From contig JAAVFI010000060.1 of assembly GCA_014800815.1 (NCBI GenBank), positions 1 through 44,722 of the forward strand: a stretch of DNA of 44,722 nt. The letters run 5' to 3'. Origin of the DNA: Bacteroidales bacterium. GTDB taxonomy: Bacteria > Bacteroidota > Bacteroidia > Bacteroidales > Muribaculaceae. The position numbers and the translations under genes were made by a program. The notes beneath the pieces were generated by a model, which was not told the DNA's origin, made no database searches, and was given only the letters and a program-made list of their open reading frames with translations. Positions 1 through 44,722 of this stretch are shown here, in pieces. The stretch's first letter is position 1. The number at the start of each line of letters is the position of its first letter.

Positions 1-206
1 AAAGACCGATAGTTAACTTATTCAATGTATTAAACTCAATCATAAGCTCAAGTATAGGTCCGTTTGATTAATTATATGCAAAATTACATTTAATTTTCGA
101 GGTGTACAAACAATTCTTCTATTTTAACACTATTTTAAGATTTGAAGATAAGATATACAGAGCCTAAAGGCGAGTGTGAGATGCAGATATTATACTGATT
201 ACCCTC

Positions 207-237
207 TTGTCTATATGCGGGAAAATTAGTAATTTTG
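207..237 (+). promoter_or_regulatory. lepA promoter
   Basis: A Bacteroidetes-type -7 box TAATTTTG lies at 230-237, with TTG at 207-209 about 20 bp upstream as the -33 element. Transcription would start near 244, giving a leader of about 11 nt before the lepA ATG. The rest of 1-206 is AT-rich; I see no gene in it. Confidence 0.7.
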
Positions 238-254
238 CATCAAATTTTCCTTAA

Positions 255-2042
255 ATGAAAAATATACGCAACTTTTGTATCATAGCACATATAGACCACG
301 GCAAGTCGACCCTCGCCGACCGTATGCTTGAGTACACCAATACCATTTCTGCCAAAGATATGGAGGCGCAGGTGCTCGACGATATGGATCTGGAGAAGGA
401 ACGAGGTATTACTATCAAGAGTCATGCTATCCAGATGGAGTATGAACTCGACGGCGAAAAGTATATCCTCAACCTTATCGACACCCCCGGACACGTGGAC
501 TTCTCCTACGAAGTATCACGCTCTATCGCAGCATGCGAGGGCGCGCTCCTCCTTGTAGACGCCTCTCAGGGTATTCAGGCTCAGACTATTTCGAACCTCT
601 ACATGGCTATCGACAACGACCTCGAAATCATTCCGGTGATTAATAAGGTAGACCTCGATTCTGCCAACCCCGAGGAGGTTGAAGACCAGATTGTAGACCT
701 TATCGGCTGCAAGCACGAAGATATAATACGAGCATCGGGAAAGTCCGGCATCGGTATTCCCGAGATTCTCAAGGCTATAGTTGAGCGTGTACCCGCACCG
801 AAGGGCGACCCCGCAGCTCCCCTGCAGGCTCTTATCTTTGACTCTGTGTTCAACCCCTTCCGCGGCATCATCGCGTATTTCAAAATCGTCAACGGCACTA
901 TCCGTAAGGGCGATTTCGTGAAATTCGTGGCCACGGGCAAGGAATATCACGCTGACGAAATCGGTGTTCTCAAACTCGACATGTCGCCTCGCAACGAGCT
1001 CTCTGCCGGCAATGTAGGATACATCATTTCCGGCATCAAGTCGAGCAAGGAGGTGAAGGTGGGCGATACTATCACGCACGTAGAGCGTCCATGCGAGAAG
1101 GCCGTAGAGGGTTTTGAGGAAGTGAAGCCTATGGTCTTCGCGGGTGTATATCCTATCGAGACCGAGGACTTCGAAAATCTCCGTTCGTCGCTCGAAAAAC
1201 TACAGCTCAACGATGCGTCGCTGACTTTCAGCCCCGAGTCGTCGGCAGCCCTCGGCTTCGGATTCCGATGCGGCTTCCTCGGACTCCTCCACATGGAAAT
1301 CATCCAGGAACGTCTCGGTCGCGAATTCGATATGGACGTTATCACCACGGTGCCCAACGTAAGCTACCGTGTGTACGATAAACGCGGCACCATGACAGAG
1401 GTCCACAACCCCTCGGGACTGCCCGACCCCACACTCATCGATCACATCGAGGAGCCCTACATCCGCGCATCTATCATCACCACAGCCGATTACATCGGCC
1501 CGATTATGACTCTTTGCCTCGGCAAACGCGGCGAGCTCATCAAGCAGGAATACATCTCGGGCAACCGACTCGAGCTCACCTTCGACCTGCCGCTGGGCGA
1601 AATCGTGATTGACTTCTACGATAAGCTCAAGAGCATCTCCAAGGGCTACGCGTCGTTCGACTACCATATCCACGACTACCGCGAGAGCAAACTCGTAAAA
1701 CTCGACATCCTGCTCAACGGTGAAAGCGTCGACGCCCTCTCTACCCTCACCCATGCCGACAATGCCGTATCGTTCGGCCGACGCATGTGCGAGAAACTGA
1801 AGGAGCTCATCCCTCGCCAGCAGTTCGAGATTGCCATTCAGGCTGCAATCGGCGCTAAAATCATTGCCCGAGAAACTATCAAGGCTGTGCGAAAGGACGT
1901 AACCGCGAAATGCTACGGCGGCGATATCTCGCGTAAGCGCAAGCTCCTGGAGAAGCAGAAGAAAGGCAAGAAGCGCATGAAGCAGATCGGCTCGGTGGAA
2001 GTGCCCCAGAAGGCATTCCTCGCTGTGCTCAAACTCGATTGA
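255..2042 (+). CDS. lepA: Elongation factor 4 (LepA)
   Basis: Ribosome-associated translational GTPase that can back-translocate stalled ribosomes and supports translation initiation or ribosome assembly. The 595-residue length is normal for the family. The N-terminus carries the G1 motif AHIDHGKST (about residues 11-19), followed by the G2 region RGITIKS, G3 DTPGHVDF and G4 NKVD. The C-terminal LepA-specific domain ends with [17 protein letters not shown], typical of the family. The ATG at 255 fits the upstream promoter. A long palindromic element starts directly after the stop codon and a hairpin terminator follows it, so lepA looks monocistronic. Confidence 0.98.
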
Positions 2043-2208
2043 TAAGTAAGTCATGAAAATTAGTTTATATCACTCTTTGAGCAGTTATGGCAATCTTCGT
2101 GCTTACGCATCAGTCATTATGGAGCCCCATAACTCCTTCTTCGCAAGAACGAATCTTGCTCATAACTACTTCAAATTGTAATAGAAACTAATTTACAAGA
2201 CTTACTTA
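2043..2208. repeat. Long palindromic MITE-like element, copy 1
   Basis: A 166-bp imperfect palindrome bounded by TAAGTAAGTC and its inverted form GACTTACTTA; the arms pair over most of their length and the centre is TTATGGAGCCCCATAA. A near-identical copy lies inverted at 11373-11537, and a diverged relative lies at 36895-37061. It abuts the lepA stop codon and is followed within 12 nt by a terminator hairpin. The outer TA on both sides could be a target-site duplication, as in IS630/mariner-type MITEs; that is inference. No coding capacity is visible. Confidence 0.85.
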
Positions 2209-2219
2209 AACCCGAAACA

Positions 2220-2262
2220 AAAGGAGTGACCCCGTCGTCGTTGGAGTCACTCCTTTATATAT
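2220..2262 (+). terminator. Hairpin terminator downstream of lepA
   Basis: An 11-bp perfect stem (2220-2230 with 2246-2256, AAAGGAGTGAC/GTCACTCCTTT) has a 15-nt loop and a short T-rich tail. It lies between lepA and the convergent DUF4890 gene and could serve both strands. Confidence 0.7.
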
Positions 2263-2304
2263 TTCCCGATTGTAGATTATTAGAGGAGAAAAGAAGAGAA
2301 TGAG

Positions 2305-2790
2305 TTACTTGGCCTGCTCTGCAGTCTTGCGCATACCTTTTTCGGGACGCTGACCGTTCTGCTTGCCGTCGCGGGTACCTTTATGACATTTCTTATCGAA
2401 ATTGGGACGGAGGCCCTGCTTTACGTATGAGTTTTCGAGGAACTGAGTGTACTGTTCGGGAGTGAGGATAGCCTTTACGTCCTTGAGGTACTGCTGCTTG
2501 AAGTTCTTGCGGCCCTCTGCGGCTTTCTGCTTGTCGGCTTTGCCCTGCTCCTTGAGAGCCTTTGCCTGCTCGGCCCTGCTCTTGCGGAGGTCGGCGAGCT
2601 TGGTCTTCTGAGCGTCGGTAAGGTTGAGCCCTTCGAAAGGATTCACACCTTTGGCACCTTCCTTGCGACATTCGGTCTTGGCGCAGCATGCAGCCTCTTT
2701 CTTAGCGTCTTTAGCGACATTGTCCTTGGCGGCTGCGGGAAGGATAGCGAGCATTGCGATAAGTGCGATTCCAAAAAGTTTCTTTTTCAT
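2305..2790 (-). CDS. DUF4890-type periplasmic protein
   Basis: A 161-residue secreted protein, read from MKKKLFGIALIAML, which forms a clear signal peptide ending near PAAA. An in-frame upstream extension of 26 codons lacks signal-peptide character and is rejected. The mature part is very basic and helical, with a Cys pair (CCAKTEC) near the N-terminus and the motif LTDAQKTKLADLRK. That motif recalls the LTxxQ helices of Spy/CpxP-like periplasmic chaperones, and the length and composition fit Bacteroidales DUF4890. A role in envelope stress or chaperoning is inferred only from that resemblance. It lies downstream of and codirectional with radC, but a 147-bp gap suggests its own promoter. Confidence 0.75.
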   Translation of the reverse strand: MKKKLFGIALIAMLAILPAAAKDNVAKDAKKEAACCAKTECRKEGAKGVNPFEGLNLTDAQKTKLADLRKSRAEQAKALKEQGKADKQKAAEGRKNFKQQYLKDVKAILTPEQYTQFLENSYVKQGLRPNFDKKCHKGTRDGKQNGQRPEKGMRKTAEQAK

Positions 2791-2937
2791 ATTCGTGTAT
2801 GTTTTAGAGTTGTTATTTTCCGTTTTGCTTTGTCCTTTTGACGCAACAAAGCTTGCGGAGTTTAACAACCGACACGAATTTAACTACGTTTTAACCTTTT
2901 TGACGGTTAAAACATAATTAGTCTAAATTTTCGGGAT

Positions 2938-3645
2938 TCACATTAAACCTTCGTCGTGGAACGAAAAGTATTTGCTCTTGCCCACAATGATGTGGTCGAG
3001 CACTCTGATATCGAAATATCGGGCGGCATCGACTATCTTTTTGGTGAGCGCGCGGTCCTGCGCACTCGCTTCGAGCGCTCCCGAAGGGTGATTGTGGAAT
3101 AGCATCATCGACGTTGCATTCGAGAGCAGGGCTTCTTTCATTATAAGTTTCACATCCACAAATGTGGCTGCAATGCCTCCCTGCCCCACTCTGAACTCGC
3201 GCATCGGGGTAAGATTGTTACGGAGAAGGAGCACCCAGAATTCCTCGTGGTCGAGATTATAGAGATGATGCTGCATGTAGTCGAAAGCAGTCTGCGAACT
3301 CGTAATCTTCTTCTCCTCCACCTTCACGGCATCGGCAGCCGCACGCAGCCCGAGCTCGATACCGGCAAGCAGAGTCAGAGCTTTGGCGGGGCCTATTCCC
3401 TTGTGATTCCTTATAAAATCGCGTGCAGGCATCGACGAAATCTTGCTCAGATGATATCCGTACTCCCCCAATATATCGCGGCAGAGGTCCATAACGCCTT
3501 TGCCCTTGATACCCGTGGAGAAGACTATGGCCATAAGCTCCACATCGCTCAGCGCACCCATGCCGAGGGCGAGAGCCTTCTCGCGCGGGCGGGCATCTTC
3601 GGGAATATCGGCCATGAGGCCCTTGTATTTAGCCTCGGTGCTCAT
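2938..3645 (-). CDS. radC: RadC family JAB-domain protein
   Basis: A 235-residue protein with an N-terminal helix-hairpin-helix-like part (HKGIGPAKALTLLAG, about residues 84-98) and a C-terminal MPN/JAB domain. The metal-binding signature HNHPSG with the following S/D residues (HNHPSGALEASAQD) is intact. The family was named for DNA repair, but its true role is unsettled; the JAB fold suggests a metal-dependent hydrolase. Its ATG overlaps the stop of the upstream glycosyltransferase by 4 bp (ATGA), so the two are translationally coupled. Length is normal for the family. Confidence 0.95.
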   Translation of the reverse strand: MSTEAKYKGLMADIPEDARPREKALALGMGALSDVELMAIVFSTGIKGKGVMDLCRDILGEYGYHLSKISSMPARDFIRNHKGIGPAKALTLLAGIELGLRAAADAVKVEEKKITSSQTAFDYMQHHLYNLDHEEFWVLLLRNNLTPMREFRVGQGGIAATFVDVKLIMKEALLSNATSMMLFHNHPSGALEASAQDRALTKKIVDAARYFDIRVLDHIIVGKSKYFSFHDEGLM

Positions 3646-4655
3646 TTGCCTTTACGTATAGCTATCTCCTCGTTCACGTCGCGACCGCGTCGGAGCAATA
3701 TTTTCTGAATGAAAGCCTTGAGGAATCCGAGTCCGTAGCCGCCCAACTGTATGCAGGCGGCGGGTACGGCTAAAAGGGCTATGCGGAGCGAGTGTGTCGC
3801 TATCAGAGCACCCGCAAAGACAGCTACGAAGTACACTCCGAGCGGGAGCAAGCACCACGGCGACACGAATATTCCCAGGAGCACAAGGGTGATAACCCCG
3901 AGCACAAACACTGCCGGAAGCAGGTGCACGGCCTTGAGCGAGCCGGGATAGAGCAAATGCAGCGTGATGCGCGACATGCCGAATACATACACCTGGCGGA
4001 AGAATTTGCGGAAGTCCACGCGGCGCTTGTGCCACACATACGCAGGGCGGATGAGTCCGATAGTGAAGCCGGCCTGACGTATACGCGTGCTCATGTCGAT
4101 GTCCTCGGAGAACATTTCGCGGAAACCTCCCACGCGGTCGTAGACCTTGCGCGAAAATCCCATATTGAACGTACGGGGCACGAATTTCTCGAGACTCACC
4201 TTTCCGCCGCGGATTCCGCCGGTGGTGAGAAAAGAGGTCATCGAATAGTTGATAGCCTTCTGCACGGGCGAGAACGAATCGTGAGCCGCGTCGGGACCGC
4301 CGAAGCAGTCGAGAGGATTCGCGTCGAGCTCGCGGGCCAGCGCAGCGAAATATTCCGGCGGTATCACACAGTCGGAATCGAAAAATATGAAGTAGTCACC
4401 CTCGGCCCTCTCCAGTCCGTAGTTGCGGGCTATGGAGCGGCCTTCATTTTCCTTGAAGAAGTAGCGGGCGTTCAAGCCGCGGGCCACGGCCTTGTCCACA
4501 ATTTCGCGGCAAGGCACGGTAGAGCCGTCCTCGACTATTACGAGTTCGAAGTCATCGGAGGTCTGTGCAAGCAGGCTCGTGCAGAGGTCTTCAACCTCGG
4601 CGGGGCGGTTATACACCGGCACTATTACAGAAAAACGAGGGCGATTTTCGGCCAT
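3642..4655 (-). CDS. Family 2 glycosyltransferase with C-terminal membrane helices
   Basis: A 337-residue GT2 enzyme. The N-terminal GT-A domain starts FSVIVPVYNRP and has the metal/nucleotide motif FFDSD (about residues 111-115) and the catalytic-region acidic motif SEDID (about 191-195). Residues from about 240 to 305 form two to three hydrophobic segments (LLPAVFVLGVITLVLLGIF and following), so the protein is probably anchored on the cytoplasmic side of the inner membrane. The sugar donor and acceptor cannot be read from sequence; a role in surface polysaccharide or glycolipid synthesis is inferred. It sits between nspC and radC on the same strand; it overlaps radC by 4 bp and follows nspC by 1 bp, so an operon is likely. 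Confidence 0.9.
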   Translation of the reverse strand: MAENRPRFSVIVPVYNRPAEVEDLCTSLLAQTSDDFELVIVEDGSTVPCREIVDKAVARGLNARYFFKENEGRSIARNYGLERAEGDYFIFFDSDCVIPPEYFAALARELDANPLDCFGGPDAAHDSFSPVQKAINYSMTSFLTTGGIRGGKVSLEKFVPRTFNMGFSRKVYDRVGGFREMFSEDIDMSTRIRQAGFTIGLIRPAYVWHKRRVDFRKFFRQVYVFGMSRITLHLLYPGSLKAVHLLPAVFVLGVITLVLLGIFVSPWCLLPLGVYFVAVFAGALIATHSLRIALLAVPAACIQLGGYGLGFLKAFIQKILLRRGRDVNEEIAIRKGK

Positions 4656-4656
4656 A

Positions 4657-5790
4657 TCAGCTCATTCGGTTTTTATAGTCATTATAGTCGAAGCGGCGGA
4701 GATATTCGCACTCGCCGTTGCTGCGGCAGAGCACGAGGTCGGGATGATGCACGCCGTTGAACATCGTGGTTTTCACCGTCGTGTAGTGGTTCATGTCTTT
4801 GAGAGTGATTCGGTCGCCGGGCTTGGGCTCGGCCGGGAAATAGTAATCGCCCTTGAAGTCGCCGCTGAGGCACGAATTTCCTCCCAGACGGTAGCTGTGG
4901 CCGTCCGACTCCTCTTTGTCCACGCTCTGCGCCACGGCAGGGAGATAGGGCATTTCGAGAGTGTCGGGCATGTGGCAGGCAAAAGACACGTCGAGAATCG
5001 CCGTGGTCACGCCGCGGTCGGTGACGGTATCGACTACCGACGCCTCAAGGTCGCCGGTCTGCCATGTAAATGCGCTGCCGGGTTCGAGTATCACCTTGAG
5101 CCACGGGTAGCGGCTGCGGAAGCCCTGCAGTATCTCCACGAGACGGTCGGTATCGTAGTCGGCGCGTGTCATCAGGTGTCCGCCGCCCATATTCACCCAT
5201 TTGAGCGAGGGAAGCAGGTGGCCGAATTTAGCTTCGAAAGCCTCCAGAACTTTCGCGAGGTCCTCAGGCGAGGATTCGCACAAAGCGTGGAAGTGCAGCC
5301 CGTCGATACCCTCGGGGAGACCGTCAGCGAGGTCTTCGGCGCTTACACCGAACCGCGAGCCGGGAAGCGCGGGATTATAGAGGTCGGTCTCTATAACGGA
5401 GCACATCGGATTTACGCGCAGGCCCACCGAAACACCGGCCTTGCGGGCTTTCTCGCCGAAGCGGCGGAACTGCCCGAGCGAATTGAAGGTGATGTGGGTG
5501 CTGTGTTCTATGAAGGTGTCGATATTGGAGTCGGTGTACGCGGGTGTATAGCTGTGGATTTCGCCGCCGAGGGTCTCGGCTCCGAGCAGAAGTTCGTTGA
5601 CCGAGCTGGCGGTGCAGTCGCGGCAATATTCGGCGATGATAGGGAACGAACGCCACAGCGCATTGGCCTTGAACGCCATGATAATCTGTGCGCCCGAGCG
5701 GCGGGCAACATCAGTGATGAGTTCGAGATTGGCGCGCAGTTTGTCTTCGTAGACTATATAATATGGTGTGGGTATATCCTGTTGTTTCAT
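4657..5790 (-). CDS. nspC: Carboxynorspermidine decarboxylase
   Basis: A PLP-dependent decarboxylase of the alanine racemase fold (type III). It converts carboxyspermidine or carboxynorspermidine to spermidine or norspermidine, the route gut Bacteroidales use for spermidine. Read from MKQQDIPTPYYIVYE the protein has 377 residues, normal for NspC. The PLP lysine is in IIMAFKANALW, and the C-terminal part has the conserved LGGNSCLSGD motif, whose Cys and Asp belong to the active site. An upstream in-frame ATG would overlap the helicase gene and is less likely. It starts 7 bp after the helicase stop. The partner dehydrogenase is not in the window. Confidence 0.93.
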   Translation of the reverse strand: MKQQDIPTPYYIVYEDKLRANLELITDVARRSGAQIIMAFKANALWRSFPIIAEYCRDCTASSVNELLLGAETLGGEIHSYTPAYTDSNIDTFIEHSTHITFNSLGQFRRFGEKARKAGVSVGLRVNPMCSVIETDLYNPALPGSRFGVSAEDLADGLPEGIDGLHFHALCESSPEDLAKVLEAFEAKFGHLLPSLKWVNMGGGHLMTRADYDTDRLVEILQGFRSRYPWLKVILEPGSAFTWQTGDLEASVVDTVTDRGVTTAILDVSFACHMPDTLEMPYLPAVAQSVDKEESDGHSYRLGGNSCLSGDFKGDYYFPAEPKPGDRITLKDMNHYTTVKTTMFNGVHHPDLVLCRSNGECEYLRRFDYNDYKNRMS

Positions 5791-5797
5791 GTCTGTA

Positions 5798-8131
5798 TCA
5801 AGTAAGAATTTTGAAGCGGGCAAACTTCAGCAGAAGCGTCCTGTCGGAACCGTCGGCCGAAAAATGCACGACTATGCGGGCATCGGCACGTGAAGTATCT
5901 ATCGAACTTATCACTCCGAGGCCGAAATTGGGATGCTCTATGCGCTGACCTTCCGAGAGTTCCGATACATCGTGCGTGGCGTGGCCGCCCGCGGTGGTCT
6001 GAGGTTTGGGTGCGGGGCGCGGAGCGGGCTTGGTGTCTCTGAGAGCCTCGGGTATAGCCGAGCGTGGTGCCGGGCGCGCAGGCGCGGGGGCGGGAGCCTC
6101 AGTAGCTTTGCTGAGCATATACGAAGCGCCCGACGAGGGGCCGTCGATCGAGCTTCCCGTCATGAGTCTGAGATAGCGCGGAGAGATATCGCGCAGGAAT
6201 CGGGAGGGGAAGCACTGCTCTACCTTGCCCTTTACGGTACGCTGCTTGGTGAACGACACCATGCAGAAACGTTTGGCGCGGGTCACTGCCACATACATCA
6301 GGCGTCGCTCCTCCTCGATCTCCGACATGGAGCCGAGACTGCGCGACGACGGCAGAAGATTTTCTTCGACGCCGACAACAAACACACCTTCGAATTCGAG
6401 ACCCTTGGCCGCATGAATGGTCATGAGGGTCACGCAGTCGCCGTCGCCGTTCGCCGCATCCTGGTCGGTGAGCAGCGAGACTTCCGCGAGGAAGTCGGTC
6501 ATGTGCGCCGAATCCTCGCCGCGGGTTTCGAGAGCGGTGGACGTGAAATTATCTACGGCGGCTATAAGTTCCTGAATATTCTCGCACTTGGCCACATTTT
6601 CGGGTGTCGAGTCGGAGATATACTCGCGCATCAGTCCCGAGCGTTCGATAATTTCGCGGGCGAGTTCGGAGGCTGATGTTCCCTTACGGTCGAGCTCGCG
6701 GAAAGAGTCTACGAGCGACGCAAAGGCCTGGAGCTTGCTCATGGTGCCTTTGTTCACGTCGAGACCGTGTGTGGTGGGGTCGGCAAGCACGGCAGCCATG
6801 CTCACGCCTCTGTTGATTGCAGCGGCGAGTACCTTCTTCACAGTAGTTTCGCCGATGCCTCTCTTGGGGGTATTGATTACGCGGCGCAGGGCCTCGTCGT
6901 CGTCAGGATTGACAGCCAGACGGAAGTAGCTCACGGCATCCTTGATTTCCTTTCGCTGATAGAACGCCAGACCGCCATACACGCGGTACGGGATGTTGCG
7001 GTTGCGAAGGGCCTCCTCGAGGGCTCGGCTCTGTGCATTGGTCCTGTAGAGAATGGCAAAATCGTTGAGCGGCAGGCGTGTGCGCATGCGGATTCGCGAC
7101 AGACGGTTAGCCACCATATAGGCCTCCTCGTAGTCGTTGTAGCACTGCACCACTTCTATCAGGTCGCCGTCGATTTTATTGGAGAATACTTCCTTGGGTA
7201 TCTGCTCCTTGTTGGCAGCAATGAGAGTATTGGCGGCTCCGATGATATTGCGTGTGGAGCGATAATTCTCTTCGAGTTTGAATGTGCGCAGCGAGGGGAA
7301 CGATTTGCGCAGATCGAGAATGTTGCGGATATTGGCGCCGCGGAAAGAATATATACTCTGGGCATCGTCGCCTACCACACACAGAGCCTGCTTCTCGCCG
7401 GCGAGCTGACGCACTATGAGATGCTGCGCGAAGTTGGTATCCTGATACTCGTCCACGAGGATATAGGAGAAGAAATCGCGGTAAAACTCCAGTATGTCGG
7501 GATTGTCGCGCAGGAGTACGTTGGTATAATAGAGCAGGTCGTCGAAGTCCATAGCTCCGGCAATCTTGCATCGGTCGCGGTACACGCGGTATATCTCGGC
7601 GGTCTCGGGGCGCTTGGCATCGGCGGCGGCACGCATCAGGTCGCGGTCGGCGGCATAGGATTCCGGAGAGTACAACTGGTTTTTGGCAAAGGAAATATCT
7701 GCCATTACGGCACCGGGACGATACCACTCGGAGTCGAGCTTCTTCTCCGAAATTATGCTTTTAATCAGCGACTTGCTGTCGGCGGTGTCGTAGATCGTAA
7801 AATTGGAGGGAAAACCAAGCCTGTCGGCGTGGCGGCGCAACATTCGCGAGAATATGGAGTGGAAAGTACCCATCCACAGGCGCGAAGCCGTCTCCTCGCC
7901 CACGAGCGCACCGATACGCTCACACATCTCCCGCGCCGCCTTATTGGTAAAGGTGAGAGCAAGGATATGTCCTGCCTGATGTCCCTTGTTGAGCAGGTGC
8001 ACTATCTTGTAGGTGAGTACACGGGTCTTGCCGGAGCCGGCTCCGGCAATGACGAGCTCGGGGCCGTCGAGATATTCGACAGCCGCTCTCTGCACGTCGC
8101 TGAGCTGCTCAAGATAGTTTTCGTCGGCCAT
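5798..8131 (-). CDS. pcrA: UvrD/PcrA-type ATP-dependent DNA helicase
   Basis: A 777-residue superfamily 1 helicase acting in nucleotide excision and mismatch repair and in clearing RecA filaments and stalled forks. Motif I (AGAGSGKT, about residues 30-37), motif II (DEYQDTN), motif III (QSIYSFRGA), motif IV (ENYRST), motif V (TIHAAKGLEF) and motif VI (EERRLMYVAVTRAK) are all intact and in order. The C-terminal tail contains an Ala/Pro-rich linker followed by a small PcrA-type domain (GQRIEHPNFGLGVI). Length is normal. It heads a minus-strand run with nspC, the glycosyltransferase and radC, and follows the small DUF4250 gene by 9 bp. Confidence 0.96.
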   Translation of the reverse strand: MADENYLEQLSDVQRAAVEYLDGPELVIAGAGSGKTRVLTYKIVHLLNKGHQAGHILALTFTNKAAREMCERIGALVGEETASRLWMGTFHSIFSRMLRRHADRLGFPSNFTIYDTADSKSLIKSIISEKKLDSEWYRPGAVMADISFAKNQLYSPESYAADRDLMRAAADAKRPETAEIYRVYRDRCKIAGAMDFDDLLYYTNVLLRDNPDILEFYRDFFSYILVDEYQDTNFAQHLIVRQLAGEKQALCVVGDDAQSIYSFRGANIRNILDLRKSFPSLRTFKLEENYRSTRNIIGAANTLIAANKEQIPKEVFSNKIDGDLIEVVQCYNDYEEAYMVANRLSRIRMRTRLPLNDFAILYRTNAQSRALEEALRNRNIPYRVYGGLAFYQRKEIKDAVSYFRLAVNPDDDEALRRVINTPKRGIGETTVKKVLAAAINRGVSMAAVLADPTTHGLDVNKGTMSKLQAFASLVDSFRELDRKGTSASELAREIIERSGLMREYISDSTPENVAKCENIQELIAAVDNFTSTALETRGEDSAHMTDFLAEVSLLTDQDAANGDGDCVTLMTIHAAKGLEFEGVFVVGVEENLLPSSRSLGSMSEIEEERRLMYVAVTRAKRFCMVSFTKQRTVKGKVEQCFPSRFLRDISPRYLRLMTGSSIDGPSSGASYMLSKATEAPAPAPARPAPRSAIPEALRDTKPAPRPAPKPQTTAGGHATHDVSELSEGQRIEHPNFGLGVISSIDTSRADARIVVHFSADGSDRTLLLKFARFKILT

Positions 8132-8140
8132 AGAGGGAGA

Positions 8141-8317
8141 TTAGCGGAACTGATTTATGGCGGGCATATATTCAAATCCTGCTTCGCCGAGCTTGCGGCA
8201 AAGTTCGTCGCGGTCGATATTCTCGGCCGCGCACATCTCATCGAGCGAAGGATAGTCGTCGCGTAGTCGCGTGTTGACTACGCTTAGAAGCATAAACGGG
8301 TCCTGAGGTAAATCCAT
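8141..8317 (-). CDS. Small DUF4250 family protein
   Basis: A 58-residue gene read on the minus strand from ATG at 8317 to TAA at 8141. The product begins MDLPQDPFMLLSVVNTRLRD and ends AGFEYMPAINQF-R. This matches the DUF4250 pattern known from Firmicutes and Bacteroidetes (L-P-x-D-P-x-M-L-L-S near the start, N-Q-F at the end). Function is unknown. It lies tightly between the EamA transporter (7 bp) and the helicase (9 bp), so it is probably cotranscribed with both. Confidence 0.85.
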   Translation of the reverse strand: MDLPQDPFMLLSVVNTRLRDDYPSLDEMCAAENIDRDELCRKLGEAGFEYMPAINQFR

Positions 8318-8324
8318 ATCTTGG

Positions 8325-9269
8325 TCAATGACGCTTGTGGCGTGCTATAATCTTGTTAATATTGTCTCCCGCCCAGAGTCCGGCAATGATAAGTATGATG
8401 CCGACATAGCCCATGAGCGACACCCGCTCTTGGAGCACTATCGTCGATACAATGAGGGTGACTATGGATTGGAGATACATATAGTTGTTGGCAATGAGCG
8501 GGCCGAGATTCTTCACGGCAAGCGCCCAGAGTACATAAGCAATGGTTGAAGCACCCACGCCGAGGAAGAGGAGGTTGCCGATAACTTCGCCGCGCGAGAG
8601 CACGTCGGGCAGGTCGACCTGATTGCGCTCGAAAAAGAGGAACGGCAGCGCGGTGACAAGACCGTAGAAGAATGTCTTACGGCTGATAAACCACACGTCG
8701 TAGTGGGCGTTGAGGCTCCTGAGAATGAGCGAGTAGAACGCCCAGCTGAAGGCGGCGGCAAGGGATAGGAAGTCGCCGAGCGGACGCACTTCCACGGAGT
8801 TCGAACTGTTGAACACCACACACACCACACCCGCCACGGCGGCTGCAGAACCGATCCATGTGCCCACGCCGAGTTTCTCGCTCTTATAGATAAAATTGAT
8901 AAGAAAAGCCGTGATGAGCGGCGACATGGAAGTGAGGAGCGATACGTTTGTAGCCAGAGTGTACTCAAGCGCCGTATTTTCGGCTATGAAATAGACAGAG
9001 CCGGCAAGAAGTCCGCAAAGCATAAATAGCCCCTCTTCTCTCCATGTTGAAGCAAAAAGGCGCTTATGGCTGATACATGCCACAATAATGTAAGCGAGGA
9101 TGAAGCGCAGAACGTATATGGTGACCGGCCCGAGGCCGTTGTCCAGCAGGACTTTGGAGGAAACAAAAGAATAACCCCACATAGATACGGCACATAGTGC
9201 CGCAATGTGGCCGAAAAGGTTTATGCCGGACATTCGTCGGCCGGCTGCCTGGGTTGTAGCTTGTCTCAT
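8325..9269 (-). CDS. EamA/DMT family transporter
   Basis: A 314-residue inner-membrane protein with about ten hydrophobic helices arranged as two EamA repeats (WGYSFVSSKVLLDNGLGP in the first, WAFYSLILRSLNAHY in the second). The drug/metabolite transporter superfamily exports or imports amino acids, nucleotides or other small metabolites; the substrate is not readable here. The start is either 9269 or the Met at residue 13 (9233); the promoter at 9298-9305 allows both. It is the first gene of the minus-strand run that continues to DUF4250 and the helicase. Confidence 0.9.
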   Translation of the reverse strand: MRQATTQAAGRRMSGINLFGHIAALCAVSMWGYSFVSSKVLLDNGLGPVTIYVLRFILAYIIVACISHKRLFASTWREEGLFMLCGLLAGSVYFIAENTALEYTLATNVSLLTSMSPLITAFLINFIYKSEKLGVGTWIGSAAAVAGVVCVVFNSSNSVEVRPLGDFLSLAAAFSWAFYSLILRSLNAHYDVWFISRKTFFYGLVTALPFLFFERNQVDLPDVLSRGEVIGNLLFLGVGASTIAYVLWALAVKNLGPLIANNYMYLQSIVTLIVSTIVLQERVSLMGYVGIILIIAGLWAGDNINKIIARHKRH

Positions 9270-9297
9270 AAAAGAGTACGTGATTGCATTGGTCTCA

Positions 9298-9305
9298 CAA
9301 AATTA
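9298..9305 (-). promoter_or_regulatory. -7 box of the EamA operon promoter
   Basis: Minus-strand TAATTTTG, 29 bp upstream of the first possible start codon. It is divergent from the OmpA promoter, whose -33 element lies 10 bp away. Confidence 0.55.
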
Positions 9306-9314
9306 GTTAATTTT

Positions 9315-9346
9315 TTTGGCATATCCTAAACCATTCACTAATTTTG
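9315..9346 (+). promoter_or_regulatory. Promoter of the OmpA-type lipoprotein
   Basis: TTTG at 9315-9318 and TAATTTTG at 9339-9346, spaced by 20 bp: a full match to the Bacteroidetes consensus. The predicted start near 9353 gives a leader of about 54 nt and supports the ATG at 9407. Confidence 0.8.
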
Positions 9347-9406
9347 GGCGTACTATTAGAAATTCCTCTCCATATACGATATATAACAAACATAAATACA
9401 ACTACG

Positions 9407-10108
9407 ATGAAACTATTTAAGACTGCATGCATAGTCATGCTCGGCGCCGGAGTACTTTTCGGCGAGGTTGGATGCTCCTCATTCACAAACACCGGCAAGG
9501 GTGCCCTTATCGGTGGCGGCGGCGGTGCCGCTCTCGGCGCAGGTCTCGGCGCTATCATCGGCGGAGGCAAGGGCGCGGGTATAGGTAGCGCTATCGGCGC
9601 TGCTGTAGGTGCAGGCGCAGGCGCTCTCATCGGAAAGAAAATGGACAAGCAGCAGAAAGAACTGCAGGCCGAACTCGGCAAGCAGGCTACTATAGAACAG
9701 ACCACCGACCAGAACGGCCTCCAGGCTATCAAAGTAACTTTCGACGGCGGCATCCTCTTCCCCACCAACGGTTACTCTCTCAGCCCCCAGGCTCAGGCCG
9801 ACCTCTCACGCTTCGCCGCTTCGCTTAAGAACAACCCCGACACCAACGTGCAGATCTACGGTTTCACCGACAATACCGGCACATACGAAGTCAACCAGCG
9901 CGTCTCCACCCAGCGTGCCGACGCCGTGCTTACCTACCTCGTAAACAGCGGTATCTCACCCACACGCCTCACCGCCCAGGGTGTACCTATGGCCGACTAT
10001 GTTGCCTCCAACGAGACAGCTGCCGGACGCGCCCAGAACCGCCGCGTAGAAATCTACATCACCGCCAACAAGGAAATGATTCAGAAGGCCGAAAACGGCA
10101 CTCTCTAA
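9407..10108 (+). CDS. OmpA family outer-membrane lipoprotein with glycine-zipper segment
   Basis: A 233-residue envelope protein read from MKLFKTACIVMLGAG. The signal peptide ends at a loose lipobox (EVGC), so it is probably a lipoprotein. Residues about 30-80 form a glycine zipper (repeats such as GAGLGAIIGGG) expected to insert in or pack against the membrane. After a short coiled segment (KKMDKQQKELQAEL) comes an OmpA C-terminal domain with the peptidoglycan-binding pattern YGFTDNTG...N..VS..RA..V and the terminal NRRVEIYI. The architecture resembles YiaD-type proteins. A strong promoter and a terminator flank it, so it is monocistronic. Confidence 0.93.
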   Translation: MKLFKTACIVMLGAGVLFGEVGCSSFTNTGKGALIGGGGGAALGAGLGAIIGGGKGAGIGSAIGAAVGAGAGALIGKKMDKQQKELQAELGKQATIEQTTDQNGLQAIKVTFDGGILFPTNGYSLSPQAQADLSRFAASLKNNPDTNVQIYGFTDNTGTYEVNQRVSTQRADAVLTYLVNSGISPTRLTAQGVPMADYVASNETAAGRAQNRRVEIYITANKEMIQKAENGTL

Positions 10109-10130
10109 GCAATCCTCATAATACATATGC

Positions 10131-10167
10131 ACACTCCCCGCATCTCTGCAGGGAGTGTGTATTTTTT
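10131..10167 (+). terminator. Terminator of the OmpA-type gene
   Basis: Stem ACACTCCC/GGGAGTGT (10131-10138 with 10151-10158) followed by T6: a canonical intrinsic terminator 22 bp after the stop codon. Confidence 0.9.
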
Positions 10168-10198
10168 CACCTTAAGTCATCGAAATCAAGGTTAATGT

Positions 10199-11305
10199 TT
10201 AGCTGAGTTCTGTCAGTATCGAGTTAATCTCATGTGCCCATTTTTGAATGGCCTGCATTTTTCGGATATCTGAGGATGTTGGGTTGTCTAAACGAATAAT
10301 CCTCTCATATTCATATTTAAAGAGTGCAGCGAAAATAACCTTGTGATACGAACACAAGCACATGTCTCTTTTAGACAAGGCCCCTCGAGAAATATAGTTA
10401 TCGGCATAACAAGTAACACAGATGTTTATGAATGGACAATTTCTACAGCCCTCCTCTTCAATACTTTCTGTATCAGTAAAATCCAATTCCAGTAGCTTCT
10501 TTGACATTTCTTCTCCCGCCATAGACGGAAAACACATATAGCAGGGATAATATTTCCTGCTTTGAAAATCGTAAGAAGGAGATTCACTGAGGGTACATGA
10601 ATATCTAAAACATGGTTTATCGAGAGTACTGCTTATATCTGCCTTAAACAAATGGCAAGGAGAGACTTGCGGATTCTGAATATAAAAGTCAATTAATTGA
10701 GACATTTGTTCATACAGAGTTTTCCTGAATCCGCAATTATTCCAATCTTTAATTAAAGCAAAATGTGAAATAATGTGCTTGACACCTGCCGAATGTAGAA
10801 ATTTAACGTTTTCAGCCAAGTAAGGTATGGTCTGTGGAGTTATTGTCATATTAACACTCAGATCATTCCATGTACTGATGAAAAAAGGCAAATCAATAGA
10901 GTCAAATGAATTTGACCTATTTAGATTATGAGAAAATCGATTTCCATCAATACTCAGCTTAACGCTTATTCTATCGCTATGTCGTTTAAGCCATTCTTGA
11001 ATCTCGCCATGTATAAGAGTCCCGTTTGTTGTAATGTGAAAATGGTAATAATCAGCGACATCTGTATTCCATAAACCTTCACAAACCTTTTTTATGTCTT
11101 TGAAAGCCAAAAATGGTTCACCACCATGCAGTTTAATCTTCGTTCCAAATTCAGTCTTCGTTGACAGCAATTCCTTAAGAAGATTCAATGCCTCATCGGC
11201 ATCGAAGTTAATATTCTGTTTCTCTTTTTCGTAACAGTAAATGCAATTAAGGTTGCAATTATAATTTGTCGCCAAACAGATTTTTCTACTGTATTTATCT
11301 TCCAT
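10199..11305 (-). CDS. Radical SAM enzyme with SPASM-like C-terminus
   Basis: A 368-residue radical SAM protein, read from MEDKYSRKI. The [4Fe-4S]/SAM motif CNLNCIYC (CxxxCxxC) lies near residues 16-23 and is followed by the SAM-binding HGGEP. The C-terminus has many cysteines (CFRYSC, YYPCYMC, CRNCPFINICVTC, RDMCLC) fitting auxiliary Fe-S clusters of the SPASM/twitch type found in peptide and protein maturases. The gene is much more AT-rich than its neighbours, which suggests transfer. The reading frame stays open upstream of the ATG to about 11375 with no ATG, so a TTG start at 11314 or a lost 5' end is possible. A 52-residue peptide gene lies upstream on the same strand. The substrate is unknown; a role in peptide maturation is inference. 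Confidence 0.85.
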   Translation of the reverse strand: MEDKYSRKICLATNYNCNLNCIYCYEKEKQNINFDADEALNLLKELLSTKTEFGTKIKLHGGEPFLAFKDIKKVCEGLWNTDVADYYHFHITTNGTLIHGEIQEWLKRHSDRISVKLSIDGNRFSHNLNRSNSFDSIDLPFFISTWNDLSVNMTITPQTIPYLAENVKFLHSAGVKHIISHFALIKDWNNCGFRKTLYEQMSQLIDFYIQNPQVSPCHLFKADISSTLDKPCFRYSCTLSESPSYDFQSRKYYPCYMCFPSMAGEEMSKKLLELDFTDTESIEEEGCRNCPFINICVTCYADNYISRGALSKRDMCLCSYHKVIFAALFKYEYERIIRLDNPTSSDIRKMQAIQKWAHEINSILTELS

Positions 11306-11329
11306 TTTCGGCAAGGGCAGAAATTTAAG

Positions 11330-11371
11330 CGGCTCTTTTCTTTTGTCAACAATACTTAAAGAAAAGAGCCG
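11330..11371 (-). terminator. 14-bp hairpin between peptide gene and radical SAM gene
   Basis: A perfect stem CGGCTCTTTTCTTT/AAAGAAAAGAGCCG (11330-11343 with 11358-11371) with a 14-nt loop, 25 nt upstream of the radical SAM ATG and 1 nt from the palindromic element. The tail on the minus strand (CTTAAATTT) is only weakly U-rich, so it may be a partial terminator or an RNA-stability hairpin that lowers maturase output relative to the upstream genes. Confidence 0.55.
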
Positions 11372-11372
11372 T

Positions 11373-11537
11373 TAAGTAAGTCCTGTAAATTAGTTTATAT
11401 TACAATTTGAAGTAGGTATGAGCAAGATTCGTCCTTACGAAGAAGGAGTTATGGGGCTCCATAATGACTATGAGTAAGCACGAAGATTGCCATAACTACT
11501 CAAAGAGTGATATAAACTAATTTTCATGACTTACTTA
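11373..11537. repeat. Long palindromic MITE-like element, copy 2 (inverted relative to copy 1)
   Basis: A 165-bp element almost identical to the reverse complement of 2043-2208, with TAAGTAAGTC ends and the same central palindrome. It lies inside the island between the 52-residue peptide gene (12 bp away) and the radical SAM gene. As at copy 1, the end carrying the AAATTGTAAT side is next to a strong hairpin. Confidence 0.85.
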
Positions 11538-11548
11538 TAGTTGATTAC

Positions 11549-11707
11549 TTATCCGAATTGACGCCAGCAGGTGAAGCTTTTAGTCTCTTCCTGAGATTTA
11601 TTCATGTGCTTGGCATTCTTTGCCAGCCACGATTCAACTATATCAAGTTGAATTCCATTTGTCATGGTCGTCTTCTTGTTAGGGGAAGACATCGAATTGC
11701 TATTCAT
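11549..11707 (-). CDS. 52-residue peptide, candidate radical SAM substrate
   Basis: A small gene read from ATG at 11707 to TAA at 11549. TAAGGA lies a few bases before the ATG and could serve as a ribosome binding site. The product begins MNSNSMSSPNKKTT, has a helical middle part (IQLDIVESWLAKNAKHM) and ends KSFTCWRQFG. It begins 16 bp after the stop of the 128-residue gene and precedes the radical SAM gene on the same strand. Leader-like polar N-terminus plus a short C-terminal tail with Cys, Trp and aromatic residues is what a ribosomally made, post-translationally modified peptide could look like. I do not recognise a named precursor family, and the C-terminus could instead be a remnant cut off by the nearby element. 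Confidence 0.5.
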   Translation of the reverse strand: MNSNSMSSPNKKTTMTNGIQLDIVESWLAKNAKHMNKSQEETKSFTCWRQFG

Positions 11708-11723
11708 TATTCCTTATATTTAG

Positions 11724-12110
11724 TTACCTTTTGTTATATGCTTTTCCTGAAAATACAAATCCTCCTGCTCGAGAGCCTTCCTTGAGAACGTCTAAAACTA
11801 TGTTACAACCCTTCTTTGCGGCATCCAATTTTAAATCGAACTCAGCTTCAGCCCAATCATCGCCACATCCTCTAACGGAAATTCCGGAACCATAAACATT
11901 CCTTTTCCCTCTATAATTTGCTGATATTAACTCTATCTTTCGAATTTTATATTCACCTCCTAATGAAGCGATCAATCGCTCTCGAGCCTCAACTTCTTTA
12001 AGTCTTTTTTTCTCTTGTCTTATCTCTCGTCTTAAGCCCCATACTAAAACTCCTCCAAGAGCTAAAAGACCACCTATAACACCTCCCACTTCTTCACGAT
12101 CTAAAGCCAT
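11724..12110 (-). CDS. Unassigned membrane-anchored protein, 128 residues
   Basis: I do not recognise a named family. The N-terminus (VIGGLLALGGVLVWGLRR, about residues 10-27) is a single hydrophobic helix, followed by a charged coiled-coil-like stretch (about 28-48). The C-terminal half is a small alpha/beta domain; its DAAKKGCNIVLDV segment faintly recalls the AxxxGANAVV helix of YbjQ-like and similar periplasmic domains, but this is weak. It lies 12 bp downstream of the 112-residue gene and 16 bp upstream of the 52-residue peptide gene, so all are probably one transcript. Base composition is AT-rich, like the rest of the island. Confidence 0.65.
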   Translation of the reverse strand: MALDREEVGGVIGGLLALGGVLVWGLRREIRQEKKRLKEVEARERLIASLGGEYKIRKIELISANYRGKRNVYGSGISVRGCGDDWAEAEFDLKLDAAKKGCNIVLDVLKEGSRAGGFVFSGKAYNKR

Positions 12111-12122
12111 AATTATATGTAT

Positions 12123-12461
12123 TTAGAAATTATTAATTTCGTCGATCACCTTGAGTTTTAACGATTTAGATATCGGATATCTCTGAACTTTAGCAATAAG
12201 TGAACTTTTAGATTCGCCTTTCTTATAAAGCTCTTTCATAACAGCTTTGAATATTGCATCAAATCCATATTCTGAAATTCCGTGAGCTATAACTCCGGCG
12301 ACGCCTAATGTTACTATTCCGCCAATCATTCCGCCGGGTCCTAATGCTGCAAGTGCTGCAGTAATAGCGGCTGCCCCTGTTAAACCAGTAGCTGCAATAG
12401 CCACAGTTAGAATAAGGCCTGGAACACCCAGTGCGGCAACTTTATGTACTATCTTATCCAT
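12123..12461 (-). CDS. Unassigned small hydrophobic protein, 112 residues
   Basis: The first 60 residues form two Gly/Ala-rich membrane helices (VPGLILTVAIAATGLTGAAA and GGMIGGIVTLGVAGVIAHG) with GxxxG-type spacing. The last 50 residues form a basic amphipathic tail ending PISKSLKLKVIDEINNF. The composition is similar to pore-forming or bacteriocin-like peptides and to small accessory membrane proteins; I cannot assign a function. It is the first gene of the AT-rich island operon. Its 5' leader contains a lone end of the palindromic element. Confidence 0.65.
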   Translation of the reverse strand: MDKIVHKVAALGVPGLILTVAIAATGLTGAAAITAALAALGPGGMIGGIVTLGVAGVIAHGISEYGFDAIFKAVMKELYKKGESKSSLIAKVQRYPISKSLKLKVIDEINNF

Positions 12462-12468
12462 TTCTATT

Positions 12469-12491
12469 TAAGTAAGTCTTGTAAATTAGTT
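12469..12491. repeat. Solo end of the palindromic element
   Basis: TAAGTAAGTCTTGTAAATTA followed by GTT is identical to one terminus of copy 1 but has no partner arm nearby. It lies in the 5' leader of the island operon, 8 bp before the first ATG. It may be a deletion remnant, or a protein- or RNA-binding site that the elements share. Confidence 0.7.
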
Positions 12492-12503
12492 CAATAGATA
12501 TCG

Positions 12504-12511
12504 CAAAAGTA
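12504..12511 (-). promoter_or_regulatory. -7 box of the island operon promoter
   Basis: Minus-strand TACTTTTG, a full match to TAnnTTTG. The predicted start near 12497 gives a leader of about 36 nt that includes the solo element end. The -33 region is only T-rich, with no clear TTTG, which suggests an activator is needed. Confidence 0.65.
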
Positions 12512-12540
12512 CTATGTTATATGACAATATAAAAATGGTA

Positions 12541-12574
12541 TTCTATGTCAAATTATGTCATTTCATGTCATTTA
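12541..12574. promoter_or_regulatory. Three 10-bp-phased TGTCA repeats upstream of the island promoter
   Basis: ATGTCA occurs at 12545, 12555 and 12565, that is exactly every 10 bp, with flanks giving CTATGTCAAA, TTATGTCATT and TCATGTCATT. An inverted relative (ATATGACAATAT) lies at 12529-12540, in the -33 region. The layout, on one face of the helix just upstream of the promoter, is typical of an activator or repressor array. The regulator is unknown. Confidence 0.6.
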
Positions 12575-12608
12575 GCCTCACAGCCTCGATATGGCATGAA
12601 CAATCGGG

Positions 12609-13217
12609 TCAAACAGGCTGGTATATAAGCTCTGTCAGGCCGTTTTTCTCGCCGGCGATATAGTTGCCCAGGGGTTCGTCGGCGCGGCACACATCCATGC
12701 AGGTCAGAGCGCTGCCCTTGCGGAAGAAGCGGATGAGAGCGGTATCGTCGGGGCGGAGTTTGCTATTGAGTGTCTCCACTACCCTGAAGCGCAAGTCGCC
12801 GAGATACACCAGTGTGGCGCTGCGGTCGGGCATCCAAGCTATGCGCACTTGGTCGCCGGGGCGCATAGTGGAGGTGTAGAGCAAACCTTTGTTCAGGAAG
12901 TTGCTCTCGGCGTGGCTCTCGCGGAGCACACTCTGCACATACGCGTCCCAATCAATGAATCCCAGGCAGCGTGCGAGAGTGGTGAGTGTGGAGAGGCGCG
13001 GACGTGTTCTCGACGTTGAGTATCCCCATATTCGCTGCAGCGTGGATTCGCTCACCACGTCGCCTGTCTCTTTCCTTATATTGAGAGAAAGCAATTTGAA
13101 GTCGGCCGGAGTCTTGAATGTGCGATAAAATCGCATCTCCAGGTCGTGCTTCATACATTCGATATAGAATAGGTTTTGTTCCATGCTGATAACAGAATTA
13201 CATAATTCGCTTTTCAC
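12609..13217 (-). CDS. Helix-turn-helix-like protein in the kinase operon
   Basis: A protein of up to 202 residues. The start is a GTG at 13217 overlapping the upstream stop (GTGA), or ATG at 13184 (191 residues). The N-terminal half has a helical DNA-binding-like unit (SESTLQRIWGYSTSRTRPRLS, then TLTTLARCLGF) seen in many Bacteroidales HTH proteins. The C-terminal half is a beta-rich domain (RPGDQVRIAWMPDRSATLVYLG) that could be SH3- or OB-like. It is cotranscribed with the Ser/Thr kinase and could be its substrate or effector; this is inferred from position only. GC content returns to the chromosomal level here, so it is outside the AT-rich island. Confidence 0.7.
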   Translation of the reverse strand: MKSELCNSVISMEQNLFYIECMKHDLEMRFYRTFKTPADFKLLSLNIRKETGDVVSESTLQRIWGYSTSRTRPRLSTLTTLARCLGFIDWDAYVQSVLRESHAESNFLNKGLLYTSTMRPGDQVRIAWMPDRSATLVYLGDLRFRVVETLNSKLRPDDTALIRFFRKGSALTCMDVCRADEPLGNYIAGEKNGLTELIYQPV

Positions 13218-13651
13218 TGCCGTATGATATTATAGCTGCTAAATAAATGGCGAAGCCGGTGGTACAATAGTGACTGAGTGCGTGGCGTATAGTATTCGTC
13301 GAGCCCCTTATGATCAAGGACCGAATTTAAAACCGCGCTATACGTGTTGGCATACGAATTTGCAAAGGAGTCGATCTCACGGCTCGAAAATCTGCGTCCC
13401 GAAAAGGTTTGAAGCAGGTCTTGAATATATACCGAGTCGGCCAATTGTATGGCTACCGCATCGGCAGCCTCTTCTGCAGATACATTGCCTCGGCCATATC
13501 TTCGCAGGAGGTCTCCGGCATTGCCGGCAAGCTGCTCGATGTCGGAAACGCTCGGAGGCGGGTCCGCAACAGTCTTTTCATGCTGATTTACATATGTTTC
13601 AGCACTTATGCCGGGCAATAAACGGGGGGGGGGTATTTGATTGACTATCAA
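13214..13651 (-). CDS. Out-of-frame outer domain of the Ser/Thr kinase
   Basis: An open frame of 145 codons with only a TTG at its 5' end, overlapping the 3' end of the kinase gene in another frame. It crosses the same run of ten C residues. If the run had nine C (or twelve), the kinase frame would continue as NTPPRLLPGISAE into this frame, adding about 136 residues to make a protein of about 441. The segment is helical and polar (for example SVSDIEQLAGNAGDLLRRYG) and would lie outside the inner membrane after the kinase's single membrane helix. In this sequence it is uncoupled and probably not translated, unless by slippage. Its stop overlaps the HTH gene start. Confidence 0.7.
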   Translation of the reverse strand: MIVNQIPPPRLLPGISAETYVNQHEKTVADPPPSVSDIEQLAGNAGDLLRRYGRGNVSAEEAADAVAIQLADSVYIQDLLQTFSGRRFSSREIDSFANSYANTYSAVLNSVLDHKGLDEYYTPRTQSLLYHRLRHLFSSYNIIRQ

Positions 13652-14540
13652 TCGGATAGCAATTCACATCCGAAGTCATATCCTGAAAATCCTCTGCTGC
13701 GGGAGAAGTGCTGCGCGCGAAGCCGAACCACAACCCGACCGCAACGATAAGTATTGCAGCAACTGCCGCGACCTTGCCGAGAAGGCGCATACTGTTGCGC
13801 ATCCGTGCGCTTCTGCTCCACCACCCGAGGGCCTCGGTGGCAGTGGCAAATCGCCCGTGGGTCAACTCTGACGACAACGCCTGTACACGACTCTGCACTG
13901 CTCTATCGTCGACTATTGCGGACATTTCCGCCAAGGTCAGGCCCAGGGCGTAGAGGTCGTCGGTCGGCACGGGGCGCCGTCCGTTCTTTACCTCCTGCTG
14001 ATAGCGGCGTGTGCCTGCAGGGCCTTTAAGAAGAATGTATTCGGGAGAATCCGCGCAGCCGAAATCTATTATCTTGATGCCGCCGGTGCAGGGGTCTACC
14101 ATTATATTATCCGGTTTGATATCTCTGTGCACCACCTCCGCACGGTGTATGCTTTCGAGAGCCTTGAGGACAGCCGTCACCGCCGCCTCGGTCTGCTTTG
14201 CGCCGAGCTTCGGGGTGCGGTAGTCTATCATATTGCGCAGAGAGATGCCCGGGCAATACTCCATTTCGAGGGCCGGAACGCCATTGGGCAAGGTAGACAA
14301 GGACAGCGACCGACACACTCCCGGATGTTCGATGCTGAAGCCGATACAGAACTCCTTATATAGCTGAGCTATGACATGGGAATCTTTGTCAAATCCCGCT
14401 CCGGGGCACTTCAGAACAACCTGACGGCCGAAATGGCGTGCCAGGAAAACCTGAAAGCGGCCCGACTTCGACTCGTAGATCAGGCGCATGGAGGAGAATC
14501 CCAGCTCATCTCTGACAGTAGATAAGGTGGGTGCGCTCAT
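13599..14540 (-). CDS. Membrane Ser/Thr protein kinase (PknB/Hanks type)
   Basis: A 313-residue form read from MSAPTLSTVRDELG; ATG at 14567 (322 residues) is possible, but the promoter at 14577-14584 would leave it almost leaderless. The kinase domain has a Gly/Ser-rich loop (YESKSGRFQ), the catalytic lysine in VVLKC (about residue 44), the catalytic loop VVHRDIKPDN (about 137-146) and the DFG motif IIDFG (about 157-161), so it should be active. A single membrane helix follows at about 252-275 (VAAVAAILIVAVGLWFGF). Only about 38 residues remain after it before the stop, because the reading frame ends just after a C10 tract; the likely outer domain is in another frame. The HTH gene follows. 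Substrate unknown. Confidence 0.9.
   Translation of the reverse strand: MSAPTLSTVRDELGFSSMRLIYESKSGRFQVFLARHFGRQVVLKCPGAGFDKDSHVIAQLYKEFCIGFSIEHPGVCRSLSLSTLPNGVPALEMEYCPGISLRNMIDYRTPKLGAKQTEAAVTAVLKALESIHRAEVVHRDIKPDNIMVDPCTGGIKIIDFGCADSPEYILLKGPAGTRRYQQEVKNGRRPVPTDDLYALGLTLAEMSAIVDDRAVQSRVQALSSELTHGRFATATEALGWWSRSARMRNSMRLLGKVAAVAAILIVAVGLWFGFARSTSPAAEDFQDMTSDVNCYPIDSQSNTPPPFIARHKC
13624..13633. repeat. Homopolymer of ten C (minus strand) in the kinase gene
   Basis: G10 on the plus strand. It lies 25 bp upstream of the kinase stop codon and at the exact point where the outer-domain frame takes over. Runs of this length are classic slipped-strand phase-variation tracts. A sequencing or assembly error in the run is the main alternative. 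Confidence 0.9.
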
Positions 14541-14576
14541 AAATCCTGATTCTGTTTCCAAAGCCATAGTAGCGGA

Positions 14577-14584
14577 CAAAAGTA
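14577..14584 (-). promoter_or_regulatory. -7 box of the kinase operon promoter
   Basis: Minus-strand TACTTTTG, a full consensus match, placing the transcription start near 14570. It is divergent from the LRR gene promoter. Confidence 0.65.
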
Positions 14585-14623
14585 CTAACTTTTTTTCAAT
14601 CTAAATAATATAAGTCAAAAATT

Positions 14624-14656
14624 TTTGCTGAAACAAAAGAATTTTGATTACCTTTG
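14624..14656 (+). promoter_or_regulatory. Promoter of the large LRR gene
   Basis: TTTG at 14624-14627 and TACCTTTG at 14649-14656, 21 bp apart. The predicted start near 14663 rules out the open-frame start at 14644 and supports the ATG at 14743. Confidence 0.8.
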
Positions 14657-14742
14657 CGGATGAAACCATCCAATGCGAATTATCATTATCCATATACACT
14701 CAAAATCATTATCCTGTGAAGAAATTCTACTTCAACACATCA

Positions 14743-17397
14743 ATGAAAACACGCACTGCCGCCCTGGTTATGGTCTTGGCCGCTCTGCCGTCGCTTTCAG
14801 CTCAGACTTTCAGTGAAGGAATACTCAACTATGAGGTAATTTCCGGAACTAACTGCCGCTTTACGGGGCTATCGGAAAATACCGAAAGTCTTGTCGTACC
14901 CGAAAAAGTGACTTACAACGGCACGACCTATACCGTGACCGAAATCGGGACCAACGCCTGCAAGGACCATGAGGAAATAAAATCGGTAACTATCCCCAAT
15001 ACTGTTACTCTCATCAGTCCCAACGCGTTCTATGCAAACCGCGCCCTCACCGACCTTACGTTAGGCTCGGCGCTTGAGACTATCGACCGCCAGGCTTTCG
15101 ACGTCTGCAATGATCTGACCGTGGTGCGCTGCTATGCTCCCGAGCCTCCCATGGCCAAGCAGATGACCTTTTCAAGCACGGCGCAGTCAAAAGCCACGCT
15201 TTATGTACCCGCCGAATCGGTAGCGAAATATGAGGCCGACTTCTGGGTGTGGGGTTCATTCCGCAAGGTTGAAGCTATTGTAGACAATGTGAGTGAATTT
15301 GAGGTTGACGGTCTCTCGTACAAGGTGACCGAGGGTAACAACGTGACTCTCACCGCTGTAACTTCCACTGCCGCTGACATCTACATTCCCGGCACTGTCA
15401 ACTACGGCGGCACTGCTTTCACCGTCACCGAAATAGGTCAGGCCGTAGGCAAGGACCTCAGCACCCTCGTCACCCTCTCAATTCCTGAAACGGTGGTAAA
15501 TATCGCCGCCAACGCTTTCTACGGCTGCTGGAAGATGACCGACCTTTCGATCGGTTCGGGCGTACTCACTATCGACCGACAGGCCTTCGACGCCTGCAGT
15601 GCCCTTACTACGGTGAAGTGCTACGCAACAGTGCCTCCCGAGTGTAAGAATCTGGTGTTCAGCGCAACGACAACCAATAAAGCCACTCTCCGCGTCCCTG
15701 AGGAATCTATCGCGGCTTATGAAAAAGATGTGATGTGCTGGGGCGACTTCAACACTATCATCGCCCTCGACGGCGACGAGCCTGAGAAGCCCGACCCCGT
15801 AGACCCCGGCAAGCCCGTCGACCCCGAACCCGAACCCGACGGCATCAAGCTCACCGGCATCAGTCCTGCCCGCAACAGCACCCGCAGTTCGCTCTCAGTG
15901 TTCCGCGTAGCATTCGAAATCACTGAGGCTGAGAAGGAAAAGTGCATGATCTTCCCTATCTCGGGCCACACATCGGGCATACGCCTCGAGCGTGAGGGCG
16001 CCGAACCCGTATACGCATCGAGAGTAAGCACCGTCGAAGATTTCCCCGTAACTTCGGTCGACATCACCTTCCCCGTGCAGCGCACCGAGGGTCAGTACAC
16101 TCTCGTTATTCCCGAAGGTTCGATCGGTAAATACCGCTGGAACGACGAAGCTCAGAAAGACGAACTCATCGAAGGCATGGTAAACGCCGAAATCACCGCC
16201 AATTACACCGTTTCGGCCGAGGTTGCCACAATCTTCTCCAACTACGTGCTCCGTCCGCAGTCGGGCAAGAGCCTCGCATCAATCACCGAACTCGATCTCA
16301 CCTTCCCGAGCGCACCCTACGCTCTCGACATCAATAACTCCCTGCCCATTACTCTCTCCAACGGCACTACAGTATATAAAGGTGTGATTGGCGGCTGGGG
16401 CAACGAGCGCCGACTTTCGTTCGACTCCGACACTCAGAGTTACATCACCATAACCGAGCTTGGCAACTGGACTCTCACCATTCCTGAAGGCGTATTCTCT
16501 GCCAACGGCGAGTGCAACCCCGAAATCGTAGCCGAATATACAATCTCCGACGATATCGACTTCGAATACATCTGCAATCCCCTGAACCTCAGCATGGAAG
16601 AGATACCCGAGGCTATGATGGTGACACTCACTATCGAGTTCCCCGACGCAGGCTTTGTGGCATTCGCTCCTGCTTACGATCCCGCACCCGCGTTCACCGT
16701 AAAATATGGCGACGTAGAGCTCCGCCGCGTAAGCAACGCTCTCGTATTACCCGGCTATCAGCCCGTAGTTCAGTCGGGCGGCAACACCCTCGAAATCCGT
16801 GTCAACACCCTGGTACTCACCGAGCCCAACATCCTCACAATCACCGCTGAGAAGGGTGCGTTCACCGTCGACGGTCTCGCCTCACCCGCAATCGACTATG
16901 CTATAAACTACGGTCTCCACAAGCAATACGAATATACCCTCACACCCGCCAAAGACGGCACATACCGCAACCTCTCGAAGTTCACCGTCGGGTTCCCCGA
17001 AGCCAAAGAAGCCGTCTATAACGAAGACGAAGCCTTTATCGTGCTCTTCATGCTCGGCCACTCGTGCACCGACTACACCTGCACACCCGTCGAGGGTGCC
17101 GAATATCCCACATTCGACATCGTATTCGACCCCGCCCCCGACTTCGAAGGTGAGTACTCGTTTACTATCGACGCCCGCACATTCATCCTCGACAAATACT
17201 TCTTCAGCCCCATTGTCACCGGCAAGTACACTCTCGGTGACGACACCGGCGTAGAAGGCGTAAGCATTGAGAATGAAAATGTTACCGTAGTGACTCTCGA
17301 TGGTCGCGTAATTCTCCGCAACGCCGCCCGCGAAGCCCTCTCTACTCTCACTCCCGGCCTCTACATAGTAAACGGCCGCAAGCTCTACATCAAGTAA
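14743..17397 (+). CDS. BspA-type leucine-rich-repeat surface protein with T9SS-like tail
   Basis: An 884-residue secreted protein read from MKTRTAALVMVLAAL, a clear signal peptide ending LSAQ. Two LRR_5/BspA units lie at about residues 20-180 and 185-345 (TVTEIGTNACKDHEE, VTIPNTVTLISPNAF). A Pro/Asp/Glu linker (DPVDPGKPVDPEPEPD) follows, then several beta-rich domains of about 120 residues each. The last 80 residues (TVVTLDGRVILRNA to GLYIVNGRKLYIK) resemble a type A sorting domain for type IX secretion. BspA-type proteins mediate attachment to host proteins, mucin or other cells; the ligand here is unknown. The final 202 bp recur at 23410-23611. Confidence 0.9.
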   Translation: MKTRTAALVMVLAALPSLSAQTFSEGILNYEVISGTNCRFTGLSENTESLVVPEKVTYNGTTYTVTEIGTNACKDHEEIKSVTIPNTVTLISPNAFYANRALTDLTLGSALETIDRQAFDVCNDLTVVRCYAPEPPMAKQMTFSSTAQSKATLYVPAESVAKYEADFWVWGSFRKVEAIVDNVSEFEVDGLSYKVTEGNNVTLTAVTSTAADIYIPGTVNYGGTAFTVTEIGQAVGKDLSTLVTLSIPETVVNIAANAFYGCWKMTDLSIGSGVLTIDRQAFDACSALTTVKCYATVPPECKNLVFSATTTNKATLRVPEESIAAYEKDVMCWGDFNTIIALDGDEPEKPDPVDPGKPVDPEPEPDGIKLTGISPARNSTRSSLSVFRVAFEITEAEKEKCMIFPISGHTSGIRLEREGAEPVYASRVSTVEDFPVTSVDITFPVQRTEGQYTLVIPEGSIGKYRWNDEAQKDELIEGMVNAEITANYTVSAEVATIFSNYVLRPQSGKSLASITELDLTFPSAPYALDINNSLPITLSNGTTVYKGVIGGWGNERRLSFDSDTQSYITITELGNWTLTIPEGVFSANGECNPEIVAEYTISDDIDFEYICNPLNLSMEEIPEAMMVTLTIEFPDAGFVAFAPAYDPAPAFTVKYGDVELRRVSNALVLPGYQPVVQSGGNTLEIRVNTLVLTEPNILTITAEKGAFTVDGLASPAIDYAINYGLHKQYEYTLTPAKDGTYRNLSKFTVGFPEAKEAVYNEDEAFIVLFMLGHSCTDYTCTPVEGAEYPTFDIVFDPAPDFEGEYSFTIDARTFILDKYFFSPIVTGKYTLGDDTGVEGVSIENENVTVVTLDGRVILRNAAREALSTLTPGLYIVNGRKLYIK
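17194..17395 (+). repeat. Direct repeat, left copy (3' end of LRR gene)
   Basis: This 202-bp segment encodes the last 67 residues of the LRR protein. It recurs in direct orientation at 23410-23611 with about five mismatches. The two copies bracket the fimbrial operon. Confidence 0.95.
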
Positions 17398-17419
17398 TCA
17401 ACTCACAATCTTCCTCATT

Positions 17420-17455
17420 AAGAGCGACTGACACTATGTCGGCCGCTCTTTTTTT
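17420..17455 (+). terminator. Terminator of the large LRR gene
   Basis: Stem AAGAGCG/CGCTCTT (17420-17426 with 17444-17450), an inner GAC/GTC pairing, then T-rich tail. Confidence 0.85.
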
Positions 17456-17500
17456 AATGTGTGATATTTCCTCAGAAAAATCAGAAAAAGACCAAAAATA

Positions 17501-17531
17501 TTTGGTGTCTCAAAATTTTTATATAATTTTG
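17501..17531 (+). promoter_or_regulatory. Promoter of the fimbrial operon
   Basis: TTTG at 17501-17504 and TAATTTTG at 17524-17531, 19 bp apart: a perfect Bacteroidetes promoter. Transcription would begin near 17538, about 350 nt upstream of the first gene, leaving a long structured leader. Confidence 0.85.
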
Positions 17532-17537
17532 CATCGC

Positions 17538-17887
17538 AGACCGCACTGTAGAGCCCGGTTGTGGGCTTGAGGTGGGATCAGCGCACATTTTGGAAAGCGT
17601 ATTATCGGCGCTTGTTCTTGACACCTAAGAATCTCGCAAATTCAATCCAGGTCAAGGGTAAGTAACGGTAGATGCTCGAGGCTGTGTATCAGTAGACTAT
17701 TATGGATTTATTCATTATAGTCTGTTTATACATAATGCAAGCGTAGGCTCTACACGTTACCGTTCTTCTGGATGGGCTGTGCGAGAGCCTTTAGGTGAGA
17801 ACGGTAAGGGTAATGTCCCCTACGCTTTTCTATTTTCACATAAAAGCTGTGTCGCGGGGGATGGCAACAGCAATAAGGATTCGTCCA
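17538..17887 (+). ncRNA. Structured leader RNA, copy A (fimbrial operon)
   Basis: A 350-nt leader with no convincing gene. Helices visible: AGCCC/GGGCT (17552-17556 with 17563-17567), AAGCG/CGCTT (17595-17599 with 17609-17613), TTCTT/AAGAA (17615-17619 with 17627-17631), AGACTAT/ATAGTCT (17694-17700 with 17717-17723). A closing helix AAGCGTAGG/CCTACGCTT (17739-17747 with 17819-17827) encloses TTACCGTTCT/AGAACGGTAA (17757-17766 with 17798-17807), which encloses GGCT/AGCC. A U-rich tract follows, about 50 nt before the ATG. The same helices, with compensatory changes, occur at 29682-30033. It may be an attenuator or riboswitch-like leader, or a stable small RNA. I cannot assign it to a named Rfam family. 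Confidence 0.75.
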
Positions 17888-19126
17888 ATGCGTATCAATC
17901 ACTGCATTTTCTCGCACATTATGTTGTGGTTTCTGCTCTTGGTGGCGTCTCTCCCCGTCTGTGCATCTTCTGACGAGGGGTTGGCTCTACGGACAGATTT
18001 TTTATACTGGCTTACCACCACTCCTAATATCGGGGTGGACCGGCCTGTGAGCAAGCATATTTCAGTCTCAGCAACTTTTGGCTATAACTCATTTAACTTC
18101 TTCAACCGCTACGACTCCGACGGACGGACTGTCAATCCAAAACTGCATCATTGGATGATAATTCCTGAAGCCCGCTATTGGTTTCGGAATACTTTTCATG
18201 GTAGTTTTGCAAGTGTATATGCTCTTGGTGGCCAGTATAATGCCGGCGGGGTAAAGTTTCCTCACTTCTTACGCAACAACCGATACGAAGGATGGGGCCT
18301 CGGAGCCGGAGTAAGTTTAGGCTATCAATGGCACTTCAGCCCGCGATGGGGTATCGAGGTATCGTCAGGAGCAGCATACGTATATCTCAGATATGATAAA
18401 TATGAGTGTGGTAGCTGCGGACGTCTGCTGGCATCGCGCCGTAGCCGCAATACCATTATACCTCGGGCCACACTTTCTATAATCTATACTTTCCCAACCG
18501 ACAAAGCCCGCAACACACCCGACATTTCAGAAGAATTATTACCTATATCCACCGAAATATCAGACGAACCAACAGCTAATGTCGACATACTACCGCAGAT
18601 TGAGGTAAGTCCCTCCTCTAAATCAGAGCAGGCAGACACGCTGCGTATCACCGTACACTATGATGTGGATAAATACGTTCTCACCGGTGGTGCCGACACA
18701 GCCGACCTTCTATCTCTCAGATCAGCTCTTGATAGTCTGACTACAACTCCCGGTATAACATTACTCTCGATTCGAGTAACGGGGTATGCCTCTCCCGAAC
18801 ACACGTACTATCACAATCTCCGCCTCTCAGAGAAACGCGCTCAGTCTCTTAGCACCCTTATAGAAGAACGTATACCATTCTTTTCCGGAAATATTGTCGT
18901 GCGTGGCGCCGGGGAAGACTGGGAGGGAGTAGTGGCATTACTCCGACAAAGCCATCTTCAATCGGCAAACAAATTGATAGAACTTATCCGCACCACTCCT
19001 ATCTCTGAAGGACGGGAGGAGAAATTACGTCAAGCGGCAGGAGCGGAATATGCAAATCTGCTCTCCGATATATTTGCACCCTTGAGACGTGCGGAAATAG
19101 AAATTGCCTACAACAACGGTATCTGA
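17888..19126 (+). CDS. DUF3575 and OmpA-domain outer-membrane protein of fimbrial operon
   Basis: A 412-residue protein read from MRINHCIFSHIMLWF; an open frame runs further upstream, but that part overlaps the conserved leader RNA. The signal peptide ends near PVCASS. Residues about 25-200 match the DUF3575 barrel-like domain (ALRTDFLYWLTTTPNIGVD; GWGLGAGVSLGYQWHFSPRWGIE). The C-terminal part is OmpA-like (YASPEHTYYHNLRLSEKRAQ), fitting peptidoglycan contact. Bacteroidales fimbrial loci commonly begin with such a gene, which probably anchors or assembles the fimbria at the outer membrane; that role is inferred. It is the first of four genes. Confidence 0.85.
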   Translation: MRINHCIFSHIMLWFLLLVASLPVCASSDEGLALRTDFLYWLTTTPNIGVDRPVSKHISVSATFGYNSFNFFNRYDSDGRTVNPKLHHWMIIPEARYWFRNTFHGSFASVYALGGQYNAGGVKFPHFLRNNRYEGWGLGAGVSLGYQWHFSPRWGIEVSSGAAYVYLRYDKYECGSCGRLLASRRSRNTIIPRATLSIIYTFPTDKARNTPDISEELLPISTEISDEPTANVDILPQIEVSPSSKSEQADTLRITVHYDVDKYVLTGGADTADLLSLRSALDSLTTTPGITLLSIRVTGYASPEHTYYHNLRLSEKRAQSLSTLIEERIPFFSGNIVVRGAGEDWEGVVALLRQSHLQSANKLIELIRTTPISEGREEKLRQAAGAEYANLLSDIFAPLRRAEIEIAYNNGI

Positions 19127-19157
19127 GCATACTATTGTGAAAATCACTCCAACAAAT

Positions 19158-20159
19158 ATGCACCGCAAGGTACACTTCAGCATGAGTTCTACCCTACTCC
19201 ACGGCCTCCGACTTATGGCCATAGCCATTGCTCTGTGCCTTGTATGCTCGTGTTCATTAGAGGATGACCGCGACCAATGCTGCACACCATGCAATGTGAT
19301 GCACTATACATACCGTCCCTTCGGTAGCGACGACTTCAAAAATCACATTAGCTCGCTCAGGCATTTTCTTTTTGATGACGCAGGTGCTTTTATAGAGGAA
19401 ATAGCGCCCGGCTCCGACCTTCAATACCAATACCTTCCACTAACTGAAGGTGACTACACAATAGTTACTCTCGGCAACACATCAGAGGCTTCCCATCCGA
19501 ATCACTACGCCGGAGCACCCTTAGAAGAATTCACTCTCAACCATACACTTAAATTCGAGGATAATACAGGCATTTCTGCCAATACTGATGAACTCTTCTG
19601 GGGTGTAAAAAATTTCCATGTCGAGAGCGATGGGCTTCTCAGTCCTGCAACCGGCAGCTCTCGCACTGCCGAAGAGCGCAACACCCTCGTAACTCCGATG
19701 AACAACATACACTGTCACCTTACCGTAAGAGTTGAATGGGCAAATTTACCTCAATATATCGGAGACTACGAAATGGAACTCGACGGCATAGCCACTCGCT
19801 ATTCTCTCCACCCTGGAAATGCTTCAGACGTCGGGCGGTTCATTGTCCCTAAAGGTGAAATGCCCTCGGTTCATCGAATACGTGTACCAATGCATGGACG
19901 CGAACTTCTCGGAGAATTCATCACGCTGCGATACAGCGATGAGCTTATACCCGTCTTCAGACTTCTATACGGCAGCGAGCAAATCACACCCGACATCGAC
20001 CTTGCCAGAGCTTTCAGAATATGGGGTTGGCGCCCTTCTGAGACACATATCCAGGAATACTCGATAATGATACGAATCTTCTCCAACGGAAGTGTCGACA
20101 TATACCCTTCTATCGACGCTTCAGTCGACGACTGGATCGACGGCGGAATATTCTCATAG
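19158..20159 (+). CDS. FimB/Mfa2-family fimbrial anchor lipoprotein
   Basis: A 333-residue lipoprotein read from MHRKVHFSMSSTLL; ATG at 19182 is an alternative, and the open frame extends further upstream over the previous gene, which I reject. The signal peptide ends at a Cys in LVCSCSLEDD. The next part, DQCCTPCNVMHYTYRPFGSDDF, is the Cys-rich start typical of Mfa2/FimB proteins, followed by two beta-sandwich-like domains. In Porphyromonas, Mfa2 and FimB anchor fimbriae to the outer membrane and limit their length. It starts 31 bp after the DUF3575 gene and precedes the fimbrillin gene, as expected for this locus type. Confidence 0.85.
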   Translation: MHRKVHFSMSSTLLHGLRLMAIAIALCLVCSCSLEDDRDQCCTPCNVMHYTYRPFGSDDFKNHISSLRHFLFDDAGAFIEEIAPGSDLQYQYLPLTEGDYTIVTLGNTSEASHPNHYAGAPLEEFTLNHTLKFEDNTGISANTDELFWGVKNFHVESDGLLSPATGSSRTAEERNTLVTPMNNIHCHLTVRVEWANLPQYIGDYEMELDGIATRYSLHPGNASDVGRFIVPKGEMPSVHRIRVPMHGRELLGEFITLRYSDELIPVFRLLYGSEQITPDIDLARAFRIWGWRPSETHIQEYSIMIRIFSNGSVDIYPSIDASVDDWIDGGIFS

Positions 20160-20213
20160 ATAATAGATACCAATCAATAAACAACGTTCTTTAATTAACT
20201 TAATCAAATTACA

Positions 20214-21392
20214 ATGAAAAGTAAGCTAATCTACACATCAGCTCTTGCACTGGCGCTCCTCGCCACTGCATGCAGCAGCGAAAGCGAGTTGGTGCAGGAC
20301 ATTCAGGGAGGCAACCGAACCCTGACATTCGCCATCAGCACTCCGACAGGTGAGAAAGTAAGTTACTCGCGTGCGCCACTTCACGACGAACCCGAATACG
20401 CTATCAAAAGTCTCACCCTCTACGAGTACGAGATTAACAACGGCACAAGCAGTCTGAGCCGAGTCATGAAGTATCCCGACGGTAAAGGGCGCGATGTGAT
20501 AAATCCCGAATCCGACGGCAAAGGAGGATACACTTTCTCGATTATCGTCCCCGCTGCCAACGATGGCAAGACCTACTCTTACAGCTTTGTGGCTAACGAC
20601 GATACTACCGACCCGACCGTAGGTTCTTCAGCAGAGAGTTTCAGGGATACTATGAAAGCTGCCATAAAACTCTCCGAGCCTCAGCTTGAAGAAAGTGAGG
20701 AGAACACCACACTCCCTACCCTCACCGCCGACATTCTTGCAGACCCCGACAAAGGAATTGCCATGAGCGGCGAAGCCACTTATAACGGAAGTACGGAGAT
20801 TACCATGTCGGAGGGTATCACATGCAAGGTAAACCTTACCCGTATCGTTGCCCGAGTAGACATAAAGTACTCTACTCCCAACCTTAAACTCACAAAGGTC
20901 GAACTACGTGGCGCACCCAAATCGGGCTACCTGTTCGCTCAGAAAGGAGAGGGCAACACTACCGAAATTCCCTCCTATGAGGAATCAGAATACCTTGTAA
21001 TGCAGCTTAATAAAAATGTCTCTCTACCCGCCGACTACCTCAAGAATACTGATGACATCACCACTGTAGAGCTTCGTAAAGCTTTCTATCTCTACGAACG
21101 CACTAACACCATATCGGAAGGTGAAGATGCTACCTACAATGGAGCAAGTGTGTATATCGAATACGATGTGAACGCAAACGGCGAAACTTACAAAGGCAAG
21201 CTCGACATACCTTTCCGTTCTACCTCAAATGATAACAAATGTGTCGACATCCGCCGTAACACACTATATACCATCCTTCTCGGAAATGGCGACGACCCCA
21301 TTTCGGGAGTAGTATCGGCGAAACTAATTGTAGATGAATGGAACAGTATCGATATAGACGAACCCCTGACAGACGAAGATAAAGAATATTGA
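20214..21392 (+). CDS. Mfa1-like major fimbrillin
   Basis: A 392-residue lipoprotein precursor (MKSKLIYTSALALALLATACSSES, lipobox TAC). Two beta-sandwich regions follow, as in FimA/Mfa1-type fimbrillins (LTFAISTPTGEKVSYSRAP, and the internal VNLTRIVARVDIKYS, which recalls the conserved RxxARVD strand). Type V pilins are lipidated, carried to the surface and trimmed by a gingipain-like protease at an Arg before assembly; YSRAP and SYSRAPL near residues 48-55 offer such a site, but the cut is not proven. It sits in the expected position between the Mfa2-like anchor and a tip-like protein. Confidence 0.85.
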   Translation: MKSKLIYTSALALALLATACSSESELVQDIQGGNRTLTFAISTPTGEKVSYSRAPLHDEPEYAIKSLTLYEYEINNGTSSLSRVMKYPDGKGRDVINPESDGKGGYTFSIIVPAANDGKTYSYSFVANDDTTDPTVGSSAESFRDTMKAAIKLSEPQLEESEENTTLPTLTADILADPDKGIAMSGEATYNGSTEITMSEGITCKVNLTRIVARVDIKYSTPNLKLTKVELRGAPKSGYLFAQKGEGNTTEIPSYEESEYLVMQLNKNVSLPADYLKNTDDITTVELRKAFYLYERTNTISEGEDATYNGASVYIEYDVNANGETYKGKLDIPFRSTSNDNKCVDIRRNTLYTILLGNGDDPISGVVSAKLIVDEWNSIDIDEPLTDEDKEY

Positions 21393-21424
21393 TAAAAACC
21401 TACAATCCATATATATAAAGTAAT

Positions 21425-23377
21425 ATGAAAAAACTGAAATTATTTTCAGCAGCTCTTGCTATGCTTCTGCTCGGGAGTTGCGCCAATGAGGAGACTCTGA
21501 ATATTCCTGAAAGCACATCTCCCGGCATTCACGTACACCTCTCCGGGGCGGCCGGTGGTACAGACTCTCGTGCAACTGTAACCGCCGATAAAAGCGAGAA
21601 AACGGTTAATAGTGTGCTCGCTGTCCTTTTCGACACCCACGAAGGATTCTTCAAAACCGTTGAAGCTTCTAAAGTCGCCGACGACGAATATACATTCATC
21701 GTGGAAAAGGATGCCACATACAGAATATATCTCGTGGCAAATGCCGATGCAGACCTCCGCAAAGCACTCGAAGACATAGATCCCGGTACGGATGCCGACG
21801 ACGCTGAAAACGGTCTTGAGGCCGTGATTGCCGCGCAGGCACCCGACGCTAAGGACAACTTCCTGATGCTTAGCAAATACCCCGAGACAGTTACTACCCG
21901 TATCACAGAGACTCAGAGTATCGGTACTGTACACATGGAGCGTCTGGCTGCACGCTTCGACATAGTGAATAAGGCCGAGGGAATCACCGTCGACAAGATA
22001 ACTTTCAATAACCGTACCCTCAAGACTTCGGTTCTCTCTCGAAACGTGATGACTGACCAGACTGACTGGTTCGAGAATACACCGTACCCTGACATCAATC
22101 TTGATGGTGAGAAGAACACGGGAAATACCTATGATTGTAAAATCTACACATACGAAAATTTCTCATTGTCCGGCGATACCACACTCCCTTCTCTCACTAT
22201 AGAATACACAGAAGACGGGAAGACCAAGTCACACGAAGTTCTGCTTATCGACCCGGATTCAGAAGCCGGTACTGCCATGAGCATAAAACGTAACCACCGC
22301 TACCGTATAGTGCTTACTAAGGCATACAAACTCAAATTTGAAGTTGAAGTGGCCGACTGGGACGCTGAAGAAACTTTCGCCATAACAGGACTGCCCCTTG
22401 AACTGCCCGAAGACCGCCAGGAGGAACTCAACTCACAGTTACTCGTCCATAATCTCTTTACTGAATACAATGTGAGAAAAATAGACACGAATACAAAGAA
22501 AGTAACTGAATTCTTCACAGAATTGCCTTCCGAGCCCGGTCAAGCACCTTCTACAGCCTATACTACCATGAGTGAACTTATAAACAAGAAACTTTTAAGT
22601 GACGATGCAATCTTTACAGATGATGCCGGTAATAATTATCGCTTCCCGACTGCCGGTGAATGGCAGCTACTGATTCCTCTTACTAATCAGGCTGCAGGAA
22701 TGCCTGTACAGACAACACCTTCAGGTCTGTCGATTCGCAATTATCCTTTCTGGGGTTACGACTCCTCTCAGACCATGGAGACCGACGAATTCATTGAAAA
22801 AGTATATCTCAAAAATAATCAGGACAATTTTATGGCTCTTGTCCCGGAAGATTTATCCGAAGATACTGAAAATGGCTTTAAAGGTACTTCCATTTTGAAA
22901 GTAGGCCGAGTGACCGATATTGTATATGCTAATAAAGAATTGACGTTCTCAGAAACTAAAGGAAGCGGTTACAAAGATTATCAGATGTGTCCGGTATATG
23001 GGTTGAGATTCAAAGGCTCGGATCAGTTTGCAGCATATAAATGGGAACTGGTAGCTACAAATGGCAACAGAGCATGCCGCTATCTATCAGTTAAAATTAA
23101 AGCGCTCCCGAAAGACGCGGATATTATAATTGACGATATTGTTGACAACCACTCTTTCTGGGCAAAAGGATACATCGAGGTTAAACTTCCTGCCGAAGGT
23201 CGGTACGACTGGGGGGTTAAGAAAGTTATGTGGCCTTGCCAAGCATACTATCTGTCAACCACGAAATCCAATGATACCGCGGCATTGGCAGCCTATTTCG
23301 ATGCAGTCCAAGCTCATGTTCGTCACATTGAATTTCAGAGTTCATACTCTATACGCCTTGTTAATATCAAGGATTAA
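21425..23377 (+). CDS. Fimbrial tip or adhesin-like protein
   Basis: A 650-residue lipoprotein precursor (LLLGSCANEET, lipobox GSC). The N-terminal half looks like a fimbrillin (VHMERLAARFDIVNKAEGI). The C-terminal half, from about residue 385, has features of the FISUMP/C-type-lectin-like domain found in Bacteroidetes surface adhesins (NYRFPTAGEWQLLIP; CPVYGLRFKGSDQ; YSIRLVNIKD). This suggests the tip adhesin of the fimbria; the ligand is unknown. Base composition falls toward AT in its last third, unlike the rest of the operon. It is the last gene before the right copy of the direct repeat. Confidence 0.8.
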   Translation: MKKLKLFSAALAMLLLGSCANEETLNIPESTSPGIHVHLSGAAGGTDSRATVTADKSEKTVNSVLAVLFDTHEGFFKTVEASKVADDEYTFIVEKDATYRIYLVANADADLRKALEDIDPGTDADDAENGLEAVIAAQAPDAKDNFLMLSKYPETVTTRITETQSIGTVHMERLAARFDIVNKAEGITVDKITFNNRTLKTSVLSRNVMTDQTDWFENTPYPDINLDGEKNTGNTYDCKIYTYENFSLSGDTTLPSLTIEYTEDGKTKSHEVLLIDPDSEAGTAMSIKRNHRYRIVLTKAYKLKFEVEVADWDAEETFAITGLPLELPEDRQEELNSQLLVHNLFTEYNVRKIDTNTKKVTEFFTELPSEPGQAPSTAYTTMSELINKKLLSDDAIFTDDAGNNYRFPTAGEWQLLIPLTNQAAGMPVQTTPSGLSIRNYPFWGYDSSQTMETDEFIEKVYLKNNQDNFMALVPEDLSEDTENGFKGTSILKVGRVTDIVYANKELTFSETKGSGYKDYQMCPVYGLRFKGSDQFAAYKWELVATNGNRACRYLSVKIKALPKDADIIIDDIVDNHSFWAKGYIEVKLPAEGRYDWGVKKVMWPCQAYYLSTTKSNDTAALAAYFDAVQAHVRHIEFQSSYSIRLVNIKD

Positions 23378-23409
23378 TAAGGTAAATCCTTGGAGGGTTT
23401 AGATATAGA

Positions 23410-23611
23410 AAATACTTCTTCAGCCCCATTGTCACCGGCAAGTACACTCTCGGTGACGACACCGGCGTAGAAGGTGTAAGCATTGAGAATGGAAATGTTA
23501 CCGTAGTGACTCTCGATGGTCGCGTAATTTTCCGCAACGCCGCCCGCGAAGCCCTCTCTACTCTCACTCCCGGCCTCTACATAGTCAACGGTCGCAAGCT
23601 CTACATCAAGT
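23410..23611 (+). pseudogene. Direct repeat, right copy: orphan 3' fragment of LRR gene
   Basis: A 202-bp near copy of 17194-17395 (about 97% identical by eye), encoding the same T9SS-like tail ending GLYIVNGRKLYIK. It has no start or body. The original stop TAA is TCA here, so the frame runs on to TGA near 23702. It begins 33 bp after the tip-like gene. It is a remnant of duplication or of an insertion event that placed the fimbrial operon next to the LRR gene. Confidence 0.9.
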
Positions 23612-23633
23612 CAGCCCCCCTGAAATCTATATT

Positions 23634-23669
23634 CTTAGCGCCCGGCCTTGGTCGGGCGCTAAGTTTTTT
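23634..23669 (+). terminator. Terminator of the fimbrial operon
   Basis: An 11-bp perfect stem CTTAGCGCCCG/CGGGCGCTAAG (23634-23644 with 23653-23663) followed by T6. Confidence 0.95.
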
Positions 23670-23680
23670 CTCAACATTCA

Positions 23681-23712
23681 TTTGCCGTTCCAATGTTTTT
23701 TGATTAACTTTG
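23681..23712 (+). promoter_or_regulatory. Promoter of the 232-residue secreted protein gene
   Basis: TTTG at 23681-23684 and TAACTTTG at 23705-23712, 20 bp apart; leader of about 36 nt. Confidence 0.8.
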
Positions 23713-23754
23713 AGGCGTCTAAATCATTTTCCATCAACTTAAATCAAATCCTGC

Positions 23755-24453
23755 ATGAAAAAAATTCTACTTGCCGCTGCACTTGCCACACTCGCCTGCA
23801 CCTTCGCCTCAGAAGCTGCCGAACGCGTGGATGCCGTTTCCGAATCACATTCATCCTGCAAACTCCTCTCACGCTCTGATGCGGCTGAGGAAGATGAGGA
23901 TTTCCCGGAGAGCTGGAATATTGAATATTCCGACGGGATTCTCAGCGTTACGTGGGTCAATTTCTTTGCAAATTGCTGCCCGACCGGATTTGTCGGCTGG
24001 TTTGAGAAAGAAGGCAATGAGCTTACATACAATCTGATATGGACGGAAGACGACGAGTTCGCCTGTGACTGCATGTGCAATTTCGACGTCACCACCACCT
24101 TCGGCGCTATCAACCCGGGGCACTATACCATTACATTCAGAAGATATGTAGATATATTCACTGCCGAAGTCGACATAAAGGACGGCGGCAATATAACTCT
24201 GAGTGCGTCACCCGCAGGTATTCAGCCCATTGGAGCGTCTTCGGATATCATGACCATATCGGCCGACGGTGTACTCCGAGTAAATTGCGAAGGTAATTAC
24301 ACCGTGGAAATTTTCGACGCCGCCGGAATGCAGCGCGTACATATCGACGCTGCAGATTCATCGGAAATTTCGGTTGCCTCTCTGCAGCGTGGCATGTACA
24401 TCGCAAAGGTTACTGCCGGAGGGAGCTCCTCTACCCTACGGTTTATCAGATAA
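23755..24453 (+). CDS. Small secreted protein with T9SS-like C-terminal domain
   Basis: A 232-residue protein with signal peptide MKKILLAAALATLACTFA. The middle domain carries a cluster of cysteines (FFANCCPTGF; FACDCMCNFD) that may bind metal or form disulfides; I do not recognise the family. The C-terminal 75 residues (ISADGVLRVNCEG to GMYIAKVTAGG...FIR) look like a type A sorting domain for type IX secretion, matching the tails of the two LRR proteins in this window. It has its own promoter and terminator. Confidence 0.75.
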   Translation: MKKILLAAALATLACTFASEAAERVDAVSESHSSCKLLSRSDAAEEDEDFPESWNIEYSDGILSVTWVNFFANCCPTGFVGWFEKEGNELTYNLIWTEDDEFACDCMCNFDVTTTFGAINPGHYTITFRRYVDIFTAEVDIKDGGNITLSASPAGIQPIGASSDIMTISADGVLRVNCEGNYTVEIFDAAGMQRVHIDAADSSEISVASLQRGMYIAKVTAGGSSSTLRFIR

Positions 24454-24470
24454 ATATATCATCTATAACT

Positions 24471-24513
24471 AAATCGGGCATACTCCTTTGCGCAGGAATA
24501 TGCCCGATTTTTT
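24471..24513 (+). terminator. Terminator between the secreted protein gene and mutS2
   Basis: A 12-bp stem AAATCGGGCATA/TATGCCCGATTT (24471-24482 with 24499-24510) followed by T-run. It separates two convergent genes. Confidence 0.92.
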
Positions 24514-24528
24514 GATGCTGATAAATTA

Positions 24529-27006
24529 TCAAAATTCAACCACTGTGATGCCCGGACCACCGAAGCGCACGTCTTCGTCGTGGTATGAAGAGACGGCGGG
24601 GACGGTGTCGAGGTAGCGGCGGATGTACTGGCGGAGGGCGCCAGTGCCGGTGCCGTGGAGGATGCGGACGCGCGAGGAGTTGAACTGGATAGCGTCGTCG
24701 ATATAGTACGTCACGGCCTGCACGGCTTCGTCGGCACGCATGCCTCGCACATCTATCTCATTGCTGAAATTGAGCTGACGCTCGCGCGAGGAGTCGGTAG
24801 TCTGGCCGGAGATGAAGCTTACGCCGCCTTTTACAGCTCCCGAGGGTGCCTGACGGAGGGTGCGCTTGAGGCGGTCGAGCTTTACGGTAGTCTTCATCTG
24901 CCCGAACACCACCGTGGCGTTCTTGCCGTTTATCTCCGAAATTGTGCCGACCGTGGCCGAACCTTCGAGCACCACGTTGTCGCCCGGAGCGAGCGGTCGG
25001 TCATCCGACTGTCGTGGCGCAGCAGGCGTCTGAGTCTTCTTCTTTTTCGGAATTTTCTTATCGAGGAGCGGGTGCGAATTTTTATCCGACGAGTTCTCAA
25101 GGAGATTGCGGCGCTCGGCCTCGAGTTTCTGACGGGCTTCGCGCGTGCGGTCCTTGTCGGCCTGCGCCGTACGTATCTCGCGGATAGTACGCTCAATGGT
25201 AGCATTCGACCCTTCGAGAATCTTGCGGGCTTCGTCGCGCGCCTCCGAGATTATCTCGCGACGCTTGCCGCGCAGAGTCTCCATTTCGGTCTCGTAGCGA
25301 GCGAGCACATCTTCTATCTGCTTCTCTTTCTGGCGGATAGACTGGCGTTTATTCTCCCAGTAGCGTCGGTCGCGGGCGATATCGAGCAGATACTTGTCCA
25401 TGTTCACATAGTCGCTGCCGACGAGCTCGCGGGCGTCCTCGATGATTTCATCGGGTATGCCTGTCTTGCGGGCAATCTCTATGGCGAAAGAGCTGCCGGG
25501 GTGCCCGATAGCGAGGCGGAAGAGGGGCTGCATCTTCTGACGGTCGTAGAGCATCGAGCCGTTAACAAGACCCGGGGTCTCCTCGGCAAACTGCTTGAGG
25601 TTGTGGTAGTGGGTAGTCACCACTCCCCACATTCCTTTGTTGTTGAACTTGCGGAGCATGGCCTGGGCTATGGCGCCGCCGATCTGTGGCTCGGTACCTC
25701 CGCCGAATTCGTCGATGAGTATGAGGGTGCGACCGTTGCCTCGCGCAAGGAAGAACTTCATGTTGCGGAGGTGCGATGAGTAAGTCGAGAGGTCGTCTTC
25801 TATCGACTGGTCGTCGCCGATGTCGATGAAGATATTCTCCATTACACCCATGTGCGAGTTTTCGTAGACAGGAGGCAGCACTCCGCACTGAGCCATATAT
25901 TGTATGATGCCGAGAGTCTTGAGAGCCACCGATTTACCGCCGGCGTTGGGGCCGGAGATTACGAGTATGCGCTTTTCGGGCGAGAGTACGATATCGAGCG
26001 GCACTATTTCTTTGCCCTGACGCTCGAGCGAGAGCTTGAGCACGGGGTGGCAGGCGTGGTACCACTCCACCTCGGGTTTCTCGGAGAGGTGCGGCATGAG
26101 GCCACCCACGGTGCGGGCGTAATCGGCTTTGGCGTAGATGAAATCGAAGGTCCCGAGCAGGTCGAACCCGTCAAGGAGGGAGTCGACTTCGGGACGGATA
26201 ACGTCGGCGAGCGCTATGAGTATGCGCACTATCTCGCGGCGCTCCTCGATGCCGAGCTCGCGCAGGCGGTTGTTGGCCTCCACCACTTCGGCAGGCTCGA
26301 TGAAGAATGTCTTGCCCGAGGCCGATTCATCGTGCACGATACCCGATATCTTGCGCTTGTACATGGGGGCGACGGGTATCACGAGGCGACCGTCGCGCAC
26401 CGAGGGGGTGACGTCGGCCTCGAGGTAGCCCTCGCGTACGGCGGCGGCAATCACACGTCGCATTGCGGAGTTGATGCTGCCGGCACAGGCCGCCATTGAG
26501 CGTCTGATTTCGGCAAGTTGGGGCGATGCGTTATCCTTGATTTCGCCGTGGCGGTCGATTATGCGGTCGATAGCCGCACTCACCATGGGGAATGCGTCGA
26601 GGCCCTCGGCGAGAGTGTCGAGTTCGGGATAGGGAGTGGACACATGGCCTGTCTCCTCGTCGACTTTGCGCAGTTTGGCGAAGAACGACGCTATACCCGA
26701 CATCGCGGCAAGGGATGCCCGCAGGCCCGGAAGTTCGGCCTCGGAGGGGAAGGTACCCGGCACCCGCAGTGTGTTGAGCAGCTGTCGGCGGTCGTGAATA
26801 CTGCCGAGGTTGAAGCCTGCGTCAGAGGCTATTATGGCGAGCATCTCGGCGGTCTGCGTGAGCAGCCGGCGCACGGTGGTATAGTCGCTGCCGAACGACA
26901 TCTCTTCGCAACGGGAGCGACCGATAGGGGACGAACAAAGTTTCGAGAGGTAGTCGCGTACGCTGTCGAAACCAATTTTTCGCTCTATAGAATCGGGATA
27001 TGTCAT
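24529..27006 (-). CDS. mutS2: Endonuclease MutS2
   Basis: An 825-residue MutS-family ATPase lacking the mismatch-reading domain I. The ATPase core has Walker A GPNAGGKS (about residues 344-351) and Walker B-type LILIDEFGGGTEP. A long coiled coil follows (about 515-650), then the C-terminal Smr nuclease domain (EIDVRGMRADEAV; HGTGTGALRQYIRRYL). The family acts in suppressing recombination and in rescue of collided ribosomes. Length is normal. smpB, which also acts in ribosome rescue, starts upstream in the same operon, 3 bp from the mutS2 ATG. Confidence 0.97.
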   Translation of the reverse strand: MTYPDSIERKIGFDSVRDYLSKLCSSPIGRSRCEEMSFGSDYTTVRRLLTQTAEMLAIIASDAGFNLGSIHDRRQLLNTLRVPGTFPSEAELPGLRASLAAMSGIASFFAKLRKVDEETGHVSTPYPELDTLAEGLDAFPMVSAAIDRIIDRHGEIKDNASPQLAEIRRSMAACAGSINSAMRRVIAAAVREGYLEADVTPSVRDGRLVIPVAPMYKRKISGIVHDESASGKTFFIEPAEVVEANNRLRELGIEERREIVRILIALADVIRPEVDSLLDGFDLLGTFDFIYAKADYARTVGGLMPHLSEKPEVEWYHACHPVLKLSLERQGKEIVPLDIVLSPEKRILVISGPNAGGKSVALKTLGIIQYMAQCGVLPPVYENSHMGVMENIFIDIGDDQSIEDDLSTYSSHLRNMKFFLARGNGRTLILIDEFGGGTEPQIGGAIAQAMLRKFNNKGMWGVVTTHYHNLKQFAEETPGLVNGSMLYDRQKMQPLFRLAIGHPGSSFAIEIARKTGIPDEIIEDARELVGSDYVNMDKYLLDIARDRRYWENKRQSIRQKEKQIEDVLARYETEMETLRGKRREIISEARDEARKILEGSNATIERTIREIRTAQADKDRTREARQKLEAERRNLLENSSDKNSHPLLDKKIPKKKKTQTPAAPRQSDDRPLAPGDNVVLEGSATVGTISEINGKNATVVFGQMKTTVKLDRLKRTLRQAPSGAVKGGVSFISGQTTDSSRERQLNFSNEIDVRGMRADEAVQAVTYYIDDAIQFNSSRVRILHGTGTGALRQYIRRYLDTVPAVSSYHDEDVRFGGPGITVVEF

Positions 27007-27009
27007 AGC

Positions 27010-27465
27010 TTACTTATGCATCATGCGGGCGAGCGAGCGCTTGTCCTCGCGCTCCTTGATAGCCTGACGCTTGTCGTATTCTTTCTTACCGCGGGCAATG
27101 CCGATAACGAGTTTGGCAAATCCGCGTTCGCTAATAAAAAGGCGCAGAGGCACAATGGTATAACCGGCGTCACGCGACGCCTTGGCTATCTTATTGATTT
27201 CCTTCTTGTTTAGCAGGAGCTTGCGGTCGCGTCGGGAGTCGTGGTTATTGTATGTACCGTAGAAGTATGTGGCGATATTCATGTTCTTGACCCATACCTC
27301 GTTGAGCGACGACACATAGCAGAATGTATCAACGAGCGAGGCGTGGCCGGTGCGGATACTTTTAATCTCCGTACCGGTGAGGACGAGTCCGGCCGTGAAG
27401 GTCTCTACAATCTCATAGTCGAAAGTAGCGCGCCTGTTTTTTATATTTATGTCTTTAGGTTTCAT
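27010..27465 (-). CDS. smpB: SsrA-binding protein SmpB
   Basis: A 151-residue tmRNA partner that delivers SsrA RNA to stalled ribosomes in trans-translation. Conserved features include the N-terminal [27 protein letters not shown], and the C-terminal basic tail ([22 protein letters not shown]) that enters the empty mRNA channel. The start codon overlaps the stop of the upstream Yip1 gene by one base, and mutS2 follows at once, so the three form an operon. Confidence 0.97.
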
Positions 27466-28010
27466 TATATCAGAAGATAGAGAAGATAATATATAAACAA
27501 CGGAACGGCTACAATGGCAGCGGCACTCAGGCCGATGTATGCGAGTTCGCTGTCTTTTTTCACTCCGAGCAAGGGCATTGCCTTATATAGAATAAGGATG
27601 ACGTATACAGGGAGGAACTTGAGTATTACGAGATTCCAGGGCAGACAGTTGGCGATAATCTGCACGAGCACCATGAGTCCTATGCCGGCCACGCACACGG
27701 TCTGCACCGAGCGCTGCGAGGGCGGATTGGTGGTGAGGCGCCCGAGATACAGCTCGAAAATGAGTCGGGCTATAAAGAGCGACACGAAATATGCGCCGAA
27801 GTCGGCAACGGCCCGCATAAGCACCTGAGCGAGCTCGGCATGCCGCAGATAGGCGAAAGCCAGAAATTCGGTGGCGGCGGCAACTCCGAGCAAAGGATAA
27901 AGGCCGGTGCGGGCGAGTTCGTCAGGATCCGGGTCGGCTTTACTTAGGTCCTCCCACCCGCTCGAGGGGGCAAGAATGAGCTGAAGGAGGTATTTTAGGA
28001 ACGTAAGCAT
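27465..28010 (-). CDS. Yip1 domain membrane protein
   Basis: A 181-residue inner-membrane protein with about five hydrophobic segments. It opens with the amphipathic [22 protein letters not shown], typical of bacterial Yip1-domain (DUF1282-like) proteins; the W-E-D-L signature is characteristic. Function in bacteria is unknown. It is the first gene of the operon with smpB and mutS2, and a consensus -7 box lies 25 bp upstream of its ATG. Confidence 0.8.
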
Positions 28011-28034
28011 GAGTTTTTATGTTTATTGAGACTA

Positions 28035-28042
28035 CAAAGTTA
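28035..28042 (-). promoter_or_regulatory. -7 box of the Yip1-smpB-mutS2 operon
   Basis: Minus-strand TAACTTTG, matching TAnnTTTG; the predicted start near 28028 leaves a leader of about 18 nt. Confidence 0.6.
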
Positions 28043-28074
28043 CGAAATATGAATCGTATTTAAATCGGATTTGT

Positions 28075-28082
28075 TAATTTTG
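28075..28082 (+). promoter_or_regulatory. -7 box of the DUF5606 gene
   Basis: TAATTTTG, matching TAnnTTTG, 40 bp upstream of the ATG; the -33 element is weak (TTTA). Confidence 0.6.
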
Positions 28083-28122
28083 CAGCAGCAAATTCAATGT
28101 GCAATAACATAATTCATATAAA

Positions 28123-28563
28123 ATGATAAAAGGAATCTTATCTATCTCCGGAAAACCGGGTCTCTTCAAGCTCCTCAGCCGCGGCAAAAATGCTCTTATC
28201 GTGGAGAACATTGCCACCAAGAAGCGCATCCCCACTTATGCTCACGAGAAAGTAATCTCTCTCGCCGACATAACTATGTACACCGAGCACGGCGACGAAC
28301 CCCTGCCCGAAATCCTCGACAAAGTGTACGCTTTCAACGAGGGTAAGGCTATCGACCTCAAAAGCTTCCCCAACGACGCCGCTATCCGCGAGTGCTTCGG
28401 CAAGATCATTCCCGACTTCGACACCGAGCGCGTATATACCACCGACATCCGCAAGCTTTTCAGCTGGTACAACCAGCTCGTAGCAGCAGGCTTCACCGAA
28501 TTCAAAGAAGCTGAGACTGCCGACGAAGCTGCCGAAGAGGCCGCTCCCGAAGCCGAAGCTTAA
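28123..28563 (+). CDS. DUF5606 domain protein
   Basis: A 146-residue cytosolic protein conserved across Bacteroidetes and highly expressed in some, with unknown function. It has the typical opening MIKGILSISGKPGLFKLL and an RIPTYAHEKVISL strand, then a helical middle, and an acidic Ala/Glu-rich tail (about residues 125-146). Length is normal for the family. It has its own promoter and is convergent with the LuxR-type regulator. Confidence 0.9.
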   Translation: MIKGILSISGKPGLFKLLSRGKNALIVENIATKKRIPTYAHEKVISLADITMYTEHGDEPLPEILDKVYAFNEGKAIDLKSFPNDAAIRECFGKIIPDFDTERVYTTDIRKLFSWYNQLVAAGFTEFKEAETADEAAEEAAPEAEA

Positions 28564-28595
28564 CGCTACCGCATAGAAATCGCACACGGGCAGCT

Positions 28596-29528
28596 CTATC
28601 TGATATCGTTCAGATTGAGCTGCTCGAGTTTTACTATACCGTTGACTATGGCGTAGATAGTGAGGCCGCTCACTGAGTGGATATCGAGCTTGCGCACTAT
28701 ATTCTTACGGTGGGTCTGCACTGTATTGATGCTGATAAATAGTTTGTCGGCAATCTCTTTGTTTGAGAATCCGCACACGAGCAGAGCGAGCACATCTTTC
28801 TCGCGCACAGAGAGGGTCTCGCCGCTATCGGTCTGAGTATCGTCGGCGGCGGGCTCCACCTCGAGTTTATCTTCAAGGGCTTTTACGGCGGGAACGAAGA
28901 GGAGGTCTTCGAGCTGACAGTGCTTGCGGAGGTCGCGCTCGCATATAAATATCTCGTAGAGAGCTATATTGAGTTTCTCGGCAGCTTCGCCCGGACGGTA
29001 GTACTTGATGATGATGTTCTTGAGTTCCTGGAGTTTGGAGTCAATAGCGCTGTGCGAGCGGGCGAAGTGCTCTATCTCGAAGTCGGCGCTGCGGCGACCC
29101 TCTAAAAGGTCTTCTACATAGCCGAATACGCTTTGATTTTCGTGCTCGGTGTGGCGGCGCACCTCAGCCATATACTCGTCGTAGAACTTTACTATGAGGT
29201 TTGCCACATCGCTCACCCCCGAAGTTTCGTTGTCAGACAGTATTGCCTCGATGAGTTTGCGGCGGATAGCCGGAAGCTGAAAATCGAGGAAATAGCTGTG
29301 TGCCTGCTTGAGATAACTTATAAGCTGGGGCACCGATACCTCCGGGGCGAAATGGTCGGCAGCCTCCGAACCGAACTTTATGAAGTTTGCCACGGCAAGA
29401 AATGTGGGAACGTCCACACCGTTCTCACGGCAGATATCGCGCACACTGCTCTCCCCTACTCCGAGGGGAATGCCGAAGCGGCACATCATCTGGAGCAACG
29501 ACGGCTCGTCGCAGATGAGTTCGCTCAT
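28596..29528 (-). CDS. Hemerythrin-like sensor fused to LuxR-type DNA-binding domain
   Basis: A 310-residue regulator read from MSELICDEPSLLQMM; ATG at 29564 would leave a leader of about 4 nt. The N-terminal part (about 1-70) resembles the DUF542/ScdA-type region of hemerythrin proteins. The central hemerythrin-like domain has spaced histidines (HSYFLDFQLP; HTEHENQS; RSHSAID; KHCQLEDLLFVPAV) fitting a di-iron site. The C-terminal LuxR/GerE domain is complete (LSVREKDVLALLVCGFSNKEIA; NTVQTHRKNI). A sensor of oxygen, nitric oxide or redox stress is the natural reading. It is transcribed away from the leader RNA and LRR operon to its right. Confidence 0.85.
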   Translation of the reverse strand: MSELICDEPSLLQMMCRFGIPLGVGESSVRDICRENGVDVPTFLAVANFIKFGSEAADHFAPEVSVPQLISYLKQAHSYFLDFQLPAIRRKLIEAILSDNETSGVSDVANLIVKFYDEYMAEVRRHTEHENQSVFGYVEDLLEGRRSADFEIEHFARSHSAIDSKLQELKNIIIKYYRPGEAAEKLNIALYEIFICERDLRKHCQLEDLLFVPAVKALEDKLEVEPAADDTQTDSGETLSVREKDVLALLVCGFSNKEIADKLFISINTVQTHRKNIVRKLDIHSVSGLTIYAIVNGIVKLEQLNLNDIR

Positions 29529-29574
29529 TTTGTTCTTTTCGCTGTAATAGGTTACCATAGCCATATTTTGTGTG

Positions 29575-29582
29575 CAAAAGTA
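29575..29582 (-). promoter_or_regulatory. -7 box of the hemerythrin-LuxR gene
   Basis: Minus-strand TACTTTTG. The predicted start near 29568 supports ATG at 29528 (leader of about 40 nt). Confidence 0.6.
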
Positions 29583-29667
29583 CAAAATCTTTGAGAACTC
29601 TACCAATCTCGAGGCCCGAAAATTGTTAAAGGTGACGCAAGAGTATTTAAAATTCAGAAATAATTCA

Positions 29668-29675
29668 TACCTTTG
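29668..29675 (+). promoter_or_regulatory. -7 box of the second LRR operon
   Basis: TACCTTTG; the -33 element is weak (TTTA at 29646-29649, 18 bp upstream). The leader from about 29682 to the ATG at 30034 is about 350 nt, the same as for the fimbrial operon. Confidence 0.7.
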
Positions 29676-29681
29676 CGATGC

Positions 29682-30033
29682 ATATCGCCCTGGAGGCCCG
29701 ATATGGGTTAGAGGGTGGGTATAGCGACATAATTGAAGCGTTACTTAGCGCTCTTTCTTGACAGTTAGAAACTTCGCAACTTTCACAGATTCGTCAGGAA
29801 TGTAGCAGCGACGGACGCCTATGTGGATATGTATATTCTTTAAGGAGATGATACGTGAGTATCGTCGCCTTATCTGTTTTACATATTTGCGTGAGGCCTC
29901 TTCAGCTGCTCGTTCGACGAATCGGGCAATGCGAAGGCCTCTAACTGTAGAACGGGCAGCAGGGTATGGACCTTACGCTTTTTTTATCCACATATCAGGC
30001 CAAGGTACTGGTCCCCGAGGCTGAAACAATGCT
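29682..30033 (+). ncRNA. Structured leader RNA, copy B (second LRR operon)
   Basis: A 352-nt leader sharing blocks and helices with copy A. Helices: GGCCC/GGGTT near the start, AGCG/CGCT (29737-29740 with 29749-29752), TTTCT/AGAAA (29754-29758 with 29767-29771), GATAC/GTATC (29850-29854 with 29859-29863). A closing helix GCGTGAGG/CCTTACGC (29889-29896 with 29971-29978) encloses GCTGCTCGTTC/GAACGGGCAGC (29905-29915 with 29950-29960) and its inner hairpin. T7 follows at 29979-29985, 48 nt before the ATG. Several helices differ in sequence from copy A but keep pairing, including G-U pairs, which is evidence for RNA structure. Open frames in this stretch look like chance. Confidence 0.75.
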
Positions 30034-31374
30034 ATGAAAAAAGTATTACTTTTTCTGCTCGTAGTGCTGATGTACATCCCCGCAAGGGCTGGTGATTACT
30101 ATTCGTATCAGTATGAAGGACAAACCTTAAGTTATGATCTTTTCCCGGATGGGACGTGCGAACTTCTACAATCGCTTGCTTCCGGAAATCTTATAGTTCC
30201 CTCCATTGTGGAAAGAGAGATCGGCGGCAATGTGTATGAATATGAGGTAACAAGAATAGGAGACGCAGCGTTCAGCTGGTGCAGTGATTTAGTATCGGTA
30301 GAGTTACCGAATACCATACAATCAATAGGAGAGGATGCTTTCCATGCTTGTGAATCGCTTACTTCTATAAAGCTTCCTGAGTATCTGAGCACTCTGGGAG
30401 AGGGTGCATTCCGCGACTGTGAGAGTCTTACATCCATAATCCTTCCCAACTCACTGATAAAAATTGAGCAGCTTACTTTCCTCGGATGTAGTTCACTCTC
30501 AGCAATCACTCTGCCAAACGCATTAACTTCCATAGGTCGATTGGCTTTTAATGATTGCAGAAGTCTTACAACTATCGACATACCCGACACTGTAACCTTC
30601 ATAGGAATTTCTGCCTTTGAAAGCTGTAGCAAGTTATCCTCAATAACACTTCCCAAATCACTGAAAACCATTGAGGAGTCAACATTTTCAAATTGCACCG
30701 GCCTGCAGTCTATAAATATCCCCGACGCAGTAACCGGCATAGGTGGTTCGGCTTTCTATTACTGTACAAGCTTACACACCGTTACTATCGGAAATTCCGT
30801 AGAATCGATAGGTAATTCAGCTTTCTACGACTGTAAAAAACTTACTAAACTATCACTTGGAAATTCTGTAAAATCTATTGGTCACGAAGCGTTCAGTGAA
30901 TGCGAAAAGCTCGAAGATTTTACCTTCCCTGAAAGCCTGACAAAAATCGGAGAGTTTGCATTTGAAAGATGTCGTAGTCTTACAACTATAGATATACCGA
31001 GTTCTGTAACAGATCTTGGACAAGGCTCTTTCAATGAGTGCAAAAGTCTGAATTCTATCTATTACAATTCAGAGAATCCCATTCAGGGCGATGAAACTAT
31101 TTTCGACTATGATACTTATAACACAGCTGTACTTTACGTCCCTGCATCAGCTGTTGAAAAGTGCAAGACTATCAATCCGTGGATGAACTTCAAGTCGATT
31201 AATGCAGCCGACTTCTCAGGCGTATCAGACATTACTGCCGGTGCTGACGAAACCAAGACCGTTGAAGTTTACAACATGGCAGGCGTAAAAGTTGCAGAGT
31301 CGACCCAAGGTATCACTCCCGGCATCTATCTGGTGCGCGAGGGCTCCGATGTGAAAAAAGTAATCATCAAATAA
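30034..31374 (+). CDS. BspA-type leucine-rich-repeat surface protein
   Basis: A 446-residue secreted protein with signal peptide MKKVLLFLLVVLMYIPARAG. About twelve LRR_5/BspA repeats of 23-24 residues run from residue 70 to 350 (pattern: IGxxAFxxCxxLTxIxLPxSLxx). The C-terminus (TVEVYNMAGVKVAE...GIYLVREG...KVIIK) resembles a type A sorting domain for type IX secretion. An adhesin or ligand-binding role is expected. It is the first gene after leader RNA copy B and is followed at 18 bp by a lipoprotein gene. It is AT-richer than the chromosomal average. Confidence 0.9.
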   Translation: MKKVLLFLLVVLMYIPARAGDYYSYQYEGQTLSYDLFPDGTCELLQSLASGNLIVPSIVEREIGGNVYEYEVTRIGDAAFSWCSDLVSVELPNTIQSIGEDAFHACESLTSIKLPEYLSTLGEGAFRDCESLTSIILPNSLIKIEQLTFLGCSSLSAITLPNALTSIGRLAFNDCRSLTTIDIPDTVTFIGISAFESCSKLSSITLPKSLKTIEESTFSNCTGLQSINIPDAVTGIGGSAFYYCTSLHTVTIGNSVESIGNSAFYDCKKLTKLSLGNSVKSIGHEAFSECEKLEDFTFPESLTKIGEFAFERCRSLTTIDIPSSVTDLGQGSFNECKSLNSIYYNSENPIQGDETIFDYDTYNTAVLYVPASAVEKCKTINPWMNFKSINAADFSGVSDITAGADETKTVEVYNMAGVKVAESTQGITPGIYLVREGSDVKKVIIK

Positions 31375-31392
31375 TCAAAATACAAATCAATC

Positions 31393-32301
31393 ATGAAATT
31401 ATTGAAATTTATGGCGACAGGCGCTATCGTAGCGTCGCTCTCGCTCACCTCCTGTACGGCAGACGAGGGAGGTCCTGAAATCGGAGGACAGCTATGGCAG
31501 GGAGAACTCGGCGCTCCCGAATATGCCGACGATGCTATATGCTACGACCTCACCGACGCCCCCTACAGCTATATCGAACTGTCGGAAAGCGGATTGTATT
31601 TCGTAGGTGAAAAGGCCGGCAATCAGTATTCGGCTCCCAAGCACCGCACTATGCACAAGGCGCCTGCAGCCTCGCGCAGCTACTATGAGCCTGAAATCAT
31701 CTCGGGCGAATACGAAAAGCTCTCCGACGGAAGCTACAAACTGAAAGGTTTCGGCACAATCACCTACAACCGCAACCACACACTCGCTGTGACTCTCGAG
31801 AATGGCCAGTCGGAAGTATGGGACGCTGTTCCCCAGGAAAAGATGCCTACCAATGCTCTCAACAGCCGCCTCTGTCGCACTTGGAAAATAGACAAGGTAC
31901 GCATCGAGTTCTGCGACAAAGACAATGAAGTGCTCAAAGAGGTTTACCTCACCGAAGATCAGATTGCGACAGAGTATGTAAACTATTTCACATTCACATA
32001 CTCAGGCCAAGTGTATGAGTACGACGAAGGCGAGTGGTACCACGACAAGTGGAGCTGGTACAATGCTACATCGCAGCTGATTCGCATAGTAAATATGGAT
32101 GAGGATTTTTATCAGGAAGAAGGTCTCATCCAGGCTATCTTCAACGACGACCGCGTGACCTTCCTCCAGCCATTATGGTTCGACGACGGTGAGGAAGCCG
32201 AATGGGAATATGAAGAAATTCTTCCCAATCTCTCGCTCCCGAGCAGCGTGCGCATGGCTAAGGAATACCTCGAATGTAAGGAATACAAAATCCGCAAGTG
32301 A
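31393..32301 (+). CDS. Unassigned lipoprotein, 302 residues
   Basis: A lipoprotein precursor (ATGAIVASLSLTSCTADEGG; lipobox TSC). I do not recognise the family. The mature part has a beta-rich N-terminal region, then a lipocalin-like segment beginning LCRTWKIDKVRIEFCDK and running through several Tyr/Trp-rich strands (YEYDEGEWYHDKWSWYN). It is acidic throughout. It lies between the LRR gene (18 bp) and the outer-membrane barrel gene, whose ATG overlaps its stop (TGATG), so all three are one operon and probably act at the cell surface together. Confidence 0.8.
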   Translation: MKLLKFMATGAIVASLSLTSCTADEGGPEIGGQLWQGELGAPEYADDAICYDLTDAPYSYIELSESGLYFVGEKAGNQYSAPKHRTMHKAPAASRSYYEPEIISGEYEKLSDGSYKLKGFGTITYNRNHTLAVTLENGQSEVWDAVPQEKMPTNALNSRLCRTWKIDKVRIEFCDKDNEVLKEVYLTEDQIATEYVNYFTFTYSGQVYEYDEGEWYHDKWSWYNATSQLIRIVNMDEDFYQEEGLIQAIFNDDRVTFLQPLWFDDGEEAEWEYEEILPNLSLPSSVRMAKEYLECKEYKIRK

Positions 32302-33125
32302 TGAAGAACTTCAGATATATCATAGCAGCCCTGCTCGTGGCATTCTGCGCCGTGAGCGGTATGGCCAAGAGCACTTCCAAGCAAACGGAAGAAATAAGCC
32401 TCGACGATAATCAGCGATTCTGGCGCAAGGACAGCAAGGAGCTCCGCATCGGCTACACCATGGGCAATATGGACCGCGGCATATTCTACGGCGGCAAAAT
32501 CGACAGTCGCCTGGGAGTATCGCTCGACATGATGCGCAATATCTACCTTCATCGCAAGGCCATAGGCGGCTTCATGAAAGTAGGTCTGCAGTTCGGCCTC
32601 CAGGTCAACTACCTCAACTACGAGAAAGGTCACGGCAGTCTTTCCTTCGGCTCCATATTCGGAGGCGAGGAGGAAGACGACCCCGACTACGACTACGGCT
32701 ACGACGACGATTACAACTACGACGACGAAGGCTCCATAGCACTCGGCACGCATGGCCTCAACATGGGTATCGGCATCGGCCCGACACTTACCTTCATGCC
32801 CTTCCACAAATCGTCGAACGCCAATCTCGCGAGACTGAAATTCCGCGCCTACTTCAACGCAGTACCTTCGTGGTCGGCCTTCATCATATCATCCGACGAT
32901 GAGATGAAACTCCACAATGCCTTCACCTGCCTGTACGCCGGCGGCTTCAGCATCCTATGGCGCAAACTCGACATCGGCTTCCAGTACAAAGGTGGCCGAG
33001 TAAGATACAAAGACCTCGTGCAGGACATCATGAATGGCGAAATGGGCAACCCCTGGGTCGGCAGAACTAAAAATCCCCGCTACGGCACCAACATGTACAC
33101 CATAAGCATAGGCCTCGTATTCTAA
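32301..33125 (+). CDS. Outer-membrane beta-barrel protein with acidic Asp/Tyr loop
   Basis: A 274-residue protein read from MKNFRYIIAALLVAFCAV, a signal peptide ending GMAKS. Alternating hydrophobic strands (LRIGYTMGNMDRGIFYGG; FMKVGLQFGLQVNYLNY; GTNMYTISIGLVF with a terminal Phe) indicate an 8- to 10-strand barrel. A loop at about residues 123-147 is extremely acidic and Tyr-rich (EEEDDPDYDYGYDDDYNYDD) and is likely exposed on the surface; it could bind Ca2+ or other cations. I do not recognise a named family. It closes the LRR-lipoprotein-barrel operon and is followed by a hairpin. Confidence 0.8.
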   Translation: MKNFRYIIAALLVAFCAVSGMAKSTSKQTEEISLDDNQRFWRKDSKELRIGYTMGNMDRGIFYGGKIDSRLGVSLDMMRNIYLHRKAIGGFMKVGLQFGLQVNYLNYEKGHGSLSFGSIFGGEEEDDPDYDYGYDDDYNYDDEGSIALGTHGLNMGIGIGPTLTFMPFHKSSNANLARLKFRAYFNAVPSWSAFIISSDDEMKLHNAFTCLYAGGFSILWRKLDIGFQYKGGRVRYKDLVQDIMNGEMGNPWVGRTKNPRYGTNMYTISIGLVF

Positions 33126-33146
33126 TCCTTACTAACCATCAAACCC

Positions 33147-33190
33147 GCGAGAGACTGCACCAATCGGCGCAGCCTCTCGCATTATATTGT
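33147..33190 (+). terminator. Hairpin after the barrel gene
   Basis: Stem GCGAGAG/CTCTCGC (33147-33153 with 33174-33180) with further pairing in the loop (CTGC/GCAG), followed by an AT-rich tail without a solid T-run. Confidence 0.7.
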
Positions 33191-33208
33191 ATGGCAATTT
33201 TACCTCAT

Positions 33209-33239
33209 TTTGCAGATCGAATAATTTTTGCTATATTTG
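33209..33239 (+). promoter_or_regulatory. Promoter of the Panacea-type locus
   Basis: TTTG at 33209-33212 and TATATTTG at 33232-33239, 19 bp apart, giving a leader of about 54 nt. Confidence 0.8.
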
Positions 33240-33299
33240 CAAACTGAGTAAAACCGCAACGACGCATTATACGTTAATTAAGCAAAAGGACACAATCCC

Positions 33300-33851
33300 A
33301 TGACGAATTACGACAGCAAGAAACTCACTGAGTTAGTTCTGTTTATACTTGGCAAGACAGGTGGCGCTGATTTCTACCATGCTTTCAAGATACTCTATTT
33401 CGCCGAGATGAAGCATCTCGCTAAATGGGGCTATAGCATTGTGCCTGACGAGTTTTGCGCTTTGAAGTATGGCCCTGTTCCCACCAATCTGTATTATGCG
33501 GTCAAGGAGCTCAATCATCCGCAGATGAATCTTTCAGAAGAATTGTCTGAAGTTGTACAGTTTGCCGGCGAGGATGCTCCGAATATACTCCTCCCCAAAC
33601 GCGAAGCAAATCTGAAATTCTTGTCAAAATCAGAAATCGAAGCTTTAGAACAGTCAATTGAGGAGAACGAATCGTTGACTTTCGGGCAACTCAAGAAGAA
33701 ATCCCACGATGAAGCTTGGGCAGAAGCAAACCGCCGCATCAACGGAACGAATGTAATATCGCCCGTATCTATGGCTAAAGTCCTCAATGCCGACGATGCT
33801 ATTCTTGAATATATTGAAGAGCAAATGCAAATTGAATCAGCTTTGAAATGA
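33300..33851 (+). CDS. Panacea/SocA-domain (DUF4065) antitoxin-like protein
   Basis: A 183-residue protein with the Panacea domain fold: KLTELVLFILGKTGGADFYHAFKILYFAEMKHL, then FCALKYGPVPTNLYYAVKE, which contains the conserved Y-G-P-V-P motif. Panacea-domain proteins act as antitoxins for many unrelated toxins (PanAT systems) and SocA is a proteolytic adaptor for a toxin. Its stop overlaps the start of the next gene by 4 bp (ATGA), the usual antitoxin-first layout. A strong promoter drives the pair; autoregulation is possible but no operator is obvious. Confidence 0.85.
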   Translation: MTNYDSKKLTELVLFILGKTGGADFYHAFKILYFAEMKHLAKWGYSIVPDEFCALKYGPVPTNLYYAVKELNHPQMNLSEELSEVVQFAGEDAPNILLPKREANLKFLSKSEIEALEQSIEENESLTFGQLKKKSHDEAWAEANRRINGTNVISPVSMAKVLNADDAILEYIEEQMQIESALK

Positions 33852-34303
33852 TAAAAATTTTTGATGCTCTCAATGAGCACGAGCTTTCGAGGCTGGCTTC
33901 CCGCACCGTCAAGGTTGGAGACGTCTATGAGATGACAATGACAGAGGCAAATGGAATCAAACCCAAAGCAGGAGATTCTTCAAGAGATAAATATTTCATA
34001 GTTCTTGGTTTTGACTCTAATGGTGTCGCTTTTGGAGGTGTAATAATAAACTCCCAAATCAATAAGAATCTTCCGGCACACCTCAAAATGTACCATATGC
34101 CCATAACGCAGGCAAAATATCCATTCCTCAGATACGATTCTTTTGTTGATTGTCTCCGCTTGAAAATAGCCTATCCTCAAAAATTCAATGAATGGAATTA
34201 CTTGGGCGAGATTGATGAATACGACATCAATTTAATCATCGGTACAATCAAAGAAAGTCCCGCCGAAAGCGAAGAACGACTTTCTCAGCTTGGCCTGCAA
34301 TAA
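33848..34303 (+). CDS. Candidate toxin partner of the Panacea protein
   Basis: A 151-residue protein. The central part (VGDVYEMTMTEANGIKPK, then KYFIVLGFDSNGVAFGGVIINS) is a beta-barrel-like segment that resembles PemK/MazF-like or other SH3-like RNA-targeting toxins only in general layout; I do not see a decisive active-site motif. Coupling by ATGA to the Panacea gene is the main reason to call it the toxin. No terminator is obvious after it; the next genes on the minus strand converge on this end. Confidence 0.65.
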   Translation: MIKIFDALNEHELSRLASRTVKVGDVYEMTMTEANGIKPKAGDSSRDKYFIVLGFDSNGVAFGGVIINSQINKNLPAHLKMYHMPITQAKYPFLRYDSFVDCLRLKIAYPQKFNEWNYLGEIDEYDINLIIGTIKESPAESEERLSQLGLQ

Positions 34304-34387
34304 ATTCTTGCCGAGTATCTTTGAAAGCCATTCTCAAGGTATCTTTCTCTGTCCAGGTAGTTTCAATGAAAAATCCTCTGACATTTG

Positions 34388-34609
34388 TTAAGCAACCTTA
34401 CCGGTTTCGATTTCTGATTTGAGGAATTGGAATATATAGACTGCGCCTTGATAGTAGAGGCCGCATTCGGGGTCGTTGAGCTTGGCGAAGGTGGCTGATG
34501 AATACAGTTCATCAAGGGCGCGGTGTATATCCCAGCCATATTCCGCCATAAGCATTTCTGTGAGTTCTGCCGCAAGGCATTCTATCTGGAACTGTATGTC
34601 TTGTGTCAT
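34388..34609 (-). CDS. DUF3791-like small protein, downstream copy
   Basis: A 73-residue helical protein (LTEMLMAEYGWDIHRALDELYSS, then FAKLNDPECGLYYQGAVYIF). The pattern of a long helix followed by T/S-x-x-KL-x-D-x-x-x-GLY matches DUF3791-type partners. Its ATG overlaps the stop of the DUF3990 gene by 4 bp. Together with the upstream small gene it would make two different small partners for one central protein. An antitoxin role is inferred. Confidence 0.75.
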   Translation of the reverse strand: MTQDIQFQIECLAAELTEMLMAEYGWDIHRALDELYSSATFAKLNDPECGLYYQGAVYIFQFLKSEIETGKVA

Positions 34610-35094
34610 AGTTCGATACGCCTTAATAGGTTTACGGCTTTTGGGGTGCCAAAGAAGTATTGGACAGCATGGTCTCCCTTAAATCTCAGTTCTTCAACCA
34701 ATGTTGATGCCGACATATAGCCCATTATGAAACGGCGAATCTGAACGCCAACCGTATCATCGGCAATAGGGCCAATAACAATATCATAGGGATGAGCCGG
34801 AACATCGGAGTTATTCTTTCGGTTCATCACTACAAATTCTGCCCATTCTTCGGAGTAGTCGCTAAAGATCTTTATATTCAATCCGCACTTCGTAGCCTCG
34901 TCTTCATCAAACTCAAAGCATGATAACGTAGGGATTCCCTCATTAAGAAAACGAGTTGTTCGAGCTGCCATATCCATAGCTTGGTTGGGGTTGGCGTTGA
35001 GATAGAAACCTTGTCCGAAATCCTTGCCACGCTTACTGCGAGAGAGGTCAATCTCCTCAATGGCTACGTTTGAGCCGTGATATAACCGTTTCAT
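34606..35094 (-). CDS. DUF3990 protein, candidate ADP-ribosyltransferase-like toxin
   Basis: A 162-residue protein read from MKRLYHGSNVAIEEIDLSRS. The motif set LYHGSN, KDFGQGFYLN, CFEFDED, YSEEWAEFV and YDIVIGPIADD is that of DUF3990, which is placed with the ADP-ribosyltransferase-like fold; the H-G-S and G-x-G-F-Y-x motifs could contact NAD+. Families of this kind are often toxins. It is coupled by ATGA overlaps to small genes on both sides, which is a common toxin-antitoxin layout. Function is inferred from family and context only. Confidence 0.85.
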   Translation of the reverse strand: MKRLYHGSNVAIEEIDLSRSKRGKDFGQGFYLNANPNQAMDMAARTTRFLNEGIPTLSCFEFDEDEATKCGLNIKIFSDYSEEWAEFVVMNRKNNSDVPAHPYDIVIGPIADDTVGVQIRRFIMGYMSASTLVEELRFKGDHAVQYFFGTPKAVNLLRRIEL

Positions 35095-35315
35095 ATTCTC
35101 CCTCCTTCCCGTTGGCATATGACTTGGAGGTCTGAGACAGCATCGTCAATGGAAAGAGTATGCTCAGCAGCATAGCAGTCGAGAAGGAAATCTATGCCGG
35201 TAAAACGGCGCAGATATGCGTAGGCCTGCATATTGGAGAGGTTAAAACGCTGTGCAAAAGCTCCAACACACGCCACTACATATTCTATTCGGTTAAATAT
35301 CTCTTTCTTGTCCAT
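35091..35315 (-). CDS. DUF3791 protein, upstream copy
   Basis: A 74-residue protein (RIEYVVACVGAFAQRFNLSNMQAYAYLRRFTGI, then FLLDCYAAEHTLSIDDAVSDL) matching DUF3791, the usual partner of DUF3990. It is the first of three coupled genes. A consensus promoter lies about 100 bp upstream. It probably neutralises or adapts the DUF3990 protein. Confidence 0.85.
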   Translation of the reverse strand: MDKKEIFNRIEYVVACVGAFAQRFNLSNMQAYAYLRRFTGIDFLLDCYAAEHTLSIDDAVSDLQVICQREGGRI

Positions 35316-35416
35316 GACTATGCTTTATTGCTTACGATTAAATCTTTAAATCAGTATCAAATAGCTCAGAAATCCTCACAAGTGTATCAAGGATTACAAT
35401 ACTTTGATGTTTAATG

Positions 35417-35447
35417 CAAAATTAAAACTTTTTCTTGACATAACAAA
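35417..35447 (-). promoter_or_regulatory. Promoter of the DUF3791-DUF3990 locus
   Basis: Minus-strand TTTG (35447-35444) and TAATTTTG (35424-35417), 19 bp apart; leader of about 95 nt with no clear structure. Confidence 0.8.
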
Positions 35448-35503
35448 ATGGATTTCAACCTTTAAAAAGAAGAAAAACAGAGGAATAAGTGTGATATCGA
35501 GCA

Positions 35504-36880
35504 TCATAGTTCCCCCTCAAGCACCTGAAGCCTGAGGAATCGCTTTGTACCGGGGCCGACGGCAAAGAGGGCGGAATTGCGCAGGCAGGGAATCCAGACT
35601 ATTTCGTCGTTGCGCGTCAGAATCCACGTGTTGCGTTTCTGCTCGGCGGAGAATCTGGCGGCGGCATAGAGGTCGCTCACGAGCTTGGACTTCTTTGCGC
35701 CGAAGGGTATTATACGGTCGCCGCGGCGCCAGTGACGGAGTTCCCACAAGGGGTTGCCTTCGAGGGCGGCGGCATCGAGATATGCTACTGAGGGGCCGAG
35801 AGCTTCGGGGCGGAAGGCGAAAACATCGTCCGAAGTCACGGCTATGCGTATGGGTTCTGTGATATCGCGGGCCGGATTTACGGTGTAGCACTCGCCTGCC
35901 ACGAGGCGGAGGCGGCGCGCGTCGGACACAACGAGCTGTCCGCGGTTTATCTCAGCCACGGTTTCGCCGTCGGTGGAGTGGAACACGGCGCCCGACGATG
36001 AGGAGGCGTCTATCATATCGCACACCTGGGTGTAGGTGAATGCGAGCGGACGCAGAAATTCAAATAGGAGTGTGGGAGCCTGAGGCTCAGATGATTTGAG
36101 GAGTGCGAGGTCGATGCTTCGGCCGTCGGGAAAATATCGTTGGCGGCGTTCGGCGACAACTTCGGAGTAAAGCTCGCCGGCGGCTTCGAGGTGTGAGATA
36201 GTGCGCAGCACGGCGTCGCCTGCTCCGGGAAACAGCTCCTCGAGGAGGGGAAACACGCGGTTGCGCAGACGGTTGCGACGGTGGGCGTCGGAGGCGTTGC
36301 TGCTGTCGGTGATAAAAGTGAGGCCGCAGGCTTCGACATAGGCTTCAATCTCGGCACGGGAGAACGGGAGCAGAGGGCGCACTACGGCTCCGCTGCGCGG
36401 GCGCATGGACGTGAGGCCGTTGATACCGCTGCCACGCATCAGATTGAGCATAAATGTCTCGGCACGGTCTTCGCGGTGATGCCCTACGGCTACAGCTTGG
36501 GCGCCCTCACGGTCGAGAAGTTCGGCAAACCAGGCGTAGCGCAGTTCGCGGCAGGCCATTTCCACCGACTCGCCGGGATGCTCGCGGCGGCGTGCCTCGA
36601 CATCGAAATCGCGCACGTAGAGGTCCACGCCGAGGGTCTCGCACAGCATATGGCAGTGACGGCTGTCGCGCATGGACTCTTCACCGCGGAGGTGGAAATT
36701 GCAGTGTGCGGCGCGGCAGTCGTAGCCGAGAGAGCTCAGAGCGGCCAGCAGGGCCACGGAGTCGGCTCCTCCGCTCAGAGCCACTACAACGGGGGCTCCG
36801 GCGTGTAGAAGTGTACGTGAGGCTATGTAGCGAGCGGTGCGTTGCTCGAAAGTTTTCTTAATCTCTGCTTGCGAGGGCAT
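35504..36880 (-). CDS. tilS: tRNA(Ile)-lysidine synthase
   Basis: Modifies C34 of the CAU-anticodon tRNA-Ile to lysidine so that it reads AUA; essential. Read from MPSQAEIKKTFEQR the protein has 458 residues. ATG at 36895 is also in frame but is shared with the end of a palindromic element. The N-type ATPase loop SGGADSVALLAAL is near residue 38, followed by HCNFHLRGEESMRDS and the conserved GHHREDRAETFMLNL. The C-terminal TilS domain (ELRHWRRGDRIIPFGAKKSKLVSDL) is intact. Length is normal for the full-length type. Confidence 0.95.
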   Translation of the reverse strand: MPSQAEIKKTFEQRTARYIASRTLLHAGAPVVVALSGGADSVALLAALSSLGYDCRAAHCNFHLRGEESMRDSRHCHMLCETLGVDLYVRDFDVEARRREHPGESVEMACRELRYAWFAELLDREGAQAVAVGHHREDRAETFMLNLMRGSGINGLTSMRPRSGAVVRPLLPFSRAEIEAYVEACGLTFITDSSNASDAHRRNRLRNRVFPLLEELFPGAGDAVLRTISHLEAAGELYSEVVAERRQRYFPDGRSIDLALLKSSEPQAPTLLFEFLRPLAFTYTQVCDMIDASSSSGAVFHSTDGETVAEINRGQLVVSDARRLRLVAGECYTVNPARDITEPIRIAVTSDDVFAFRPEALGPSVAYLDAAALEGNPLWELRHWRRGDRIIPFGAKKSKLVSDLYAAARFSAEQKRNTWILTRNDEIVWIPCLRNSALFAVGPGTKRFLRLQVLEGEL

Positions 36881-36894
36881 AGGTATAGAAATCA

Positions 36895-37061
36895 TAAGTA
36901 TGTGTTCTAAATTATTTAATGGATTGACTCATAAATTATGAGGCGAACTTTCGAATTCGGTTTCAGTTGCTATGGAACCGCATAACGCCTTCAGCCGAAT
37001 GCAAAATTTCATCCACATTCTTCATAATCCAATACTATAAATAATTTAGAACACATACTTA
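36895..37061. repeat. Long palindromic MITE-like element, copy 3 (diverged)
   Basis: A 167-bp palindrome with perfect 24-bp ends (TAAGTATGTGTTCTAAATTA followed by TTTA, and its inverse). The ends match those of copies 1 and 2 at about 18 of 24 positions, and the centre again has the form TATGGAACCGCATA. It starts at the tilS 5' end and stops 11 bp before a terminator hairpin. It would form most of the tilS leader. Confidence 0.8.
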
Positions 37062-37072
37062 ATAATAAAATG

Positions 37073-37115
37073 AAGTCATGGCAACCGACGCCGGAGGGCG
37101 GGCTCACCATGACTT
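37073..37115 (-). terminator. Terminator of fba
   Basis: Stem AAGTCATGG/CCATGACTT (37073-37081 with 37107-37115) with GC-rich loop; on the minus strand it is followed by TTCATTTTATTATT. It lies 30 bp after the fba stop. Confidence 0.75.
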
Positions 37116-37144
37116 CTATAAGCTGTTGCTATGGAGCGGGCTTA

Positions 37145-38140
37145 TTAAGCCTTGCCGTTGCTACCGAGCACGTTCACGATTTTGTGACGGTAGAGTTTCT
37201 CCATGTTGTCGCGTGCGGGACCGAGGTATTTGCGGGGGTCGAACTCAGAGGGCTTCTCAGAGAATACGCGGCGGATAGCTGCGGTCATAGCGAGACGGCT
37301 GTCAGAGTCGATGTTGATTTTGCAAACGGCGCTCTTAGCTGCCTTGCGGAGCTGCTCTTCGGGGATACCGATAGCGTCGGGGAGCTTGCCGCCGAACATG
37401 TTGATAGTATCAACTTCGTCCTGGGGTACAGAAGAAGAACCGTGGAGCACGATGGGGAAGCCGGGGAGCTTGGCCATAACGGCGTCGAGTACGTCGAAAG
37501 CCAGGGGAGGAGGAACGAGCTTGCCTTCTTCGTTGCGGGTGCACTGCTCGGGAGTGAACTTGTAAGCACCGTGAGAAGTACCGATAGAGATTGCGAGAGA
37601 GTCGCAGCCTGTGCGGGTAGCGAAGTCGATTACTTCTTCGGGGTCAGTGTATGTGTGGTGGTCAGAAGAAACTTCGTCTTCAACGCCGGCGAGTACGCCG
37701 AGCTCACCTTCTACAGTCACGTCGTACTTGTGAGCGTAGTCAACTACCTGCTTGGTGAGAGCTACGTTTTCTTCGTAGGGGAGGTGTGAACCGTCGATCA
37801 TTACAGAGCTGAAGCCGCTGTCGATACAGCTCTTGCAGAGCTCGAAGCTGTCACCGTGGTCGAGGTGAAGAACGATCTGGGGATTTTCCCAACCGAGTTC
37901 CTTTGCGTATTCTACAGCACCCTGAGCCATGTAGCGGAGGAGGGTTGCGTTGGCGTAGTTACGTGCGCCCTTAGATACCTGGAGGATAACGGGTGATTTT
38001 TCTTCTGAAGCTGCTTTGATGATAGCCTGGAGCTGCTCCATGTTGTTGAAGTTGAATGCGGGGATAGCATAACCGCCTTCGATAGCCTTCTTGAACATTT
38101 CGCGGGTGTTCACAAGGCCGAGTTCTTTATAACTTACCAT
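37145..38140 (-). CDS. fba: Class II fructose-1,6-bisphosphate aldolase
   Basis: A 331-residue zinc-dependent aldolase of glycolysis and gluconeogenesis. Conserved features: VLHLDHGDSFELCKSCIDSG (catalytic Asp and zinc His), SSVMIDGSHLPYEENV, a second zinc site near SIGTSHGAYKF, and VLHGSSSVPQDEV. Length and the C-terminal YRHKIVNVLGSNGKA are typical of the class IIB type found in Bacteroidetes. The promoter at 38212-38219 leaves a leader of about 65 nt with an imperfect GC-rich hairpin. Confidence 0.96.
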   Translation of the reverse strand: MVSYKELGLVNTREMFKKAIEGGYAIPAFNFNNMEQLQAIIKAASEEKSPVILQVSKGARNYANATLLRYMAQGAVEYAKELGWENPQIVLHLDHGDSFELCKSCIDSGFSSVMIDGSHLPYEENVALTKQVVDYAHKYDVTVEGELGVLAGVEDEVSSDHHTYTDPEEVIDFATRTGCDSLAISIGTSHGAYKFTPEQCTRNEEGKLVPPPLAFDVLDAVMAKLPGFPIVLHGSSSVPQDEVDTINMFGGKLPDAIGIPEEQLRKAAKSAVCKINIDSDSRLAMTAAIRRVFSEKPSEFDPRKYLGPARDNMEKLYRHKIVNVLGSNGKA

Positions 38141-38211
38141 TATTGATATAATTAATTTGGATGTTTTCGGTTAGGTAAGTCTCTCGCCGTACGCGGGAGG
38201 CTTAGGTGGTG

Positions 38212-38219
38212 CAAAGTTA
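38212..38219 (-). promoter_or_regulatory. -7 box of fba
   Basis: Minus-strand TAACTTTG. Divergent from the NSS transporter promoter. Confidence 0.6.
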
Positions 38220-38250
38220 GTAATTATTTCTGAAAATATGCCTATCCTAC

Positions 38251-38281
38251 TTTGAATTTACGATAATTAAGTTTAATTTTG
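38251..38281 (+). promoter_or_regulatory. Promoter of the NSS transporter
   Basis: TTTG at 38251-38254 and TAATTTTG at 38274-38281, 19 bp apart; leader of about 26 nt. Confidence 0.8.
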
Positions 38282-38313
38282 CCGTCGCTATTCCAAAATA
38301 CATCTATCCTGAT

Positions 38314-39690
38314 ATGTCATCCAAGAACGAATTCGGTACAAAAATAGGGCTTATAGCCGCGACGGTGGGCTCTGCAATCGGCCTCGGAAACGTCTGGCGT
38401 TTCCCCGGTGAAACTCAAGCCAATGGCGGCGCTGCCTTCCTTATCCTATACGTCGTGTGTGTGCTCTGTCTGGGCATTCCCGTGATGCTTACCGAGTTCT
38501 CGCTCGGCCGTGCCGGACGCTCCGATGCTATCGGCGTATTCCGCAAACTCGCCTCCGGCACCCCGTGGTGGCTCGTAGGCCTTACCGCGGTCGTGGCCTC
38601 GTACCTCATCATAAGTTACTACATGGTGGTGGCGGGCTGGACTCTCGAGTATCTCGTGGAGAGTCTCTCGGGCGGACTATACTCGGGCACCGAACTCCTC
38701 ACCCCGGGCGATACCGACAGCCTCCGCGCAGCCTTCAGCACCAAAATGGACGGCTATGTGACGAGCGATTTCAAGCCACTCCTCTATACATACGCCCTCA
38801 TCGGCATAAACATTGCCGTGCTCCTCGGCGGAGTGCAGAAAGGAATCGAGAAGCTCTCCAACGTGCTCATGCCCATACTGTTCATCATCCTCGTGGGCAT
38901 GGTGTGCTTCACCCTCTCGCTGCCCAACGCAGGCCAAGGAGTATCGTTTTTCCTCTCCCCCGATTTCTCGAAGATAAATATGTCGGTGGTGGTCAACGCC
39001 CTGGGGCAGGCTTTCTTCAGCCTCAGCCTCGGCATGGGTATTCTCATCACCTACGGCTCCTACTACCCTGCCGATACCAAACTCACCCGCACCTCGATCA
39101 TAGTATCACTGCTGAGTCTGCTCGTGGCCATACTCATGGGCCTGATAATATTCCCTGCGGTGAAGAGCTTCGGCCTCGACAACGAACCGCTCGAGGGCGC
39201 GACACTCGTATTCGTCACACTACCCGAGGTATTCGCCCAGCTGCCCCTCCCTTGGCTGTGGTCTTCGCTCTTTTTCCTGCTGCTGCTTGTGGCAGCCCTC
39301 ACCTCCACCGTATCGCTTGCAGAAGTGACAATCGCCATGATGCAGGACCGCTTCGCCATGAGTCGCCGCCGTGCCGTATTCACCGTCATGCTCCCACTAC
39401 TGGTGCTGAGCGCCGTGTGCTCGCTGTCGTTCGGCAGCCTGTCAGGCCTCAAGATTTTCGGCCTCACCATATTTAACCTGCTCGACAGCTTCACCACCAA
39501 CATTCTGCTCCCCGTAGTCTCGATAGGCGTGTGCGTCTACATGGGTTGGTTTGCGCCGAAAGGCCTCCTGCGCGACGAGCTCGGCAATCATGGCTCCAAC
39601 AAGTCGTGGACCAACGCTGTAGTCGTGGCTATCGTCAAATACATCGCACCGATACTCATCGCCCTCATCCTCGTATTTAACTATCTGTGA
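38314..39690 (+). CDS. Sodium-dependent NSS/SNF family transporter
   Basis: A 458-residue inner-membrane symporter with 11-12 helices. The first helix carries the family signature AATVGSAIGLGNVWRFP, which binds Na+ and substrate in LeuT-type proteins, followed by NGGAAFLILY and VMLTEFSLGR. Substrates of bacterial members are mostly amino acids (tryptophan, tyrosine, leucine and others); the one here is not readable. Length is normal for the 11-helix bacterial type. The following small gene overlaps its stop. Confidence 0.95.
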   Translation: MSSKNEFGTKIGLIAATVGSAIGLGNVWRFPGETQANGGAAFLILYVVCVLCLGIPVMLTEFSLGRAGRSDAIGVFRKLASGTPWWLVGLTAVVASYLIISYYMVVAGWTLEYLVESLSGGLYSGTELLTPGDTDSLRAAFSTKMDGYVTSDFKPLLYTYALIGINIAVLLGGVQKGIEKLSNVLMPILFIILVGMVCFTLSLPNAGQGVSFFLSPDFSKINMSVVVNALGQAFFSLSLGMGILITYGSYYPADTKLTRTSIIVSLLSLLVAILMGLIIFPAVKSFGLDNEPLEGATLVFVTLPEVFAQLPLPWLWSSLFFLLLLVAALTSTVSLAEVTIAMMQDRFAMSRRRAVFTVMLPLLVLSAVCSLSFGSLSGLKIFGLTIFNLLDSFTTNILLPVVSIGVCVYMGWFAPKGLLRDELGNHGSNKSWTNAVVVAIVKYIAPILIALILVFNYL

Positions 39691-39965
39691 AAAAGAGTCG
39701 CCGACAACTCCTCATCGCACTTCTCACGGTAGCCGCAGCTGTCGTGATAAGGATATGCTACGGCGTGGCCACAACGCCCCGCCCCGTAGAAATGCAGCAG
39801 ACTCCCCTACCCCCTTCGGTCGAACTTCTCGACAGTGCACATGCAGCCAAGCACGACTCCGCAAAAACAGTCGCACGCGAGAAAAAAGCTAAGGAAAAAG
39901 ACACGAAAGCAAAGCGGCGACCTGCTATACGGCAACCGCTCGACGAACCTGTACAGTCGGAATAA
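39687..39965 (+). CDS. Small membrane-anchored hypothetical protein
   Basis: A 92-residue frame that begins with GTG overlapping the transporter stop (GTGA). The N-terminus KKSRRQLLIALLTVAAAVVIRI is a basic region plus one membrane helix; the rest is polar and Lys/Arg/Pro-rich (KKAKEKDTKAKRRPAIRQP), probably unstructured and periplasmic. I do not recognise the family. Its stop codon directly abuts the stop of the convergent DUF3109 gene. It may be a small accessory of the transporter; this rests on position only. Confidence 0.6.
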   Translation: MKKSRRQLLIALLTVAAAVVIRICYGVATTPRPVEMQQTPLPPSVELLDSAHAAKHDSAKTVAREKKAKEKDTKAKRRPAIRQPLDEPVQSE

Positions 39966-40553
39966 TTATCCTTTACACTCCGGACTTTTCAACCACTCCT
40001 CGCAAGTGAGTGCAAGTTCCTCATACCACTCATCGCCGAATCGGCGGCGCAGAGGCCCTTCGAGGAATCGGTAGGCTCGCAAGCCTTTGGCACGGCCAAG
40101 TACCTCGGCAGCCTTGCATATCTTCCAGCGGTGGAAATTTACCGCCGTGAAGCCGTCGTACTTCTTCAGACGCACGGGATAGAGGTGGCACGACACGGGT
40201 TTATAGAAATCAATGCGGCCCTGGCGATAAGCCCGCTCTATGGCGCAGATCCACCCGCCGTTCTCATCAAGAGTAGAGAATACACAGTTACCCCCTTCGA
40301 CGAGCGACGTCACTTCATCGCCATCGGGGTCGGTATAGCTCACCCCCGTAGCCTCGATTTCGCGGCGAGCCGCCGGCAGAAGTTCATCCCATATCACTGG
40401 AAGAATCTCACGTATCTTGTCGGCCTCACCCTTGTCGAGAGGAGCACCCGCATCACCTTCGAGGCAGCATGCACCCTTGCAGGCGTCGAGGTCGCAGCAA
40501 AAATATTTTTCGGCGAGGTCGAGGCTCACCAGAGTATCCTGTATCTGTAGCAT
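39966..40553 (-). CDS. DUF3109 cysteine-rich protein
   Basis: A 195-residue cytosolic protein of a family common in Bacteroidetes. The cysteine pattern KYFCCDLDACKGACCLEGD (about residues 16-34) together with GGNCVF, ICAIE and SCHLYPVRL resembles the YkgJ-type Cys cluster that binds zinc or an Fe-S cluster. Function is unknown. It follows the T9SS plug gene by 5 bp on the same strand, so it is likely cotranscribed with ung and that gene. Confidence 0.88.
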   Translation of the reverse strand: MLQIQDTLVSLDLAEKYFCCDLDACKGACCLEGDAGAPLDKGEADKIREILPVIWDELLPAARREIEATGVSYTDPDGDEVTSLVEGGNCVFSTLDENGGWICAIERAYRQGRIDFYKPVSCHLYPVRLKKYDGFTAVNFHRWKICKAAEVLGRAKGLRAYRFLEGPLRRRFGDEWYEELALTCEEWLKSPECKG

Positions 40554-40558
40554 TGTGG

Positions 40559-41821
40559 TCAGAGATTATTGATGCACGAAGCCGTGCCAATAAGGCGGTC
40601 GTAGCGCTCGCCGCGGCGGCGGGTGTAGACACGCACATTATATTCATTTACAGTCTGATATTTATCACCCTCTATGCGGTCGGTATAGCCCCGACGCGCT
40701 CCCGGGGGAACTATGAGATAGCGATAGTTGTAGGCTCCCTGCTTGAGCAGCATAGAGCGCTCGTAGCGGCCCGTGGCATAGTTATACTGCATGCGCGAGT
40801 TATCGTCGAACCGCCGCTGCACGAAGTCGCCGTCGAGGAAAATCATCGCCCCGGGTATCTCGGGCATATCGAGCGAGAAATGCACCACGCCGTAGTCAGC
40901 CTCGATGTCGGATTCCGACGAATTATAGTTGCGGATGAAGTAGCGCCCGTGCTGAGTCTGGTCGTAGCTGTAGGTCTCGTCGGCGCGCGGAACATCGGTG
41001 TAGAGAGTATAGTGATAGTACGGATTGAAATACTCGATATTCTCCACACTCATACCCGGATAAGTGTCGCTCACAGCCTCGAAGCGCCGGTACTCATTGC
41101 CGGCTTCGAAAATGAGCGGCGACTGGTGCTCGTACACCACCTTGCGTCCCTGCATTCTGAGGGGTTGGCGCACAGCCACTTCCGAGTCAAGGCGCCCGTT
41201 CTGATTTGCCACCACGAGCAGGTCGTTGAAAGGGTCCTCGATATTCGCGCGCTCGGTGTCAACCACTATCGAGAGCTGCTGATGACTGCGGTTATAGTCG
41301 ATATCGGTCTGTGCCGAAGCGCTGAGAGCCACGGGTACGATGTCCTCGCTGAGCATGAAGCGGCACTGGAGCAATATTGAGTCGGGGTCGTTCTCCTGAT
41401 ACACCTGCAGAAGATAATTTCCCGATATCGTGGGAGATACCTGCTCGTTAGGTATCGAGAACTGATAGTGTACGTAGTGCACCGTAGTGCCGCGCGAGAA
41501 GTCGTAGTCGTCGATAGTGCCCTCGTTGAATCCGTCGAGAAATTCGCTCTCCACCAGCCCCGACGGTTGCCACGAGGCATTGCAGTGAGTCAGAGAGTAG
41601 CGGAAATACTCTCGGTCTTCGGCAAGGTGGTCAAACGAAACCGTGATGCGGTCGGGAGTATTAAGCACTGCCACAGGCATGGCGAAAGCATCGCCTTCGA
41701 GGTTGACCTGCAGCGACTTGATGCGCTCCGAGAAGACGCCTGTCATAGTATCTGCCGGACGTTGGGCATACGCACCGACACATGCAGCCAACAGAAGCAG
41801 GAGGAGGGAGTAATATCTCAT
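40559..41821 (-). CDS. Type IX secretion plug protein (DUF5103)
   Basis: A 420-residue secreted protein read from MRYYSLLLLLLAACVGAYAQ; ATG at 41827 is also possible, but 41821 makes the ATGA overlap with ung. The body matches DUF5103: an N-terminal beta-sandwich (YFRYSLTHCNASWQPSGLVESEFLDGF) and a second (GAMIFLDGDFVQRRF; AYNYRYLIVPPGARRG). In T9SS structures this plug protein closes the SprA translocon from the periplasmic side. Several proteins in this window have T9SS-like tails, so the system is probably active in this organism. Confidence 0.88.
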   Translation of the reverse strand: MRYYSLLLLLLAACVGAYAQRPADTMTGVFSERIKSLQVNLEGDAFAMPVAVLNTPDRITVSFDHLAEDREYFRYSLTHCNASWQPSGLVESEFLDGFNEGTIDDYDFSRGTTVHYVHYQFSIPNEQVSPTISGNYLLQVYQENDPDSILLQCRFMLSEDIVPVALSASAQTDIDYNRSHQQLSIVVDTERANIEDPFNDLLVVANQNGRLDSEVAVRQPLRMQGRKVVYEHQSPLIFEAGNEYRRFEAVSDTYPGMSVENIEYFNPYYHYTLYTDVPRADETYSYDQTQHGRYFIRNYNSSESDIEADYGVVHFSLDMPEIPGAMIFLDGDFVQRRFDDNSRMQYNYATGRYERSMLLKQGAYNYRYLIVPPGARRGYTDRIEGDKYQTVNEYNVRVYTRRRGERYDRLIGTASCINNL

Positions 41822-42489
41822 AACCATTTTACGGGTTCTTTGCCGTGGGCAACGAGATATTCGTTGGCACGGCTGAAATGACGGTTGCCGAAAAATCCTC
41901 GGTGTGCGGAGAGCGGCGAGGGGTGAGGCGACGTGAGCACGAGATGACGGCCGCGGTCGATGAGAGCACCCTTACGTATAGCATAACTGCCCCAGAGCAG
42001 GAATACGAGATTTTCGCGTCCGTGGTTCAGAGCCTCGATTACGGCGTCGGTAAAAGTCTCCCAACCCTTACCCTGATGCGCTCCGGGAGTATGAGCCTCT
42101 ACGGTAAGAGTGGCGTTGAGCAGAAGTACACCCTGCGATGCAAGGTAAGAAAGGTCGCCCGACTCAGGTCGATAGCCGGGACAACCCATATCGTCGGCCA
42201 TCTCCTTGAAAATATTCACGAGCGACGGCGGCAGAGCAATACCCGGAGCCACCGAAAAACACAGCCCGTTTGCCTGTCCCGGTCCGTGATAAGGGTCCTG
42301 ACCTAAAATTACCACTTTCACCTTATCGAAAGGACAAGCATCGAAGGCCGCAAAGATGCGCGAAGGGGCCGGATACACCTCCGTCTCGGCATAGCGCCGA
42401 CGCACAAAGCCTGTAAGTTGCTCAAAATAAGGAGCATCAAACTGACTGCGCAGAGGCTCCTGCCACGATGTATCGATTTTTACGTTCAT
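41818..42489 (-). CDS. ung: Uracil-DNA glycosylase
   Basis: A 223-residue family 1 UDG that removes uracil from DNA. The water-activating motif VVILGQDPYHGPGQANG (about residues 58-74), FSVAPGIALPPSL, LLLNATLTVEAHTPGAHQGKGWE, and the intercalation loop SPHPSPLSAHRGFFG are intact. Length is normal. Its promoter (-7 box TAGTTTTG at 42509-42516 on the minus strand) is interleaved with that of the divergent tRNA gene. Its stop overlaps the start of the plug gene. Confidence 0.97.
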   Translation of the reverse strand: MNVKIDTSWQEPLRSQFDAPYFEQLTGFVRRRYAETEVYPAPSRIFAAFDACPFDKVKVVILGQDPYHGPGQANGLCFSVAPGIALPPSLVNIFKEMADDMGCPGYRPESGDLSYLASQGVLLLNATLTVEAHTPGAHQGKGWETFTDAVIEALNHGRENLVFLLWGSYAIRKGALIDRGRHLVLTSPHPSPLSAHRGFFGNRHFSRANEYLVAHGKEPVKWL

Positions 42490-42504
42490 ATTCTTTCCAA
42501 ATCT

Positions 42505-42536
42505 TTTGCAAAACTACGAAAAAAGAATTACTTTTG
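42505..42536 (+). promoter_or_regulatory. Promoter of tRNA-Arg, overlapping the ung promoter
   Basis: TTTG at 42505-42508 and TACTTTTG at 42529-42536, 20 bp apart, on the plus strand. The ung -7 box (42516-42509, minus strand) lies inside this interval, so the two promoters overlap face to face. Confidence 0.75.
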
Positions 42537-42556
42537 CACTCCGTAAGCCAACAAAA

Positions 42557-42628
42557 GTCTCCGTAGTTCAATGGATAGAATATCGGATTCCGGTTCCGAC
42601 GATTGGGGTTCGACTCCCCACGGGGATA
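42557..42628 (+). tRNA. tRNA-Arg (CCG anticodon)
   Basis: A full cloverleaf without encoded CCA. Acceptor GTCTCCG/CGGGGAT has G-U pairs; the D arm is GTTC/GAAT; the anticodon arm TCGGA-TTCCGGT-TCCGA gives anticodon CCG; the T arm is TGGGG-TTCGACT-CCCCA. It reads CGG codons. A terminator hairpin follows at once. Confidence 0.95.
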
Positions 42629-42630
42629 CA

Positions 42631-42664
42631 AAAAAAAAGACTCACCGATGTGAGTCTTTTTTTT
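42631..42664. terminator. Bidirectional terminator between tRNA-Arg and the serpin gene
   Basis: Stem AAAAGACTCAC/GTGAGTCTTTT with a CGAT loop and A/T-runs on both sides, so it can end transcription from both directions. Confidence 0.92.
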
Positions 42665-42682
42665 GTAGGATATTTCCGGGGG

Positions 42683-43885
42683 TTAGAGGTCCGTAATACG
42701 TGCGGCAAACAGTATTGTACCCGTTTTCTCTTCCGTAATATACATCACGAACGGACGGTCGACGGTCATCTTCACTTGCTGTAACGGCGGTCCAGTTGTT
42801 TCGAAAGCTCCTGTAACAGCCGCAGCCTTTGCGCCGCTTTCATCTACGGAGAGAGTAGCTTTCTGACCAATGCTCATAGCAGCCTCAATATCTTCTTTGA
42901 AGAAATGCTGGTTTGCCGATGCAAAAGCCTTTTGGATTCCGAGACTATTCAGCACTTTACCAAGGTTGATTATTGGCATATCCTTAGTATCAAACTTAGG
43001 CAGCGAAAGATCTACCTCTCTACCCATTTTCTCGATTTTAAAAGGCGAAGGCATTTCTTCAAGAGCCTTACCTTCTGCAGGGAGCATTATTGTTGCCCGA
43101 TATGGATGAGTACTCTGCTTATTGCCGAAATACAGTACTACGGCCTGATAGTCTTCTGTTTGAGCATAGTACGTATTAATCTTCCGGTGCATCATATCCA
43201 CGTCGGCGGTCTTCGATGAGCCATAGAACTTAGCCTTCTTGGTGTCGGCTACATCGAACGGCTCCAACCACTTACCGTCGAAATAAATGGCATTCATCAT
43301 CACTGCTTCAAGGTTCGACGCAGGCGCTACGTTGAACTCCTTGATAAAGCCTTTTGTGCGGTTGCTTACCCAGCGGTTTATTTCTGCAGTCACAGGACTC
43401 GACTCCGACTTCAGGTCAAGTTGGAAGATGTCCGACGAATAGTAGTTGATAGCCGAGCTTGTAAACTTATCGGTCAGAGTATTACCCTTGTCATGCCAGA
43501 TTGAATTGGCAACTCCGAATTTCACTGAAGCAGGGTCTGCCGCAGGAAGATATTCATACATCTTCTTTGAGAACGAATTGAGGGCCGGGAGGTCGTTGTA
43601 GCCCAGTACCTCGGCAATCTCCTGTGCCGCTTCAGCATCCACGCCATTCGATATCAGGCCCAGAAGCATCGACGCGCTGAAAGGCGAAGTCACCACATTT
43701 CCGGTTTCCTGCTCGCAGACACTCGCAAAGAAATCGTATCCGAAGTCATTGCAAGCCTCGGCAGCGCGACTTTCGGCAGTCGTGAGTTCTATACTCTTTG
43801 CCTCTATTGTGCCACCGCCCGGTTCCTCCGAGCTGCATCCCGCCGCAGCGAGAGCAAGAAGTGACAGATACATTAGCTTTCTCAT
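42683..43885 (-). CDS. Serpin family lipoprotein
   Basis: A 400-residue serine/cysteine protease inhibitor with a canonical lipobox (LLALAAAGCSS), so it is likely tethered to the outer membrane. Serpin landmarks are present: NVVTSPFSASMLLGLISNG, VANSIWHDKG, NRWVSNRTKGFIKEF, AVMMNAIYFDGKW, and the hinge DESGAKAAAVTGAF leading to the reactive loop and VDRPFVMYI. The hinge residues are small, so the loop should insert and the protein should inhibit. By hinge counting the scissile bond falls near TTG-PP, but this is approximate. Targets may be host or competitor proteases in the gut. Confidence 0.95.
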   Translation of the reverse strand: MRKLMYLSLLALAAAGCSSEEPGGGTIEAKSIELTTAESRAAEACNDFGYDFFASVCEQETGNVVTSPFSASMLLGLISNGVDAEAAQEIAEVLGYNDLPALNSFSKKMYEYLPAADPASVKFGVANSIWHDKGNTLTDKFTSSAINYYSSDIFQLDLKSESSPVTAEINRWVSNRTKGFIKEFNVAPASNLEAVMMNAIYFDGKWLEPFDVADTKKAKFYGSSKTADVDMMHRKINTYYAQTEDYQAVVLYFGNKQSTHPYRATIMLPAEGKALEEMPSPFKIEKMGREVDLSLPKFDTKDMPIINLGKVLNSLGIQKAFASANQHFFKEDIEAAMSIGQKATLSVDESGAKAAAVTGAFETTGPPLQQVKMTVDRPFVMYITEEKTGTILFAARITDL

Positions 43886-43925
43886 AGTTAATCTGGAGTT
43901 TGGTTTACTTATTGATGATTTTCCG

Positions 43926-43933
43926 CAAAGTAA
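43926..43933 (-). promoter_or_regulatory. -7 box of the serpin gene
   Basis: Minus-strand TTACTTTG (7 of 8 to the consensus), giving a leader of about 35 nt. The stretch 43940-44250 upstream is AT-rich and shows no gene. Confidence 0.5.
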
Positions 43934-44256
43934 TGCATAATTTTAAACATAACAAAATAAAATTATAACATTTAACCTTTATTAACTTTAGAGGTAGTTC
44001 CCAGAGCTAATTAGTTAATCCCCAACACAAAACCTTGTATAGACAGAGCTATCCACATAGTTTCTAAGTGGCAGGTGTATAACAACTCTCACAACAGCTT
44101 TTAGCATTGTATCACACTAATTATCAGCCTTACCGAGAATTTCAATGCTCATACCCTACCCTCTCCTACTATCCAATACTCAAATTATAGCAAAATGCTA
44201 TCTAAGGTCGCCAATCAAATCGCAGGCTGCCGTATGGAGTATATGCGTAGCATCTG

Positions 44257-44539
44257 CCATGAATCGGCGTCCTAAGCCGGACGCCAACGTAGTGGTATGG
44301 ACTATCCCGGCACATCTCTCCGCCTGCGGCTCCGCTATGTGCCGGGTTATGAAATAATCGGTGTCCTGAACGGACACCACGTAGATTCTCAGATAGTTAG
44401 CAATTTCACATGATTACTCCAGAGAACGTCCGGAGGACGTTGATTAACTCGTAACCGGGGACATGCCGCAGCGAAGCGGAGGAATGTGCCCGGATAGTTA
44501 TACCCCCTACGTTGGCGTCGTTAGGACGCCGATTCATGG
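44257..44539. repeat. Long inverted repeat with nested hairpins
   Basis: Arms of about 95 and 89 bp (44257-44351 and 44451-44539) are imperfect reverse complements: one begins CCATGAATCGGCGTCC, the other ends GGACGCCGATTCATGG. Each arm has its own hairpin (GGCGTCC/GGACGCC; GGCGTC/GACGCC). The 99-nt centre has two more small palindromes (GTGTCCtgaacGGACAC; AACGTCCggAGGACGTT). The few open frames inside look like chance. It may be a repeat family or a pair of inverted elements. Confidence 0.8.
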
Positions 44540-44550
44540 CTGAGTCAACG

Positions 44551-44598
44551 CCCCACACCTCCCACAACTCCCACACCTCCCAAGCCCATTTCCCCACC
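44551..44598 (-). other. G-quadruplex-prone tract
   Basis: The minus strand carries at least four runs of three or more G separated by 5-7 nt (for example GGGAGGTGTGGGAG and GTGGGAGGTGTGGGG). The plus strand from 44551 to 44640 has almost no G. It lies just upstream of a promoter box and the next gene. Confidence 0.6.
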
Positions 44599-44636
44599 CA
44601 CGACATCTACCCGCACACATCCCACCACCTGCACCC

Positions 44637-44644
44637 TACCTTTG
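44637..44644 (+). promoter_or_regulatory. -7 box of the last, partial gene
   Basis: TACCTTTG, a full consensus match. Its predicted start is at or next to the ATG at 44649, so the mRNA would be leaderless or the real start codon lies beyond the window. Confidence 0.5.
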
Positions 44645-44648
44645 CGGC

Positions 44649-44722
44649 ATGGCTCGCCGCTTCCTCGACATAACCGCAGAATTCGCTCGGTGGTTTGGCC
44701 GTTCCCTCCGTTGGTGGGAACG
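44649..44722 (+). CDS. 5' end of an unidentified gene, cut by window edge
   Basis: An open frame starting MARRFLDITAEFARWFGRSL with basic and aromatic residues, continuing to the last base. Too little is visible to name a family. The consensus -7 box directly upstream supports a real gene here. Confidence 0.45.
   Translation, partial: MARRFLDITAEFARWFGRSLRWWE

Follow-up and report, generated by a model that had tools for sequence, protein, structure and literature searches.

The window, by which we mean the whole stretch of 44,722 nucleotides that was analysed, carries on its minus strand a protein kinase gene that lies in two reading frames. The break falls at a run of ten C, and a shorter gene follows, referred to here as the partner gene. 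A homologous locus exists in a genus mate, G034. In reading direction, the features are these:

14577..14584, minus strand: TAnnTTTG box, TACTTTTG, likely the -7 element of the kinase promoter (read from the sequence)
13599..14567, minus strand: kinase frame as assembled, from ATG 14567 to its stop, 322 aa; the start matches G034
13920..14444, minus strand: protein kinase domain (Pfam PF00069, E 3.7e-23)
13716..13772, minus strand: single membrane helix (hydropathy 2.53 over 19 residues)
13624-13633, minus strand: C10 tract, site of the frame break (read from the sequence)
13214..13663, minus strand: outer-domain frame including its stop codon, without an ATG, 135 codons past the tract
12609..13184, minus strand: partner gene, 191 aa, 70% identical to the gene after the G034 kinase

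The Pfam match and the catalytic columns K, E, D, K, N and D, all retained, give the first frame the fold and the residues of a Ser/Thr (Hanks-type) kinase. The window kinase keeps 17 of the 19 columns that show at least 85% conservation, and one of the two changes is common to G034; one conserved P has become E. The start of the gene had been put at 14540 by an earlier, sequence-only reading of this DNA. It is probably ATG 14567 instead, because the alignment with the G034 protein begins there and a TAnnTTTG box, which we take to be the Bacteroidales -7 promoter consensus, lies just upstream. Beside the kinase, on the opposite strand, lies a large gene of the BspA-type leucine-rich repeat kind (window 14644-17397; LRR_5, E 1.3e-22).

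How do the two frames meet? The sequence-only reading had described a C10 run at 13624-13633 with the kinase-frame stop about 25 bp on, and a second frame, lacking an ATG, across the same run. Both descriptions stand. The stop codon of the kinase frame occupies 13599-13601, 25 bp beyond the tract; the tract begins about 80 bases after the membrane helix, and the kinase frame closes 7 codons beyond it. The outer frame runs through the C10. Its open stretch, 13663 to 13217, spans 149 codons between stops, of which 135 lie past the tract, and its stop codon is at 13214-13216. The calculation that nine or twelve C would join the frames into about 441 residues is also right, the frames being one base apart, and the joined protein has 450 residues if counted from the likelier ATG. 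Past the tract one frame is long (135 codons) and the other two remain open for 7 and 5 codons. This pattern, together with a homolog in one frame, is that of a contingency locus, where tract length sets the frame that is read on. Another mark of such a locus, a long G/C run inside a reading frame, is present too: across all 44,722 bases the next-longest G/C run is 6 (two cases). The kinase domain and the helix precede the tract, and this early part would be made in all states, as in C-terminal phase variation. Just before the C run in reading direction lies a perfect small inverted repeat (GATTGA-TAG-TCAATC on the minus strand, window 13639-13653), which may be due to chance.

The outer frame had further been said to end exactly at the start of an 'HTH' gene. 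Its stop does overlap a GTG at 13217; the start in agreement with G034 lies some 30 nt downstream, at ATG 13184. The HTH label finds no backing in a significant family match: Pfam gives none for the partner gene, and NCBIfam gives only weak response-regulator matches, with E values of 0.012 for the gene in the window and 0.0035 for that in G034. A back-translated scan of relatives with the partner gene matched G034's own contig only.

An uninterrupted kinase-outer domain homolog was sought and found in G034, where kinase, helix and outer domain form a single frame of 423 aa followed by the same next gene, with no G/C run of 7 or more at the kinase locus. Because G034 has one frame, no tract and the same next gene, the two frames of the window are read as one gene broken at the tract. 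With the kinase and outer pieces used as separate BLASTP queries, the kinase part is 58% identical to G034 over 261 residues and the outer part is 40% identical to the C-terminal part of the G034 kinase over 129 residues; in this alignment the switch between the window frames coincides with the tract. Is the outer frame a protein at all? Between window and G034, the proportions of mismatches at the three codon positions are 0.47/0.32/0.70 in the outer part (121 codons), 0.33/0.23/0.63 in the kinase (252 codons) and 0.20/0.17/0.49 in the partner gene (191 codons), and when the outer part is read in shifted frames the pattern is gone. This pattern argues that the outer frame has been selected as protein since the window and G034 split, not necessarily in the present strain.

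The outer domain is rare. A DNA search with the locus across 49 genomes of the genus matched a kinase, outside its own genome, only in G034 (the third match of that search is one of 31 bases in G046). Searched as protein against 98 other relatives, the outer frame had a match in G034 only, and a two-row profile of the domain found it in its own genome and G034 only, 2 of 397 family genomes. A back-translated scan of relatives with the outer domain gave no match. No Pfam family was found in the outer part, in the window or in G034, and comparison with solved structures gave no convincing match (best E 0.074).

The kinase itself belongs to a family with a recurrent gene neighbourhood. A profile of the partner gene finds 103 places, distributed over 63 of the 147 family genomes, and 100 of these places were fetched (the window's own place and one each in G165 and G207 were omitted). 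A kinase of the same family lies on the stretch in 83 of the 100, and within 250 bp in 74, an adjacency share that may lean high, the profile having been built from kinase-adjacent genes. The arrangement varies: the kinase comes first in 20 of the 74 pairs, the partner in 24, and 30 are on opposite strands. All but one of the adjacent kinases (73) are intact. The exception, L174 in G175 (L174:1105-3007), is a helix-ended family kinase disrupted by an IS4/5-type transposase gene, which interrupts its frame, and was not counted as intact. Beyond the helix, 70 of the intact kinases continue for 111-358 residues and three for 1-13. In a set of 82 kinases (the 73, the window, G034 and further genus loci), the frame observed in the window, with 38 residues past the helix, is the sole intermediate length, and none of the other 81 holds an intragenic G/C run of 7 or more. 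By single linkage, all 82 kinase cores fall into one homology cluster. The outer parts of at least 60 aa (n=73) fall into 28 homology clusters. Three family kinases (L186:1385-3007, L187:1346-2941 and L197:3662-5278) have an outer part of BspA-type leucine-rich repeats (LRR_5, E 3.4e-46 to 6.1e-42); in these, runs of G9, G9 and G7, respectively, lie in the gap between the kinase and the partner gene, at a distance of 20 to 40 bases upstream of the kinase frame.

Helix-ended kinases occur in this genome as well, as a paralog of the window kinase. In the tree, the eight helix-ended kinases, which include one from this genome, group in a single clade (100/99) that is close to the pair of window and G034 but separate from it. 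A further candidate, L076, was dropped since its frame runs off the contig end, although it still stands among the tree's nine 'tail' rows. A change of tract length would toggle between two architectures, each of which exists as a stable gene. The intact homolog, the coding selection and the family architecture all support the view of a single kinase gene, split by the tract between its helix and its outer domain.

The host genome (2.77 Mb) holds six G/C runs of 9 or more, with lengths of 16, 13, 10, 10, 10 and 9, all inside contigs and with ordinary flanks. Apart from the tract of the window, three are intergenic, one is at a CotH gene and one ends an apparent decayed gene. At the CotH gene (L032:1761-3400, contig C16), a C10 lies between a signal-peptide-like start, judged by eye, and a CotH frame of 529 codons (E 1.2e-18); it is a possible second switch in this genome. 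The G13 tract on contig C3 was rejected for that role because it ends the apparently decayed gene, which has no Pfam match and which we presume to be 'sulfatase-like'. Both frame-broken genes of the genome, kinase and CotH, read as off in the assembly, as would also be expected of decayed genes.

A wider set of loci, which is not a random sample and includes the window and CotH, has 87 distinct tracts of 8 or more; 27 of them resembled junk or lay close to the end of a locus and were omitted, which left 60 to classify. Nine of the 60 were flagged as frame-broken, the window and CotH among them. In genus mates, reading by eye upheld the break at L081, where a signal-peptide-like frame is split from a GH31 frame (E 3.9e-48), and at L042; it led us to drop L082 and L085 and was ambiguous for L036, while L052 and L121 stand as flagged candidates. 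At L048, an acyltransferase (E 6.3e-22) that was not flagged, an upstream ATG is out of register by eye, and we count it as a break. In G010, a CHASE2-like sensor protein (L042:1915-3008; E 0.0021, below the Pfam cut-off) is broken at a G8 inside its sensor part, which may be a further case of an input domain that meets a tract. A tract need not break a gene, since at L044 and L045 a C10 lies within an unbroken frame. Counting G10 windows across the genus was rejected as a measure of slippage loci: in several genomes, G020, G021, G026, G027 and G037 among them, many runs sit at contig ends or in G/C-rich junk, the pattern of two-colour sequencing artefacts.

What would such a tract do in a signalling gene? 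We consider it reasonably probable that the kinase undergoes C-terminal phase variation by slippage in the C tract. The gene would encode a Ser/Thr kinase whose kinase domain is cytoplasmic and is joined through one membrane helix to a C-terminal outer domain, and the C10 would fall in the linker just outside the membrane, where strand slippage would shift the reading frame. One length class would let translation continue through the outer domain; in the other two it would end 5 or 7 codons after the C run, leaving a helix-anchored kinase with a short outer tail. Because the kinase domain would be made either way, slippage should affect the signal input to the kinase and not whether the kinase is present. 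A functional short form is quite conceivable, with its input altered or absent, as helix-ended members of the family exist as stable genes. That the outer part is a sensor is suggested by its position and by the diversity of outer parts in the family. In the off state, ribosomes would stop 385 bases short of the end of the outer frame, which adjoins the partner gene; translation of the partner may fall as a result, and may in this way be coupled to the frame state. Slippage and its reversibility, like topology, sensing and coupling, are steps that we infer; reversible toggling fits the length of the tract, its place and the other frame-broken genes of the genome and genus. Against a switch stand the confinement of the outer domain to two of the 397 family genomes, the lack of a tract in its sole homolog and the lack of intragenic G/C runs of 7 or more in the other 81 kinases. 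A more far-reaching proposal is that slippage converts a one-pass sensor kinase into a helix-anchored one that has no outer domain, an architecture stable in sister genes, and simultaneously uncouples the partner regulator, a stochastic rewiring of input, not of surface antigens; its setting would be a Bacteroidales lineage in which G/C-tract promoters are numerous and several genes are frame-broken, and we offer it tentatively, as rather doubtful. If phase variation of the kinase is real, a clonal population would contain cells having and cells missing one input channel, and the short and long forms that occur naturally in the kinase/partner-gene family allow a comparison.

Could the outer domain simply have been lost in this strain, in a frameshifted gene on its way to decay? 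The branch of the window kinase is longer than that of G034 (0.51 vs 0.23), which, with the replaced conserved P, could reflect relaxed constraint, and the genome has at least one tract that ends an apparent decayed gene. On the other side, no second lesion was found in either window frame; substitutions in the outer part show a coding pattern, and the sole lesion coincides with the window's sole long homopolymer. We hold decay to be unlikely. An assembly error, with the tract length miscalled, the gene intact and the tract an inert oddity, seems to us slightly harder to accept and quite unlikely. Homopolymers of such length are error-prone in assemblies, poly-G junk is frequent in several genomes of the genus and G034 has the intact form; yet a count that is one base off would still leave a long intragenic C run of slippage-prone length, and this run is internal to its contig, between flanks of ordinary coding sequence.

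The same C run might also act without any change in the DNA, by transcriptional slippage or ribosomal frameshifting that sets a ratio of short to long kinase. Both frames are kept, and RNA polymerase can slip on long homopolymers. Set against this, the genes of the other 81 kinases, with no G/C run of 7 or more, give no sign of a conserved frameshift site, and DNA slippage is expected at such a length anyway, which makes this explanation the least probable of those weighed here. Phase variation by DNA slippage remains the reading we prefer.

Homopolymer phase variation is of a known kind; most descriptions concern surface structures, and most come from pathogens. Sensor-kinase genes are among its targets: in bvgS of Bordetella and flgS of Campylobacter, homopolymer frameshifts abolish the kinase, whereas the frameshift in the window would leave the kinase domain in place. 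PASTA Ser/Thr kinases (PknB/Stk1) have the same order of kinase, helix and outer part, and NCBIfam NF033483 matches the window kinase domain at E 6.9e-22, far under the family cut-off; unlike in PknB/Stk1, the outer part in the window and G034 is without PASTA repeats by Pfam. The nearest parallels come from Helicobacter. In H. canadensis, according to the available part of the report, eight 3' G tracts that vary in length in reads give C-terminal phase variation, with a C-terminal part of 0-104 residues beyond the tract, and HCAN_0660 could merge two frames (PMC2823697). The window shares with these a late homopolymer whose length sets the C-terminus while the first part is always made; it differs in having a C tract, known from an assembly, in place of G tracts with read-level variation, and a 135-codon outer domain behind the helix of a kinase. 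In H. pylori, the sensor histidine kinase gene arsS has a C run close to its 3' end (nt 1,261 of 1,347), where a change from (C)15 to 14 causes an early stop; the authors, in the part of the article available, saw no support for this change as the cause of a biofilm phenotype (PMC12838425). Here too a signalling kinase has a late C run; in contrast to arsS, where a histidine kinase has its C-terminal end inside the gene, the window has a Ser/Thr kinase with a whole outer domain past the tract. The arsS tract is not mentioned in the available part of PMC2715451.

New here would be the combination of a whole Ser/Thr kinase outer domain past the tract, a kinase that is kept and a Bacteroidales host, homopolymer switching itself being known. 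Among the open-access papers listed, none describes a tract switch of a kinase outer domain in Bacteroidales in its title or the start of its abstract. Ornithobacterium hominis is a member of the Bacteroidota. The phylum is not free of the phase-variation idea, because a putative mechanism for adhesin genes has been put forward in that species, as far as the available part of the article goes (PMC13183296).

The genus also has a recurrent promoter-like class of tract, in which G8 or longer is followed by TAATTT and then, at about 19 nt from the tract, by TAnnTTTG, the -7 box; TTAAC often lies just upstream. One example is in the host genome (C13:4880-4913, L031). The 49 genus genomes have 91 matches, spread over 33 of them, and a reversed control has 6. 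At the order level there are 39 matches against 12 in the control across 148 genomes, and 12 of the 39 fall in the three genomes of the host's family, where the control has none. The shorter motif G8-TAWTT matches 79 times in the genus and 10 times in the reversed control. Read on the plus strand, the tract of the window (G10-TATTTG) resembles the promoter-like class, but a TAnnTTTG is missing at the usual distance; an antisense promoter was rejected as the main reading, and we treat the resemblance as an oddity. On the G strand, TA follows the tract in five of the six host-genome cases, and AATAAAC-G10-TATTT is identical in the window (13617-13638, coding) and at an intergenic site of the same genome (C12:4534-4555, L030).
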